This document shows positions 1 through 64,000 of a stretch of 64,000 bases of DNA, piece after piece (positions within the stretch are counted from its first letter, which is position 1; every line of letters starts with the position of its first letter). Made by a program: the position numbers and the translations under genes. Origin of the DNA: Isoetes taiwanensis. Its lineage: Eukaryota; Streptophyta; Lycopodiopsida; Isoetales; Isoetaceae. The stretch is taken from assembly GCA_021234155.1 (NCBI GenBank), contig JAJEKV010000034.1, positions 9,933,614-9,997,613 of the forward strand, written 5' to 3'. The notes beneath the pieces are model-generated. The model made no database searches. It was not told where the DNA came from and worked only from the letters and a program-made list of their open reading frames with translations.

Positions 1-226
1 GGCGCCTCTCCCTGCGCTAACGGGGGATCCAAAGTGATGAAAAAAAAAAACAAGGGGCTCCAAAACCAAAATCCCGGTAGGCCAATGTATGGGTTTTTTT
101 TTTGCCCCTAACGGGCTAGTTAAGCAACGAGAGATTATAATCTCTCTTTATCTCTCGCTATCACGGTATAAAAATTATCTCTCCCAGATAGCACGAGATA
201 AAAAAAAATTTTGCATGTGGGTCAAG

Positions 227-2710
<2,484 letters not shown>

Positions 2711-2721
2711 TCTTAGCCACA

Positions 2722-5246
2722 TCACCTAATCGGGCGAATGGAATTGTCCCAGTTCATGGCCGACGGGAACTCCACCCCCAAATATTTGTAAGCGGACACC
2801 ACTTCAACATTTTGGCCACGATAAGTGAGGATTGGAGGCCTTGGCTGGCGTGCGGACGATACCAGAACTACCTTGGTTTTGGCTAAGTTGACGCGTATGT
2901 CAGTCACCTGGCAAAATGTGTCCAAGGCATCGAGATGGTGTTGCATGTCTGCCTGAGTGTATGCTAGGAGATCCACATCGCAAGCATAGATCAACTGCCT
3001 GATGATCTGGTATAGGAGGCGAACCCCAGTGCCTCCATTATCAGCGAGCCATCTCTCCAGCTGATCAATATACATGCCAAATGGTGTGGGAGAGAGAGGG
3101 CATCCCTAGCGGACCCCGATACTGCTCTCGAATGGTTGGCCCGCTGGTTGCAGCCGACCAGTGCATGTCTCATATAACCTGTACACCGCGTTCTGCAGTT
3201 CAGCAGGGATGTCTAGCTGCTGCAATCTTGCCCATAGCTTTTCCCGAGGCACAGTGCAAAAGCCTTGGCGAAGTCTACGAAGCAGCAATACAGATCTTGC
3301 CGATGGTTCCTGCTGTCCTCAACCAGAGTCCGCAGTGTGAAGATATGATCTATGGTTGAGTGCCTCGGCCTGAATCTTGCTTGTATGAGTGCTCGCACTT
3401 CTGTTGCCTCTGCCCATCATGTCAACTGCCGCTCGAGGATCCCGGCGAGGAGCTTTGCAAACATTGAGCTGATCACGATGGTCCAGTAATTGGCTGGGCA
3501 ATGTGGGTCTCCTGCCTTGTAGATTGGGACATCCCTGCTAGTCGTCCATTGCAGTAGAAAGCCTTCCTCCAATGCCTTGTTGAACATGTCAGTTGCTACC
3601 GATGCCATGGATGGTCTTGCCCATTTGAGTAACTCTGCCTGCATGCCATCAAGGTCTGGTGCTTTTCTATTAGCTAGACGTTGCAACCTCTGCGCTACCT
3701 CTGCCTCTGTAATTTCTAATACTGGGTCCTGCTAGGGGGGTAATGCCGCCCGTGCACCCGTAAGGTTGTAGAGCTATTGTAGGTATTGCCCCCACTGGTC
3801 TGGAGTGATGTTTCCTGTGGGCGGCACTGGCCTCCCGAGCACTCTTCGCCAGAAGTTCCTGGGATGACGTTCCAGGAGGAAGAACATTTCCTGTTGATGG
3901 GCCGCAATGTACCTGGCCTTTCTAGCCATAAGGAAAGTGCGGTATTGCTTGACTGCATCCGAGTGTAGAGCAGGGCCTTTGACTTGGCAGAGCCAACATT
4001 TGCGTTCTTTGCACTCGGCATCGAACCACTGGTTACGCAGAAAGGCCGTAGCTCTCGAGGTTTGCCGGGGGCGACTTCTTCCAAAACACCTCCCTGCAGC
4101 AGCCCTGAGGACGCCAATAAGCCTGCCTACTTGCTGCTCTAGCATTGAGCATTGTGAGATGCTTGCCAGATTCTCCATAGGCATCTGGGAGTAAGTAGGA
4201 GCGCGCTCATAGTCCAGTCTGAGCTGGGGCATACGAGGAGGTGTTGGACATGCATCTGGAGCAATCTGCCAAGTCAGCTGCAAGTCGAGTGGGCGACAGG
4301 TGGCCTGAGTCCACCTCCTCATCCCTACCAGCTGTTCCCACTCGAAAATATTTGACGAGATGCATGTCCTGCTCAGCCACCAAAACATAGTCTACCACAC
4401 TGGACCCACTTTGGTTTTCCTGCCTGCAAGTGTGCTGGCTGGAGGACGGCCAATGTGCTAGTTCATTGCAAATCACTAGGTCAAAGATACTGCAAAGCAG
4501 CAACAACTGCCTCCCATAGCGCGAGACCTGAATGTCGGCTGATGCCCCTGGCCAAGCTCCTTCTGAAGCGCTCAGTTGCAACACATCATCTGTCAGAAGG
4601 TCAAATCTCATCGGCTGTTCCATGCCAGTGCGGGCATTGAAGTCTCCAATGAGCATGACCCTACCCTCCTGCTTGTGCTGCTGTATGTCATCATATAGAT
4701 CGACATAGGGCTCCAACTTATCCACACCGGATGGTTCTGAAAGAAGTTGCTCTCGGCATGTGGTAAGTAGCAGGCCGCCACAAAGAGAGGGCTAACACTG
4801 CAATACTGCACGCGCACCCATAGGTACCTGTTATGTTTGTCTGTCTTGCACAGGAAAACTGACTGTGCTAGGGCTGTCCAGTAGTAGCAGGCGACTCCTC
4901 CGTGCTCCCGCTTTCCTGTGCATTCATTGAAGACGAAGTAGAGATGGTATCCTGGCAAGTCGGGTAGTCTATGTCCAACATGCCTCCATGTTTCCATGAG
5001 GAAGATGAGGTCCATATCGGTGGCAACTAAGTTGCAACTATCTCCCTTCTGCCATGGAAAGCCCGACAATTCTAAAAGACCATGCGCAGGCACAATCCCT
5101 ATTTGCTGGCAGGAGCTGCAGCAATAAGTTTGGCGGTGGCAGCACAAAGGATGGTGGAGGTGGAGGCAGCATGTGGCATGTTGGCAGTGGCAGCTGAGGC
5201 CATTGTAGCAGGATGTGCAGCTGGGGTCACGGCAGAAGGGCCTCAA
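2722..5246 (-). pseudogene. LINE ORF2 remnant: AP endonuclease plus reverse transcriptase
   Basis: This is the decayed pol-like ORF of a non-LTR retrotransposon, read right to left. The endonuclease half (about 5,080-4,250) shows DLIFLMETW, then VMLIGDFNARTG, VVDYVLVAEQ and DSGHLSP, the family's metal-binding and catalytic blocks. Next comes a linker with WFDAECKERK and NFWRRVLGR (about 4,060-3,830). The reverse transcriptase begins at 3,686 with NRKAPDLDGMQ and IYKAGDPHCPANYW, continues with FRPRHSTIDHIF and CCFVDFAKAF, then RQGCPLSPTPFG and YKYLGVEF. Frame changes near 4,700, 4,300, 3,300 and 3,080 break the protein. The catalytic YADD box reads YACD (IYACDVDLLA, about 2,970), a lost aspartate. 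No C-terminal zinc-binding segment or 3' tail is seen, so the 3' end looks truncated. ORF1 lies directly upstream. Confidence 0.9.
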
Positions 5247-6686
5247 GAGTTTGAGGTGCTTGCATCAGCATTTGGTGGCCTGAAGATATGCATCCTTCCC
5301 CGGACCAGCCTTGCTGCCCCTCCCTGCTTGCGAACACTCTTGACTTTCTCCAACTCATGTCTGTGGTTCTTCTGCTGTGCCAAAGTCAGATCCCGGTCCA
5401 CGTACAGTGCGGTCCCCTTCAACTGCCTGCCTTGGTGCAGGATGGCTGCTCGCTCTTGCGCGTCCCTAACTGTGAAAGTAATTACCCGGGGACGGTTAGG
5501 GCGTTGGGGCCCATAGCGTGTCGCCCTTACAATGTGTACGGGCGTGTGGAATGTCATTCGGGCCAGGATCTGTGTCTGGAGTCAGTTGATGAGGGGCTCT
5601 CCTGCCTCCTCTGTCAAGCCGCGCACCACCACATTGTGGCTCCTGCGTCTCCGCTCCTTGAACTCTAAGGTGGTCGGGCTCGTAGTGGCTGTTGTGGCAT
5701 TCGCTGTTTGTGATGTGCCGGGCATGGGTTGTGGCCTGTGGTGGGGTGATGGTGGCATGGGACAGCTTGGTGATGCAGCGGTGGACCGCTCTGGTTGGCG
5801 TCTTGCAGGCTGTCGGGTATGTGGATCTGTCATGTCCCGTACTGTGGCCTCTGCTCTCTATAGTCGGGAGCTCAGCTCCTGCTGGAATTGTTGCTGCCTT
5901 GCCAATTCATGTGTGCATTGCCGCAATTGTTCATGGGCTTCCGCATGAAGGCCCTTGCCTTGCTGGACGACGGTTGCCCAAAGCTCCTGCAGCTCCTGGT
6001 CTCGTGCCTCGGCCTTCCTCTGAAGCGCTCTCAACTCCAACTGACTCGCTCCAAAGGCAGTCTGCATGCTTCACGTGGTGGTGGCAGCCTCCGCGGCTTC
6101 TGATTGGAGGGGGGAGATGGTTGCCCTTGTCTTCTAATCAGCACGCTGCCTATCTTGTGCCATGTCTCTATGGTGGTGGAGAGGGAGTCCACATGAGCCC
6201 GCAGTCTTTCGAAGTGTGCCAAATGGATGCCATATTCCAGTTGTGTACAGGTCTCCATCTTTGCAATCCGCTGCCTCTCTGCTACCAGTTGTCTTTTAAG
6301 AACATGGGGCACCGGGGACTGGATCTCTTCTACCAGGTCTGCAATTCGGGTCCTGTTAACTGTCTCTAGTTTTTTCAAGGCCGTCGTCTGTGGCTGGTCT
6401 GCCATCGGGTCTGAATCTCCTCTCGGGTCGATCTTGCTGATTGGGCCTTTGCCCGTGCCTCTCTCCTCATGGAAGTGGCCTCTCCCTTGTTCTTGCCGTC
6501 TGGTCAGAGCCATTTTCGTGGGGGACCATCCATTTGATTCTCCTGGGCGGGCTCGTCCTGTCTGAGATCGGTAGCTTGGGGGCATGCGTGGGCATTAGTC
6601 GGGGCCTGGGCCAGGGTTTGGGCTATGGCTTGAGGGATGTCTCCATCCAGGTGGGGGTTTGGGTAGGGGGGTACATAAGTGGCCAT
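5243..6686 (-). pseudogene. LINE ORF1 remnant (coiled coil plus RNA-binding-like C-terminus)
   Basis: This is the first ORF of the same LINE and abuts ORF2. A Pro/Gln-rich N-terminus (6,686 onward) shifts frame near 6,530 into a long charged segment rich in heptads (6,585-6,031), shifts again near 6,070, and continues as coiled coil (6,067-5,858). In-frame stops follow at about 5,858 (TAG) and 5,582 (TGA). The C-terminal part holds RRRSHNVVVRGL and RPRVITFTVRDAQER, then DRDLTLAQQKNHRHEL, a layout usual for L1-type ORF1 nucleic-acid chaperones. At least two frameshifts and two stops make it a pseudogene. A homologous C-terminus recurs in the retroposon at 32.1-32.7 kb. Confidence 0.8.
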
Positions 6687-6699
6687 TGTTGATTGGAGT

Positions 6700-8200
6700 C
6701 CGCAAGGTCAAGAAGCGAATTGAAAGCGCACAAGGAGTATTTAGGGATTCAAAGATTAAAAAGAAAGCATAAAGAATGCCCACCCTTAGTGGTTGGCATG
6801 GGGGGTGTTTTTTGGGGGGGGGAGGGGGGGAGGGAGTTCGATTCCGGTTATTGCTAGAATTCTTTTGGAATGGGAAGGAGTTGGAAGGTGGGCTATTCGA
6901 GCCCTTGGCCTTGAGTCTAGAGAGAGAATGTAACTTGAAGACTTAGAACCAGAACCTAAACTTGAAGGAGACACACCACGCGCATTTTGATGCTACCAGA
7001 ATCTAGACACAATCAAAAGCGCGGTCAGAGTCGCCTTTGACCAAAACCCTAGAGTCATTTATACTCTTTTGAGTGGGACTTTGGTATAGTTTGTGAGACT
7101 TTGGTATAATGCGTGCTTACACCACAACACTGGCTGCTCGGATATCTGATTGCTTCCCATAGTTTTTCAAGCTATTATCTAGTTGACATATGAGGGTATC
7201 AGAATGTTTTTGTCCAAAAACAATGTCGCAGAGCTGCAAGAAAAAGGTGGGAGAATGACTTCTCTTCTCCTCAATGAACTCTCCTTTTCATCCGGCGTGG
7301 AGCGAAACGCATAAGAAGAGTGTTTTCCTCCCTCATGATTCTGATTCTCCCTCTTGAGGAAGTATTCTTCGGAGGTCATCCAAAGTCGAAGAACGAGGTG
7401 GAGAATCATGCATGGTCATCCGGGTTGCAAGCAGAGGCTTAGTGCCATTTTATAAGTCACTTAAAACAAGGAGAGGGATATAAAAAGAAAAGAGTGGAAA
7501 GAAATAAAGTAATGGCTAATAGTAACGATTTCTCATGATCCATTGGTTCATATAGAATCCAGATTCGAGTACCACTGGCAGCCAGGGGGAAAGGCAACTT
7601 CCACTAGGTGAACGAGGCACGGGGCTGGGTAAGGGCCGCTGGGTAAGGGTCGCTGCAATAAATTTCTTGTATTATATAATATACATCTCCCTTGACTCAA
7701 GACTCTCAACCAGATAGTTCCCAATTGTGGCTGCTTTGGATTTTGGAAAAGTCTCGTAGTGACTAGGCATTGACTTCTTAGCCTCAGGTCTTCATATGAT
7801 GAACTATGTAAGATTAAGTCCGCCGACATCTTCTATCTTGTTCAACAAATATCTTGTTTACTATATTTCTTTATACAAAATCTTCGAGATTCCAAAGAAA
7901 ATAAATATCATCTCCCTTTCTCAACATTGACCACCACCGAAAGCCCCTCCGTTTAGTATTGTATGGAAATCCCCTTGGTCCCAGGAACAAAATCCTTGGG
8001 GATGCTTTTCTTTTCTGTTCGAGTGCTTTTTCTTCCATCAGCAAATTGGCAGAAATGCTTCTTTTCTTGGACTGCTTTTTCTTCCATCAGTCATCCATCC
8101 ATCTTTCAAAGGAAAGTGTCTACATACGGGGGGAAAAATAATGGTGTTCGAATATTTTCGACCCACGGTGATACCGGGCACCTATATCGACCACCAAGTT
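6700..8200. other. Intergenic stretch upstream of the transglycosylase gene
   Basis: A G-rich run lies at about 6,811-6,833. The rest is AT-rich and shows no domain-bearing frame. The last few hundred bases probably hold the promoter and 5' UTR of the gene starting near 8,226, but I see no unmistakable TATA box. Confidence 0.4.
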
Positions 8201-8225
8201 CCTTCGAGCTCCGTTGTGACCCATT

Positions 8226-11200
8226 ATGTTGCTTGTTTCTGCAGCTCATTTTGCAACTCCTTTTGCAAAGCAAATACCAAAGTCTGATCGCCAGACTTTC
8301 TTACTCCGACTTGATCATTGCCTGGTTTCCTGTCCCCGGTTAATGCCCTGGAATGGAGCAGTTTCGCACTTTCACCATTTTTCTCTTTCACATTCTATAG
8401 AGCCTTGGAGGATTCAATCTCATTTTCCAATTTCATTGCCTTCCCCAGTGCAAGACATGCATTTAGAGGAAATTTTCAAGCGGTGGAATCATTTGGGTCG
8501 GTTTATTATAAACGTAATCAGCTTCTTGCTGGCGGGTTGTATTTCCATATCAGCTGCTCGTGCCTCTGAATACCAGTTACAAGATGCTAGATGGATTGCT
8601 CTGTCAAGTACAACTTTTCGCTGGTTTGGCATGCCTTGAATTTTCTTTTGGTCATTGTGTAGCGCATACATGGACAATATAGGATATAAAAGAATCTGAA
8701 ACATTTATTTTTTTAAGCTGAATCGGTATTTGTATCTCTGCTCCAGGATCAGGTGCTAGTTTTTCAAATAGGAAGCTAGCAATTTCTGACACGAACAAAG
8801 AGAATGTGGCTATGTCTTATTTGCACCTCAAGGGCATAAGTAAATTTTTCGTAAATGCTGCTGTGGCTTCCGATTCCTCGAGTACACAGGTATTGAAAAG
8901 TTTTAGAAGGTTATTAGTAGGACATGCCGGATATTGAAAATTATCGATGATGATGCAACTTACGTAGTCTCTTCCATGACTTGGGGTTTGTAATAAAGTA
9001 TTAAATTCTTTTTCACCTTATTCTTTCCAAGTCTCTCTTGTAAAATGTATAAAACAGCACCCAAATGCCTATAAGTGTATGGCTGCCAATTTTCTTCATT
9101 ATGATTCAAGCTTCTAATTTCCTAAGCATTTGATGTTAATCAAGTCTGGTTACTACTGGCTTTTGTGCAGCAAAACACACAGCCAGTTACAACAGCGTCA
9201 GATAAAAGCATTTCTGATATGCCAAAGGATTCGAAATTTGAAGCCTGGATGGAGGAAATAAGGAAAGAAGCGGCCAATAAAGGCTTAAGGAGAACGACAG
9301 TGCAAGTGGCTCTCAAAGATATCAAATTATCAGAGACGATCATAGATTTGGATAGGAATCAGCCTGAGTTCAAGCTTACAGCAAAAGAATATTTGGCCAG
9401 GTTTTCTTTCTCTTTTTTAGTCATTATGATTACTTAAAAAGGAGTGATGTAATTTTAGGAATAGTACAATCTAGTATGACGTGCTATAGAGGCTGGAGCA
9501 ACTTTATACTTCATTGTTTTTTGAAATCTTTTCTGCTTCACATCCAGATATCAATTGCCTCGTGTGTCTTCTGAGTGAGATGAACAAATATCACCCTGAA
9601 TTGATGGCTCGTTTTCGATCTAGCATAATGGACCATGTTCAAGTAGGAACATAGCAACCAACCTGCTTTTGGGAGGCATGTTTAAATGCCAGAGTGGTAA
9701 CGTGACTATAGTAGTTCTATAAAAGTAAAATGCTTGGATCACATCCAACGCTGATAAAATGTGGCATCCACATTCCTTTTGATATTTATTCCTCCAAATT
9801 CTTACACCTGTTCAATAAGCATATAAAAACGTTTCACATACCTTACCCAGTTTGCATGAGATGAAGATCTAACATCTATCTTTCTTTTCAAAAGGATAAC
9901 GAGGTCTGAATGCATACATGATATTACAGTGTAGGATGGGATGTACAGAATGACCATTCAAATCACACCTGCATCCTCTTGACAGACGTCAAAACTCTAA
10001 CTCAGAATTAGTGTATCGCCAAATCAATGATGAATGATTACAGATTCTGATGCATTGGACTTAAGAGCCTAAATTCTACCAATACAAAAATCTTAAGTCA
10101 GTCTCTTAGACATTATTTGTGGAGGTGTTTAAATTTTCATATTTGTTCTTATGCTTTTGAAATGGCAGAATGGTCAGTGAATATAGAATATCAAAAGGGA
10201 CTGTTGAATTCTTAGATAAACAAAAACTTCTTGAGGACGTCTCTTTGGAATATGGAATTCCAGCGAATATCATAGCAGCAATATGGGGTATCGAAACCAG
10301 GTATTTAGTGTCCTTATAACGCTTAGAGTCGGGATTTTTATTTTATGAACATGGTAAAATGTAGTAGTATTTTTATGTCTTATCAATTTGTTATTTAGAT
10401 AGGTTCTGTTTGTTTTTGGCATCGTCAAGCATGAACATATTAACAAATATAAATTTTATGATACTATCTTGAAGTGATTTTTGTCTTCATCAGTACTGTC
10501 GCTTGATGCCATTATCTGTCTATTGGCTGCAGCTATGGGGGTTTTACCGGATCCTCTGACGTTATTCAAGCCCTTGTCACACTTGCATATTCATCTATCC
10601 AGGTAAGGTTAGCTTTTTCTTCTTTTTACATAACTCGATTGTGAGATAAGAACCGATAAACTTCAGTGTCTTCTGTCTGGTATTAGAATCTGAAGTTTGT
10701 AGGGGTGTCTTGAGCAAAGCTTTGCATTGCACACTAAATTTGAATTGTCAGCAATATCATCCTTTCTGATGGAAAGTTATTGCACACGAAGCATGAAGCA
10801 TCTAGCATACGTACATGCATATTTATATGTGTATGGTTTGAATATGGTCTTATTACATTTAACAAATAAGTCACTTGGCTTTCTAGCCAGGGCGTGCCAG
10901 ATATTTCAAGGAGGAGCTGTTTCATGCCCTCTTCATTCTAGATCAGCAAGAAGCTCCTCCAAGTTTGCAAAGACTTAAAGGTTCTTGGGCTGGGGCAATG
11001 GGACAGTGCCAGTTCATGCCTTCAAGCTATCGAACATATGCAGTGGATTATGACAAGGACGGCTGGAAAGGTACAGATTAAGTACTTCTAGGCTATAGAT
11101 TATCGGCCCTTCATGTGAGGAGGTTAACTATCCCTTGCAGATATATGGAATTCTCATGGCGACACATTTGCATCTGTTGCTAATTATCTGCTAAAGCATG

Positions 11201-11649
11201 GTTGGGAAGTAAACGGGCCCCTAGCGCAGAAGGTGGTGCTCCTTTGCGTGTAGCATGGAAATTCTGTCTAATGGTCTGTGCTGATTCAATTAGTGTTTTA
11301 GGTGTCTGTACCATCCTCCATGGATACTTCTTTGCTTGGTATGTCTGTGAAGAAGACTGTGCAGGATTGGCTCGAGAATCATCAACTAGTGCCAGAAAGT
11401 GGAACATGTCTTCCCCCCAATGTAGAGGCAAGCCTGGTATGTTAAGAGTTGCAGGTAAATTTATTTACGCTGCATCGAAACTTACTATGATGGCGTCATG
11501 TCATGCAGGTAGCACCTGATGGCCCAAGTGGGCCAGCCTATCTTGTTTGTCATAATTTTCGTGTTCTGCTGCGTTATAATACATCCATATTATATGGCTT
11601 GGCAGTATCCGAGTTGGCCTATGAACTTCAAAATAGGGCAAGTTTGTGA
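8226..11649 (+). CDS. MltB/Slt35-like lytic murein transglycosylase, nine exons
   Basis: Bacterial MltB enzymes cut the MurNAc-GlcNAc bond of peptidoglycan and leave a 1,6-anhydro end. Proposed exons: 8226-8607, 8747-8889, 9171-9400, 10169-10300, 10533-10602, 10887-11070, 11141-11232, 11302-11436, 11509-11649. All eight introns are GT-AG and the phases join without a stop, giving 502 residues (463 from the ATG at 8,343). Conserved blocks in order: FEAWMEEIRKEA, LDRNQPEF, AAIWGIETSYGG with the expected catalytic Glu (residue 294), ALVTLAY, RYFKEEL, KGSWAGAMGQ, QFMPSSYRTYAVD, DIWNS, SVANYLLKHGW, GPAYLVCHNFRVLLRYN and a conserved tail ending at the stop. The N-terminal 170 residues are plant-specific: a basic Ser/His-rich stretch, then a hydrophobic run ending ARA-SE, which could be a plastid (possibly bipartite) presequence. 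The family call is strong. The first exon, its start codon and its donor (CAA|GTACAA) are less sure. Intron 7 could instead begin at 11,236. Confidence 0.9.
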
Positions 11650-12560
11650 GCCAACAACTGACTGAACAAAGGATTAGAATCATGGATCAGGAATCTGCGG
11701 CGAATGAAGAGCCAGGACTAAAGCCTCCACCATATTGATTCTTTAGTTACCTCCTTCGAGTTAAGTAATGACTGAAGCTCTAACTGGGGGAGGTAAAAGA
11801 GGGCTTGATTTGCTTGGTTTGTCAAGAGAAAGCAGTCCTATTACGGGCTATTGCCTAATAAAAAGTTCAAACATGTATTTTAATCATATTAGACTGTCCA
11901 GTGCTCTACTCTGCCATTTGGGCTTTTTTGGCTTTTTTTTTATTACAGATGATCTGCAGGAGAATCTCTTGAGGGATGAATAAAGCAATAATTTACATGT
12001 TACCATAAATAATCCAGCACTGGGCAACAAATATTTTTGCAGGGGATGGAATTGAGCAGAGACTTATTTGAACACTAAATGTATTACAAATTGTCAGCAA
12101 CAGGCAATGTGCTAAAGAATTCTTCAAACCTTGCAAATAAATTTGCAAGTAGTCGTTTTTTATGTATTGTTGATTTTTTGGTTGGCCGAAGGGCAAACCC
12201 TGGGTCAAAATGGGAAATTCCCTGCACATTTCACTTGGAAGGTGGAGATTTCGGGACAAGCTCATTTGAGGGCCACGATTGAATATGGACGAGTAAGAAC
12301 ATGGACGAGTAAGAACGTAAAAGTGTAAAAAACTGCTGAGCTTCCATTTGCACAGCCAGTTCGCTGTGAAGCATGCAGAAGTCGGATGGGCATAAGCAAA
12401 TCTAGAGTTTTTGTAAGACAGAAGAATTAAAGTTTTGGGTACTTGGCAGTCGATTTTCCTCGAGATGTGGATTGCTTAGTATATAGGCAATTGCAATCTC
12501 AGCTTTCGGCGTTAAATAACAGGGTTAAATAACAGGGTTTCGGAGGCCTCGGAGATTGTG
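11650..12560. other. 3' flank of the transglycosylase gene
   Basis: Probably the 3' UTR, then AT-rich intergenic sequence. No recognisable coding region. Confidence 0.4.
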
Positions 12561-12569
12561 ACAATCAGG

Positions 12570-14530
12570 ATCAGGGCAAGCAACAGGCATTAGACAATGT
12601 TCTTTTCGAATTCATGCTTAAAACTATGTCGTCAGTATACAGCAGAATTGAAACTAGAATGAAATTCTTGTTACGTGAAGCTTTGGGTAGGAGCAAAGTG
12701 TGGGCCAATCTCACCTCCACCACCACCTCTTCAAGAGGAGGCATTGATAGACCAGCCTGAACTTGAAGCAACACCAAGGGCACCGGAAAACAAGAAAAGG
12801 AAGAGGAGGCACAGGAGAAGCCCTAGCCCTTCAAGCTCCAATTCAGGTAATAAAGATAGTGGATCATATAGCAGCTCAGAGAGTGAGTCAGATAGCTCTC
12901 AGGAAAAGCAGAGTAACCGCAAAGCAGAGGACTACCAGAAGTTGGGACAATTTTCGGGAAAAGACAGCTCCATTATGGAAGCCGAGGCATGGCTTGATGA
13001 GATGGAAGAATTTGGGAACCCTTCTGGTATGAAGGACAAGGATATTGACAAAGTGGCAACTGCAAACCTTATATGGTGGAAGGGTTATGCAAATTCCAAT
13101 AAGCTGAAAAGGAGCAATAAGCTGAAAAGGAGCAACTGCAGGTTCAGAATTTTCAAACCCCGATCCCATTTAAGTAGGCAAATGTGTTCTACCGACTTGA
13201 TCAAAGGTACTTGTCAGTGTCTAAGTACACAGAAGAGTTCATGAGGCTAAGACTGAATGTACCAAGGATAATGGAAAGACAAGCAGTGGATGGGTACAAC
13301 AAAGGCCTGAACAACAATATCAAAAGGCTTGTCCGAGCCATTAACCCGAGGACAATAGGGGAGGCAGAGGATAAAGCATTGAGCCTAGAATAAGTACCCC
13401 ACACACCAACACAAAAGTAGTCCTACAACAAAGGAAAGGCAACGGGGTCTTACACCCCGAAGCAGCAAGCTACCCAACCGGCGAACTAGCAGTCACAAGG
13501 CAGAGGAGACATGAAATTTTCATCCAAGGACTAACAGGGCACCATGTTCATCCGTGGGAAGATCAGTTAAACATTTCTTGGACAGCATCCCTAAGGAGAA
13601 GAGCGAAGAATGCATCAGGAAGAAGCTATACTTTAGATGCTTCCAGCCAGGATAACGCACACACAACTACCCATTCATCATGCAAGTGCCTTTGGCAAAA
13701 CTCATAGGCTGGAAATTTCCCACAGAGCGGGACGAGGACGATGATGAGGAGGAGGAGGCACGCGACTATGTTGATGGTGAGTGTAAAATTTGTGCAGCAA
13801 TTGAGATCGATAATGTTGGAAGTCAGTCTACAGTCATTTCAGCAGAGGGGATAACAGATGATAAGCCCTATGTAGTCCTTATAGATACAAGCTATTCGCA
13901 CAACTTTGCATCTCCTAGATTGACAACTTTATTGAAGTCTAAGACCCTTAAATTGAAGCCAAGACCGGTGAACATGGCAAGTGGAGCTATTCGCCATATT
14001 AAGGAAAGAAGGGTCAACTTGGACATAGGTCTAAATGAAACCAACTTGACCATGGGTGCGGAAGTAATGGACATTAGTAAGTATGATCTTATAGTTAGCA
14101 TGGAGTTTCTGAAGCCAACAAAAGTAATGATTGACTGCGATAAGCATGAGATTTCGAGCATGGCATTTGATGGCAACCGCTTTGTGGTCAAAAGTAAGGA
14201 AATTCTTTCTGTAATACAATGCATGTTTTTGAAGCAGTTGCATAAATGCATGATGAGGATGAGGTTGAATACATCCTTAGTCTAGAGATTGTTGAGCCAG
14301 ACTAGAAGCATCAGAAAGACTTAAACTTGAAGCAATTGCCTAGGGCAGTTGCTAGGCTAATTAAGAAATTTTATGGTATCTTTTCGGATGAAATCCATGA
14401 GCTACCGCTATATAGAGGCATGGAATGTGATATCACTCTAGCACAAGATGCTAAGCCTACTAGTAAGGCTTCTTATAGGATGAGTACCTTAGAGCTAACA
14501 GAGCTAAAGAAGCAGTTGTAGGAGATTTTC
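12570..14530 (+). pseudogene. Ty3/gypsy LTR-retrotransposon remnant (gag, protease, start of RT)
   Basis: Three collinear pieces of a gag-pol polyprotein. Gag (12,675-13,393): a Ser/Glu-rich acidic segment, then EDYQKLGQFSGKD and AEAWLDEMEE, then a frameshifted RYLSVSKYTEEFMRLRLNVP and IKRLVRAINP. Protease (about 13,860-14,190): VVLIDTSYSHNF, where the usual D-T/S-G-A triad reads DTSY, and KYDLIVSMEFL in place of the YDVILGMDWL-type block. RT entry (14,327-14,521): LPLYRGMECDITL, AKPTSKASYRMS and ELTELKKQL. It then stops, with no YxDD box, RNase H or integrase, and I found no flanking LTRs. A truncated, inactive copy. Confidence 0.85.
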
Positions 14531-15740
14531 CCGAGCCTTCCTTGAGATGATTCCAAAGTTATGTCACAAGCGTGGAAACCCAACGATTGATTCCAGAGCG
14601 CTGGTCTTTTATCCTTGTGCAACTATAATCTGACATGTTACAATCTGATTGTAGCACATCTAATTGCAAGCAATCTAGTTATTCCACACCTTCTCAAATA
14701 TACATAGCTATGAAGCCCTTATGAAAGCATATCTAAATCTAATCATGGCAACATATACAAATCTCAGTTGAATTAGGAGGATTTACCACTTAAAAAAGAT
14801 GTTTGATGCAGTCTCTAAGCTCCTCAACGGATATGACAATCCTCCTAGTGCAATCTAGCCTCCTCAGCAACTCAAGGCTTCCTTCAAAGGGCTCTTCTCC
14901 AAAGCTATAGGTCTTGCTTGTATAAATTTATCATGCCATGTGTCTTTATACGTATGCTTACATACATGTATATGCATATAAATACTAGACCATTGAGTAG
15001 CCAGGCCCATTACAATCTTCCCTTTTGAAATTTAACCCATGTCCTCAAGTTCTTATGCAATGTTAACTAAATGTATGATATCTATCATATGATATTTCTT
15101 TGGAAAATGGATCTGCAGAGTATGCAACAGAAAATTCTGCAAAAGCTTCAGCTTCCCAAGCTCGTTTCCTAGTCCAATTACCTCTAAAGCCAGAGCCCAA
15201 AGTAAGAAGTTTGACTTGGCCATATAGAATTAGAATGCATAAACCATATCTTCAAAGGAACCTCTTTGAACAACAACGACAAATTTGGAGCTCTCAAAAC
15301 AACAACAGAGGAATTAAGGTAAGTGTTGCTAGTTTCTATAGTTCCAATGATTTTTTTTTCTGGATGCAAATAAGGGAGAAAAAGAGAATAGGATCATTCA
15401 AATTGTGAGAAATTTGAACCTTGAGAGCCAGGATTCATTTGGGACTGTTGCCAAAGCAGTAAATGCAGATGTGTTCACCATTAAGGGGATAAAAGTCGTC
15501 GACGACCCAATGCATTTTTTTTTCAGGCCCCTTCTGCAACAACTGCCATTATTTTGAATAGTTGCTACATTTGAATAGTTGTTGCAGCACGGATTTACTA
15601 TGTTGCTGTCCACGTAACTATAATAATATCTGGGGCGACTATTCTAGGGCGCTTGATTTTACGCCAAACCTGAATGGAAAACTTAAACGGACCAGCAAGT
15701 TGACCTATTAGATTCACCTGATATCAGGCAGAAAAGCTAA
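14531..15740. other. Mostly non-coding; one exon-like open stretch
   Basis: AT-rich. A plus-strand frame at 15,100-15,317 ends at a good donor (AAG|GTAAGT) and has normal-looking composition, but I recognise no domain in it and see no partner exon. Confidence 0.3.
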
Positions 15741-15759
15741 AACAAGGCAGATGTCTCAG

Positions 15760-16145
15760 AAAGAACCTGGCGATTTGGATGGTAATGACCTCCTAGGGCT
15801 TCAGGAGAAGAACTACAGACAGCAAGAAAAGAAATCAAAACATTGAAGCTCAACGTGGATGAACTGAAGGAAATGATCATTGAATTGAGGGATGAGCAAG
15901 GAGAACTGCGAGCTCAACAAGGAGAGAAAAGTGATCAGATTCAACTCATTGCCCAAATCACCTCAAATGTAGAAAATCAGATGCTAAAATTTGCAGACAT
16001 CAAATTTGAAAGAACAAGAGGTGAAGTCACATCTGCAGTTATTGATGATTTCTTTAAAAATATAATGCATATAGTAGATCCATGGGTTATCTATTCTAGG
16101 AGATTGGGAAACACGTTTGATGGCAGAAATAGAAAGGCAATATAA
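15760..16145 (+). pseudogene. LINE ORF1 N-terminal fragment (coiled coil)
   Basis: The frame beginning near 15,843 gives heptad-rich LKEMIIELRDEQGELRAQQ, then VIDDFFKNIMHIVDPW and RRLGNTFDGRNR. The last two blocks resemble DFFTSTMHPADPN and ARRRGNTANFGR of the LINE ORF1 at 46.8-47.0 kb. No RNA-binding half follows here. The C-terminal half of a similar ORF1 appears on the same strand at 18.3 kb, so the two may be one element split by later insertion. Confidence 0.6.
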
Positions 16146-16632
16146 GAAATGCTTGTGAGCATTTGGTACTTAAAATATAGTATAAGAATAGAAGGAATGC
16201 ATCATACATTTTTCTAACCTAGAAAAAAACCAAAAGATGCAGCATACACAGAAAAATCTTTCCTAATTGCCCCATTGTTATTGCCCAGAATGTAACGGCC
16301 ACTGAATGTCTTCCTCTTGCATTAATGTTTGCGAAGTACACATTTTTGCCATGCCAAGCCAAGTGCAATGACAAGTGCGATGCAATTTTCAAGCTGAAGT
16401 ATGTCTTTCCAAATATCCTGCCTAAGCATCCTGCCTGGCAAATACTGCTTGCCAAATCTGGAGTGCAGCACCACAATGATATTAGACTGACATGTGGCAT
16501 AGCCACCAAGCTTATCCCTATCTACCATGTAGAAAATCCAGATGTAATCCTCGCTGCCCAATAGAGCCATGCCCAATAGAACCATGAGTGCTGGTTAAGA
16601 GGTTTGAAACGACATCTGGTATACAATTTGGA

Positions 16633-17335
16633 AGCTTCTCTTTTGCGAATTGACGAACCAGTTATTAATCTGCTTCAACTCAAGTCCAGTCTCCTGCACA
16701 AGCATAAGTTATATTTAGTGCTCGTTCAATATTAAAGTAATTTTTTTAAGGTTTGACCACTGCCGTTTTTTATGCTTACTATTGGATATTGCCATTTAGC
16801 ATGAGCATGCCACCGGGTTAGAACAGAGATTGTGTCTCCAGGGAGCTTGTCAGTGCGCCTTTACCAGAGGATCTCGTCTCTCACATCTACTATCCTTGCC
16901 CTTCATTATCTATGCAAAATAATATTACTATCACTATTTTATGATCACTTAGAAACAAGCTTCTGAACTTCAAACCAGAATTACCTGCTTCAATTCAAGC
17001 TTGGGCTCTTGTCTAACCCCGTCTTCTTTCAGTTTCAGTCATTATCCTGCCAATAATAACTTTCTACTTGATCTTCCTCATCATCTGGCATGGTTGAACT
17101 AGAGCTGCGTTCTCCTTGTGTTATCCCGTACACAGGCAGCTTAAGCCACATGTTAAATTTTTCAAATTGTAAATCTTGTTGGCCCGCTCTATAAGTCTTC
17201 TTTCAATTTCAGTCATGATCATGCCAATAACAATTTTCTGCTTGATCTCCTCATCATTTGACATGGTTGAACTAGCGCTGGTGTTACCCCTGTACAGAGA
17301 TAGCTTAAGCAATATGTAATTTGTAAATCTTGTTG
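16633..17335 (-). pseudogene. Class II KNOX homeobox gene fragment
   Basis: KNOX class II proteins are plant TALE homeodomain transcription factors. On the minus strand, 16,702-16,633 encodes [18 protein letters not shown] followed by SQKR, nearly the recognition helix of class II KNOX homeodomains; the invariant WFxNxR reads WFVNSQ, so the arginine is lost. Upstream, 17,140-17,036 gives SSSSTMPDDEEDQVES, matching the class II segment just before the ELK domain, and 17,310-17,160 gives a second version, STMSNDEE... followed by MTEIERRLIERANK, resembling the start of the ELK region. A second truncated helix piece (QEPKLELKQ followed by GTAATT) lies near 16,985-17,015. No complete reading frame or MEINOX domain is visible, so this is a partly duplicated, broken copy. 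Confidence 0.65.
17023..17335. repeat. Imperfect tandem duplication, period about 174 bp
   Basis: The block 17,023-17,190 recurs at 17,197-17,335 with substitutions and small indels. It carries the acidic KNOX segment described above, so part of the KNOX gene was duplicated before or during decay. Confidence 0.75.
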
Positions 17336-17964
17336 GCTAACAACTGACGTTACCATAAACAGTATCCATGATTCATGATTAACTAGGATTTCTGTTTATT
17401 ATTTTGCAAATTCGTTTTACCAAAGTCCACATGTAAAAACGAGTCTCATCTTCAAAGCAAAAAAGTATTGACTGTCATGTAAAATAATAACAGGGATAAT
17501 TTTACCAGTCGAGCTTAGAAGGTTTTTCTTGGAATCTGCAATCTCGGTTACTGCTTGACAAATAGCAAAGCGAATGGATTCGACACCTGCGGGCAGTTGC
17601 AAGGAAGTTCGGCCACAGTGAGAAGGAAAGAATCCTAAAGTACAAGCTGCCATTGTTTGCTTCTTAAGCAACAAAGCTGTAAGAAATAAGACCATGTAAT
17701 AGCAGCTTGAGGCATTTTAGCTGCTGCTAGCACAAGATCCAAAATGTTTATTTCTCTAATGCGACTAAAAAGCCTCTTGTGCCAACGCCAAAAGCTCTGT
17801 GCCAAAATATCACAGCAAAATTAGCCCTAACATGTTTGCATAACTCTCATTGTAAGCAAGATTTTTCCTTAATTATTTTGCCATAAAATTATTGGTAGGC
17901 ATATATACATACAAGAACTTTAGACTGGTGGAGCCACCGCCCTATGCACACATGGGAGTTAAAT

Positions 17965-18067
17965 GGGGAACCTACGCTACCTGAAGGTTCCTGGGAGGAA
18001 CTTGGCAAAGGTGAGCGGCGGCACCGCCAGGTTCTTTCCAGGAACCTTCAGGTAGCGTAGTTTCCCC
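17965..18067. repeat. Long near-perfect foldback (inverted repeat)
   Basis: The arm 17,965-17,994 pairs with 18,038-18,067 at 29 of 30 positions. The 43-base spacer begins and ends with further complementary stretches (GAGGAACTTGGC against GCCAGGTTCTTT), so about 100 bp folds into one hairpin. It could be a small foldback/MITE or a hairpin RNA precursor. No flanking gene explains it. Confidence 0.85.
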
Positions 18068-18284
18068 GACGTGGCCTACTGTACCCCAGATTATCTCTGT
18101 AGATTGGTATGTAGATTAACGAGTAGAATCGCCTGCAAATCGAAAGCTCTGTAGATTGGAAGGCAAAGCAGAAGACACGAAGCCTCTGCTTTTCTTTTGT
18201 TTTGCCCCTATTCTGTTTCGAGATACAGAGCCTCTTGATTTTTGGCATTGCTATGGCTGTGGAAGCATCAGTTTTGCTGCAAAT

Positions 18285-18790
18285 AATATACGAAATCATT
18301 CTGTTGAAATTTGGTACGGTTGAAGCTAAGACACGGATCATCCAACATAGGAGCCATCTAAAAGGACAAAATCTAGCTCAATGATGATCTAACTATAAAA
18401 CAACAAAAAGAATGCAAGGAGCTCTTGGAAGAAGTAAAGAGATTAGAAGATGAGGGAAAAAATAACAAGCTAGTGATAAGGTACCGCGCATAGGAATTTG
18501 CAGCCCTCAGGTTTCTTGTTTGGAATATGCATGGTTTATGCGAAGGCATTATATTGAGCAATATACAATTGTTTTAGAAATATGATATTATGGCATTGAA
18601 TAATGAAACTTGGGAATATGAAAGTAGACTTTTAGATATCCCAGGTTTTTGTCTTCTGGACTCAGTATTGAATGTGATATGGAGCAGGCTAGGGGGGAGT
18701 GGTCCAAAAAGACTAAGGCAATGTGGCATATAAATTCCAATGGTTATTAGATTAATCAAGTATACAGCAAAAAAGGGCTTTTAAATACTT
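18285..18790 (+). pseudogene. LINE fragment: ORF1 C-terminus and ORF2 endonuclease N-terminus
   Basis: A plus-strand frame gives IIQHRSHLKGQ, shifts frame near 18,380, and continues DDLTIKQQKECKELLEEVKR to a stop at 18,492, the usual end of LINE ORF1. ORF2 follows almost at once: RFLVWNMHGL, YDIMALNNETWEYE and DIPGFCLLDS, the start of an AP-endonuclease domain. It breaks off near 18,790 with no reverse transcriptase. Confidence 0.75.
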
Positions 18791-18799
18791 GCATGAAGA

Positions 18800-19890
18800 A
18801 AGGGATCTCTTCAACAAAAAAACATAGGCTTATATTAGAAGGAGCGTGGAGCAGGGGAAATCAGTAAATAGCATCGAACCCTTTTTCATTAAATAGCGTC
18901 GAACCTTTTTGAAGTTCTGATGGCATGGCAGCATACATCTATTTTGGGAACCGGCCAAGGCAAATTAAGCCAATACATTTTCGAAAAGAACTGATGCCTT
19001 TATCAGGTAAAAAGTCCAGAACAAATCTACAAATAGGGGCTGTCGGCACAGAGCTAGCACTCAGAAAACCTCTGTCTTCAATTCCGGCTCCAGCGACCCG
19101 GCCGGCCTCTGATCGCTGTTTCCCAAATCCGACTTGCAATCATCCGATTGAGCTGAGGATCTTGCAAGCGGGGTTCCTTGGTCCACATTGATTGCTGGCT
19201 TCTCTGAGAAGTCTGAGACTGAGCCTAATTCTCTTTCTTGACGGATGTGATTGAGCCCATCTAAGCCAATAACTGTTGTAGAACGGATTGATCAAAAGCT
19301 GAAGGGAAAATAGGCCTTGATCAATTCCTTTCGCTTTAATTCCCTTGGAAATTGCCTTAGATTTTGGATCCGGTTGGGTGGTAACTGGATGCTCCATCAT
19401 TTGGTTGTGGAAACCAAGCCATTTGCTCTGGGGAAGAGCTGTTATAAGTCTCTAAGACTATTTCTTCTGTTCTTTATCTATATAACTGTTGTTCCAAGTA
19501 TTTAACGCCGTTAAGACTCTTTAAATCGTATCAGAATGAATTGGGAAACAACAAAAGCAGATGGGGCGGATGATAAAGGTGAAGCAGCTTATCCCACACC
19601 TATATCCAGACACTTTTCTACTGTGACTGAGTGACTGAGTGACTGCTATCTATTAGACGAAGGCAAGATTTCACTATGTAGAAGCAATATAAAAATAGAA
19701 AAAACAAAGCGCTCTAGCTTGATACCCTGATGGCAACCACTTCAACTTGCGGACCCGAAGTCTGTAACAACGCATGAACACACATTTCTACGACAACAAT
19801 TTTGTTTGAATGATACCCATGAGAACAGATGGCCACACTCATACCAAGCTGCAATAGTGCTTATGCCAGCTACTATCCATTGCTACTGTG
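18800..19890. other. No supported gene
   Basis: No domain-bearing frame seen. The stretch 18,940-19,420 is less AT-rich than its surroundings and has an organellar look, but I cannot identify a gene in it. TGACTGAG units repeat at about 19,625-19,643. Confidence 0.3.
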
Positions 19891-19895
19891 TCTTT

Positions 19896-20281
19896 GGATG
19901 AATTACAATGTTCGGAGGCACATTCTTTGAAGTGTCATGCAAGGAAATCCACTAGCATGGAGTAGATAATTGAAGGCACACATCGGAATTGATATGAAAA
20001 AGGGACCTGACAGTGTCTCAAGCAGCAAGCAACCCCTTTAGAAAGGGGAAGCAGCAAGCAACCCCTTTAGAAAGGGGAGGCATTAGGATATGGATGTAGA
20101 TGGATGAATTACAATGTTCGGAGGCACATTCTTTGAAGTGTCATGCAAGGAAATCCACTAGCATGGAGTAGATAATTGAAGGCACACATCGGAATTGATA
20201 TGAAAAAGGGACCTGACAGTATCTCAAGCAGCAAGCAACCCCTTTAGAAAGGGGAGGCATTAGGATATGGATGTAGATGAT
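19896..20281. repeat. Tandem duplication, period about 206 bp
   Basis: The block starting GGATGAATTACAATG at 19,896 recurs at 20,102 almost unchanged. The first copy has an extra internal duplication of an approximately 28-base GCAGCAAGCAACCCC-type unit (about 20,023-20,078) that the second lacks. The near identity implies a recent event. Confidence 0.9.
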
Positions 20282-20532
20282 AAAGCAAAGCCCAAGAAAT
20301 AGAATAGAATAAAATGTATTTTTATCATCCAGGAAGTCCAATTGGCTTATGGGACACAAACAAAGAGAAGTAGCAAGCACATTACTATCACGATTAAAAA
20401 AGGAAAAAACCTTAGCAGTAATAAGTATGCTGGTAGACGTACAATTGTACAGGACAATTTAATACTGCACTGCAGGACACAGCTAAGTTCGTGTATCCAT
20501 AAACTCATGAAAGTATGATCCCAACAAGCCTA

Positions 20533-20717
20533 CGGAGGTTGGTCATGTATAACTAACTGAACATATCGTGCCCCGCTATGATCGAATGCTGGACAGGTTT
20601 GAAAGGTGTGGCATTCATCCTCAATGGTGCCCTGTTGGCAACATTGAGTGATCATGTCCTCACATGCCTCCCGAGTTCATCGGCCTGTCTCAATGCAGAG
20701 GCGATGCGCATCCGTGT
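20533..20717 (-). pseudogene. LINE ORF2 C-terminal zinc-binding fragment
   Basis: On the minus strand the frame reads AHRLCIETGR, an in-frame TGA where the family has Trp, then REACEDMITQCCQQGTIEDE and CHTFQTCPAFDHSG. The C-x2-C ... EDExH ... CP spacing is the zinc-binding tail of LINE ORF2. Nothing else of the element is visible. Confidence 0.65.
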
Positions 20718-20749
20718 GAATGGAAGCTATCAGTCTGCGCTTCTTCACG

Positions 20750-23700
20750 GACAAATGGGTACGCAAAAAGTATTGTGGGCCTCCTGTGAGCCTGGGATTG
20801 ACTTGTTGCCGATAGTGTGCCATCTTGACATGCGTCAGAGCATATGCATCCAAGAGCTCGCCAAGGAAGCAAGCATCAAGATACTACCGCGATGCATCGT
20901 GGTCCTTCTCTATCTGTACCTTCACACATCTGTGTGCCTATACATTCTATCGTGAGAGCCTTCGAGCTTGCTTGTTCTTCCAGCAGGCTTTGAGGCGCTC
21001 TGGACCCATTGCTATGACCAAAGCAAGATTGGGCAAGAAGAGGCTTAATGATAGCCTTATGTAACGGAAGGCACAAAGGGTTGCTCATATGAACAGGAAA
21101 AATTTGAGTTGGATTTTCTATTACCAATCCACAATGCCAGAAGAAAAATACGAATAATCAAGTCAGGATGTCATGGTAGACTCACCATGTGCACTACTGC
21201 CAGCCACATATGTCTAGCATGCCTTCTATGTCATGATTATGTGCACCATAATCTAAAGGAGAGTCAACCTTTGCTTGAGGTTTTTTCTCACTGCAATCTG
21301 ACCTGATGACTTTAACTTTGGGCTCCCAATCCTGTCTGTACAAAGCATGCCAACCTCGTAATTCCATCCCTCTCTCTCCCAACATGCTCGATTGCTGATT
21401 TCCTAAAACGCGCTAGTGTGAAAAGGGCATATGTAGTAAACTTGCTCATTGTAAACCAATAATGTTTGAATCTAAGGTTGACCATCTGAAACACTGCCCA
21501 TCTAAAATAAAAGCTTTGCAACTCCTACCATGTTAGAGAAAAATACTGGTTTGGCCCTTACACTATAACAAGAAAACATGTCACGTGTTTCAAAGAAAGA
21601 TCCTTCTACCCATCTTACATCAAAAGACCAGCCTATGTCTCTTCAAACCAGAAACACCAATCACAATGCTCAAGCTCGCTACTCTTTCACAGGTGCCATG
21701 CCACACCTATATTCAAGATCTGAATATACTCAACTTCTGCATGCATGCGAGGCCTACTCCCACTCAAATGTGTTTGTTAATTGCCACTCTGTTTAAAAAT
21801 CTTGCATGAAAACCAGCTTTCAAGTGTGTCCTTAGTTGCTACTGCATCTCACCCTTCCATTCGTTCTTCTGCCATAATCAACATCATTTAGTTAGAATAT
21901 TTCGAGCATATGCCTCCCCCACTACATCCATCCCTAATAGGGCAATCCAAAAAAGTCTCAACCTATCAAACCATATATAAAGCATGTTCCCCTTCTATTT
22001 TCTTTGATGCAAAATAAACCTGGGAGAGAAACGTGTCCAATGAACCTGGGAGAGACACGTGCCCTTGAAAAAAAATGAAAAAAATTAAAAAGAAAATCGA
22101 CAGCAATCGAATCCCCTGCTCTATGAGTCGGATTTGGGGTATGTCGGAACTGGAGCCCCAAATATTTTGCAGCTCCTGGCTATGGCATTGAAGCTCTAGC
22201 AACCTGGGCTGCTGGAATATGACCTGGGCTAAATGCGCGGCCAAATGTCTCTTGCCGCAGCAAGATTATCTGAAAGATTTAGTCAGCTCTCCAACTCTGC
22301 TTCTGTTGGGTGTCAAAACCCACAGACGCAATGTAAAGTGGTTGGGGGCAGGGCCCAACAAAGCAATGTAGTGTGGTGTGTGGTCACATGTCCAGTTGGA
22401 TGCTGCCTAGTGGCGTGACGTTAAAATACTATCTATCTATCTATAGCGCATCCAAAATAGGTAAAGGGCTCCTACCCTTGCAAATCCGTCCTCTAGTCGT
22501 CAAATCGGGCCAGAGAGCCATGCTTCATCGGGGTGGCCATGTTTAAAGCCCCATCGACCTAAGAGAGCAAGAAAACAAGAATCTATTTCCTTTGGTCGAA
22601 GCGCAGTGACAGGTTTCACAACTCCACCGCCAAATCCACCGATCTTGGGTGCTTAGCTATCTCTTGCAAATTCACAGCAGTAGCGGTTAATCACGGGGTG
22701 TGTCTTGGCTGGTTTAGATTACAGGATAAATTATATTATTCCTGCAAAATAACTTAGAAAGGGTAATTGGTCCATTCCGAAACTCGCGAATTGTGGAGCT
22801 CGTTTTTTCGTTGGTATTATGATTTGGGCCGGAAGCAAGGCAAATTTTGCCTAGTTGCGAGCATAAACTCAAGAATAGAGTAGTTTACAATTAGTCCTTC
22901 ATGCCCTTACATGGAGCAGGGATGGCATTGGCATATAAAGACTCCAAATTTGCTCCAAAATTGTCACTATCGCCCTGTCTATGGCGTGCTTGATCAAGAC
23001 TGCTCATAACTCGATAACATGCCGCAACAATGTTGGGCGAGATTTCAATTGCCATGGATTGATTGTCCAAATAAACAGGAAACTTCGATTTGACTGGGTT
23101 CTCGCTAGGCTCGATTATGGAGAGTCGGAGTGGGAAAGGTGCGTGCTTCCCGCATTCTCGAGCTGGCCTCTCTAATTTCTCTGCTACATGGAATGAAAAT
23201 GGTGTGGTTTTGTTGTCGCATTGCTTCGGGCGAAGCAAACATTCATGAAGATTTATTATCTTGGTGAAGGCAATTGGAAGGAGCTCTTCTCCGCCATAGC
23301 CGTAAAGCTCTAACCAAAGATGCCGATCTTTATCATTTTGGACATTTTATTGGGGTTATGCAATTCTAAAGCAAGGGCTGCAGCCATGAGCTCGGCTTTG
23401 CCCTATGATTTAGCCATGTCCGGGAAGCGCATCTACATATCGAAAAGCAAAAAATGATTCTTCTATAAACATGTGGGTTCAATTTGTCCTCGGTTTGTGC
23501 TTTTTATGCTTTGGTGGACGAAGCATAGTATTGTGTACATGTGGTGCTTCTTGCGTGTCGATGGTGACTTTGGCAAGTGGCAGGTATATAATTCTAGATA
23601 TTGTTTGCAACTCTTCACAATTGGTTTGTTGAAACTTATAAATTTTGACTTTAGGCATTTTGAAGAACAGAGGTTGGAACATGCATTGCTGCAAAGAAAA

Positions 23701-23870
23701 AGGAACTACCATATCCGAGACCATGCCTATGGGTCGTTTTCAAGTGTATAAAGGTGCAAAACTTGAGCCTTTCTAGGCGTATGCGATTCTTCGATTCTTC
23801 ATGGTGGGCTTACCTCAATTCATGTCTTGAATGATCAAGTCATACGCTTGTTTGCCACTTGTGGAAGTTT
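20750..23870. other. No supported gene
   Basis: Long intergenic stretch. I saw only short frames without recognisable domains and a brief (CTAT)n run near 22,428-22,444. Confidence 0.35.
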
Positions 23871-23983
23871 AGTTGAAGCAAATCAATATTTCACCTCTTG
23901 GCAAATCCAACTCAAGATACTTTGAGTGCGATTATTGCAGCCAATGCAAAACAAGGGAAGGTCATAGGGCTCTTCACCTATAT

Positions 23984-25260
23984 GACGTAATGATTTGGTC
24001 AGTCTTGAGACCAATAAGTTTGTTTATCTTGCGGTTCTTAAAGCAAGTATTGTAACGTTGACTCCTCTACATGGCAGGCTTCTCCACGATCAGATCCTTA
24101 CAAGTGGATTTCAGATGGACATTGTGTTGGGAAGTAGCCTTGTGGACATGTATGCAAAATGTGGGAAATTGGAAGAGGCTTACAAGTCGTTCCTTAATCC
24201 GCCATCTCGGAATGCAATTTCTTGGGGAGCAATGGTTGCGGGATCGCCCAAAGATGGTGAAGGCTTTTCTACCTTAGTATGTTATGAAGAAATGCAAAGC
24301 ATGATGGGATCAAGCCGGATAAAATTACGTTCCTTAGCATTCTAAAAGCATGTGACCATATATCCGCTATAGAACAGGTAAGTGCATCCATGAGCACATT
24401 ATTCGTAATGGACTTCAGTCCGACCTTATTTTGGGGAATACAGTCATTGACATGTATGCAAAGTGTGGTGACATGGATCGTGCAAGCGAGGTTTTTAATA
24501 AGTTGCCATCTAGAGATGTAGTTTCATGGACCGCAATGATTGCAGGATACGTTCAAAGATGGAGAAAGCACTTTTGTCAGAGACTGCTTTTTGATAACAT
24601 CTTTGGAGGATGGTGTAAGGCCAAATAGATTCACATTTTCTAGTGTTGTGAAGGCATCTATAAGCATGGGCATCACACAAGGGAGGCGTATTCATGATTT
24701 AATAGTACAAAGCGATTTAATCGACATTGTTTTGGGCAAAGCAGCCTCGTGGACATGTACACAAAATGTGGAAACTTAGAGGAAGCACGGAAGGTATTTG
24801 ACAAATTAAAAACCAAGATCGGGTGTGTGGGGCACCATGATTGCCGGATACAACCAAAACAACGGCTCGGCTTTGCACCGGATTGTGTTAATGATATGCG
24901 ACAAGAATGCATAAAACCGCACAAATTCATTTTGCTAAGTGTTTTGAGTGCATGTGGGACTATAGGTGCAACTACAAAAGCCGGATGCCTTCATGAACAT
25001 ATCTTAAGCGAAAAGCTTCAACATGACAATGCTCGGGGAGTTCACTAATTGAGATGTATGCCGGTCGCGGAAACTTGACCGAATCATATGACATTCTTCA
25101 CAAACATGGAAAAGAAGACGTGTGGGCATGGGATGCATTGATTGCGTGGTGCTCACAACATGGGAATGCTCTTCTTGCATTCGATTGTTATCTTTGAAAT
25201 GCAAAGGAAGGCATGCAACCCACAAAGTTCACATTTGTGAACAGCCTAAAAGCATGTAGT
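23984..25260 (+). pseudogene. PLS-type pentatricopeptide repeat (PPR) pseudogene
   Basis: Several PPR motifs run in order but in changing frames: GRLLHDQILTSGFQ and SSLVDMYAKCGKLEEAYKSF (about 24,075-24,200), NTVIDMYAKCGDMDRASEVF with LPSRDVVSWTAMIAGY (about 24,435-24,550), VRPNRFTFSSVVKAS and GRRIHDLIVQSDL (about 24,615-24,720), DMYTKCGNLEEARKVFDKL (about 24,750-24,810), then KPHKFILLSVLSACG (about 24,915-24,960). These are P, L and S motifs of a PLS protein. Frameshifts near 24,340, 24,580, 24,750 and 24,830 and truncated motifs rule out a full-length product. Confidence 0.9.
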
Positions 25261-25854
25261 GCTTTTGGGTGCTAGCTTAATGGATCGGATATGGTTTAAG
25301 CCACCGCAAAGCTTCTCGGTTTGGCCTCAAGCCGTGTTATGTCCAGCTCTTTGAACACCGCTTGCTTCCCGGCAATAATTTGTGCAAAAGTCTCATAAGG
25401 GGATTAACTATGTTTTGATTCTAAGCCGATACATGTAGACCTTGTAAACCGCCTAAGGAAGAGGAGTTGGGCGCCCAGGGTGCACCTTGGGCTTAAGCCA
25501 TTTCGGACATCCTACTCAATGCTTGAATTCTTATTCGCATTCGAGGAGGAGATTGAAGTTCTGCGAATCGGATAAAGGACACATGCTTCTAGTTTTACAT
25601 AAGATTGGTAAAGCAATCGCAATTGTTTTCAGAAAAATCGGCTTATCAGGTGTGTTTACATGTATCTAACCTTTTGTTCTTAAAGTCTTTACTCAACCAG
25701 GATCACAAATCCATCATTTTGGTAACATTTTCTTTAGTTGGTCGAATCATACAATTGAGCTTTGATTATGACTGGATCAAACGCAGGTTGTTTGATATAT
25801 AGCATATTCTGCATTAGTTTGATGATTATCTATAGTCGTTATGATCAGCAACCT

Positions 25855-26045
25855 TCTATCCTGCAGGGCGCTGAACGCACGGTGAAGAAATGCAGGTTCA
25901 AATCCTGCATGTTCTAGCTTAAAATAGACAAGACGGGGAAGAGAAACGTTCGCGGCCAAAAAAAAAAAAAAGTGTAGGTTCAAATCCTATATGTTCTACC
26001 ACGTATAGATGAGTTGGTGAAGAGAAACGTTCGCGGCGGCGGCCG
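25855..26045 (+). repeat. Duplicated pol III B-box-like module (SINE-like)
   Basis: Two copies of AGGTTCAAATCCT followed by a GCATGTTCTA-type block (25,891-25,917 and 25,976-26,000) alternate with two copies of AAGAGAAACGTTCGCGGC (about 25,940 and 26,019). AGGTTCAAATCCT fits a tRNA T-arm/B box, but no full cloverleaf can be drawn. A tRNA-derived SINE remnant is the simplest reading. An A-run separates the copies and a GC-palindromic block ends the second. Confidence 0.45.
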
Positions 26046-26292
26046 CCGCGATAAGTTTCTTGTACTTATAAGGAATATTTTCATGCTCCCTTGTTTTTAC
26101 AAATGTTCGTGACAAGGAAGGGGTTGGTGATTTTCCACCGAATTCATGAAAACTTCTTCAGCAAAATTGATTCTCTTGGACAAACTAAAAATCCACAAAA
26201 ACAAGGTTCAAATAAGTGTATTTCGTATCAAAAAAGTTCTCAATTTAAAGAGAACTAAAATTGCTCCTTATGCTTAAAGAATTATAAAAAAT

Positions 26293-26298
26293 AAAAAA
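26293..26298 (-). terminator. Pol III T6 terminator of tRNA-Tyr
   Basis: Six T residues on the minus strand directly after the tRNA discriminator base, a normal RNA polymerase III stop. Confidence 0.8.
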
Positions 26299-26383
26299 TC
26301 CGACTTGCCGGATTCGAACCAGCGACCTAAGGATATCTGAAGAGCACTACAGTCCTCCGCTCTGCCAACTGAGCTAAAGTCGG
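26299..26383 (-). tRNA. trnY: tRNA-Tyr (GUA) with a 12-nt intron
   Basis: A full cloverleaf folds on the minus strand: acceptor CCGACTT against AAGTCGG with discriminator A, D-arm GCTCAGTTGGCAGAGC, anticodon loop CTGTAGA with anticodon GTA, and T-arm CTGGTTCGAATCCGG. Twelve bases interrupt the anticodon loop one base after the anticodon, the canonical intron site; nuclear tRNA-Tyr genes of plants carry such an intron, which places this in nuclear rather than organellar DNA. A T6 terminator follows. The gene lies 90 bp upstream of, and divergent from, the PPR gene at 26,473. Confidence 0.96.
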
Positions 26384-26472
26384 GTTATAGGATTATTTCA
26401 ATTTTTTTTTTAAAGTTTGAATGGGATCCCACAATTCCAAAGTTTCATGCAAGCTGATTCCTCGATCTGAAC

Positions 26473-28092
26473 ATGGTGTCATTTAATTTCAGACGGCAAG
26501 TTCTGACTTGCACCGGGCAAGATTATCTCAACAACGCCGTTGATTCCACGCTTTGTCTTATGGTATATGCAAAGGAGCCTGGATCTCTGAAACGTATAGT
26601 AATTCCTCAATGGATAAGTTTTCGGGTCTATTTCTCTACAATTCAAGGGGAACTATGCAGGGAAGATTTAAACGTGCAGAACCTTACAGCTATATTAAGA
26701 AAATGTGCAAAGGACAAGGCCCTTGAACAAGGTAAGCGGGTTCATGATTTAATTCTAAAGAATAGGTTAGAAAGACATACTCTCTTAGGCAATTTTCTTG
26801 TGCATATGTATGGTAAATGTGGGGCAACAGAACAGGCAAGGGAAGTGTTTGAAAATATTGTCAACAAGAACTTTTTCTCGTGGAATATTATGATTGCAGC
26901 ATATATCCAATACGGCCAGATAGAAGAGGCACTTCGGGTCTGGGAAAGAATGCCTCTGAAAGATGTGGTTTCATGGAATGCAATGATTGCTGCATATGCA
27001 CAACAGGGCAATCTAAAGGGTGCTCTTCAACTCTTCCAGCAAATGCCCAACAGAAATGTGATTTCATGGAATTCCATGATTTCTGCTTTTGTAGGCCAGG
27101 GTTTCCTAAAAGAGGCTTGGCACCTTTTTTGCCAAATGCCTGAGAGGAATGTTGTCTCATGGAATACTATGATAACAGCATATGCAGATCTAGGAAAGAT
27201 AAAAGAAGCCACTAATCTCTTTGAACAAATGCCCGAACGGAATATTGTCTCATGGAATGCCATGATTGCAGCATATGCTCAAAGGGGACAATTGGATGAA
27301 GCAATGCAACTTTTCGAGGATATGCCTTATCGGAATGTAGTTTCATGGACTACGATTCTGACAGCCTATGCTCAACAAGGATTGGTCAGTAAATGCCTTG
27401 CACTCTTTCAAGCAATGCCTCAGCGTAATGTCGTCTCTTGGAATGCCATGCTTGCAGCCTATATGCATCAGGGGAGCCTCAAGGAAGCGTTGAATCTTTT
27501 CCAGCAAATGCCACAGCGAGACATATTCTCATGGAACTCGATGATAGCTGGATACGGTAGGCATGGGCATCTTGATCAGGCATGCCAATTTTTTGAACAA
27601 ATGCCTGAACAAGATGTGGTATCCATGAATGTAATGATTGCAACATATGCACAACATGGGCTTGGGAAAGAGGCACTTGACATGTTTCTAATGTTTCACA
27701 TTAAAGGAATAATGCCTAATGTAGTGAGCTATGGTAGCATCCTTTTTGCTTGTATTCATGACTTTCTAGTAGATGAGGGCTTCCACATTTTCTCTATGAT
27801 GTCTCAGTTTCATCCAGTTGTGCCTACAGTAGAACATTACAACTGCTTGATGGATCTTCTTGGGCGTACAGGATGGGTAGATCACGCAGAGACTTTGGTC
27901 AATAACATGATACATCCCCCCGACGCCATGTCCTGGACAAGTTTATTAGGTTCCTGCACCATATATCATGCAGTAGACATGGCAACTCGTGTGGCCCAAA
28001 ATGCATATGAGGCAGATCCAGGAAATGGTGCTCTGTATGCATGCTTATCAAATGTCTATGCTGCAGCTGGTTGGTCATACGATAAAACATAA
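26473..28092 (+). CDS. S-motif-rich PPR protein, probable organellar RNA-binding factor
   Basis: PPR proteins bind single-stranded organellar RNA, one motif per base. The 539-residue frame begins with about 60 residues of basic, hydroxylated leader that could target an organelle. A degenerate L/P region follows (GKRVHDLILKNR, LVHMYGKCGATEQAREVFENI), then eight consecutive 31-residue S motifs (VVSWNAMIAAYAQQGNLKGA type, residues about 138-385), one longer motif (NVMIATYAQHGLGKEALDMF), NVVSYGSILFACIHD, and an L2/S2-like pair leading into the E region (DAMSWTSLLGSC, LSNVYAAAGW). The frame stops inside the E motif. A better end is possible: donor at 28,074 and acceptor at 28,155 keep phase and add MYSEDMVELGII and SESSKWVFEI (28,156-28,261), which resemble the end of an E domain, giving 568 residues. 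No DYW deaminase domain is seen. Confidence 0.93.
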   Translation: MVSFNFRRQVLTCTGQDYLNNAVDSTLCLMVYAKEPGSLKRIVIPQWISFRVYFSTIQGELCREDLNVQNLTAILRKCAKDKALEQGKRVHDLILKNRLERHTLLGNFLVHMYGKCGATEQAREVFENIVNKNFFSWNIMIAAYIQYGQIEEALRVWERMPLKDVVSWNAMIAAYAQQGNLKGALQLFQQMPNRNVISWNSMISAFVGQGFLKEAWHLFCQMPERNVVSWNTMITAYADLGKIKEATNLFEQMPERNIVSWNAMIAAYAQRGQLDEAMQLFEDMPYRNVVSWTTILTAYAQQGLVSKCLALFQAMPQRNVVSWNAMLAAYMHQGSLKEALNLFQQMPQRDIFSWNSMIAGYGRHGHLDQACQFFEQMPEQDVVSMNVMIATYAQHGLGKEALDMFLMFHIKGIMPNVVSYGSILFACIHDFLVDEGFHIFSMMSQFHPVVPTVEHYNCLMDLLGRTGWVDHAETLVNNMIHPPDAMSWTSLLGSCTIYHAVDMATRVAQNAYEADPGNGALYACLSNVYAAAGWSYDKT

Positions 28093-28261
28093 TTTCATTA
28101 TTTTACATATCAGAAAGTCTGCCATGTTAATTTATCATATTTCTTCCATAAGCAGGATGTATTCAGAGGACATGGTGGAGCTTGGCATTATCAGCGTTTG
28201 GGATAAAAGTCCCGTCCTAAGATGGTTCTCTGAGTCAAGCAAATGGGTATTTGAGATATGA

Positions 28262-29590
28262 ATTTGTGAGCACTTGAACGCATGTGCAGCATCTAGGACT
28301 AAGCAAAAGGATTGCGATAACAAATTCTTAGGCGCCGGTGCTGGTTGGCATGTTCTTTTCATCTCAAAGACTCCAGGACTGTATAGTATATAGTCAGGAG
28401 CTAAAATTGGCTACAGAACCTTTTTAATCGGTGAGTGGCTGCAGCCAAAATTCTTTTAGGCCAGGCCGTGGATAACGGTCTGACTTTGAAACTAAACAAA
28501 TTATATTTGCAAATCATTGACAATTGCCAATGAGTGAAATTAACATTCGGGAAGGATTCCTCTCCAGCTAGAGCTTTACTTTTGCACGTTTGAAGGCAAG
28601 TCGATGAATTGATGACTTACTTTAAAGCCATTCAACAAGTCAAATTAATTGTAAATACTTAGGAGTGATTAAACTGCATATTGGCGGTTATGGCTGCGAT
28701 CTTCGTTGAGCGCTTATGGAAGTTGCACAACAGCTTTTATTGTTGGAGCCGACCCAAAACCTCGTCTCATAGAAAAATCTCTTGCTGCCGAAGATTAAAT
28801 CAAAACAAGACACGACGACCTGCTAGCACAAGATCTAAATTTCTAAGCCGTAAATCTGTGCATCTATACCACTCACAATATAAAACCCTATCTTGATCTT
28901 TGCGTAAGTACCATGAGACCGAAGTTTCAAGACGTAAACACAGAAGGAAGAAATAGATTTCTGGTGCCGTTGTAGATTTTTGTATAGTAGAGTGGCTGGC
29001 CCAGGGTTGGTGCACTTAAGCATTCGTAGAACCATAACTAAACTTCTAGAAGTCCAAATTTGCTGAAATCAAGTGCATTTTGTAGTCTGAAACATGCTTT
29101 AACTCTTGGTACCAAGTTTAGACCATTTTCTGACCCGAGCACAGAGTATTGAATTGCCAAACTTGGGGTGCTTTGCTGTACTTTTAGTGCAGTAGTTGCC
29201 CTTAGTTTCAGTTCAGATGATGCCTTAAGTTGGTGCAGATTTGGTCCAAGTGATGCCCTTTATTGGTGCAGGTATTTACCTTTTAGTTGACACCATGGCC
29301 ATATATGAATAACTAAATTGTCATTAATAGTACTTCTAAAGCAAATGAAATCAGCAAAAGGACTAATAATTCAGGGGATTTGAACCCCTGTTGGTGTTCA
29401 AGGACACCAAGTACCTACAATCAGACCTGCATCATATGGATCAAGCATTAGTAACAATCTAAATTAAAACAACACAATGAATTATGTGAACCCATGTTAC
29501 AAGTGTTGTTGAAGCACACCACATTCCATCTAAAAAGTAAACAAAAATCAAAAGAATGTCAATTAGATACATTCAAATTAAAGAATATAG
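28262..29590. other. Downstream flank of the PPR gene
   Basis: No supported gene. A minus-strand CAGGGGTTCAAATCCCCTG near 29,373-29,391 looks like an isolated T-arm/B box, again without a full tRNA. Confidence 0.35.
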
Positions 29591-29593
29591 TTT

Positions 29594-29953
29594 TTACATC
29601 ACATAATCTTGAGAGTATAAAGAATTAATGGATCTCAACCTTTTGGTTGGCCTCTCAGTTTCAGATCCATGATAGCATTCATGGGTTTCCTCCAAGCTGC
29701 AACCAATTTGCAAATCATTATCAGACAGAGTAGGCTGATCTTCTACCTGCTCATCTTGAAAATGCTCCATTGTATCTGCAAAACATTCCTCAACTTTGCC
29801 AATAGGTATCTCAACAGATATGCCAATCTCATTTTCTGAAATATTCACAAGATTCATTTCATCATTGTTTTCATCCACTTCAACAATTTCAATTGGATCA
29901 TTTGGCTCTGAATTTCCATCTTTTACAATCTCTTCTACAACCTGTAGATCCAA
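29594..29953 (-). CDS. Hypothetical acidic protein or exon
   Basis: A 119-residue frame, strongly acidic (many Glu/Asp), with a basic patch ERPTKRLR near the end that could be a nuclear signal. I recognise no family. It lies about 400 bp outside the left CACTA terminus. It may be a single exon of a larger gene or a chance frame. Composition is the only support. Confidence 0.3.
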   Translation of the reverse strand: MDLQVVEEIVKDGNSEPNDPIEIVEVDENNDEMNLVNISENEIGISVEIPIGKVEECFADTMEHFQDEQVEDQPTLSDNDLQIGCSLEETHECYHGSETERPTKRLRSINSLYSQDYVM

Positions 29954-30344
29954 CTTTCAGATTCCAGATTAAGAAAACAATAGAATAAGGAAGTTTAGAC
30001 ACAAAAAATAAAACAGTGCCTTTTTTTTTTCTTTCACTTTCCTTTATCAGTGTCCTTCTCCTTCTTTTTTGCTTCCCTAAGAGCCCCTCTCTCTTTCTGC
30101 CTTTCCACAGTATCAACTTGTGGGAAACCAAAAACCATAGATATGCGTACGTTTTGTTGAATAAAAAACCCTTTTTTGCGCGCACTATATTTATACATCT
30201 TTTAAAGGTGAACCCCCTTGAAGCCTAGCTCGCGCCTGGTCTCCAGTGGCCGCGCTCAACCGGGACCCCCTCTATCTTGCCAATGGCCTCGTGTTGTGGT
30301 GCTCAGTCACTCCATAACTTCCATAGCCTGGTGGGCTCTATGCA

Positions 30345-30850
30345 CACTACAAGAGGGTAGGGTTTTTGCATCATCCCCTATGTCATTACCTTCTACGGTT
30401 TGTCAGATTTGTGTCAGAAGCTTGAAAGTGACACAAATTAATTTGATTGTGTCAGAACTTGTGTCAATACAGTTGTGCCAATAGCAACGTCATTCTTATG
30501 GCACATGTATGTCAAAAGTTTGAAATTTTTTCGTTAGCCTTTATAATGATGATTACAACATTTATTGCAACAAGATTGTGATATAATTTAAGTCAAGTAT
30601 AGCAATAAGTTTGTTTCTATTATAACATCACTAGTTCTAAAGATTTGGGTCGATTTTGTTACGCATTTGTGTCACATTTTGTGATAGCTTCTTGTCACCT
30701 TTTGGAAAACGTTTGTGTCATTTATTAGTATAAAATATAACGATAATTTTATGTCAATTTTTTGTATAGATTGTGGCACTTCTGTCTTGTGATTGTGTCT
30801 ATATAGTGTCAATGTAGTGACATTGTTAAGTAAAAATACATAGATATCTT
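30345..30850. repeat. CACTA terminal and subterminal repeat zone
   Basis: After the CACTACAAG terminus, short motifs of the type TTGTGTCA occur repeatedly in both orientations through about 30,850 (for example TTTGTGTCAGAAG, AACTTGTGTCAATAC, CGTTTGTGTCATTT). In En/Spm elements such subterminal arrays bind the element-encoded TNPA-like protein. Confidence 0.65.
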
Positions 30851-30997
30851 GACGCAAAACGGGCTAAGTTTGATACAAAAGTGCCACTAGCCAGTATGAG
30901 GGAAACAACCTTGCAAATAAATATTTTAGCATGGTTTTAATGATAATATGATAAATGTATAAATAATATTAGAAATATTATATAAACTTAAATCAAC

Positions 30998-31249
30998 TTA
31001 GAGCAAACTTTTATAAATATTCAATGTAAATTTCCATAAAGCATTGAATTGGTCTTCAATATCATGCTCAATGTCATCCAACTCATCATCATCCAAATCT
31101 AAGCGCAAATTTGTAAGCAAATTAAAACGTGAACCAATGTTTGTAACTTTTTCATCTTCAATATAGTCATCACTAATGCCATTGTCACTTAGTTGCCCAC
31201 TACTCCCAATCTCATCTCGTTGAGAAGAGATCATCATTGGAGATCGCAA
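30998..31249 (-). pseudogene. Acidic C-terminal segment of the CACTA transposase region
   Basis: An 83-residue frame rich in Asp/Glu (LRLDLDDDELDDIEHD) downstream of the DUF4216-like part. Acidic tails are common there, but no motif can be assigned. Confidence 0.35.
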
Positions 31250-31407
31250 AATGAGATTGGTATCTCCTTCATTGATATCATCATTAAGATCTTAAGGTAA
31301 TGCATAACTTGTACCTTCATGATGTCATATAGGTATAATATTGTCTTCAATAGTATCAAAGTGTGATACATCAACTTCCCTTTCTATTACAGGTGTAAAT
31401 TCCTCTG

Positions 31408-31940
31408 CTATATGCTCTGATTGCCGATCTTCATCGTCAAATGTTGGCTCAATGTTGTCTTCAGGTGCAGGATTTCCAACCACACGACGAGATCTAGGCT
31501 GAGAATGTATAACAATCCACCAACTATTATTGTCAGGATCTGGATGAAAGAAGACTTGCTCAACTTGATTTGGAAAAACAAATGGCTCATCCATATCCCT
31601 AGCACTTTCGTGGAGTCAATCTCCATAAATCTAGAAGCATGTGTACTTTTTGTTCTTCCATGACCTTTATAAATAACTCTGAACCACTTTGCTTTCAAGA
31701 CGTTTACACAAATCGTCTGATAGTTTAGCTCAATGATATTGGATATGGTTCTAACATAGCATAACTCACCATCAATAACGTTACGATCCCTACTGCTCGC
31801 TTGACTTTTTTGCTCAAAGTGTGCCATGATTCCAGAGTCAAAAGTAACTCTATGTTTATCAACATTACTAATACGAAAGTGTTGTCCGTAAGCCCACACA
31901 GATGTATGAAATTGTGCCTAAATAACAAAAGTGTAATTAG
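31408..31940 (-). pseudogene. DUF4216-like domain of a CACTA transposase
   Basis: After a probable acceptor (TTATTTAG) the frame reads SVWAYGQHFRI, VTFDSGIMAHF, GELCYVRTISNIIELNYQT, VNVLKAKWFRVI, then in a second frame MDEPFVFPNQVEQVFFHPDP and WWIVIHSQPRSRRVV. The YG...IIELNY, lone W, PF..P.QVxQVFF and W.VV...PR spacing fits DUF4216, usually C-terminal in TNP2 proteins. A frameshift near 31,600 breaks it. Confidence 0.8.
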
Positions 31941-32108
31941 TAAAATCAAAATTTCTAAACTTATTACATTTTCCAATTCTTAATTCCAAAGAAATGATAC
32001 ATTGTTGAATTTTTCATGAAAGAAAAGGAATACTTTCATTTCATACCTCAGTATCTTCTGTTACTAGGAGCCTGAACTTGCGTATTATAGGGGTTTCAGA
32101 GGCAGAAG

Positions 32109-32694
32109 ATGATGCCCTTTCTGATATGGATGCTGCTTTGCATTTTTTCACTAATGTCGTCTGGTGGAGTTGTCTCCGCTACTAGGGTGGGAGCGGCAAG
32201 ACTTGATCGTCCTCGCCATCTTTTGGTTCGGTTTCAAGACACTCTTAGCCGCTTACATGTTCTTCAGCATGGAAACCATCTCAGAGGGACTAGTTTCTCA
32301 GTACATGAGGACCTCTCCCCTCTTCAATTGTGTAACCGTAAGGAGGAGCTCTGCAAGGTGAGGGCAGCCCGCCTGCAAAAGAAATGGGCAGTATACAGGG
32401 GAGGCGTAGCAATTATTCTAGATCAATGGCCTTCTAATCCTTGGACTGGCTATGTTTAGATAATTTTAGAAGCGTAACTTTACCACTAGCATTAGCATTA
32501 GCATTATCTTATCTTATTCTTGGTAGCCTTTTAATATTTGGTTATTGTGTTTGGTGATGGGGCCTAGTCCCCAGGTTTTAAATGGGTTGTTGCCCTTGCA
32601 TGTGTCGTCCCATAACCCGTTGGGTTCCCGTGGACGTAAAAATTCATCTTATCTTATCTTATCTTATCTTATCTTATCTTATCTTATCTTATCT

Positions 32695-32724
<30 letters not shown>
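32109..32724 (+). mobile_element. ORF1-only retroposon with a (TTATC)n tail, nested in the CACTA element
   Basis: A plus-strand frame ends with RVGAARLDRPRHLLVRF, HEDLSPLQLCNRKEELCKV and YRGGVAIILDQ, homologous to the ORF1 C-terminus of the LINE at 5.2-5.6 kb. A stop at 32,457-32,459 is followed directly by about 180 bp of untranslated sequence and the pentanucleotide tail, with no ORF2. It separates the DUF4218-like and DUF4216-like parts of the CACTA transposase, so it inserted later. The left boundary is approximate. Confidence 0.75.
32645..32724. repeat. (TTATC)n pentanucleotide array
   Basis: About 16 uninterrupted TTATC/ATCTT units at the 3' end of the retroposon. A shorter seed of the same unit occurs upstream at about 32,504-32,517. 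As a templated tail it resembles the simple-repeat ends of I-type LINEs. Confidence 0.95.
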
Positions 32725-32725
<1 letters not shown>

Positions 32726-33260
32726 TTGCATCCAATAGCAATCTCGTAATCATCATCTGGAACGATTTATCCACTATCTCTTGCTTCATCATACGAGTTA
32801 ATAACCAATCATTGGTCATGGTGTCTGCCAAAGCACATAATTCAGTTGTTGTACCATGTCTGTGTGAACCATTCCTTCGCGCTTCTTCTTTTGCAAGTTC
32901 ATACATGTCTCGCCAAGGTTGCAAGCTTGTTGTGTTAGTTATGATGAAGGCATTTACAGAACGAAACATTTCATCAGTTAGATTCTGCTCCACACCATTG
33001 CCTTATAAGACTTTTAATATGATCTCATCTGCCTCTTTTTCCTCCCACATTTTAAGGCCTTTCGGATTGTATGCAATGGTCACATCATTCAAGAATTAAA
33101 GTGTTTCTTGTATGAGATGACTTTCGGCCATACACCCTTCTGGCTTAGCCATTTGGCGTACAAATCTTTTGAGCACTTTCATGTAACGCTCGAGGAAGAA
33201 CATCCATCGTGCTGGGGCAGGTCCAGCTAATTTAATCTCATTTGGAATGTGTATCAATAG
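32709..33260 (-). pseudogene. DUF4218-like region of the CACTA transposase
   Basis: The minus frame reads HIPNEIKLAGPAPARWMFFL, ERYMKVLKRFVRQMAKPEGC and MAESHLIQETL, a good match to the RWMYPFERYMK..K..VRN.A.PEG.I.E block of DUF4218. It then hits a stop, continues into NPKGLKMWEEKE, hits another, and runs on at 32,993-32,709 (MFRSVNAFIITNT, MYELAKEEARRNG). Confidence 0.75.
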
Positions 33261-33437
33261 GTTCATCTACATCAATGTCATCATCTCATCTCATTAGTTA
33301 GCGAAATATATGAATGCCAACACGGAAAAAAATGGATGTAAGGATAATGTCATACTTGTAGATCTAAGAAGCTAGTAGGAAACTCCTTTTCAATATCACA
33401 CAATAGTAAAATAGCTTCTTTCTCCATCCTTGTAATC

Positions 33438-34010
33438 TCAAAGACCTATCTCACGAATTTTCCTAACCGGTATATGATACTCCTTATTGCCGGTGTTAAG
33501 TAGTTTCCAATGACACATGGAAGAATATGCTACAACAACAAATAATAGTTCAACACGTGCAACTATGTAATTCCAATCATTAAAAGTTGAAGAATAAATT
33601 ACCTGAAGAAATTTGTGCCAATCATGTGTTTTCAACCCATTAAGATCTCCATCAGGATGCACCATATCCAGTCAGTGTTCGACTTTTTTGTATTTTCTTA
33701 TGCACTATTGCAAGTTGTTTCTCTAACACCCAAGGTCCATTTTTCCATGTGGTTCCTCTGCCAGCCCTCTCGGTTGGTCATAAATCTCTTATTCCTCTTT
33801 CCTTAAGGTCCTCTCTAGCTCCTAATATCTCAATTCCCCAGTTAGATGCCTCCAAATAGAGTGTGCAATGTTCTTGAATATATGCATAGGATCCAGTAAA
33901 TGCACGTCTTCCAAGTTTGTCCAGTACTCCAATCGATAAAATATAGATAAACGTTTCATTCCAGTTGGCAGATTTGTATTGCTTTCTCCGGCATTGGCCA
34001 AGTAATCCAA
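33438..34010 (-). pseudogene. TNP2 (Transposase_21) fragment of the CACTA element
   Basis: 34,010-33,822 gives LPTGMKRLSIFYRLEYWTNL followed by LLDPMHIFKNIAHSIW, matching the KSIF..LEYW..L..RHNLD.MHIEKNV block. 33,665-33,438 continues LNGLKTHDWHKFLQ. The stretch between is out of frame. Only the C-terminal part of the transposase is present. Confidence 0.85.
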
Positions 34011-34089
34011 ATCTGGGTTTGCATTTTTCGAAGCATCCCCTCTTTTTATAAGGGGGTTCCTACTTTCCTTATAAAAAGAGATGTCCTAC

Positions 34090-34620
34090 ATCCCGAGGGA
34101 GGAGGAGGAGGAGTAGTATTCTCTTTGGATCTTCTTTTCTTTAGTTTATATTGAGAAATATGATGACAATTAACTTATTTTGTTATATGGCATTTTGATT
34201 GGCCTATAGGCAAAGCAAACTTACATGATCATTTGCAAGAAAATTCTTTAGGATTCAATTGTAGAAAGAATGGAGATAACACTGCAAATAGCTAGATGTT
34301 ATTTCAAGTCTATTGAATTGAAGACTTGCATGCATTTAATGGTGACCATCTACATGAGAATTCCCACGAATAGAAATTGGCAAAGAAAAAATCAAGACAA
34401 GTAAAAGCATTGTGACATATTGTGGATCAACATGGTCAATAAGATAGTTTTTGTTGGATAAAACTAAAGATAAAGCTTATGGGATTTATTTGTAATCTGT
34501 GCATGCATTTGATTTAAATGCATGCGTGGCATGTGGGTCAACATGCAATTGCTGCCACTTTTCCTTCCTTCCTAGATTATGGGCTGTGTGGAAGCGTTCA
34601 TTTGCTTCATATGTTACTCT
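34090..34620. other. Junction between the CACTA remnant and the DIRS element
   Basis: AT-rich, with no gene recognised. Just left of it, at 34,041-34,053 and 34,067-34,079, lies a perfect 13-bp inverted repeat (TCTTTTTATAAGG) with a 13-base loop. Confidence 0.4.
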
Positions 34621-34623
34621 AAG

Positions 34624-34663
34624 GTGATTGTAGAATGGGGCTCGCATGAAACCAACAAACCGC
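34624..34663. repeat. Fragment of the B-type DIRS repeat
   Basis: About 38 bp from GATTGTAGAATGGGGCTCGC match the sequence after the B1 hairpin at 42,826-42,863 with few differences. It sits 80 bp outside the left A repeat. Confidence 0.65.
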
Positions 34664-34742
34664 AACAAAGAGTGCATGAACAAAAAAAAATACAAATGAA
34701 AAAGACTGATGCGCCCACGTAGCAAGGTGGGAAGGGAGGGAA

Positions 34743-34906
34743 GGCCACGAGTGGAGAAGAAGAGCTGCTGTGAGAAGACGCCAATAACTGGGCCGAAAAC
34801 GGAAAAGGCCTAATATAGGCGCTCGTCCCTTCCCAGAATGGCGATCCGATAGCTCGGATCAATGGGATTCTGGGAAGGGACTCGTGAGAGACACAAAACC
34901 GGCCGA
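34743..34906. repeat. DIRS element direct repeat, left copy (A1)
   Basis: About 160 bp repeated in the same orientation at 41,981-42,145 with roughly a dozen differences. It contains a hairpin: TCCCTTCCCAGAAT (34,826-34,839) pairs with ATTCTGGGAAGGGA (34,867-34,880), and inside it GATCCGA pairs with TCGGATC. Such short inverted motifs could be the core at which a tyrosine recombinase acts. Confidence 0.92.
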
Positions 34907-34926
34907 CTACCCAAGGACTTCCTCAA

Positions 34927-35675
34927 CTATAAGCCCAGTCGCCGCGAAACCTCCAGGTGTTGAGTTGGGTTGCGAAGCACATAGCGGGAGTGAGAAGACG
35001 AGGAGCGCCAGTGACCGTGAGCGCGCGCAGCATCATGTGGAACCCCGCGAGCGGCAGCTGCCGAGGCTCTGCCGCGACGAGCAGAATGAGTATATACTGG
35101 GATGGATTTAAGCTGATAGCAAGAAGACACTCCCGCCACCACCCCCGGGCAGTCGGATAGGATAAAGAACGCAGAGAGGAAGGAGAGGAGCGAAAAAGAG
35201 GGCCGCCGGACGGAGGATCAAGGAGATGATAAGAACCGGTAGAAATTAGGCGCTGAAGGATAGTGACGGGGCATGCGAACGAAGGCAAGCGAGCTAAAGA
35301 AATCGTATGACCCCGGGCAAGTTGGTCTCGTTAGGAGTGGTGGATAAGAACATCAACATGCGACAAGGAGAAAGAAAGATCACGCCAATTGAGGGCAAGG
35401 GCCTCCGAGATGCGCAAAAAAGCGGCAAAGGAAAGGACGACGAGAGCAACGCGGGCCAGCGAGGGAAAAGAAGCCGCGGGATGCGCGAAGTGGAGAACAA
35501 TAGAGCGTACATGCTGAGGCAGGAGAGGAAGAAAGGTACAAGGGGGGCGAGCCCGACGAAAAGTAGATTGACGAGCCAAAGAGGGTAAAGGTAAAATGGC
35601 AGGAGAGGGAAGGTTGAAAATTTGATGAAAAAAGGATATGGCTGCCGAGGCCGAAGAAATGGAGGAGGGTGACAT
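34927..35675 (-). pseudogene. Tyrosine recombinase of the DIRS element
   Basis: Catalytic landmarks of the tyrosine recombinase family are visible in order: Arg I in FAAFLRISEALALNW (about 35,414), then after an in-frame TAA at 35,331 CPVTILQRLI (about 35,270), then after a frameshift near 35,140 the H-x-x-R box THSARRGRASAAA (about 35,088), the GHWRSS tryptophan box (about 35,010) and the nucleophile in SRYV (about 34,983). Spacing and the HSxRRG, GHW and RYV blocks match DIRS/Ngaro recombinases more than phage integrases. It ends 21 bp from the A1 repeat, as expected for the last gene of such an element. Confidence 0.9.
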
Positions 35676-35891
35676 ATGAGGATGATGAAGGGAGGCGAAA
35701 AAGGCTGCGACAACAAAGGGGGAAGCCGGGAGATAAGGAACAGCATGTCAACGGCACCAAACAACAAAAACGGCAGAACATAGCTCAAAAAAACCCAAAT
35801 TATTCAAATTATCACACTTGTCACGAACAGAACTCGAAAATGGAGTTTTTTTGGGGAAATTTTAGGGAATCTTTCAAAGATTCTTTTTAAA

Positions 35892-36122
35892 GTGCGTTTG
35901 GAACAAATAAATGTGTTTCAATTTGAACTTTGTTTCATAGACAACTTGAAGAAAACTAATATCTTATGCTTTGGGGAACGACAAACAAGAATATACTATC
36001 AGGGTAAGCCAATTGAGATTGCACATTCCTATAATTACCTTGGTCATGAGGTTTCAGTTGGATGCAAGGTATGGACTAAAGATGCACTTGATTTTGAAGG
36101 TCAAGCAGGCTATCCAATATGA
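35892..36122 (+). pseudogene. LINE reverse-transcriptase fragment inserted in the DIRS element
   Basis: A plus-strand frame reads NLKKTNILCFGERQTR followed by YYQGKPIEIAHSYNYLGHEV, the KT-x-V...Y.G..IE.V..YKYLG block after the catalytic core of LINE RTs. It is opposite in strand to the DIRS genes and falls between RNase H and recombinase. The flanks (about 35,790-36,130) are AT-rich. Confidence 0.7.
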
Positions 36123-36129
36123 AATTATG

Positions 36130-37790
36130 CTATTTGTTTGTGGATCTTTTCTTGTGTTTAAGGGGAGAGACAAAACGATCAACATGATGCGGGCCCCACA
36201 AAGAATCAATATAGTGAAAACACCACGGGGCAAGGGTAAACTCAGCAGATTGAGGAAGGCGAGAAAGATAATCGGCCCACTCGTTTTGGGAACGCGGAAT
36301 CCACACAGGATCTAAGGAGACAGAAAAGTGAAGACAAATTAGGAAGATCTCTAAGGTGAGAAAATGAATATCGGGCGAAGAAGAACCCCCTTTTTGGAGA
36401 ATGGTGGCAACGTTCAAATTATCCCCCCGAACAGTGACCAGGCGAGCATGGAGAGAAGGCAAGGCGGAGCGCAAGACTTGATAGAAAGCGAAGAGTTCGC
36501 GCCAAGTGGAAGAATGAGACAGTTCCGACTCGGAAAAAAGGCCAACAAAATCCACGCGGTTCAGTCCCGGGAGAAGGAGCCACCCCCCCAAAAACCAAAT
36601 GAACTGGCATCGAAACCAAGGACGGCAGAAGGACGATGGGATGGGGAAATAGGGCGAAAACCCAAAGACGAGGCGATGGATTCCCATAAAACAGTTTCCA
36701 TGCGGGCTAAAGAGGATAAAGAAATAGGAGCATCCCAGTGCCAAGGTTGAATAAGGCGATAAGAAAAAAAGGTTAACGCAGAGACAAGGGAGCCGAAAAC
36801 AATGCAAAGGGACTGGAGAAAGCCCAAGAATTTGGCGAGGTGACGTGAGGTAAGATGAGAAGAGGAAAGAAGCGAAGAGAAGAGGTGAAAAAACTTAGCT
36901 AATTTCTTGGAAGATAGGCAAATAACCATGGCAGAAGGATCAAGGAGAAAACCGAGGAAAATAGCACGGTGGGACAAACGCAGATGACACTTAGGCCAAG
37001 CAATGAGAAAACCAGCAGATTGCAAATCAGAAATGATGCGAAGTTGAAGAGAACTAGGGTCCTGCTGAGTGTTAAAAAGGAAATCATCCATATAAGGGGT
37101 GCAACGAATACCGGCCGCTCGCCAATGGCGGACTAAAGGGCGTATCAATTTGGTAAAGACAAAAGGAGCAGAGGCCAGGCCAAAAGGAAGCATAGTGAAG
37201 ACAAAAAAGTGGGAGTCAAACTGAAAACCCAAAAAGGTGTGATGAGGAGGCCAGATGGGAACATGGTGGTAATCGGATTTCAGATCCAAGGTAAAAAGAA
37301 AATCCTGGGGTTGAAGGACAGCCAAAGCATCGGAAAGCGACTCGTAACGAAAAGAAGGGACAGACAAAAAGGAGTTAAGATAGCGCAAGTCGAGAATCAA
37401 GCGGAACTTGTAGTCGCCCTTGGGTACAACGCCACGGGGTGAGCAGAAAAAGGGACAAGATGGGACTTGCATAACACCACCAGAATGCAAAAGATCTTGA
37501 ATGGCAGAACGGGCAAAAGGAATATGGGAGGACAGAGAGGAAAGGTTCGGGCAAAAATATGGTTGAGATGGGGGTCCCTGGGCCCAAGGAAGAGCATAAC
37601 CATACTGGATCCAAGACAATACAAGAGGGTGCACAGAAATAGAGCGCCAAAAAGGTAAAGATGCAAAGAGACGCCCACGCACAGGCAAGGTCGCATAGTA
37701 GGAATCAAGAGCCACCGGATCGAAGGGAAGGTGGGGTAAAGCAGAGGTAAAAAGTTGGCAATCTGCAAAAAGAGACTCGTTAGAAAACAA
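36130..37790 (-). pseudogene. Reverse transcriptase-RNase H of the DIRS element
   Basis: The 409-residue frame from 37,790 carries the RT: VVPKGDYKFRLILDLRYLNS, LFTLDLKSDYHHVPI, FTMLPFGLASAPFVFTKLIR and the catalytic YMDDFLF, followed by AIFLGFLLDP and the helical LTSRHLAKFLGFLQSL connection. RNase H begins VLGFDASSFGFWGGG, then the frame breaks at a C7 run (about 36,585 on the plus strand) and continues in the next frame (to 36,130) with STWRELFAFY, VRGDNLNVATIL and IPRSQNEWADYLSR, supplying the remaining acidic residues. It ends HYIDSLWGPHHVDRFVS, the conserved tail seen between RNase H and recombinase in DIRS-like elements. The homopolymer frameshift could be real decay or a sequencing error. 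Confidence 0.92.
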
Positions 37791-37849
37791 GATTCTTTAT
37801 TAATGATCAAAAGTAAATACAATACATAGCGTAGAACAACTAAAATGGC

Positions 37850-38913
37850 TCAAGAAGACCAAGGCCGAGGTAAGATAGGAGGAGGAAGAGCCGAATGTTG
37901 TGGTGGCAGAGGAACAACCATCAAAGGGGTGGGGTTGAGAGGTACAGATTGAGCAAAATAAGGGGAAGAAAAAGGAGGGACGGCGTCATGGAGGAACTGG
38001 CGACGAAAACAATTGTCGGCAATGTGTCGAAAACGACCACAAAAAGTACAAAGAAGGGCGGAGGGATTGGCAGGGGAAGAAGGAGACGGGGAAAAAGAAG
38101 CAGAGGAAGGGTACAGCGAAAAGCGAGTATGAGATAGGCGCTTCTCCTAGGCGAATTTCTTAGCCTGGTGCAGGCGTTTGGACTCGTCCGAAGAAAAGTT
38201 CAAACTAGGGGACTCGTTAAAGTGCAAAGCGACGTCGTACCCATGTTGATCAGCAATAAGAACAAATTTCATCTCTTGATCCGCCAAACACTTACCTTCT
38301 TCCACCATCTGCAGCACATCGTCCGGAATGGCAACCCCCAACATAGCAAGACGGCCATGAATCCATCGAAACCAAGTGTCCATAGCAGACGCAAACTCGT
38401 AGTAATGCCGCATGGAGTCACGGTCAAAAGAAGGGGTAGGGCGAGCGGCCCGCTCTCGAATGTCCTGTTGGAGATGCTCAAGTTGGGTCTGAACTGACAA
38501 CTGCTGAGTCATCGAGGTCTGGAGTGCCTGGAGTGTGGCCCGCTGCTGTTGAAGCTCATGTAGTAACTGGGTGAATTCAGGAGAAACTGGCGGGGAAGAA
38601 ACGGGCGGGGCCGAGGCGGAAGATGCGTGCAGCAGAGAAGAGAAAAGAGGAGCCATCTGAGTGGGAAAAACAGGAGGGCGGTACCGGCAAGAGAAGAGAA
38701 AGGAGCAGCAAAGGCTGAGGGGGACCAAAAAGAAAAAGTAGAAGAGATAGAAACCGATGAGGCAGGGGGAGAAAGGGAACCAGGGTCCGAAGAGTCTGGT
38801 TCAAGCGAGAGGGAAGCTTCGCGTTGACGATGAGAACCAGCAGTGCGAACGAGCCGTGGTGGAGACAGCGAAGCTGAAGGAGAAGAGCCGGAAGCGCCTG
38901 CTATGGACAGCAT
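37850..38913 (-). pseudogene. Gag-like protein with CCHC zinc knuckle (DIRS element)
   Basis: A Ser/Pro-rich N-terminus (frame from 38,913) shifts near 38,660 into a second frame with a glutamine-rich coiled coil (FTQLLHELQQQRATLQALQT) and a helical block (SFDRDSMRHYYEFASAMDTW, DQEMKFVLIADQHGYDVALH). This frame meets a TAG at 38,147, but the same frame continues open beyond it for 98 codons and includes CTFCGRFRHIADNC, a CX2CX4HX4C zinc knuckle, before ending at 37,850. The RT frame starts 60 bp later. The single stop exactly between capsid-like part and knuckle could be a mutation or a readthrough site. Confidence 0.85.
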
Positions 38914-39234
38914 TAGCTCAATGACCTGAAAGAAGGAAGGACATTAGAGAACAAAAAACAAGGAAAAGAAAAGCATGTCGCCACGATGACGAATCTACGG
39001 AGGCGCCCCGGCATGCCAATGAGAACGGCAACAAGGTGATGAAAAGCAAACCCCGTCAATGCGTACAATGCACATATGATATGAATGCAGATCACGGACT
39101 TATGTCCGTGGATAGTTTGCTTATTTGAATACAGATGACGGACCGAAGTCCGTGAATGTGGCTATTATTCCCTCCGAACCTGTGGCCAATATCTAGATGG
39201 TAAGTAACTGCGATAAGAAGACAAAGAGGAAAAA

Positions 39235-40265
39235 ACTTACCCATGGGAATGTAAAAATGCATAGACATGAAGAAGACAACGTGCAATCGGACATATGTTG
39301 TCAAAAACGAAGTGCAATCCTGTAAAAAGAATCAACAATCACGATAAAGAATAAGAAAGAATGACAAGTAACTGAGGAAATTAAGGCAAAGAGGAAAAAA
39401 CTTACCCATGTTAATGAAAAAATGCACAGACATAAAAAGACAAAGTGCAACCGGGCATCTGTGGTGAAGAAATCTTGGGACAATAAAAAGAATGAAACCA
39501 TGGGAATGCAACATATAAAATAGGAAAACAACGGCACAGCCCGAGGAAACGAGAACATAGGCCACAAGAAGAAAATAAAGTAAAATGCGGGCCAAAACAT
39601 AAACAAGAAAGGCAACCGGAATAACCCAGACAACCGTGGATGAGTGCGACGCCTCAAAATGCAAGATAAAAAAACAAGTGCAAAGGATAAAACCCAAACA
39701 ACTATGGGAAACCGAAAATGCATAAGACAATGCCACCCGAATAACTCATACAACCGTTGGCTAGTGGGGCATCAAACGTAAGATACACACACAAGTGCAA
39801 AAGATAAAACCCAAACAAGCATGGGAAAACCCAAATGCAGAAGAGAATGCCACAGATAACCACATGGGAACCAAAATGTAAAAAATAACATACAAAAGAG
39901 ATACATGTCGGAGGGAGAATACATAATTGAGGCCGTAAGGCAAACCTACCATGGGAATGAAAAAATGCATAAATGTAAAAAAGACAAGTGCAACCTGGCA
40001 GATGGCGGCCATAAATCTATAGGCAATAAAGGACAATAAAACCATGGTACTGCAGCATATAAATGGTGAAAACAAGAACAACATCCCACGTAAACGACAA
40101 CATAAACCACAAGACGAAATTGAGGTAAAAAGGGCCCAGAAAATAAACAAGAAAAAATTAGACCCGTTAAATGGTATGGTGCATCGAATCCACGATAAAA
40201 AACACAATTGCAAAGGATAAAAATCCAACAACAACCATGGGAAAACCTCAAAGTCAAAGGATAAT
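39235..40265. repeat. Degenerate internal repeats of the DIRS element
   Basis: The block CCCATG..AATGAAAAAATGCA.AGACATAAAAAGACAA.GTGCAAC occurs at about 39,240, 39,403 and 39,948. The two longer copies (39,403-39,730 and 39,948-40,265) stay similar for about 320 bp through CAACATATAAA and GAGAACATAGGCCACAAGA-type stretches, with a shorter partial copy at 39,740-39,860. The hydrophobic open frames here on the minus strand follow from base composition. Confidence 0.7.
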
Positions 40266-40547
40266 GCCACATATATAGAAACCAGATGTCCACCAACTTG
40301 TAAAAAAGTAACCTACGAAAGAGAAACGTGGGAGGGAAGAACCACCCCGTAAGACAAAATCCCCGCATAGAAAAAAGAAAAGAAGCAAACATCGAAGAAT
40401 CGGCAATAGAATCTCATTATTAAAACGTGTAGAATCCAACATAAAAAGATATAACACAAATACTGGATTCGCAATTATTCAGGAAAGGGATCAACAGCTA
40501 GAGGACGCCAAAGCACCGAGCAAACCGCCGCCCAGAGGCAAAGACAA

Positions 40548-41135
40548 CTACGCGAGCAAGCCCAAAGAAATGGCCGGATAAGTAGGAAGAAACTGCGGGG
40601 GATACTCCGTCATGATAAGAAAGAATTCGCGCATCTGAATGGGGCGCAAGGACGAAAACCCCCATAGAAGAATAACGTCTCCCAAAAAACGAGCACGAGC
40701 GGGGTCGAGAAGCCGATAGGAGCGGAAAACGCGACGTACAGAAGGAGAAAAGGATGCATAAAGGCGAAGCGCCCGAAAAAACTCCTCAGGCCAGTCAATG
40801 TCTGCCCGTGCCACCTGTAAAGCATTGCGAGCCGATGGATGCAGTGTGTCCAAATGAGATGTATAAAGATGGTGAGTGGTCATAGCAATATCCGGAGGCG
40901 CGGAAAGAAAGTAAGAGCGGAGAACAAACCCTGATGAAAAACCTGTGGTAGAAGCCATTAAAAGGGCAACAAGGAGGAATCGTAAGAGAGGACGAACGGC
41001 CAGGAACCACATGCAGCCGAAGAAAGGGAAAAGCATGCAACAGGAGGACGGTAGCCCAAATCCGATAAAAATAGGGCCTGCAAGAAGAGAAGCCGAAAAT
41101 AGAGCAAAGGACTGGTGGAAATTGAAAAAGAACAA
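40548..41135 (-). CDS. Unidentified ORF in the 5' part of the DIRS element
   Basis: 195 residues, or 136 from the inner ATG at 40,958. The first 59 residues are hydrophobic and compositionally like the surrounding non-coding DNA, so the inner start is more credible. From there the frame has normal composition (MTTHHLYTSHLDTLHPSARN, ADIDWPEEFFRALRLYASF, YRLLDPARARFLGDVILLWG). I recognise no family. DIRS-like elements sometimes carry an extra ORF, but this could also be an older host fragment. Confidence 0.4.
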   Translation of the reverse strand: MFFFNFHQSFALFSASLLAGPIFIGFGLPSSCCMLFPFFGCMWFLAVRPLLRFLLVALLMASTTGFSSGFVLRSYFLSAPPDIAMTTHHLYTSHLDTLHPSARNALQVARADIDWPEEFFRALRLYASFSPSVRRVFRSYRLLDPARARFLGDVILLWGFSSLRPIQMREFFLIMTEYPPQFLPTYPAISLGLLA

Positions 41136-41149
41136 ATCAGAGCCACCAT

Positions 41150-41980
41150 CGGATCATGTGTCCAGCAGCAGAAGGAAAGGAAACCCGGTTCCTATCTGCA
41201 TGCCAATGGGCGATGAAGCCAGAAACCGCGCCTGCTGTCCCATGAAGGGGTCGAAAGCATCAGTGCTGCCAATGGGGAAGCAAAGCGGCAAGAAGAAGGG
41301 AAGAAGTAAGAGTCGGCCAAAGGGAACCGGATTCAGGAGAAAAGGTAAGACCGGCAGGCAGAGAACAGAGAAAGAGGAAAGGGCGGAAAAAGTAGCAAGC
41401 CAGGCGAAGATCAAGCCAGATTGCAAGCCCCCGACAAGGCTGGAAGAAACACAAAGCGGCTGATGGGAAAAACGGCAGAATGGAAACTAAGAACAGAAGG
41501 AGCGATGGTGGAATCCGCTGACAGGCACAGGCCGGAAATGGTGTAGATAGAGAAAAACCGAGCCACAGGGAGAGGCAAAGGTGAAAACCAGACAGTTGAC
41601 CAATAACCGAACCATAATACCCAACATAGAGCAACTAAGAGAACAAAGAGAAAACAAAACCTCAGCCCAACAATGCGAGATACCCAATTCAACACTGAAA
41701 CAATGATACCATCGAAACTGCAACCATCGTGCAAGGATCAATCATGCTAAGGATCGAACATGCAAATACATTAACGGGCCATGCGAGCAAGAACAACAAG
41801 AAAACACGAGATCTAGAAGGGTAAGGATGAGAAATGTCGGACGCTACGAGCGAAAAAAGAAGACGTACCTTCCAAAGAAGGAGAAGAAAACTCGCGAGGA
41901 AGATGCCAGTGGCAAGGACATGGAGACAGGAGCCGAAAGAGAAGCTGGAGAGGAGAGCCATGGAGCGAAGAGCCATCGAA
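41150..41980. other. 5' leader region of the DIRS element
   Basis: Purine-rich on the plus strand, so the minus strand shows long hydrophobic frames that look like composition artefacts. No domain recognised. Confidence 0.4.
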
Positions 41981-42145
41981 GCCACGAGAGGAGAAGAAGA
42001 GCTGCTGTGAGAAGACGTCGATAACTGGGTCGAAAACGGAAAAGGCCTAATATAGGCGCTCGTCCCTTCCCAGAATGGCGATCCGATGGCTTGGATCGAT
42101 GGGATTCTGGGAAGGGACTCGCGAGAGATACAAAACCGGCCGCTA
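41981..42145. repeat. DIRS element direct repeat, right copy (A2)
   Basis: Matches 34,743-34,906 in the same orientation. Hairpin arms TCCCTTCCCAGAAT at 42,063-42,076 and ATTCTGGGAAGGGA at 42,104-42,117 are identical to those of A1, while the loop differs by a few bases. Confidence 0.92.
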
Positions 42146-42524
42146 GACTAAGCTTCTCACTCATCTCAGCAGATTAAATTCTACAATGGTGGATAGTGGG
42201 TAGCCGCACACATGCGAACTACCCATGAAAAATAAAGGGAATATCCAATTATATAATTTGGACCCCATAAAATACAATGCTAATAGATGGTTGGCTGGTG
42301 TACCTGCTGAAAGTTTATCACCGGGATTAAAAAACCCCGCCCTTTCGGGTTTTCGAGGAAAAACCCTAGTGATAAGCCTTCGGCAAGGGGCTTGGACAAA
42401 CGTAAGGCAGAGAAATCGCTCCCAAAATCCACGAATGGAGAAGTCGAAACAGATGCCGTTCGCCAACCTACATATCACCAACACAAAAAAACGTGACAAA
42501 ACAAACCTCCCAGAGTGGAGGGGC

Positions 42525-42605
42525 TGATCACGCGTGCCACGCGACAATAAAACAAAAACCTCTTCAAATAGAGTGGCTGGTCACGCGTGCCAGGCGACAA
42601 ATACA
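42525..42605. repeat. Short tandem repeat around a CACGCGTGCCA core
   Basis: GGGCTGATCACGCGTGCCACGCGACAA-type sequence occurs twice, about 51 bp apart, between A2 and B1. Confidence 0.7.
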
Positions 42606-42659
42606 ATAAACTAAGAGGGGGGGGGGAGGAGGGGAGGGTGGGTTCAAAGAAAAGAGAAT

Positions 42660-42895
42660 AAGGTACTACTGCGAGAGAAGAGGAAGCGCCGATGAGACGT
42701 TGATGCAGAACCGCGCCTAAAATAGCGAACTCCCAACCAGAAAGGGCATGCGTTGCATGCATGCATACAAGACATGCATGCTCGCCCCATTCTAGAATGG
42801 CAATCCGATGTCTCGGATCGATGGGATTCTAGAATGGAGCTCACATGAAACCAACAAACCGCCCGAATACCAAAGGACTTCCTCGACAAAACTGG
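42660..42895. repeat. B-type DIRS repeat, copy 1 (B1)
   Basis: Shares about 175 bp with 43,025-43,196 in direct orientation (AGAGAAGAGGAAGCGCCGAT through ATCGATGGGATT). It contains a hairpin similar to the A type but with different arms: CCATTCTAGAAT (42,787-42,798) and ATTCTAGAATGG (42,826-42,837) around the same ATCCGA...TCGGAT core. Confidence 0.9.
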
Positions 42896-43024
42896 GATCG
42901 AGGACGAAGGTCACAGGATGAAGGCTAAAGAAGAGCCAAGGCCGAGAAAGGACATGCCACAGCATGAAAGAAACGCCAAATTGAGAAGCCCCTCCCCTGC
43001 CTGGAATCAAAGAAAAGAGAATAA

Positions 43025-43196
43025 GGTACTGCCGAGAGAGAAGAGGAAGCGCCGATGAGACATTGATGCAGAACCGCGCCTAAAATAGCGAACTCCCAAC
43101 CAGAAAGGGCCCGCATGCATGCATACATGCATGCAAGACATGCATGCTCGCCCCATTCTAGAATGGCGATCCGATGTCTCGGATCGATGGGATTAT
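43025..43196. repeat. B-type DIRS repeat, copy 2 (B2), truncated in its hairpin
   Basis: Direct copy of B1. The left hairpin arm is at 43,153-43,164, but the right arm is lost: the match ends at GGGATT near 43,195, next to the LINE's 3' side. The break inside the hairpin may be an integration or recombination junction. Confidence 0.88.
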
Positions 43197-43344
43197 AGTG
43201 TGCAAAGTGATGGCACATATATGGAGGCAACAAAGTTGCAAGGATAAAAATTTGTGCATGCGTGTTTTTCACATGTTGCCTTTAGGGAAATTTTTTATTA
43301 TGAGAGTAATTTCTTATTTATTCTTGATGGCTGCTTGGGAAAAA

Positions 43345-43368
43345 TATATAATAATAATAATAATATAT
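43345..43368. repeat. (ATA)n tract, 3' tail of the LINE
   Basis: Trinucleotide run directly downstream of the ORF2 end on the minus strand, consistent with a simple-repeat LINE tail. Confidence 0.7.
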
Positions 43369-43427
43369 TAATCACGCCATTAAAGACCCTCAGGTCCAAC
43401 TGGCGACAAAAGAGTTTTATTTATGAA

Positions 43428-46400
43428 CTATTCAAAGGCACCACTTGCCTCAAGGGTGCTCATGTTGTCATATAATTCCATAATTTCTGCTCTTTCTTTC
43501 CACACCATCTTGATGTATGAGCTGAGTTTATTGTATGGGACATTCCAGAGATCTTTCAAGCTTGTGCAGTCTATATCAAAATTGGTTCTAATGCTCTCAT
43601 ATGCTGGGCATTCTAAGAAAGTGTGCGGTTCAGTTTCTATCTTAGGATCCGTAAACGGGACAAGTACCTTTGATGTCGTGGTGTGCCATACCAACGACTC
43701 GTTTCCACATGCAAATGATGAGAAGAAGTGCGTAGCTGAGAGATCATAACTCGACTGCGTCTACTAATGTTAGATGTCAAATATGGCTGCTCCACATAAG
43801 TAGACAGGTCACATATTTCAGCCCACAACAAGTTCAATACACCCTCTGTGACTTTTTCCCTTACCTCTTTCAATTTTCTTGAAGAAGGCCATGACGGGCC
43901 GCTAAGATGCCAACTTTCAGCCCACTTGCATACTTGGTAGTACCACCCTTTGCTCTCAGAGCATAAGATAGCTTGCATGGGGAGGCGGTCTTTTTGAGAA
44001 GCTTTTCACACGATTGATATATGTGATTGTACAACAAAGGGCTTCAATCTCTAAAGGAAGCAATCCCGCTACGCTAGCATAATGATAAAAAGGCGTTTGA
44101 GACTTTACTCCAAGTTCTTCCATCAAATATCTCTTCAGCACTTTTTCAATGGATGCCCAGCTTTGCTTGGATAGCCCAGGTCATACTGGGCACCCGTATA
44201 GGACTACGGGTTTCACCATTACAGCATAAAGAAGTCTCCTAGTTTCCCAATGCCACAAATTATTAGTACGACATGAATGAAACATGCTATATAATGCTCT
44301 AAGCCCCCCAGAAGCACGCTTTGAGGCAGCCTTCTTCCAATTGTAATTGTCTGAGACCTCAATACCTAGATATTTGTAATCAGATACTTGTTCAATAGCT
44401 GTCCCTCCTACCAAAAAGCTGAATTTTTCTCGTGTGCCCAAGACCATTATTTTGGATTTTGAAGCGTTGATGGTCATTCTTTTATGAGTACAAAACTCAT
44501 GTAAAACATCTAGGTGTCTTTGGAGTCCCTCAGCTGTCTTAGAAATCAGCACTATATCATCTGCAAATAGGAGGACTTGGATCAGGTAGCATCCCAACTG
44601 AGCGCCAACTCCCCCCAATCTAGCAAGCCAGTTCTCTACCTCATCAATGTATAATCCAAATAATGTTGGCGGCGAGGGGACAGCCCCCTTCACTCCAATT
44701 GTGCTTAAGATCTTCTCTTCTCCCTCAAAAGGAAAGGAAAGTTCTATCAGGACTTGCCTATATAGACATGCTCTTTGCTTGTCCGAGTTCTAAGGAACTT
44801 CTATAATTTCGAAGTGCGGCTTCTAAATCGCCTCTGTCTACTCTGGTCAAATGCTTTAGTAAGATCAATAAAAAGCCATGAACCTCCAGGTTGCCAAAGC
44901 CCTTTGCACCTTCAGCTATGACACGAGGGGACACTAGGTGGTCAAGTGTTGAGTGTCCACGCCGAAGCCCGCTTGACCATAAGCCCGCACACATCATTTA
45001 CATCAGCCCACTCGAAATCTTTTTTTTCAAGCATTGCTGCGAATATTTTTGAAAAAATAGAACTAATCAAGATAGTTCTATAATTGCGTATGTCATCTTT
45101 GTCGCCGGCTTTAAAGATTGGAATTACTCTGCTCAAGTACCAATCTGCAGGAAATTCTCCATTTATTAGAGAATTATTGCATAGGTCCAATAGTCTTTCA
45201 TGTGTTGCATCACCCCCCCATTTAATGAGCTCTGATGAGAGACCTGTAACATCAAAAGCCTTGCCATTCTGGAGTCCCTGTAATGCTTGCTTAAGATCGG
45301 ATATAGAAAATAGTGATGCAGAGCTTTTGGGATCTAATGTCATGTTAGCGCAATCTGGGACATGATATAATTCCGAAATCCAGCCCAATAAGTCTTTTCT
45401 TGTGATGTTTCCGACCTCTGCCACCTTTGCAAGACGCTTCCAAAATAACCTTGGATAGATCGCAATCACGGACTCTGTTTTTTGGTGGTGTACACGTAGC
45501 CAATCCCGTTTCTTCCGTTTGACTAGCTTTTTATAATGTTTCATTGCCCCTTCCTTGTCTTGCGCATTTTTCAAAGCAGACTTAGCCTGTGTGCATTCCT
45601 TGTCATACCATTTTTTATTAATATAGCCTGGCTTAAATGGTTTGGTATGTCCAAATACTTGATTTGCTGACTGTAGAAGGACTTCTTTCAGTTTCTCATA
45701 TCCATCCATCAGGTCCACTGGCCAACTTGCATTTTCAATAGTTTTTTCAACTGTCATTTCATATGTCTCTGCCAATGCGTAATCTACCTTTAGTTTTTGC
45801 TTGAAATTACAGTCTCTGTGAAGGCAGTTTACGTGCATATTCAATCCGAGTGCCAGAGGAGAATGATCTGAGTCACAACACATCCCTTGAACCTCAAAGT
45901 CTTTGATATAATGCAAGTGTTCTGGGCTTCCAAGCAAGAGGTCTACTGTGCTGCTACCGTTTGGCTGGAAGCAAGTGTATCCACAAGACTTTGGAAAAGT
46001 TTGAATGCCATTGTATACAATCAGGTCCAGCGATTCACACAAGGAGATCACATGGTTTCCCATCAAATTTGATCTTAGATCAAGGGTTTGCCGGGGCCAA
46101 GCATATGTAGGATCTGAATGTTCTAGCAGCCATAGGTCATTTCCTTCGCCACTCAACAAAGATGCCTGTCTATTCCCCAATCTTCCATTGAGGTCTCCAA
46201 TCACAAATGCTGGCCCTTTTGTCTTGAAAGCAAAGAAGGTCGGACTTAAAGAGCACAGAATGGATCATTGGCATCCAATCCTGGATGACTATAAATGCGT
46301 GATGGGTAGGGATCTAACGGGGCAAAATAGGCAATGGCAATGTAAATTTTCCCCTGTAAGCATATCCAAATATATTGGTTTATTGAGACATTATGCAAAA

Positions 46401-46503
46401 TGTCTTTTTTCACAAAGCATGCTATGCCACCCCAGCCTCGTTGACTACCATTCAATAAGTTCCAGGCAGATTCAAGCAAAATAAAGTTTGGGATATCAAT
46501 CAA
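43428..46503 (-). pseudogene. LINE ORF2: AP endonuclease, reverse transcriptase, zinc-binding tail
   Basis: The first part (46,503-46,246) shows GWGGIACFVKKDI. After a break, the 420-residue frame 46,204-44,942 has MIGDLNGRLGN, STVDLLLGS and SDHSPLALGL (endonuclease), then KKWYDKECTQAK, YPRLFWKRL and the RT start NGKAFDVTGLSSELIKW, IPIFKAGDKDDIRNYR. It shifts near 44,990 to LRRGHSTLDHLVSPRV, shifts again, and 44,693-44,181 carries VPSPPTLFGLYIDEVENW, an intact catalytic FADD (VLLFADDIVLIS), KSKIMVLG and YKYLGIEV. The tail (43,694-43,428) gives ETEPHTFLECPAYESIR, the zinc-binding end. At least four frame changes. Confidence 0.92.
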
Positions 46504-46770
46504 ACGATTGGCTTCATGTTCCCATGTTTACGTGAAAGTAAGCACATCAAATTGTTTAAAGAAGTCAATGTTCCGAAAGTACCTTGGACTCATTGAAGCC
46601 GTGAAGGTTCCAAGCCGGCAGTTTGAGGGTCCGGTCTCCCTATTTCATATTTAGTTACCACCACTTTGTTGCACGCAACATATGCAAATTTCCCTTCTAA
46701 TCGTAACTTCTTCACTTCATCCAAGAGTTTCTTTCTTTCATGTTGTTTCTTTGGATGGTGAGGTCATCAT

Positions 46771-47534
46771 TCAACCATATCCTATGTCCTTTGAGATGAG
46801 CCCTATCTTTTGCATGACCCGTTCTCGAGCCTCAATGTTTGTAAATCGACCAAAATTGGCGGTGTTTCCCCTACGTCTTGCGCCCAAGTCTTCGCGGGAC
46901 TTCATATTCGGATCAGCCGGATGCATAGTTGAGGTAAAGAAGTCACTAAGCGTGTCTAGTGTGTTCTCTACTTCTTGCTCATTGGTCCCGAAATTATAAT
47001 ATTCATAGCCCGGATGCTCTGTCTTCTTGTTCAAAGATGTCTTTGGTCAAGCATCGATGAGACTTGGTGTTCAATTTTGTATGTAATCTTGTGCGCAATT
47101 TGTTCATGTTGAAAAGAAGAGGGTCGATCATAGCCCTCATCATTTGGCTGAAATTCCTCAATCAGGTCTCTGATGTTTTTCTGGCCTTCTTTGTTCTCAA
47201 GTATCAATTGCTTGAGTTCACGGAATTGCATGAGGCATGATTCCTTAAGCTCCTGATGGGCTTGCAACATCAAATCACCTGTTCTTTTAAGGTCACCGAA
47301 GGTAGCTAACATGCATGTTTTCAGATCCTTGTTCTCTTCCTGCAAATTTTTGATAGTTTGATTCGACATTTTCACTTCATCTCTAAGGTCTTTTATCATC
47401 TGCAGGAGGTCAGCGATGGATTCTTCCTCTGGATCTCCCTTGCTGGGAGATCCCCCCTTCCGTTTGCCCATCTCGGGCACTCCCACGGACGGGAGCCCAA
47501 GCGGTTTAGAAGCGGCTAGACCTAATGCTATCAT
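46771..47534 (-). pseudogene. LINE ORF1 (coiled coil protein)
   Basis: 47,534-47,031 encodes 167 residues: a short basic start (GKRKGGSPSKGDPEEES) and a long coiled coil (IKDLRDEVKMSNQTIKNLQE and following). The frame then shifts by one near 47,034 and continues with DTLSDFFTSTMHPADPNMKS and RRRGNTANFGRFTNIEARE to 46,771, the N-terminal edge of the RNA-binding part. The C-terminal half is missing or further shifted before ORF2 begins. Confidence 0.8.
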
Positions 47535-47540
47535 TTATCT

Positions 47541-49290
47541 TTGTAGCATAAAGCTAGTGACTACGCGAAGAAATCTAGCCCTGGCGTTATGTTCAAGAAG
47601 AAGATAAAACAAGAGGATAAAGGAAACTTGAAGAACCAACAACCGATCTATCTTGATTTTAAGGAGGTTAATATTCTCATTTTTTAGGGAAATTTTAAAT
47701 AATGCCCTTGTAATGTCAAAATGAACATGAATTTAGATGAATATGCTGCTGGCAATATGATATATATGATAGCAGGCTACCTACCATCACGTTTATGTCA
47801 AATGTCTCAGGCTCATCACTAGATTCTCCATTGTTTCTATTGTCATGTTGTTTCCATTGTCCTGCTGCAGCAATGCCTATCCCATGAACATTTATGGGTG
47901 TCTTCTAGACTGCATGGTAGTGCATCAGTGTCCACATAGGTCCTTTTCAAAATCAGCTCCAAGCACCTTCTAATAAGCATAGTGCGTGTGCTTACATGGC
48001 TAGAATATGTTTTGCCTGATGCAAAATGCAGAAAGTCTGGACAAGAAAATCCAGGTTTTGCCTTAACTGATATTGCCAATGTGTTAATGTGATATTGCAA
48101 CTTCAATATAGAGAACTGAACCGTTGCACCGCAGATAAGTCTAACTGATTCCCAATAACATTGTTTAGCTTATGCTAATATCCAAATACCATCTCGATTC
48201 AATGTCTCCAGCTTCAGCAAACAGTGTTATTACACCAGTCTTATTCAATGTCTCTAGTAGTCAGTCCAAGTTTTAGATATCATCATCAGAGTGCAGCTCC
48301 ACGTTGATCGCCACATTTGAACCATCCCAAAGCGCGGCGCTCAATTTCTTAAGGTTAGACAATGATGGTAATCTCGTATCTCACACTAGCTGGTATTTGG
48401 ACAACTATACAATACTTCAAAAATCCATGCCAGCTTCCGTTTGCATGTGATCCATATGGGTTATGTAGTGGAAATGGACAGTGCAGTGCCTCATAGCTGA
48501 GAATGGCACTGCCAAGAATGCCAGCCTCACATCTACAAAAAATAAGTGCAACCCCCTTGCTGTGACAGATGAAACATATTGCAACCAAAATACAGCTAGA
48601 AATAACCTGTGCTCCATGCCTATTTTCCCTTTTCTTCTTTTGGGGGGCTGTTCTTTCTTAGCTTTTTTGGCCAATTTCTAATTGCCCCCAGCGGACACTT
48701 TTGACTTCCTTTTCCCATTACTGTTTATGGTGGTTCATAGATACACAAATTAGTACTGGTCTGAGAAGTCCATGAGCTGTCAAAGTGGTTGGGTACTTGA
48801 ATAGACTTTGGTATCTTCCTCCTATTTCATAGTATACTGGACACAAATCAAGAGACATTTCTGGTCTAGGAGGTTCATGTGGGTAAAACGACAATGGTAT
48901 CTTCTTTCGATTTTTTGATTTTAGCTTTTAATAGATTCTTTATTTGCATGCCCTGCCCCTGTCGACACGGAACTGCCCCAATACAGTCCTGAGGCTATGT
49001 GACAAGTGGGTATCTAAGTATCTAGGATGTCAATTATTCAAGAGATTGCCCTTGTAGACTTGTCTTTTTGTGGATAATTCTTTCAAAGAGCTCCACCTGG
49101 CTGTCACATGCGTGTTCTAAATCATGATGAATACTCATGTTTACCTCATGAGGATTCAATCACGCGTTTGGAAGAAAGAAAAAAGGAAAGATCTTATTAA
49201 GGTATACAGGCCAGGATCTACGAGACTAAATAATATGCCAGGATCTATGAGACTAAATAATATGTTCTTCCTATGGAAAAATTTCGTATG
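47541..49290. other. No supported gene
   Basis: Intergenic; no domain recognised on either strand. Confidence 0.35.
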
Positions 49291-49309
49291 GAGCTATCTG
49301 AGTATGCAT

Positions 49310-49830
49310 GGGACCGGCATGGGACTAAGAATGCAGGGGCTTGCCTTGATAACTGTCCTAGCTGCAAAGCTTACTCCTATTCTTCAAGAAGGGATGCTTC
49401 ATTCTGAATGATACTATAGTAGCTAGCTTTGTAACAGACAATGAAACAGAGATTTTTCTTATATTTAGAAATACTAATCCAGCATCAGGTGCCCTACCAT
49501 CAAACACAAAGACAACGAATGCTGCAGTTATAGGGCTGATAGTAGTTGCTTTTGTGAGATTAACAAATCCTTAGCTGGCATTGAAGGGCTGCCTCCAAGG
49601 TTTACATGTCAAGAAATGGAAGCTGCAACAAGGGGCTATATCAAGAAGCTTGGAGTGGGATCAAGAAGCTTTTGCATAGAAAATAATGAGCAAATGTTGG
49701 TGTATGATTTTATGTCAAATGGATCACTCGATCATTGGTTGTTTGGAAATGAGGGAAGACCTTGACCTGGAAAGATAGGATGGAGATAGCGATAGGCACA
49801 GCTAGAGGGTTGCTATTCTATCTGTTTCAA
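49310..49830 (+). pseudogene. G-type lectin S-receptor-like kinase fragment
   Basis: Pieces of an SD2-5-type receptor kinase in order: a cysteine-rich PAN-like piece (GACLDNCPSCKAYSYSS, about 49,335-49,385), a membrane segment (NAAVIGLIVVAFV, about 49,518-49,558), the juxtamembrane LPPRFTCQEMEAATRGY and KKLGVGS, then kinase subdomain V MLVYDFMSNGSLDHWLFG (about 49,695-49,750). After a frameshift it gives LTWKDRMEIAIGTARGLL and stops. No catalytic loop or activation segment, so it is a truncated pseudogene. Confidence 0.85.
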
Positions 49831-49834
49831 ATAT

Positions 49835-50480
49835 TCTTAATTGCTAGAGTGCAGATGGCATCTTTATAAAGGATATACCACTTTTTAGAAGATCAAATAC
49901 TTGGATAGCTATTTCCCAAAACACATGCATGGGTACACTAAAAGCTTCCAAGCCTGGAATCTGTTTCCCATTCAAGTTTTTATTATGAAGTTGTTTTAAC
50001 TACAATAGGTCAAACGAAAGGTATTCATGCTTCCAGTGCCTACAGTTATTTTCAGTGATTATTTTTCCATGAAAAGGGAAGAAGGCATATATCTAGATAA
50101 TTTGAACATCTTAAGATAGGTAGATTCTCCTGGGAATTTGTGAACAGTTGAGCTTGTGTACATAAACAGAATTGTAGAGACAGATATACCTTTTGGTTCT
50201 GCTAAAATCTGAAATCTGAAACCTTTTGCCTTTTAATTATGAAATCTGGGTTCTTTTGCTGATACCTTGTTGTCTCCATACATATCATCAAAATTGGTTT
50301 CAATGTGTTCCAGTAATGTTCTTGAGCAGCATTGAAATACTAATACCTCACATTTGCCAATAAAATGTACTTTCAACTAGGAGTTTGATTTCTATTCTAT
50401 CTTTTATGTTCTTTTGCATGGAAAATTAAATACAATTTTAGAATTGACAAAGTTCTTATTTTGTTTTTTTTACACAGGTT
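49835..50480. other. No supported gene
   Basis: AT-rich. A small exon-like stretch (SEDEECNEPTDK, about 50,480-50,518) lies between an acceptor (ACACAG) and a donor-like GTTCGT and may be a 5' exon of the transposase-like gene that follows. Confidence 0.35.
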
Positions 50481-50902
50481 AGCGAAGACGAAGAGTGCAA
50501 TGAGCCCACTGATAAAGGTTCGTCTCCTACTAAGGACGATTACTTGGAATAAGAATTATGCATGATAGAAATTGTTTCAAACTAAAACTATTGGACTTAT
50601 TTTGACAAATATGTTAAAAGTACTTCAAATGTAGAATGATCTTTCATTCGGACTTAAAGTAATGTTCTTTGGGTAAAAGCATGAAAGGGTGTACGTGAAG
50701 GACGAATTTGTGCTTTTTTGGGGTATATTTTAGATGTACATCAAGATACTATAGTTTGTCGTTTTGTGTCAGGTTTGCAATGATTGAAGATCATCCCTGA
50801 CAGTGCCCCCGAAATTCTTGGTTAACCACTGAACCACCGAACCAATTCGAATGGATCCGTCCACCCCTTTCCGAAATCCCCCCCTTTCACAGGACGAACA
50901 CC

Positions 50903-53870
50903 GAACGAATTCCAGAAGCAAACAGATGCCAATTGAATCTACAAGAAATACAAATCAATTTCAATCTATTCATAGAGGGTGAGAATTCCAATGGAAGTGA
51001 TGGTTCTAAGCGCAAGTATGCCGACATTGGCCAGTATTATGCCACAAAACAAATAAAGCAGCGTGTTGACAGGTCGGTGGATTGCATCCTCAGTTGCTGG
51101 CAAACGCTTCGTCCAGATCAAAGATTAGTTTTTTGTGCTCGTTTGTTGCAAGATGACAGGCTTTTTTCTTTTTTCGAACCTGTAATTGGAAATCATTCCG
51201 AAGTTATTGTTATGAAATCAATGATCAGAAACTTGAAAGATGGGCTTCAAGAAGTAAAGTCTGCTAATAGCAAAGATAAATTGGCTGCAAAACATTCACT
51301 GTTATCAATGATTGTTGGAAAAAAAGGAGATATAAACAAGAATGTTTCTTCAAAATTGCTAAAGATACAGCCAAGAAATTTATCCAAAGCTGCAGCAAGA
51401 AGGAAGATAATGTCATTAAGTGGAGCAAATGTATGGGCTTTGGCAGGAAGGATGCCAAGATCAAATAGAATCGATGATTCAATCAAATGTCAGGTTCGTG
51501 AATTTTGGATTGATAATACCAAAGTTTCACCAAAGGTTAGAGATGTCATGAAGAGGAGAACACAAGCAATACAATACCTTGATATCTCACAGGTTTGCTC
51601 TTGTAATTGAATCAATTCAGTTTTGGAGATTATGTTTTCTTCCAAAATTCTTTCATGACTTTCTTCTGTACATTCTAGTTCTGTTCCGAGTGACCTGTTA
51701 ATGAATACACATGGTTTTCATGAAATGTATTGCATTTTACATTGTTTACATTTTTACATTGTTTACATAGTAGCAGAAATCTTGCAGTGATGTGCTATTA
51801 GGTACTTTTTAGATGTACATCCATTAACACTTACATGTCCATGCAGCTGCATTTACATGTACTTGAATATCAAAATTACATCATTTTACATTTTAGTGTA
51901 CTTTTCGTGTAATGAAGCCAAACAAATCATACATATGTACATTAGTTGTACTAATATTGTAACATTAATGTGATGTACTAATATTGGAACATTAATTAGA
52001 TGTACATTAGATGTACATTAGATGTACATTGGATGTACAGTAACAGATCAGTGAAATTGTTGGCTGTACATTAGATGTACTGATGTACATTAGATGTACA
52101 TTAGATGTACAGTAACAGATTAGTGGAACTGTTGGATGGACATTTTATGTACATAGAACATACATTAAATGTACAATAGTATAGTTCAATACTCTTTTGG
52201 CATCTGGTTGCCGACATTATTTTGCTAACATGATCTTCAATGCTTTTGTTATTGCAGTCTGAGCTTTATCAACAGTTTGTATATCAGAATCCTGATACCA
52301 AAATTCACCTTCGACAGTTCGAGTATCTGAAACCTGATTGCATAAGGAAATTGAAGGAGATAAACACATGTTGTTGTGTCAAACATGAGCAAGCAGATCT
52401 GTACAGAAAGGCCTTCAATGATATGAGGAGATCCCTACATGTTAATTGCACTTGCTGCTGCGGTTAATGCGGCATCCCAAACAAAACAATGGAGTATGTC
52501 AAGCAAACAAGAAGACTTTTGATAATGTTAGTATCTTGTGGAGGTCAACAGTTTGCGAGAAATATGTGACGGATGAATGGCATAAACTAAAATGTATCAA
52601 AGGTGAATGTGATGAATGTGGAGTGAAAAAATTAGACATCTGTCCAAACGAGGAAGATGAAATTCAGAATGTGGACTGGCAAGTATATGCATATGTCAAT
52701 GACCCATCCAAAAAGGTACATCCGTAAAGCTTAGATTAGTTGATCGTAATGACAAAGCATCTGTTTTGTTTAAGAACATGAAAAATCAGCTTGCTAAGTT
52801 TCTGAGATCATAACTTTACAAAGACATCGGCTTGAGAGTAAACAGTTTAAAAGATGTGTTGAGAAACCCGGATAATAGTGTGTTGTTCGTTGTTGACTTT
52901 GCAGAGAACTACACATTGAAACCAGGGACGAAGTGCAATCCGAAAGCATTGGAATCCCGATCAAATTAGTATTTTGGTCCATATTTCAATGATGAAAATA
53001 GAAGGTAAGCTTAAAAAAACAAGTGCATTTCTATGTTTCGATGACAGGGAAGCATGACACTCATTTTGTGCAATATGGTTTTAAATTACATTTGGGGTGG
53101 CTTAAGAATAATGGAGGTGGACACATAAACCAGGATGGTTGTGCATCTCAATTCAAATCAAGATGGGCATGGTATGGAATCAGTAGATACCATGTTGAAA
53201 ATAAAATTCGAAAGTGATATGGAATTTCTTTGGATCCGCCATGGAAAAGGCACACATGATGGCGAGGCTGATATAGCAAAGTTGTGGCTTGAGAGCAGCA
53301 GAGAAAACAAAATGGCATGCCGGTGATAAAAAAGTCGCAAAGGCTTGTGCAGTTTAAGGGCCAAGGAATCGGATTGTGAAAGGGTGTTTTGGGAGGTTGG
53401 AAAAATAGATGTGAACAAAGGCAGCAAGCATTCAATTGCAAGACTTTACACGGTACTCAGCCAGATACATTTCGTGTCAACTATAAACCCGCCAGATCCA
53501 ACAAATTTGCTATGCAGACCACTCTCGTGCTTTTGTGATGCTTGCAAGAACTTCAATTGGTTGAATTGTGAGAACATTAAACATTGTGGAGAATGGTCTC
53601 TAAAAGCTTGGAGCCCACGTGATCATATTGCCTCTCGTGGTGAAGCTGAAAATGATGTGGATGTTTTGTATGCGTAAGACGAGGTGGTTTAGATGACACC
53701 GTAGGAGTTTCGGATGTATTTGTGTCTTTTGCAAAGACTGCACAATATGGAAGGTGTTTCATACTATGTTCTCATGTGCACCGGGGAAAAGCATGCATTG
53801 GAAGAAGATTCAATTGATGACTATGGAAATGAATACTCACCGGCACTAGTGTCATTGAGGGACAATATTA
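50903..53870 (+). pseudogene. DDE-like transposase of an unnamed family, decayed
   Basis: Exon A (to 51,592, donor AG|GTTTGC) encodes RKYADIGQYYATKQIKQRVD, VREFWIDNTKVSPKVRDVMK and the block YLDISQ. Exon B from 52,258 (acceptor TTGCAG) gives SELYQQFVYQNPDTKIHLRQ, FEYLKPDCIRKL and a cysteine cluster NTCCCVKHEQ. After frameshifts come CECGVKKLDICP-like cysteines (about 52,610), VLFVVDFAENYT (about 52,880-52,915), HINQDGCASQFKS (about 53,122-53,160) and RHGKGTHDGEAD (about 53,239-53,273), then CFCDACKNFNW. The order DFAEN, DGxxSQFKS, HGKGxxDG resembles proteins found in many copies in cnidarian and insect genomes, which look like a cut-and-paste transposase. The three acidic positions as a catalytic triad are inference. 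Several stops and shifts after exon B show decay. Confidence 0.6.
51930..52170. repeat. GTACAT-rich minisatellite in the transposase-like gene
   Basis: The unit ATTAGATGTAC and close variants recur about a dozen times, with a longer duplicated block (AGATGTACAGTAACAGAT.AGTG) at about 52,032 and 52,094. It lies in the intron between exons A and B. Scattered copies extend left to about 51,770. TGTACA is itself palindromic. Confidence 0.9.
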
Positions 53871-54174
53871 TGAACTAATCCCGGGCTACCACAATAAGTA
53901 TAAACCGCTTCCTACTAAGAATGTTTTGGTACCGCAGAATGCGTGATTGGGGTTCGAATCCCATTCAAAAAGTAAAACACAATTTGAAGGGGCAAGCCAC
54001 GATTTCGCTTGCGGATGAAGTCCATGAGACATTGTTATCACAACTTCCAAAGAATTGTAGATGACATGGACTAAGTCGATCTGTGTAGTACTTTCGAAAT
54101 ATTGTAATACTTTGTTCATATAAAAGATAAGAACTGAATAAATTTTCATTGTACATGACATGGACTACTTGAAT

Positions 54175-54245
54175 GCATTAGGTACATCAATGTACATAAG
54201 ATGTACAACACATGCACATCTTATGTACATCCGTTGTACATTCCG
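54175..54245. repeat. Inverted GTACAT repeat downstream of the transposase-like gene
   Basis: ATGTACATAAGATGT (about 54,192) faces ACATCTTATGTACAT (about 54,217) across a short spacer, forming a perfect stem. It uses the same motif as the intron minisatellite and may belong to the element's end region. Confidence 0.75.
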
Positions 54246-54249
54246 TAAA

Positions 54250-56640
54250 TATTATAAAAATTTGTTAAGTGTAAGTTGATTAGAATTGAACATAAGAAAG
54301 TTGAATTGCATAAACATTAAAAATAGTTTAGGTCATGGCAAAGATAAGAAATGGATGGTTTTCATGTACAAATGGTTGATATATTTATATTGTGGACATA
54401 AATACAACACACTGAAAATGAGCATGGCTCATAATTCATGGCCTAGCTTCAAAATGTCGGGAGGAGCCCTGTATCTTATGACTATTGCATCATGTCTTCT
54501 AGCCCGCCAAGAGGCTGAAGAGATATCCTCTAAAGCAGTAGTCCATGCGGTTTCTATAGCACGTGCCACTGGCAAACCTTTCTATCCTACATGGCCTGCA
54601 TCTTCCAGGACACGTGCCTTCCCCCAAGGGTTGTGCAATAAGTGATTTGCTGCCAATATACATTTCATGGTTGCTCGTTCCTCATAATTTTCAATATGGC
54701 CAACCTTTTCCCAAAGTCCAGGAACAGCAGTATAGAGGCGATAATCGGTCCCCAACCCTATGTGGTTTGTATTACCTCTGGGTGCAGCAGAACTCTATCT
54801 CTTAGTTTCTTAATAGTCTTTTGTGTTTCAGTCCATTTATCTACAAAGCAAATGAAGATCACTTAATTATGTATACACACTTATAATTGTACCAATAAGA
54901 AAGACAGTAAAAACAGAGTACTCAAGTGCAATGAACAAAAACTTTAATACATATATTCATAACATTTGAATTTGTACATCAGTCAAAATCTGTACCAACA
55001 ATGGGCGGTCGAGAGGCCAATAACATGATGGCAGTTTCTCCATTCCTTGTTCAGATATTGACTAAATTTAGGCAAATAGAGCACCCAAGTTGCTGCCATA
55101 GTTTGCCAAAGAAAATCTGCTCCACCGCCTCGATATGCTATCTGGCCGCATTAGTCATTAGATGCTCTTTCACATAAACTATACCATCTTCAGCCATTTT
55201 GAATCCATTAAGCCATGGAATGAGCTCCATGACAAGCAATGTCATGCCCGCCTAAATCGGTGTCCAAGAGAAAGGACATATGTAGCTTCCTACAGGATTC
55301 AAAGTGGATTTGTATCTTTCGTCGTCGATCGTAACTGTATGTCCATAGTACTCGGGTACTCTTTCCATACCACGTTTAATGGTTTCACAAACAACCCTTT
55401 TGAGGTTCAAGAGGGTGTTTTGTGTGGCGAGAGTCCAACACTTTCCCGGCCGTAAACAAACTTGACTTTATGGAAAAAGCATCACAAATATGATCCACAA
55501 TTGGGTGAAGATTTTTAGAAGTGAGTGAAGACCAGATGGCAACATCAAACCCTTCTCTTACTTAATGCTAACAAAGTGATGCTAACCCCGGCTCGCAAAG
55601 AAAAAAAATATGTTTCCTATATTAAATTGAAGCTCATCTTTTCTCGATCCGTTGGTATCTTGAGTTAATATTTTCATTCTTGTGCACACTCTTGCCCAAC
55701 ACGTAATTTAAGTCAAAGATAATGAGCTTTCTCCCTAATTAGATGATTCACCGTCGGCAAGAAGAAAACACTTGAGATTCACAATTTATAATTACATTTT
55801 TGGATTACACAATTGAGAAAACACATTGATAATTACACAATTGTTATTTGCACGGGGTGTAAGTGAGACAAATAAATTAATTTTTTCATTACTTATTGAG
55901 TACAAAGAAGCTCGGAGCATGGCTCATACAAAACTGTAATTTACAAACAAGTCAAAGAGACTATCTACCCTGTGTAGGAACAACTGCTTATATATTCATC
56001 TCGCCTTCTACAATTAATGCCTCCATTAGATGATCCCTCCGTGACTTGGCATAGGCATTAGTGAACCAACTGGGTGTCATCTGCATGGTGCACAAGTATT
56101 AGAGGACTATACCAATAAATAACTAATAGGAAAATAACATGTTCTACTTACAAAAATGGAGCTTGGCTGTGCATCAACCACGACATCTATGAATTTGTGC
56201 ATGTAAGCCACAATGTACATGCAAGGGTTGTTTGGTACTAGTTTTCGCATTTTAGGACAGAACACAGGAGCATCAAAGTTCTTCCTACCATGGCTTAAGC
56301 TGTTGGATCCGAGCATCATATTATTGATCACAAGCTTATGAAACCCGCAAAATTGCAATGTGAGAATAAATCAAGCATAAGAAATTGCAATATGAGAATA
56401 ATCAAATCATAAAAAACAAAACAGAAACTCATACTTACTTCTGGACCACTTTAGCATCGGGTACATAGCCTTTGACAGGAGAGAGGATCTGTATACTTAG
56501 GCTAGTTATAAATGGAAAAGAGCTTTTCACTGGACCAGCAAGCACAAGTATTGCCAATGCCACATTTGGGCCTTGCAGAATTGGAACAAATATGTATTGG
56601 CATCTTGCAATCAAAATGCCATCCAGCCCTTCCTTTATGT
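54250..56640. other. No gene I can identify
   Basis: Several minus-strand open stretches (56,788-56,435 and 56,358-56,107) have plausible composition, but I recognise no domain in them. The rest is AT-rich. An unknown transposon or a decayed host gene is possible. Confidence 0.3.
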
Positions 56641-56659
56641 TAGTGTTCTGTGCATCCCC

Positions 56660-58444
56660 GGCTGCAGGAATCAGCGGCAGATTGCATGGGTGTGCAGAAG
56701 GAAGGACAAATTTTAGTTTGCAAACTTGAAATGCAGAGATTGGAAAACCAGTATAAGGAAGGCAAAGCAAATGATCGGGACCTGGCATGGCAAATGATTC
56801 AGAAAATACAGGAGATGGATAACCTTCTTTATCAACTCATAAGAGTCAAAACAGGGCACTCAAAAGAAGATTGTCAGAGCACGAAAAACCAGATCTTCGG
56901 AGATCCATGACGAGATGCCGGGCGGCAAAAGGGCGGTGGAAGAACTCGAGGATCTCGGGTGGAAATCCAAAGCTTCTTTTCGACTGGTGAAAATCTGGGA
57001 GGAAGCAGATGACCATGTAATTGAAGATTTCCGAAAAGGATTCAAGAACAGGCTACCCTCTTTCGGCCCGGATACTCTTTTGAAGGAAGTTGAAATGGAC
57101 TATAAAACTTACCAACTCCCGCTCAAAGTTCCCACCAAATGCGAGATTGTCGTGAAGAATGGTTATTTCCATCCGATCGATTGCGCCAAATTGTGAATGC
57201 CAAAAGCGTACCCGGCATCAAGGAGCGAAACGGATAAAAACAAGACAAAGGTTTCCAATTCCAAGCAAACTTTGAAGTCTTGGTCCCAATCATGGGAAAA
57301 TACGACAAAACCAATGGTATCTCTTACAAGAATGCTTTTACTCAATTCTTTCAATTACATTAATGATGCTAATGACTTCTCTTTAAAAAGAAAATCTTAA
57401 AGGAAAAGAGGATATTCGGACTGGGTAAGATTGTGGATAATCTGACCAACACCGGATATATAAATCATGGAATTCTTATTCATTTCCCTCAAAACTGTCC
57501 TTCCATTAGCACTGTTAAATATTGGATTACCAAAACTCTGTTAGTTCCAATATTATCTATCCTTAAATTGGACAGTAAGACCTACCAGATCATCTGCAGA
57601 GAAGAAAAGAGTGTTTCCATAATTCTTACCAGGAAAATCACCCTTATCTCAGGTTCTCCAGTTTATATAATGAAATGGGACCCTCTTTTCATTCCAGGAG
57701 ATTTCTCCACGATAGCCACCACCACACGGATTTCTGTGCGAGATCTACCTATGGGTCTTTGGACCATCTCACCTTAGTGCTATAGCTAGCAGTCTGGGCG
57801 AAATCATTCATGTCTCCATACTCCAGACCAGTTTCCCCTCTGTCTGTATTCAAAAGAAAATTTATTCTAATTGGGAAGACTGCATCCTCTGCAAAATTCC
57901 TAAAAGGGGGCTCTTTGAGTTGAAAATCTCCTACTCCAAAACGCCTCTGGCTAAAAGTTCTCACCCTAGAGAGCATCATAAGGAGGACAAGATCCAGAAG
58001 CAGGAGGAGACAAATCATAAGCAGGAAGAAAATCAGACCAAACAAGTTTGGGTGCCCAAGGGTAAGAAAATGGAAGACAACTGTGATAGCAAAACTGTTT
58101 GTAACACCAGCACAAGGGATATTAAGGAAGACAAGACTGAGCATAATATCATGGATTCTCAAGATAGGTACATTCCAGACAAAGGTATTTTCTTCCAATT
58201 CCCCTCAAAAGTGGTGATTAGGGTTGACCCAATTAATATAACTATCTCGACTATGGATCTGGGTATCTCAACCCTAGATTTTGACAAGTTGTGCAAATAT
58301 GAGGAAACCAGGAAGGAAGACTCAGAGGAGGATGACTTTGAATTCCGAGTCAATAGTAAGACTTCCACCCTGGAGGACCTGACCTGGTCTACAATCAACA
58401 ACAGAAGGAAGAGAGGTAAGAAAAATTTCAAAGACTACTCTTGA
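56660..58444 (+). pseudogene. L1-type LINE ORF1 with DUF4283-like domain
   Basis: A plus-strand ORF1 in several frames. Coiled coil (QRLENQYKEGKANDRDLAWQ) gives way to KSWSQSWENTT, then the DUF4283-like region at 57,433-57,777 (GILIHFPQNCPSISTVKYW, PVYIMKWDPLF, ISVRDLPMGLWTI). After a shift comes ASSLGEIIHVSILQTSFPSV followed by WEDCILCKIPKRG, then the long charged C-terminus 57,920-58,444 (KIQKQEETNHKQEENQTKQV and on). The RDLPxGLW and IxHVSI blocks are the L1 ORF1 signature in plants. Stops near 56,908, 57,194, 57,400 and 57,775 show decay. Confidence 0.85.
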
Positions 58445-58484
58445 CCTCCAAGAAGATCACCAAGAAAGATCCTCCCCCCCTCCA

Positions 58485-58555
58485 ATGGATATAAGTCTTA
58501 AAGGCATAACTTGGAATATCCAAGGCATCAATTCAAATATCAAAAGAGGTAGATT
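58485..58555 (+). pseudogene. Start of L1 ORF2, cut by a CACTA terminus
   Basis: MDISLKGITWNIQGINSNIK is the N-terminus of an L1 AP endonuclease, 40 bp after ORF1. The homology stops exactly where a CACTACAAG motif begins at 58,556, so the rest of ORF2 was displaced by insertion. Confidence 0.85.
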
Positions 58556-58817
58556 CACTACAAGGGATAGTCGACGTCCAACGACGTCGCGACGTCGAAG
58601 AACGACGGGTCGTCGTCGAATATCGACGACATCGTCGTTCAACGACGACAACGTCGTTTCGACGTCGTTCAACGACGTTTCTCAGGGCTGACGTGTCGGA
58701 TTGGCCTGCGTGGCATGGTAATCACGCCAAAGGCGGTAAAGCGCGGCGTGTCGTACACGTGCACAAAACGTCGTTTAACGTCGTCTCGTGGATCTGACGT
58801 GGCACATCCGGCTGCGT
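58556..58817 (+). mobile_element. Left end of a second CACTA-type element
   Basis: CACTACAAGGGATAGTCGAC begins at 58,556 directly after L1 coding sequence. Behind it lie many palindromic CGACGTCG and ACGTCGTT units (58,570-58,680, again about 58,766-58,790), a layout like the subterminal repeats of CACTA elements. The other end is not in the window. Confidence 0.65.
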
Positions 58818-61800
58818 GGCCGATCACATGCAGTTGAGAACGCGAAGCAAGGGGAACTGACGGAATGGAGTTTGGACCTGTACTCCTCCCGTTGTGGCAG
58901 TTAGAAGTCAAGGGCCGCTTTGCGCAAAGCTTAAAGACATTCGTGAATTCGTAATTAATGCATAGTACGGACTTAAATTCTGATTTTTTGTCGCCTAGCT
59001 TCCTAAGTCATCGCCAACATACAGGCCAACTTTCAAAAAAATTTTGGATAAGGTTTAGATCAAATAGTTTGCACTAGAACGGTCAGGCAGCTTTGTTGTT
59101 GGTAGAGCTGGCACACTTGCCCAAGTCAAACAATGCCAGGACCTTGCAAGGCCTCCTCATTAGAGGGGAGAGTCCGAACCCGTGAGGCGAGCCCCAAAAG
59201 CTTCCCCGAGGGCGCCTTTCCGGCGGCCTTCCCGGCGGGGTGTACGCTAAAGACCACACTTCCGGATCTCGGTTCCCGTATCCGACCGTTGAATCCTTTG
59301 TTCCGGGAACCTGGTCCGAGAAGGTCCAAAAATCCAACATCCGTCCAGGAGAACATATCAAACCATGAAAAGTGGCGTCCCCGGGCGGCGGTGTAGAAAC
59401 CAAAGTGTTTTGTCGTTCGGACATTGCGGAGGTTCAAATGCCGATCCGACTTCTGGCCACATCGTCACGGAATGCCAAAATTACCCTAGGGACCAAGTTA
59501 CCGGTCGGTTTTGTAAAAGAAAGAAACACTTACGCCCTACATTGTAAAGATTCGCCAGCCCACCTCCTAGGCCAATTGATTTCACGAGTGTGTTGCACAT
59601 GAGATAGTTTGGCTTCTTCGAGAAGGGGGGGCTTCTGGCCACAAAACTTGGTCCCTAGGGCAATGTCGGCGTTCGAGTCCATTGGCAGACGCAGATCACT
59701 GTTCGAGAGGGAAGTTGCCGGTCCGTCGCCCGGGGGCCGGGAGAGGAATTTTTGGGGCAAGGCGCTTCGGGTGGTTTTTAGGGTCCGTGCTCGGCGTCAA
59801 CACCCCCTCTACCTCAAGACACGGCGCCAAGGTCCTAGTCAAATCGACAAGGATAGAGCCTCGAAACGTAAACCCTATGAGTTGCGGGTTCTAGCGGGTT
59901 TTGCGTTTTGGGTGCCGAGTTTTGGTCTTTTGCACTTGGGACGTGGCGATCACATGCAGTTGAGAACGAAGCAAAGCGGGCCCGGCGGAATGGAGTTTGG
60001 ACTGTACTCCTCCGTTGTGGCGGTTAGAAGTCAAGGGCCGCTTTTGCAAGAGCAAGACATTAAGTAAATAAGTAATTAATGCATAGTACGGACTTAAATT
60101 TGATTTTTTGTCACTAGCTTCCTAAGTCATCGCCAACATACGGGCCAACTTTCAAAAATTTTGGATATGGTTTAGATCAAATAGTTTGCACTAGAACGGT
60201 CCGGGCAGCTGTTGTTGGCAACCGAGTTGGCACACTTGCCCAAGTCAAACAAGGCCGGGACTGGTGCAAGGCCTCCCTCATTAGAGGGGAGAGTCCGAAC
60301 CCCAGGAGGCGAGCCCCAAAAAGCTTCCCGAGGCAGCCTTTCCTGGCAGCGCTCCGCCGCCGGGGGGGGGTACGCTAAAGGCCACACTCCCGGATCTCGG
60401 TTCCCGTATCCGACCGTTGAATCCTTTGTTCCAGGAACCTGGTCCGAAGGTCCAAAAAATCCAACATCCGTCCGGGAACATATCAAACCGCAAGCGTCCC
60501 GGGCGGCGGTGTAGAGAAACCAAAGTGTTTTGTCGTTCGGACATTGCGAGAGGCTCGAAATGCCGATCCGACCGCCACATCGTCGGAATGCCAAAATTAC
60601 CCTAGGGACCAAGTTACACCTCGGTTTGCAAAAGAAAGAAACACTAAGCCCTACATTGCAAGATTCCAGCCCACCTCCTAGGCCAATTGACTACGAGTGT
60701 GTTGCACATGAGATAGTTTGGCGCTTCTTCGAGAAGGGGTGGGCTTCTGGCCACAAAACTTGGTCCCTAGGGCAATGTCGACGTTCGAGTCCATTGGCGA
60801 GCGATGATCACGGGCCCGGGAGAGGGGAAGTTGCCCGTCCGTCGCCGGGGTGGCCTTTGGGAGAGGAATTTTGGGGCAAGCCGCCTAGGGTGGTTTTAGG
60901 GTCCGTGCTCTCGGCGCCAACACCCCCTCTACCTCAAGACCGCGCGCAAGGTCCTAGTCAAATCTGACCAAGGATAGAGCCTCCGAAACGTAAACCCTAT
61001 GAGTTGCCAGGTTCTAGCAGGGTTTGCGTTTTGGGTGCCGAGTTTTGGTCTTTTGCACTTGGGGCGTGGCCGATCACATGCAGATTGAGAACGCGAAGCA
61101 AAGCGGGAACCGGCGGAATGGAGTTTGGACCTGTACTCCTCCCGTTGTGGCGGTTAGAAGTCAGGGCGCTTTTGCGTAGCAAGACATTCGTAAATTCGTA
61201 ATTAATGCATAGTAACGGACTTAAATTCTGATTTTTTGTCCCTAGCTTCCTAAGTCATCGCCAACATACAGGCCAACTTTCAAAAATTTTGGATATGGTT
61301 TAGATCAAATAGTTTGCACTAGAACGGTCCGGGCAGCTTTGTTGTTGGGCAGCCGAGCCGCACACTTGCCCAAGTCAAACAAGGCGGGGACAGGTGCAAG
61401 GCCTCCTCATTAGAGGGGAGAGTCAGAACCCCAGGAGGCGAGCCCCAAAAAGCTTCCCGAGGCAGCCTTTTACGGTAGCCACCGGGGCGACGCTAAAGAC
61501 CACACTCCCGGGATCTCGGTTCCGTGATCCCACCGTTGAATCCTTTGTTCCGGGAACCTGGTCCTAGAAGGTCAAAAAATCCAACATCCGTCCGGGGAAC
61601 ATATCAAACCGCTGGCGCCGCCCCGGCGGCGATGTAGAAACCAAAGTGTTTTGTCGTTCGGACATTGGAGGTTCGAAATGCCGATCCGACTTCGCCACAT
61701 CGTCCAGGAATGCCAAAATTACCCTAGGGACCAAGTTACACCGTCGGTTTTGTAAAAGAAAGAAACACTTACGCCCTACATTGTAAAAGATTCGCCAGCC

Positions 61801-64000
61801 CACCTCCTAGGCCAATTGACTACAGTGTGTTGCACATGAGATAGTTTGGCTTCTTCGAGAAGGGGTGGGCTTCTGGCCACAAAACTTGGTCCCTAGGGCA
61901 ATGTCGACGCTCGAGTCCATTGGCGAGAGCCGGATCCACGGTTCCGGGAGAGGGGAAGTTGCGCGTCCGTCGCCGGGTGGCCTTCTGGAGAGGATTTTGG
62001 GGCAAGCCGCTTCGGGTGGTTTTTAGGGTCCAGGTGCTCTGGCGTCAACACCCCCTCTACCTCAAGACGGCGCAAGGTCCTAGTCAAATCGACGAGGATA
62101 GAGCCAAACGTAAACCCCTATGAGTTGCGGGGTTCTAGCGGGGTTTTGCGTTTTGGGTGCCGAAGTTTTGGTCTTTTGCACTTGGGGCGTGGCCGATCAC
62201 ATGCGATTTAGAACCGAGAAGCAAAGCGGAACCAGCGGAATGGAGTTTGGACTGTACTCCCCGTTGTGGCGGTTAGAAGTCAAGGGGCGCTTTTGCGTGT
62301 AGCAAGACATTAAGTAAATTCGTAATTAATGCATAGTGCGGACTTAAATTCTGATTTTTGTCAGCTAGCTTCCTAAGTCATCGCCAACATACGAGGCCAA
62401 CTTTCAAAAATTTTGGATATGGTTTAGATCAAATAGTTTGCACTAGAACGGTCCGGGCACTGTTGTTGGGCAGCGAATGGGCACACTTGCCCAAGTCAAA
62501 CAAGGCGAGGACCGTGCAAGGCCTCCTCATTAGAGGGGGAGAGTCCAGAACCCGGGAGGCGAGCCCCAAAAGCTTCCCGAGGCAGCCTTTTCAGCGGCGC
62601 CAAGGGGGTGCGCTAAAGACCACACTCCGGATCTCGGTTCCGTGATCCGGCCGTTGAATCCTTTGTTCGGGAACCTGGTCCGAGAAGGTCCAAAAAATCC
62701 AACATCCGTCCGGGAGAACATATCAAACCGCTGAAGCCCCGGGCTGGCGACGGTGTAGAAACCAAAGTGTTTTGTCGTTCGGACATTGCGAGGGCTCGAA
62801 ATGCCGATCAGACTTCGCCACATCGTCCGGAATGCCAAAATTACCCTAGGGACCAAGTTACCGCGATCAGTTTTGCAAAAGAAAGAAACACTTACGCCCT
62901 ACATTGCGGTATTCGTGACCACCTCCCTAGGCCAATTGACTACGAGTGTGTTGCACATGAGATAGTTTGGCGCTTCTTCGAAGGGGTGGGCTTACGGCCA
63001 CAAAACTTGGTCCCTAGGGCAATGTCGACGTTCGAGTCCATTGGCGTAGAGCGGATCTGCCGGAGAGGGAAGTTGCCGTCTGGTCGCCGTGGCCTTCTGA
63101 GAGGAATTTTGGGGCAAAGCCGCTTCCGGGTGGTTTTAGGGTCCGTGCTCTGGCGCCAACACCCCCCTCTACCTCAAGACACGGCAAGAAGGTCCTAGTC
63201 AAACCGACAAGGATAGAGCCTCAAACGTAAACCCTATGAGTTGCCGTGTTCCAGTGGTTTGGCGTTTTTTGGGTGCCGAAGTTTTGGTCTTTTGCACTTG
63301 GGACGGGGCGATCACATGCACATGCTTGAGAACGCCGGGCGTTTTGAACCGACGGAATGGAGTTTGGACCGTACTCCTCCGTTAGGCGTTAGAAGTCAAG
63401 GGGCTTTTGGCAGTAACAAAGACATTCAAATTCGTAATTAATGCATAGTACGGACTTAAATTTGATTTTTTTGTCGCCTAGCTTCCTAAGTCATCGCCAA
63501 CATACAGGCCAACTTTCAAAAAATTTTGGATATGGTTTAGATCAAATAGTTTGCACTAGAACGTCCGGCTGACTGTTGTTAGGCGTTCGAAGCCGGGCAC
63601 ACTTGCCCAAGTCAAACAAGGCCAGGACCGTGCAAGGCCTCCTCATTAGAGGGGAGAGTCCAGAACCCAGAGGCGAGCCCCAAAAGCTTCCCGAGGCTGG
63701 CCTTTTCGGCAGCGGCTCCTGGGGCGACGCTAAAGACCACACTCGGATCTCTTGCCTCGTGATCCGAGATTTGAATCCTTTGTTCCAGAACCTTTGGTTA
63801 AGAAGGTCCAAAAAATCCAACATCCGTCCGGAGAACATATCAAACCGCTGGCGCCCCTGCAAGGGCGACAGTAGAAACCAAAGTGTTTTGTCGTTCGGAC
63901 ATTGCGGAGGCTCGAAATGCCGATCAGACTTCGCCACATCGTCCGGAATGCCAAAATTACCCTAGGGACCAAGTTACACGGTCGGTTTAAAAAAGAAAGA
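58818..64000. repeat. Tandem satellite, unit about 1.12 kb, about 4.6 copies
   Basis: The landmark CGGAATGGAGTTTGGAC recurs at 58,861, 59,986, 61,114, 62,236 and 63,353, giving periods of 1,125, 1,128, 1,122 and 1,117 bp, and the array runs off the window. Units agree throughout, differing mainly by 1-4 base indels and substitutions. Each holds an exact 16-bp inverted repeat, CCCTAGGGACCAAGTT against AACTTGGTCCCTAGGG (59,484-59,499 and 59,645-59,660 in unit 1). No reading frame is conserved between units, so it is unlikely to code. I see no rRNA similarity. Confidence 0.95.

Follow-up and report, generated by a model that had tools for sequence, protein, structure and literature searches.

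In the nuclear genome of Isoetes taiwanensis, one functional, single-copy gene probably encodes a lytic transglycosylase of plastids. The enzyme belongs to the SLT_2 (GH103) family and MltB_2 subfamily, falls in a streptophyte clade together with moss proteins, and would remodel plastid peptidoglycan. The gene lies in the window, i.e., the whole stretch of 64,000 nucleotides that was analyzed. The preliminary description had read nine stop-free exons with GT–AG introns and a continuous phase, and this structure was rebuilt at 8226–11649. The features are given below, with exon support counted in 16 relatives chosen from the 22 at hand.

8226–11649, + strand: lytic transglycosylase gene, nine exons and eight GT–AG introns in continuous phase, 502-aa product without internal stop
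8226–8607, + strand: exon 1, residues 1–128, presumed targeting region; matches in 0 of 16 relatives
8747–8889, + strand: exon 2, linker; matches in 0 of 16
9171–9400, + strand: exon 3; matches in 15 of 16 and in the genome-wide profile search
10169–10300, + strand: exon 4, acceptor 10169 preferred and 10178 possible; matches in 16 of 16 and in the genome-wide search
10533–10602, + strand: exon 5; matches in 16 of 16
10887–11070, + strand: exon 6, with GSWAGAMGQ and QFMPSSY; matches in 16 of 16
11141–11232, + strand: exon 7; matches in 16 of 16
11302–11436, + strand: exon 8; matches in 14 of 16
11509–11649, + strand: exon 9, with GPAYLV, LLRYN, and the stop codon; matches in 15 of 16
11857–11862, + strand: AATAAA, possible polyadenylation signal by consensus only, about 210 nt 3' of the stop codon

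The nine-exon structure is a real intron-containing nuclear gene of the plant. The chosen model has 1509 coding bases with no frameshift or stop and eight usable intron pairs; from exon 1 to exon 9 the introns measure 139, 281, 768, 232, 284, 70, 69, and 72 nt. Splice-site combinations in the vicinity allow 768 stop-free nine-exon models, and the one adopted ranks second by score, 0.3 points under the top-ranked model, from which it differs solely in the exon 4 acceptor (10169 versus 10178, three residues). It was preferred because bacterial and plant relatives support it. The stop codon ends at 11649, and the SLT_2 domain starts at 9234, within exon 3. The 5' end, with its ATG at 8226 and an in-frame stop immediately upstream, is predicted and unproved, exons 1 and 2 (about 175 residues) being matched by none of the 16 relatives.

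An MltB/Slt35-type enzyme had been proposed from motifs, and profile comparison bears this out. The 502-aa product matches SLT_2 at 325.2 bits (curated cut-off 24.3, E 4.4e-97) over profile positions 1–291 of 292, which rules out a chance match, and it scores 301.7 bits against the MltB_2 subfamily (TIGR02283, NCBIfam), above the cut-off of 248.45. Scores for the strict MltB equivalogs of NCBIfam lie below their cut-offs (226 versus 281.4 bits for TIGR02282 and 158.4 versus 449 bits for NF008029), so the protein is not assigned to MltB in the strict sense. By its sequence, the protein is a member of the SLT_2 (GH103) family and MltB_2 subfamily with predicted lytic transglycosylase activity. 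The five motifs first noticed were all located in the product, starting at residues 292 (GIETSYGG), 351 (GSWAGAMGQ), 361 (QFMPSSY), 464 (GPAYLV), and 476 (LLRYN). Two features bear on the active site and its surroundings.

10293–10295, + strand: codon of Glu294, aligned with the SltB3 glutamate
11046–11070, + strand: acidic loop DYDKDGWK(D)

Glu294 is invariant across 21 aligned sequences, and the SltB3 glutamate with which it aligns is the catalytic residue of that enzyme. Across the same 21 sequences, D373, D375, and D377 of the acidic loop are invariant; the loop resembles the EF-hand-type loop of Slt35. The solved structure of SltB3 from Pseudomonas aeruginosa (5anz, 5ao8) is matched by the Isoetes protein at 211 bits. 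The two proteins share their active-site blocks, and the fold is probably shared, to judge by the model of a Selaginella relative (not of the Isoetes protein itself), which matches the SltB3/Slt35 fold. SltB3 is bacterial, whereas the plant-clade proteins have about 130–240 additional residues ahead of the domain. Slt35/MltB of E. coli (1qus, 1d0k) has just 27% identity to the Selaginella model.

A search of the genome (1,658,258,908 bases in 1110 contigs) with the SLT_2 profile gave five matches, all within this gene, which spans 9,941,839–9,945,262 on contig C1039 (matches at window 9234–11619), and the gene is single-copy as far as this search reaches. The same genome keeps part of the peptidoglycan synthesis pathway, namely, MurB, MraY, and class A PBP, which makes a role in plastid peptidoglycan plausible and is consistent with the link to a plastid wall drawn in the preliminary description. 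MurB is represented by a profile match of 104 bits on C1029, where a single counted stop precedes an open exon piece and further pieces around the match read as open-frame MurB exons. Three tandem MraY-like exon sets lie about 31 kb apart on C1030 (10,238,507–10,302,614); each match falls below the whole-protein cut-off because the exons were scored separately, and weaker MraY matches, with stops, are found on C1032 and C919. Near-identical transglycosylase exons of a class A PBP are present on C1052 (4,880,504–4,888,259) and C73 (187,027–188,010) (L097, L098, L110–L114). On C1052 they are followed, in minus-strand order and in open frames, by HTTLDLGMQE, GSTFKPVVYL, and GKTGTSDGY, motifs that characterize the transpeptidase part of such proteins. 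None of these three motifs occurs in the 29 kb scanned on C73, and this copy may be truncated, since they were found on C1052 only. The PF00905 search matched no plant exon, its sole match being a decayed bacterial copy, and nothing in the genome matched MurJ.

A moss enzyme offers the model for what the Isoetes protein may do. PpMltB of Physcomitrium, called like the Isoetes protein after bacterial MltB, is reportedly nuclear-encoded, plastid-localized, and active on peptidoglycan. In the 2021 moss work of Utsunomiya et al., MltB is said to have given a plastid GFP signal and zymogram activity, and its knockout to have had fewer chloroplasts. The comparison is between a moss and a lycophyte whose enzyme is known from sequence alone; the mosses Ceratodon and Sphagnum share the land-plant set with the Isoetes protein, and the Physcomitrium sequence itself lies outside the comparison. 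In its available part, PMC13075712 (citing Utsunomiya et al. 2021, doi 10.1007/s11103-020-01081-0) names MltB and VanY as important players in the division of moss chloroplasts. The early view that a lytic enzyme would be something new among plant peptidoglycan genes was overstated: a report on the importance of moss MltB for dividing chloroplasts already existed, as did one on DipM. DipM matters in plastid division in Cyanophora and Physcomitrella and is, like the proposed Isoetes enzyme, a nuclear-encoded peptidoglycan hydrolase serving that process, but it has LysM and M23 peptidase domains, is probably of cyanobacterial descent, and belongs to a separate family (PMC4015805, available part). 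No further study of a plant lytic transglycosylase or MltB was found in the open literature, a scope outside which most subscription journals fall.

Other lycophytes have the same domain: Selaginella P0001 shows 55% identity over 60% of the query and Diphasiastrum P0121 shows 58% over 54%. Both are annotated as uncharacterized or hypothetical, and their N-terminal extensions are not confidently alignable with that of Isoetes.

The proposed mechanism, including import, topology, activity, and the role in division, is drawn by analogy from the kinship with moss MltB. The precursor would be synthesized in the cytosol and directed to the plastid by its long N-terminal extension, within which one stretch stands out.

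8502–8558, + strand: hydrophobic stretch, residues 93–111, proposed envelope anchor; Kyte–Doolittle 2.18, reached in 16 of 500 shuffles

Through this stretch the enzyme would be anchored in the envelope, its catalytic domain turned toward the intermembrane space. There, Glu294 would cut the MurNAc–GlcNAc bond of plastid peptidoglycan without water, a mode of cutting expected from family membership, and leave 1,6-anhydro-MurNAc ends. The wall would thereby be opened for remodeling during plastid division. Each of the 16 full-length clade members has between 0 and 4 acidic residues among its first 50, and 14 have a hydrophobic stretch ahead of the catalytic domain that reaches a Kyte–Doolittle value of at least 1.8 by this simple measure; for only 10 of the 16 do fewer than 5% of shuffles yield such a stretch. 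Short, partial, or badly predicted sequences (P0004, P0010, P0012, P0016, P0121, P0122, and P0140) were left out of the hydropathy count. The pattern suggests plastid import followed by envelope anchoring, with the enzyme facing a wall between the membranes. In moss, plastid peptidoglycan is located between the envelope membranes, according to the available part of PMC12681378.

Some observations count against the plastid reading: exons 1 and 2 have no support from relatives, MurJ is unmatched, PF00905 matched no plant exon, and the MltB equivalog cut-offs are missed. The enzyme could be active on another target, being secreted or vacuolar and either attacking bacterial walls in defense or trimming another polymer. 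The N-terminal 190 residues are weakly conserved among clade members and could carry a different signal, residues 93–115 by themselves resemble a signal peptide by eye, and plastid localization is only predicted. This alternative is nonetheless unlikely given that the family, among the matches listed, ranges within the streptophytes, and plastid peptidoglycan genes are reportedly retained by several members of that group (PMC12681378, available part). The report of moss MltB in chloroplast division (PMC13075712, likewise) and the presence in the Isoetes genome of most of the synthesis genes tested also argue for the plastid.

It is more improbable still that the gene is a relic whose frame is intact yet which is silent or dispensable in Isoetes. 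The branch of the Isoetes protein is long (0.49–0.54), and of the 79 columns conserved in at least 17 of 19 other plant-clade relatives, eight are changed and 71 kept. However, the Selaginella branch is equally long (0.57–0.59), and every one of the 45 columns invariant among those 19 relatives, the catalytic Glu included, is retained in Isoetes. The open coding sequence of the chosen model and the usable splice sites of all eight introns also speak for a working gene.

The relatives of the enzyme form a plant clade. A single-sequence protein search, from which the best 120 of 7323 matches were listed, has among the named members of its 17 best rows Selaginella, Marchantia, two Riccia, Ceratodon, Klebsormidium, Mesostigma, and Spirogloea; Sphagnum and Chlorokybus appear at bacterial level (268 bits, the best bacterial-type row having 278). 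Mesostigma, Spirogloea, and Chlorokybus were assigned by identifiers. A profile search with 20 sequences (best 120 of 7359 matches listed) placed 21 rows at 440–691 bits, the next row among the matches listed having 428 bits. Of these 21, 19 were already in the profile, and the new ones are Diphasiastrum and Closterium P0122. A second Closterium model, P0140, ranked among bacteria at 411 bits. Both public Closterium models appear to be wrongly predicted: P0122 repeats catalytic blocks, and P0140 is fused to an ABC-type protein.

The quick tree of 113 rows joined the 22 plant rows in one set (SH-aLRT 100) and put it beside three alphaproteobacterial rows and one gammaproteobacterial row with weak placement support (77). 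The careful tree of 36 rows, built with plant and bacterial homologs, split the 22 plant rows from 14 bacterial ones with support of 100/100, in agreement with the preliminary description's case for a plant gene. The clade spans Mesostigma, mosses, liverworts, and lycophytes, and the Isoetes protein sits within a land-plant group of 16 rows (95/89). As to its nearest sister, the test neither establishes nor rejects a clade with Selaginella (AU p 0.49) or one with both lycophytes (0.48). Roots are midpoints, used for drawing only; Closterium P0122 was left out of both trees for its repeated blocks, and the Physcomitrium protein is absent. A bacterial contaminant, or DNA recently inserted from a bacterium, has next to no likelihood and is rejected, contamination being a reading that the preliminary description had also argued against. 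The non-plant rows among the matches listed (41–48% identity) and bacterial-looking DNA elsewhere in the assembly (contig C1032) might be cited for it; against it stand the eight introns, the 15.2 Mb contig, whose part in the window also carries a PPR gene and what reads as an intron-bearing tRNA-Tyr, and the common clade with algae, bryophytes, and lycophytes.

One plant clade fits a single origin in streptophytes. In a genome scan, the best 80 loci among the matches listed are all bacterial, 38 from Alphaproteobacteria and 26 from Gammaproteobacteria, and no cyanobacterium is named among them or among the named rows of either protein search; bacterial rows were sampled by best match, with no deliberate cyanobacterial sampling. 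No bacterial donor is named here, because placement support is 77 and sampling favored close matches. For moss peptidoglycan enzymes, diverse and mostly non-cyanobacterial origins have been published (PMC9434261, available part). Seed plants, ferns, hornworts, chlorophytes, and glaucophytes are missing from the named rows of the matches listed in both protein searches, although the same database includes many angiosperm proteins and others from Taxus, Cryptomeria, and Ginkgo-type entries. These lists are suggestive of absence from seed plants and go no further, since 12 of the 21 top rows are named and only the best candidates were scored. A tentative and on balance doubtful proposal is that the enzyme entered once, in a streptophyte ancestor, from a proteobacterium and not from the cyanobacterial ancestor of the plastid, and that its range is narrower than that of synthesis: streptophyte algae, mosses, liverworts, and lycophytes would have retained it, and seed plants would have lost it, including those that still have the Mur set. 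One streptophyte acquisition, with no seed plant named among the matches listed, is possibly new.

With this gene, a quillwort joins the lineages in which synthetic genes are accompanied by a peptidoglycan-cutting enzyme, and the relatives found extend from streptophyte algae to bryophytes and lycophytes. If the absence from seed plants is true, it would serve as a testable marker of the point at which remodeling of the plastid wall ceased, and it would bear on the peptidoglycan claimed for angiosperm plastids (PMC9954125, available part). If a single entry and loss in seed plants are both true, losing the glycan cutter, rather than synthesis, would mark the end of the plastid wall as a remodeled, dividing sacculus.

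Elsewhere in the assembly, about 54 kb of an 18 Mb contig (C1032) form a stretch of decayed bacterial DNA (~7,078,163–7,132,000; L087–L090, L096, L103–L105). Its fragments, which carry stops and frame changes, follow the order of a dcw cluster (rsmH, ftsI, murE, mraY, murD, ftsW, murC, murB, ddl, lpxC), with slt and argB pieces in addition. All nine typed pieces match the fitting Pfam family, seven of them above the cut-off. At least 43 kb of N lie to the left, up to 7,078,162; the right flank has no N and is plant-like in composition from ~7,132,000. Either bacterial DNA was inserted into the nuclear genome long ago, or the contig end is chimeric and unpolished. A homopolymer deficit test cannot single out raw-read errors as the cause of decay, because native bacterial control loci show the deficit too.

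Within the window, the gene's neighbors are plant-type rather than bacterial only. An intronless PPR open frame of 539 aa lies at 26473–28092 (+), and its best matches are land plants (Ginkgo-type ids, Selaginella, conifers, angiosperms). Close by, at 26299–26383 (−), is an 85-nt tRNA that reads as an intron-bearing nuclear tRNA-Tyr(GUA). Another, shorter open frame that resembles a PPR gene, at 23995–24345 (+), has no Pfam match. A tandem array, rich in GC and built of units of about 1.12 kb, occupies 58850–64000, with at least four copies up to the window end and no Rfam match. Retroelement pieces at 2722–3075 (−), 4207–4725 (−), 13680–14285 (+), 36561–37790 (−), and 44181–44693 (−) match reverse transcriptase, endonuclease (weakly), and aspartyl protease, and an uninterrupted (AG)68 microsatellite lies at 229–364.
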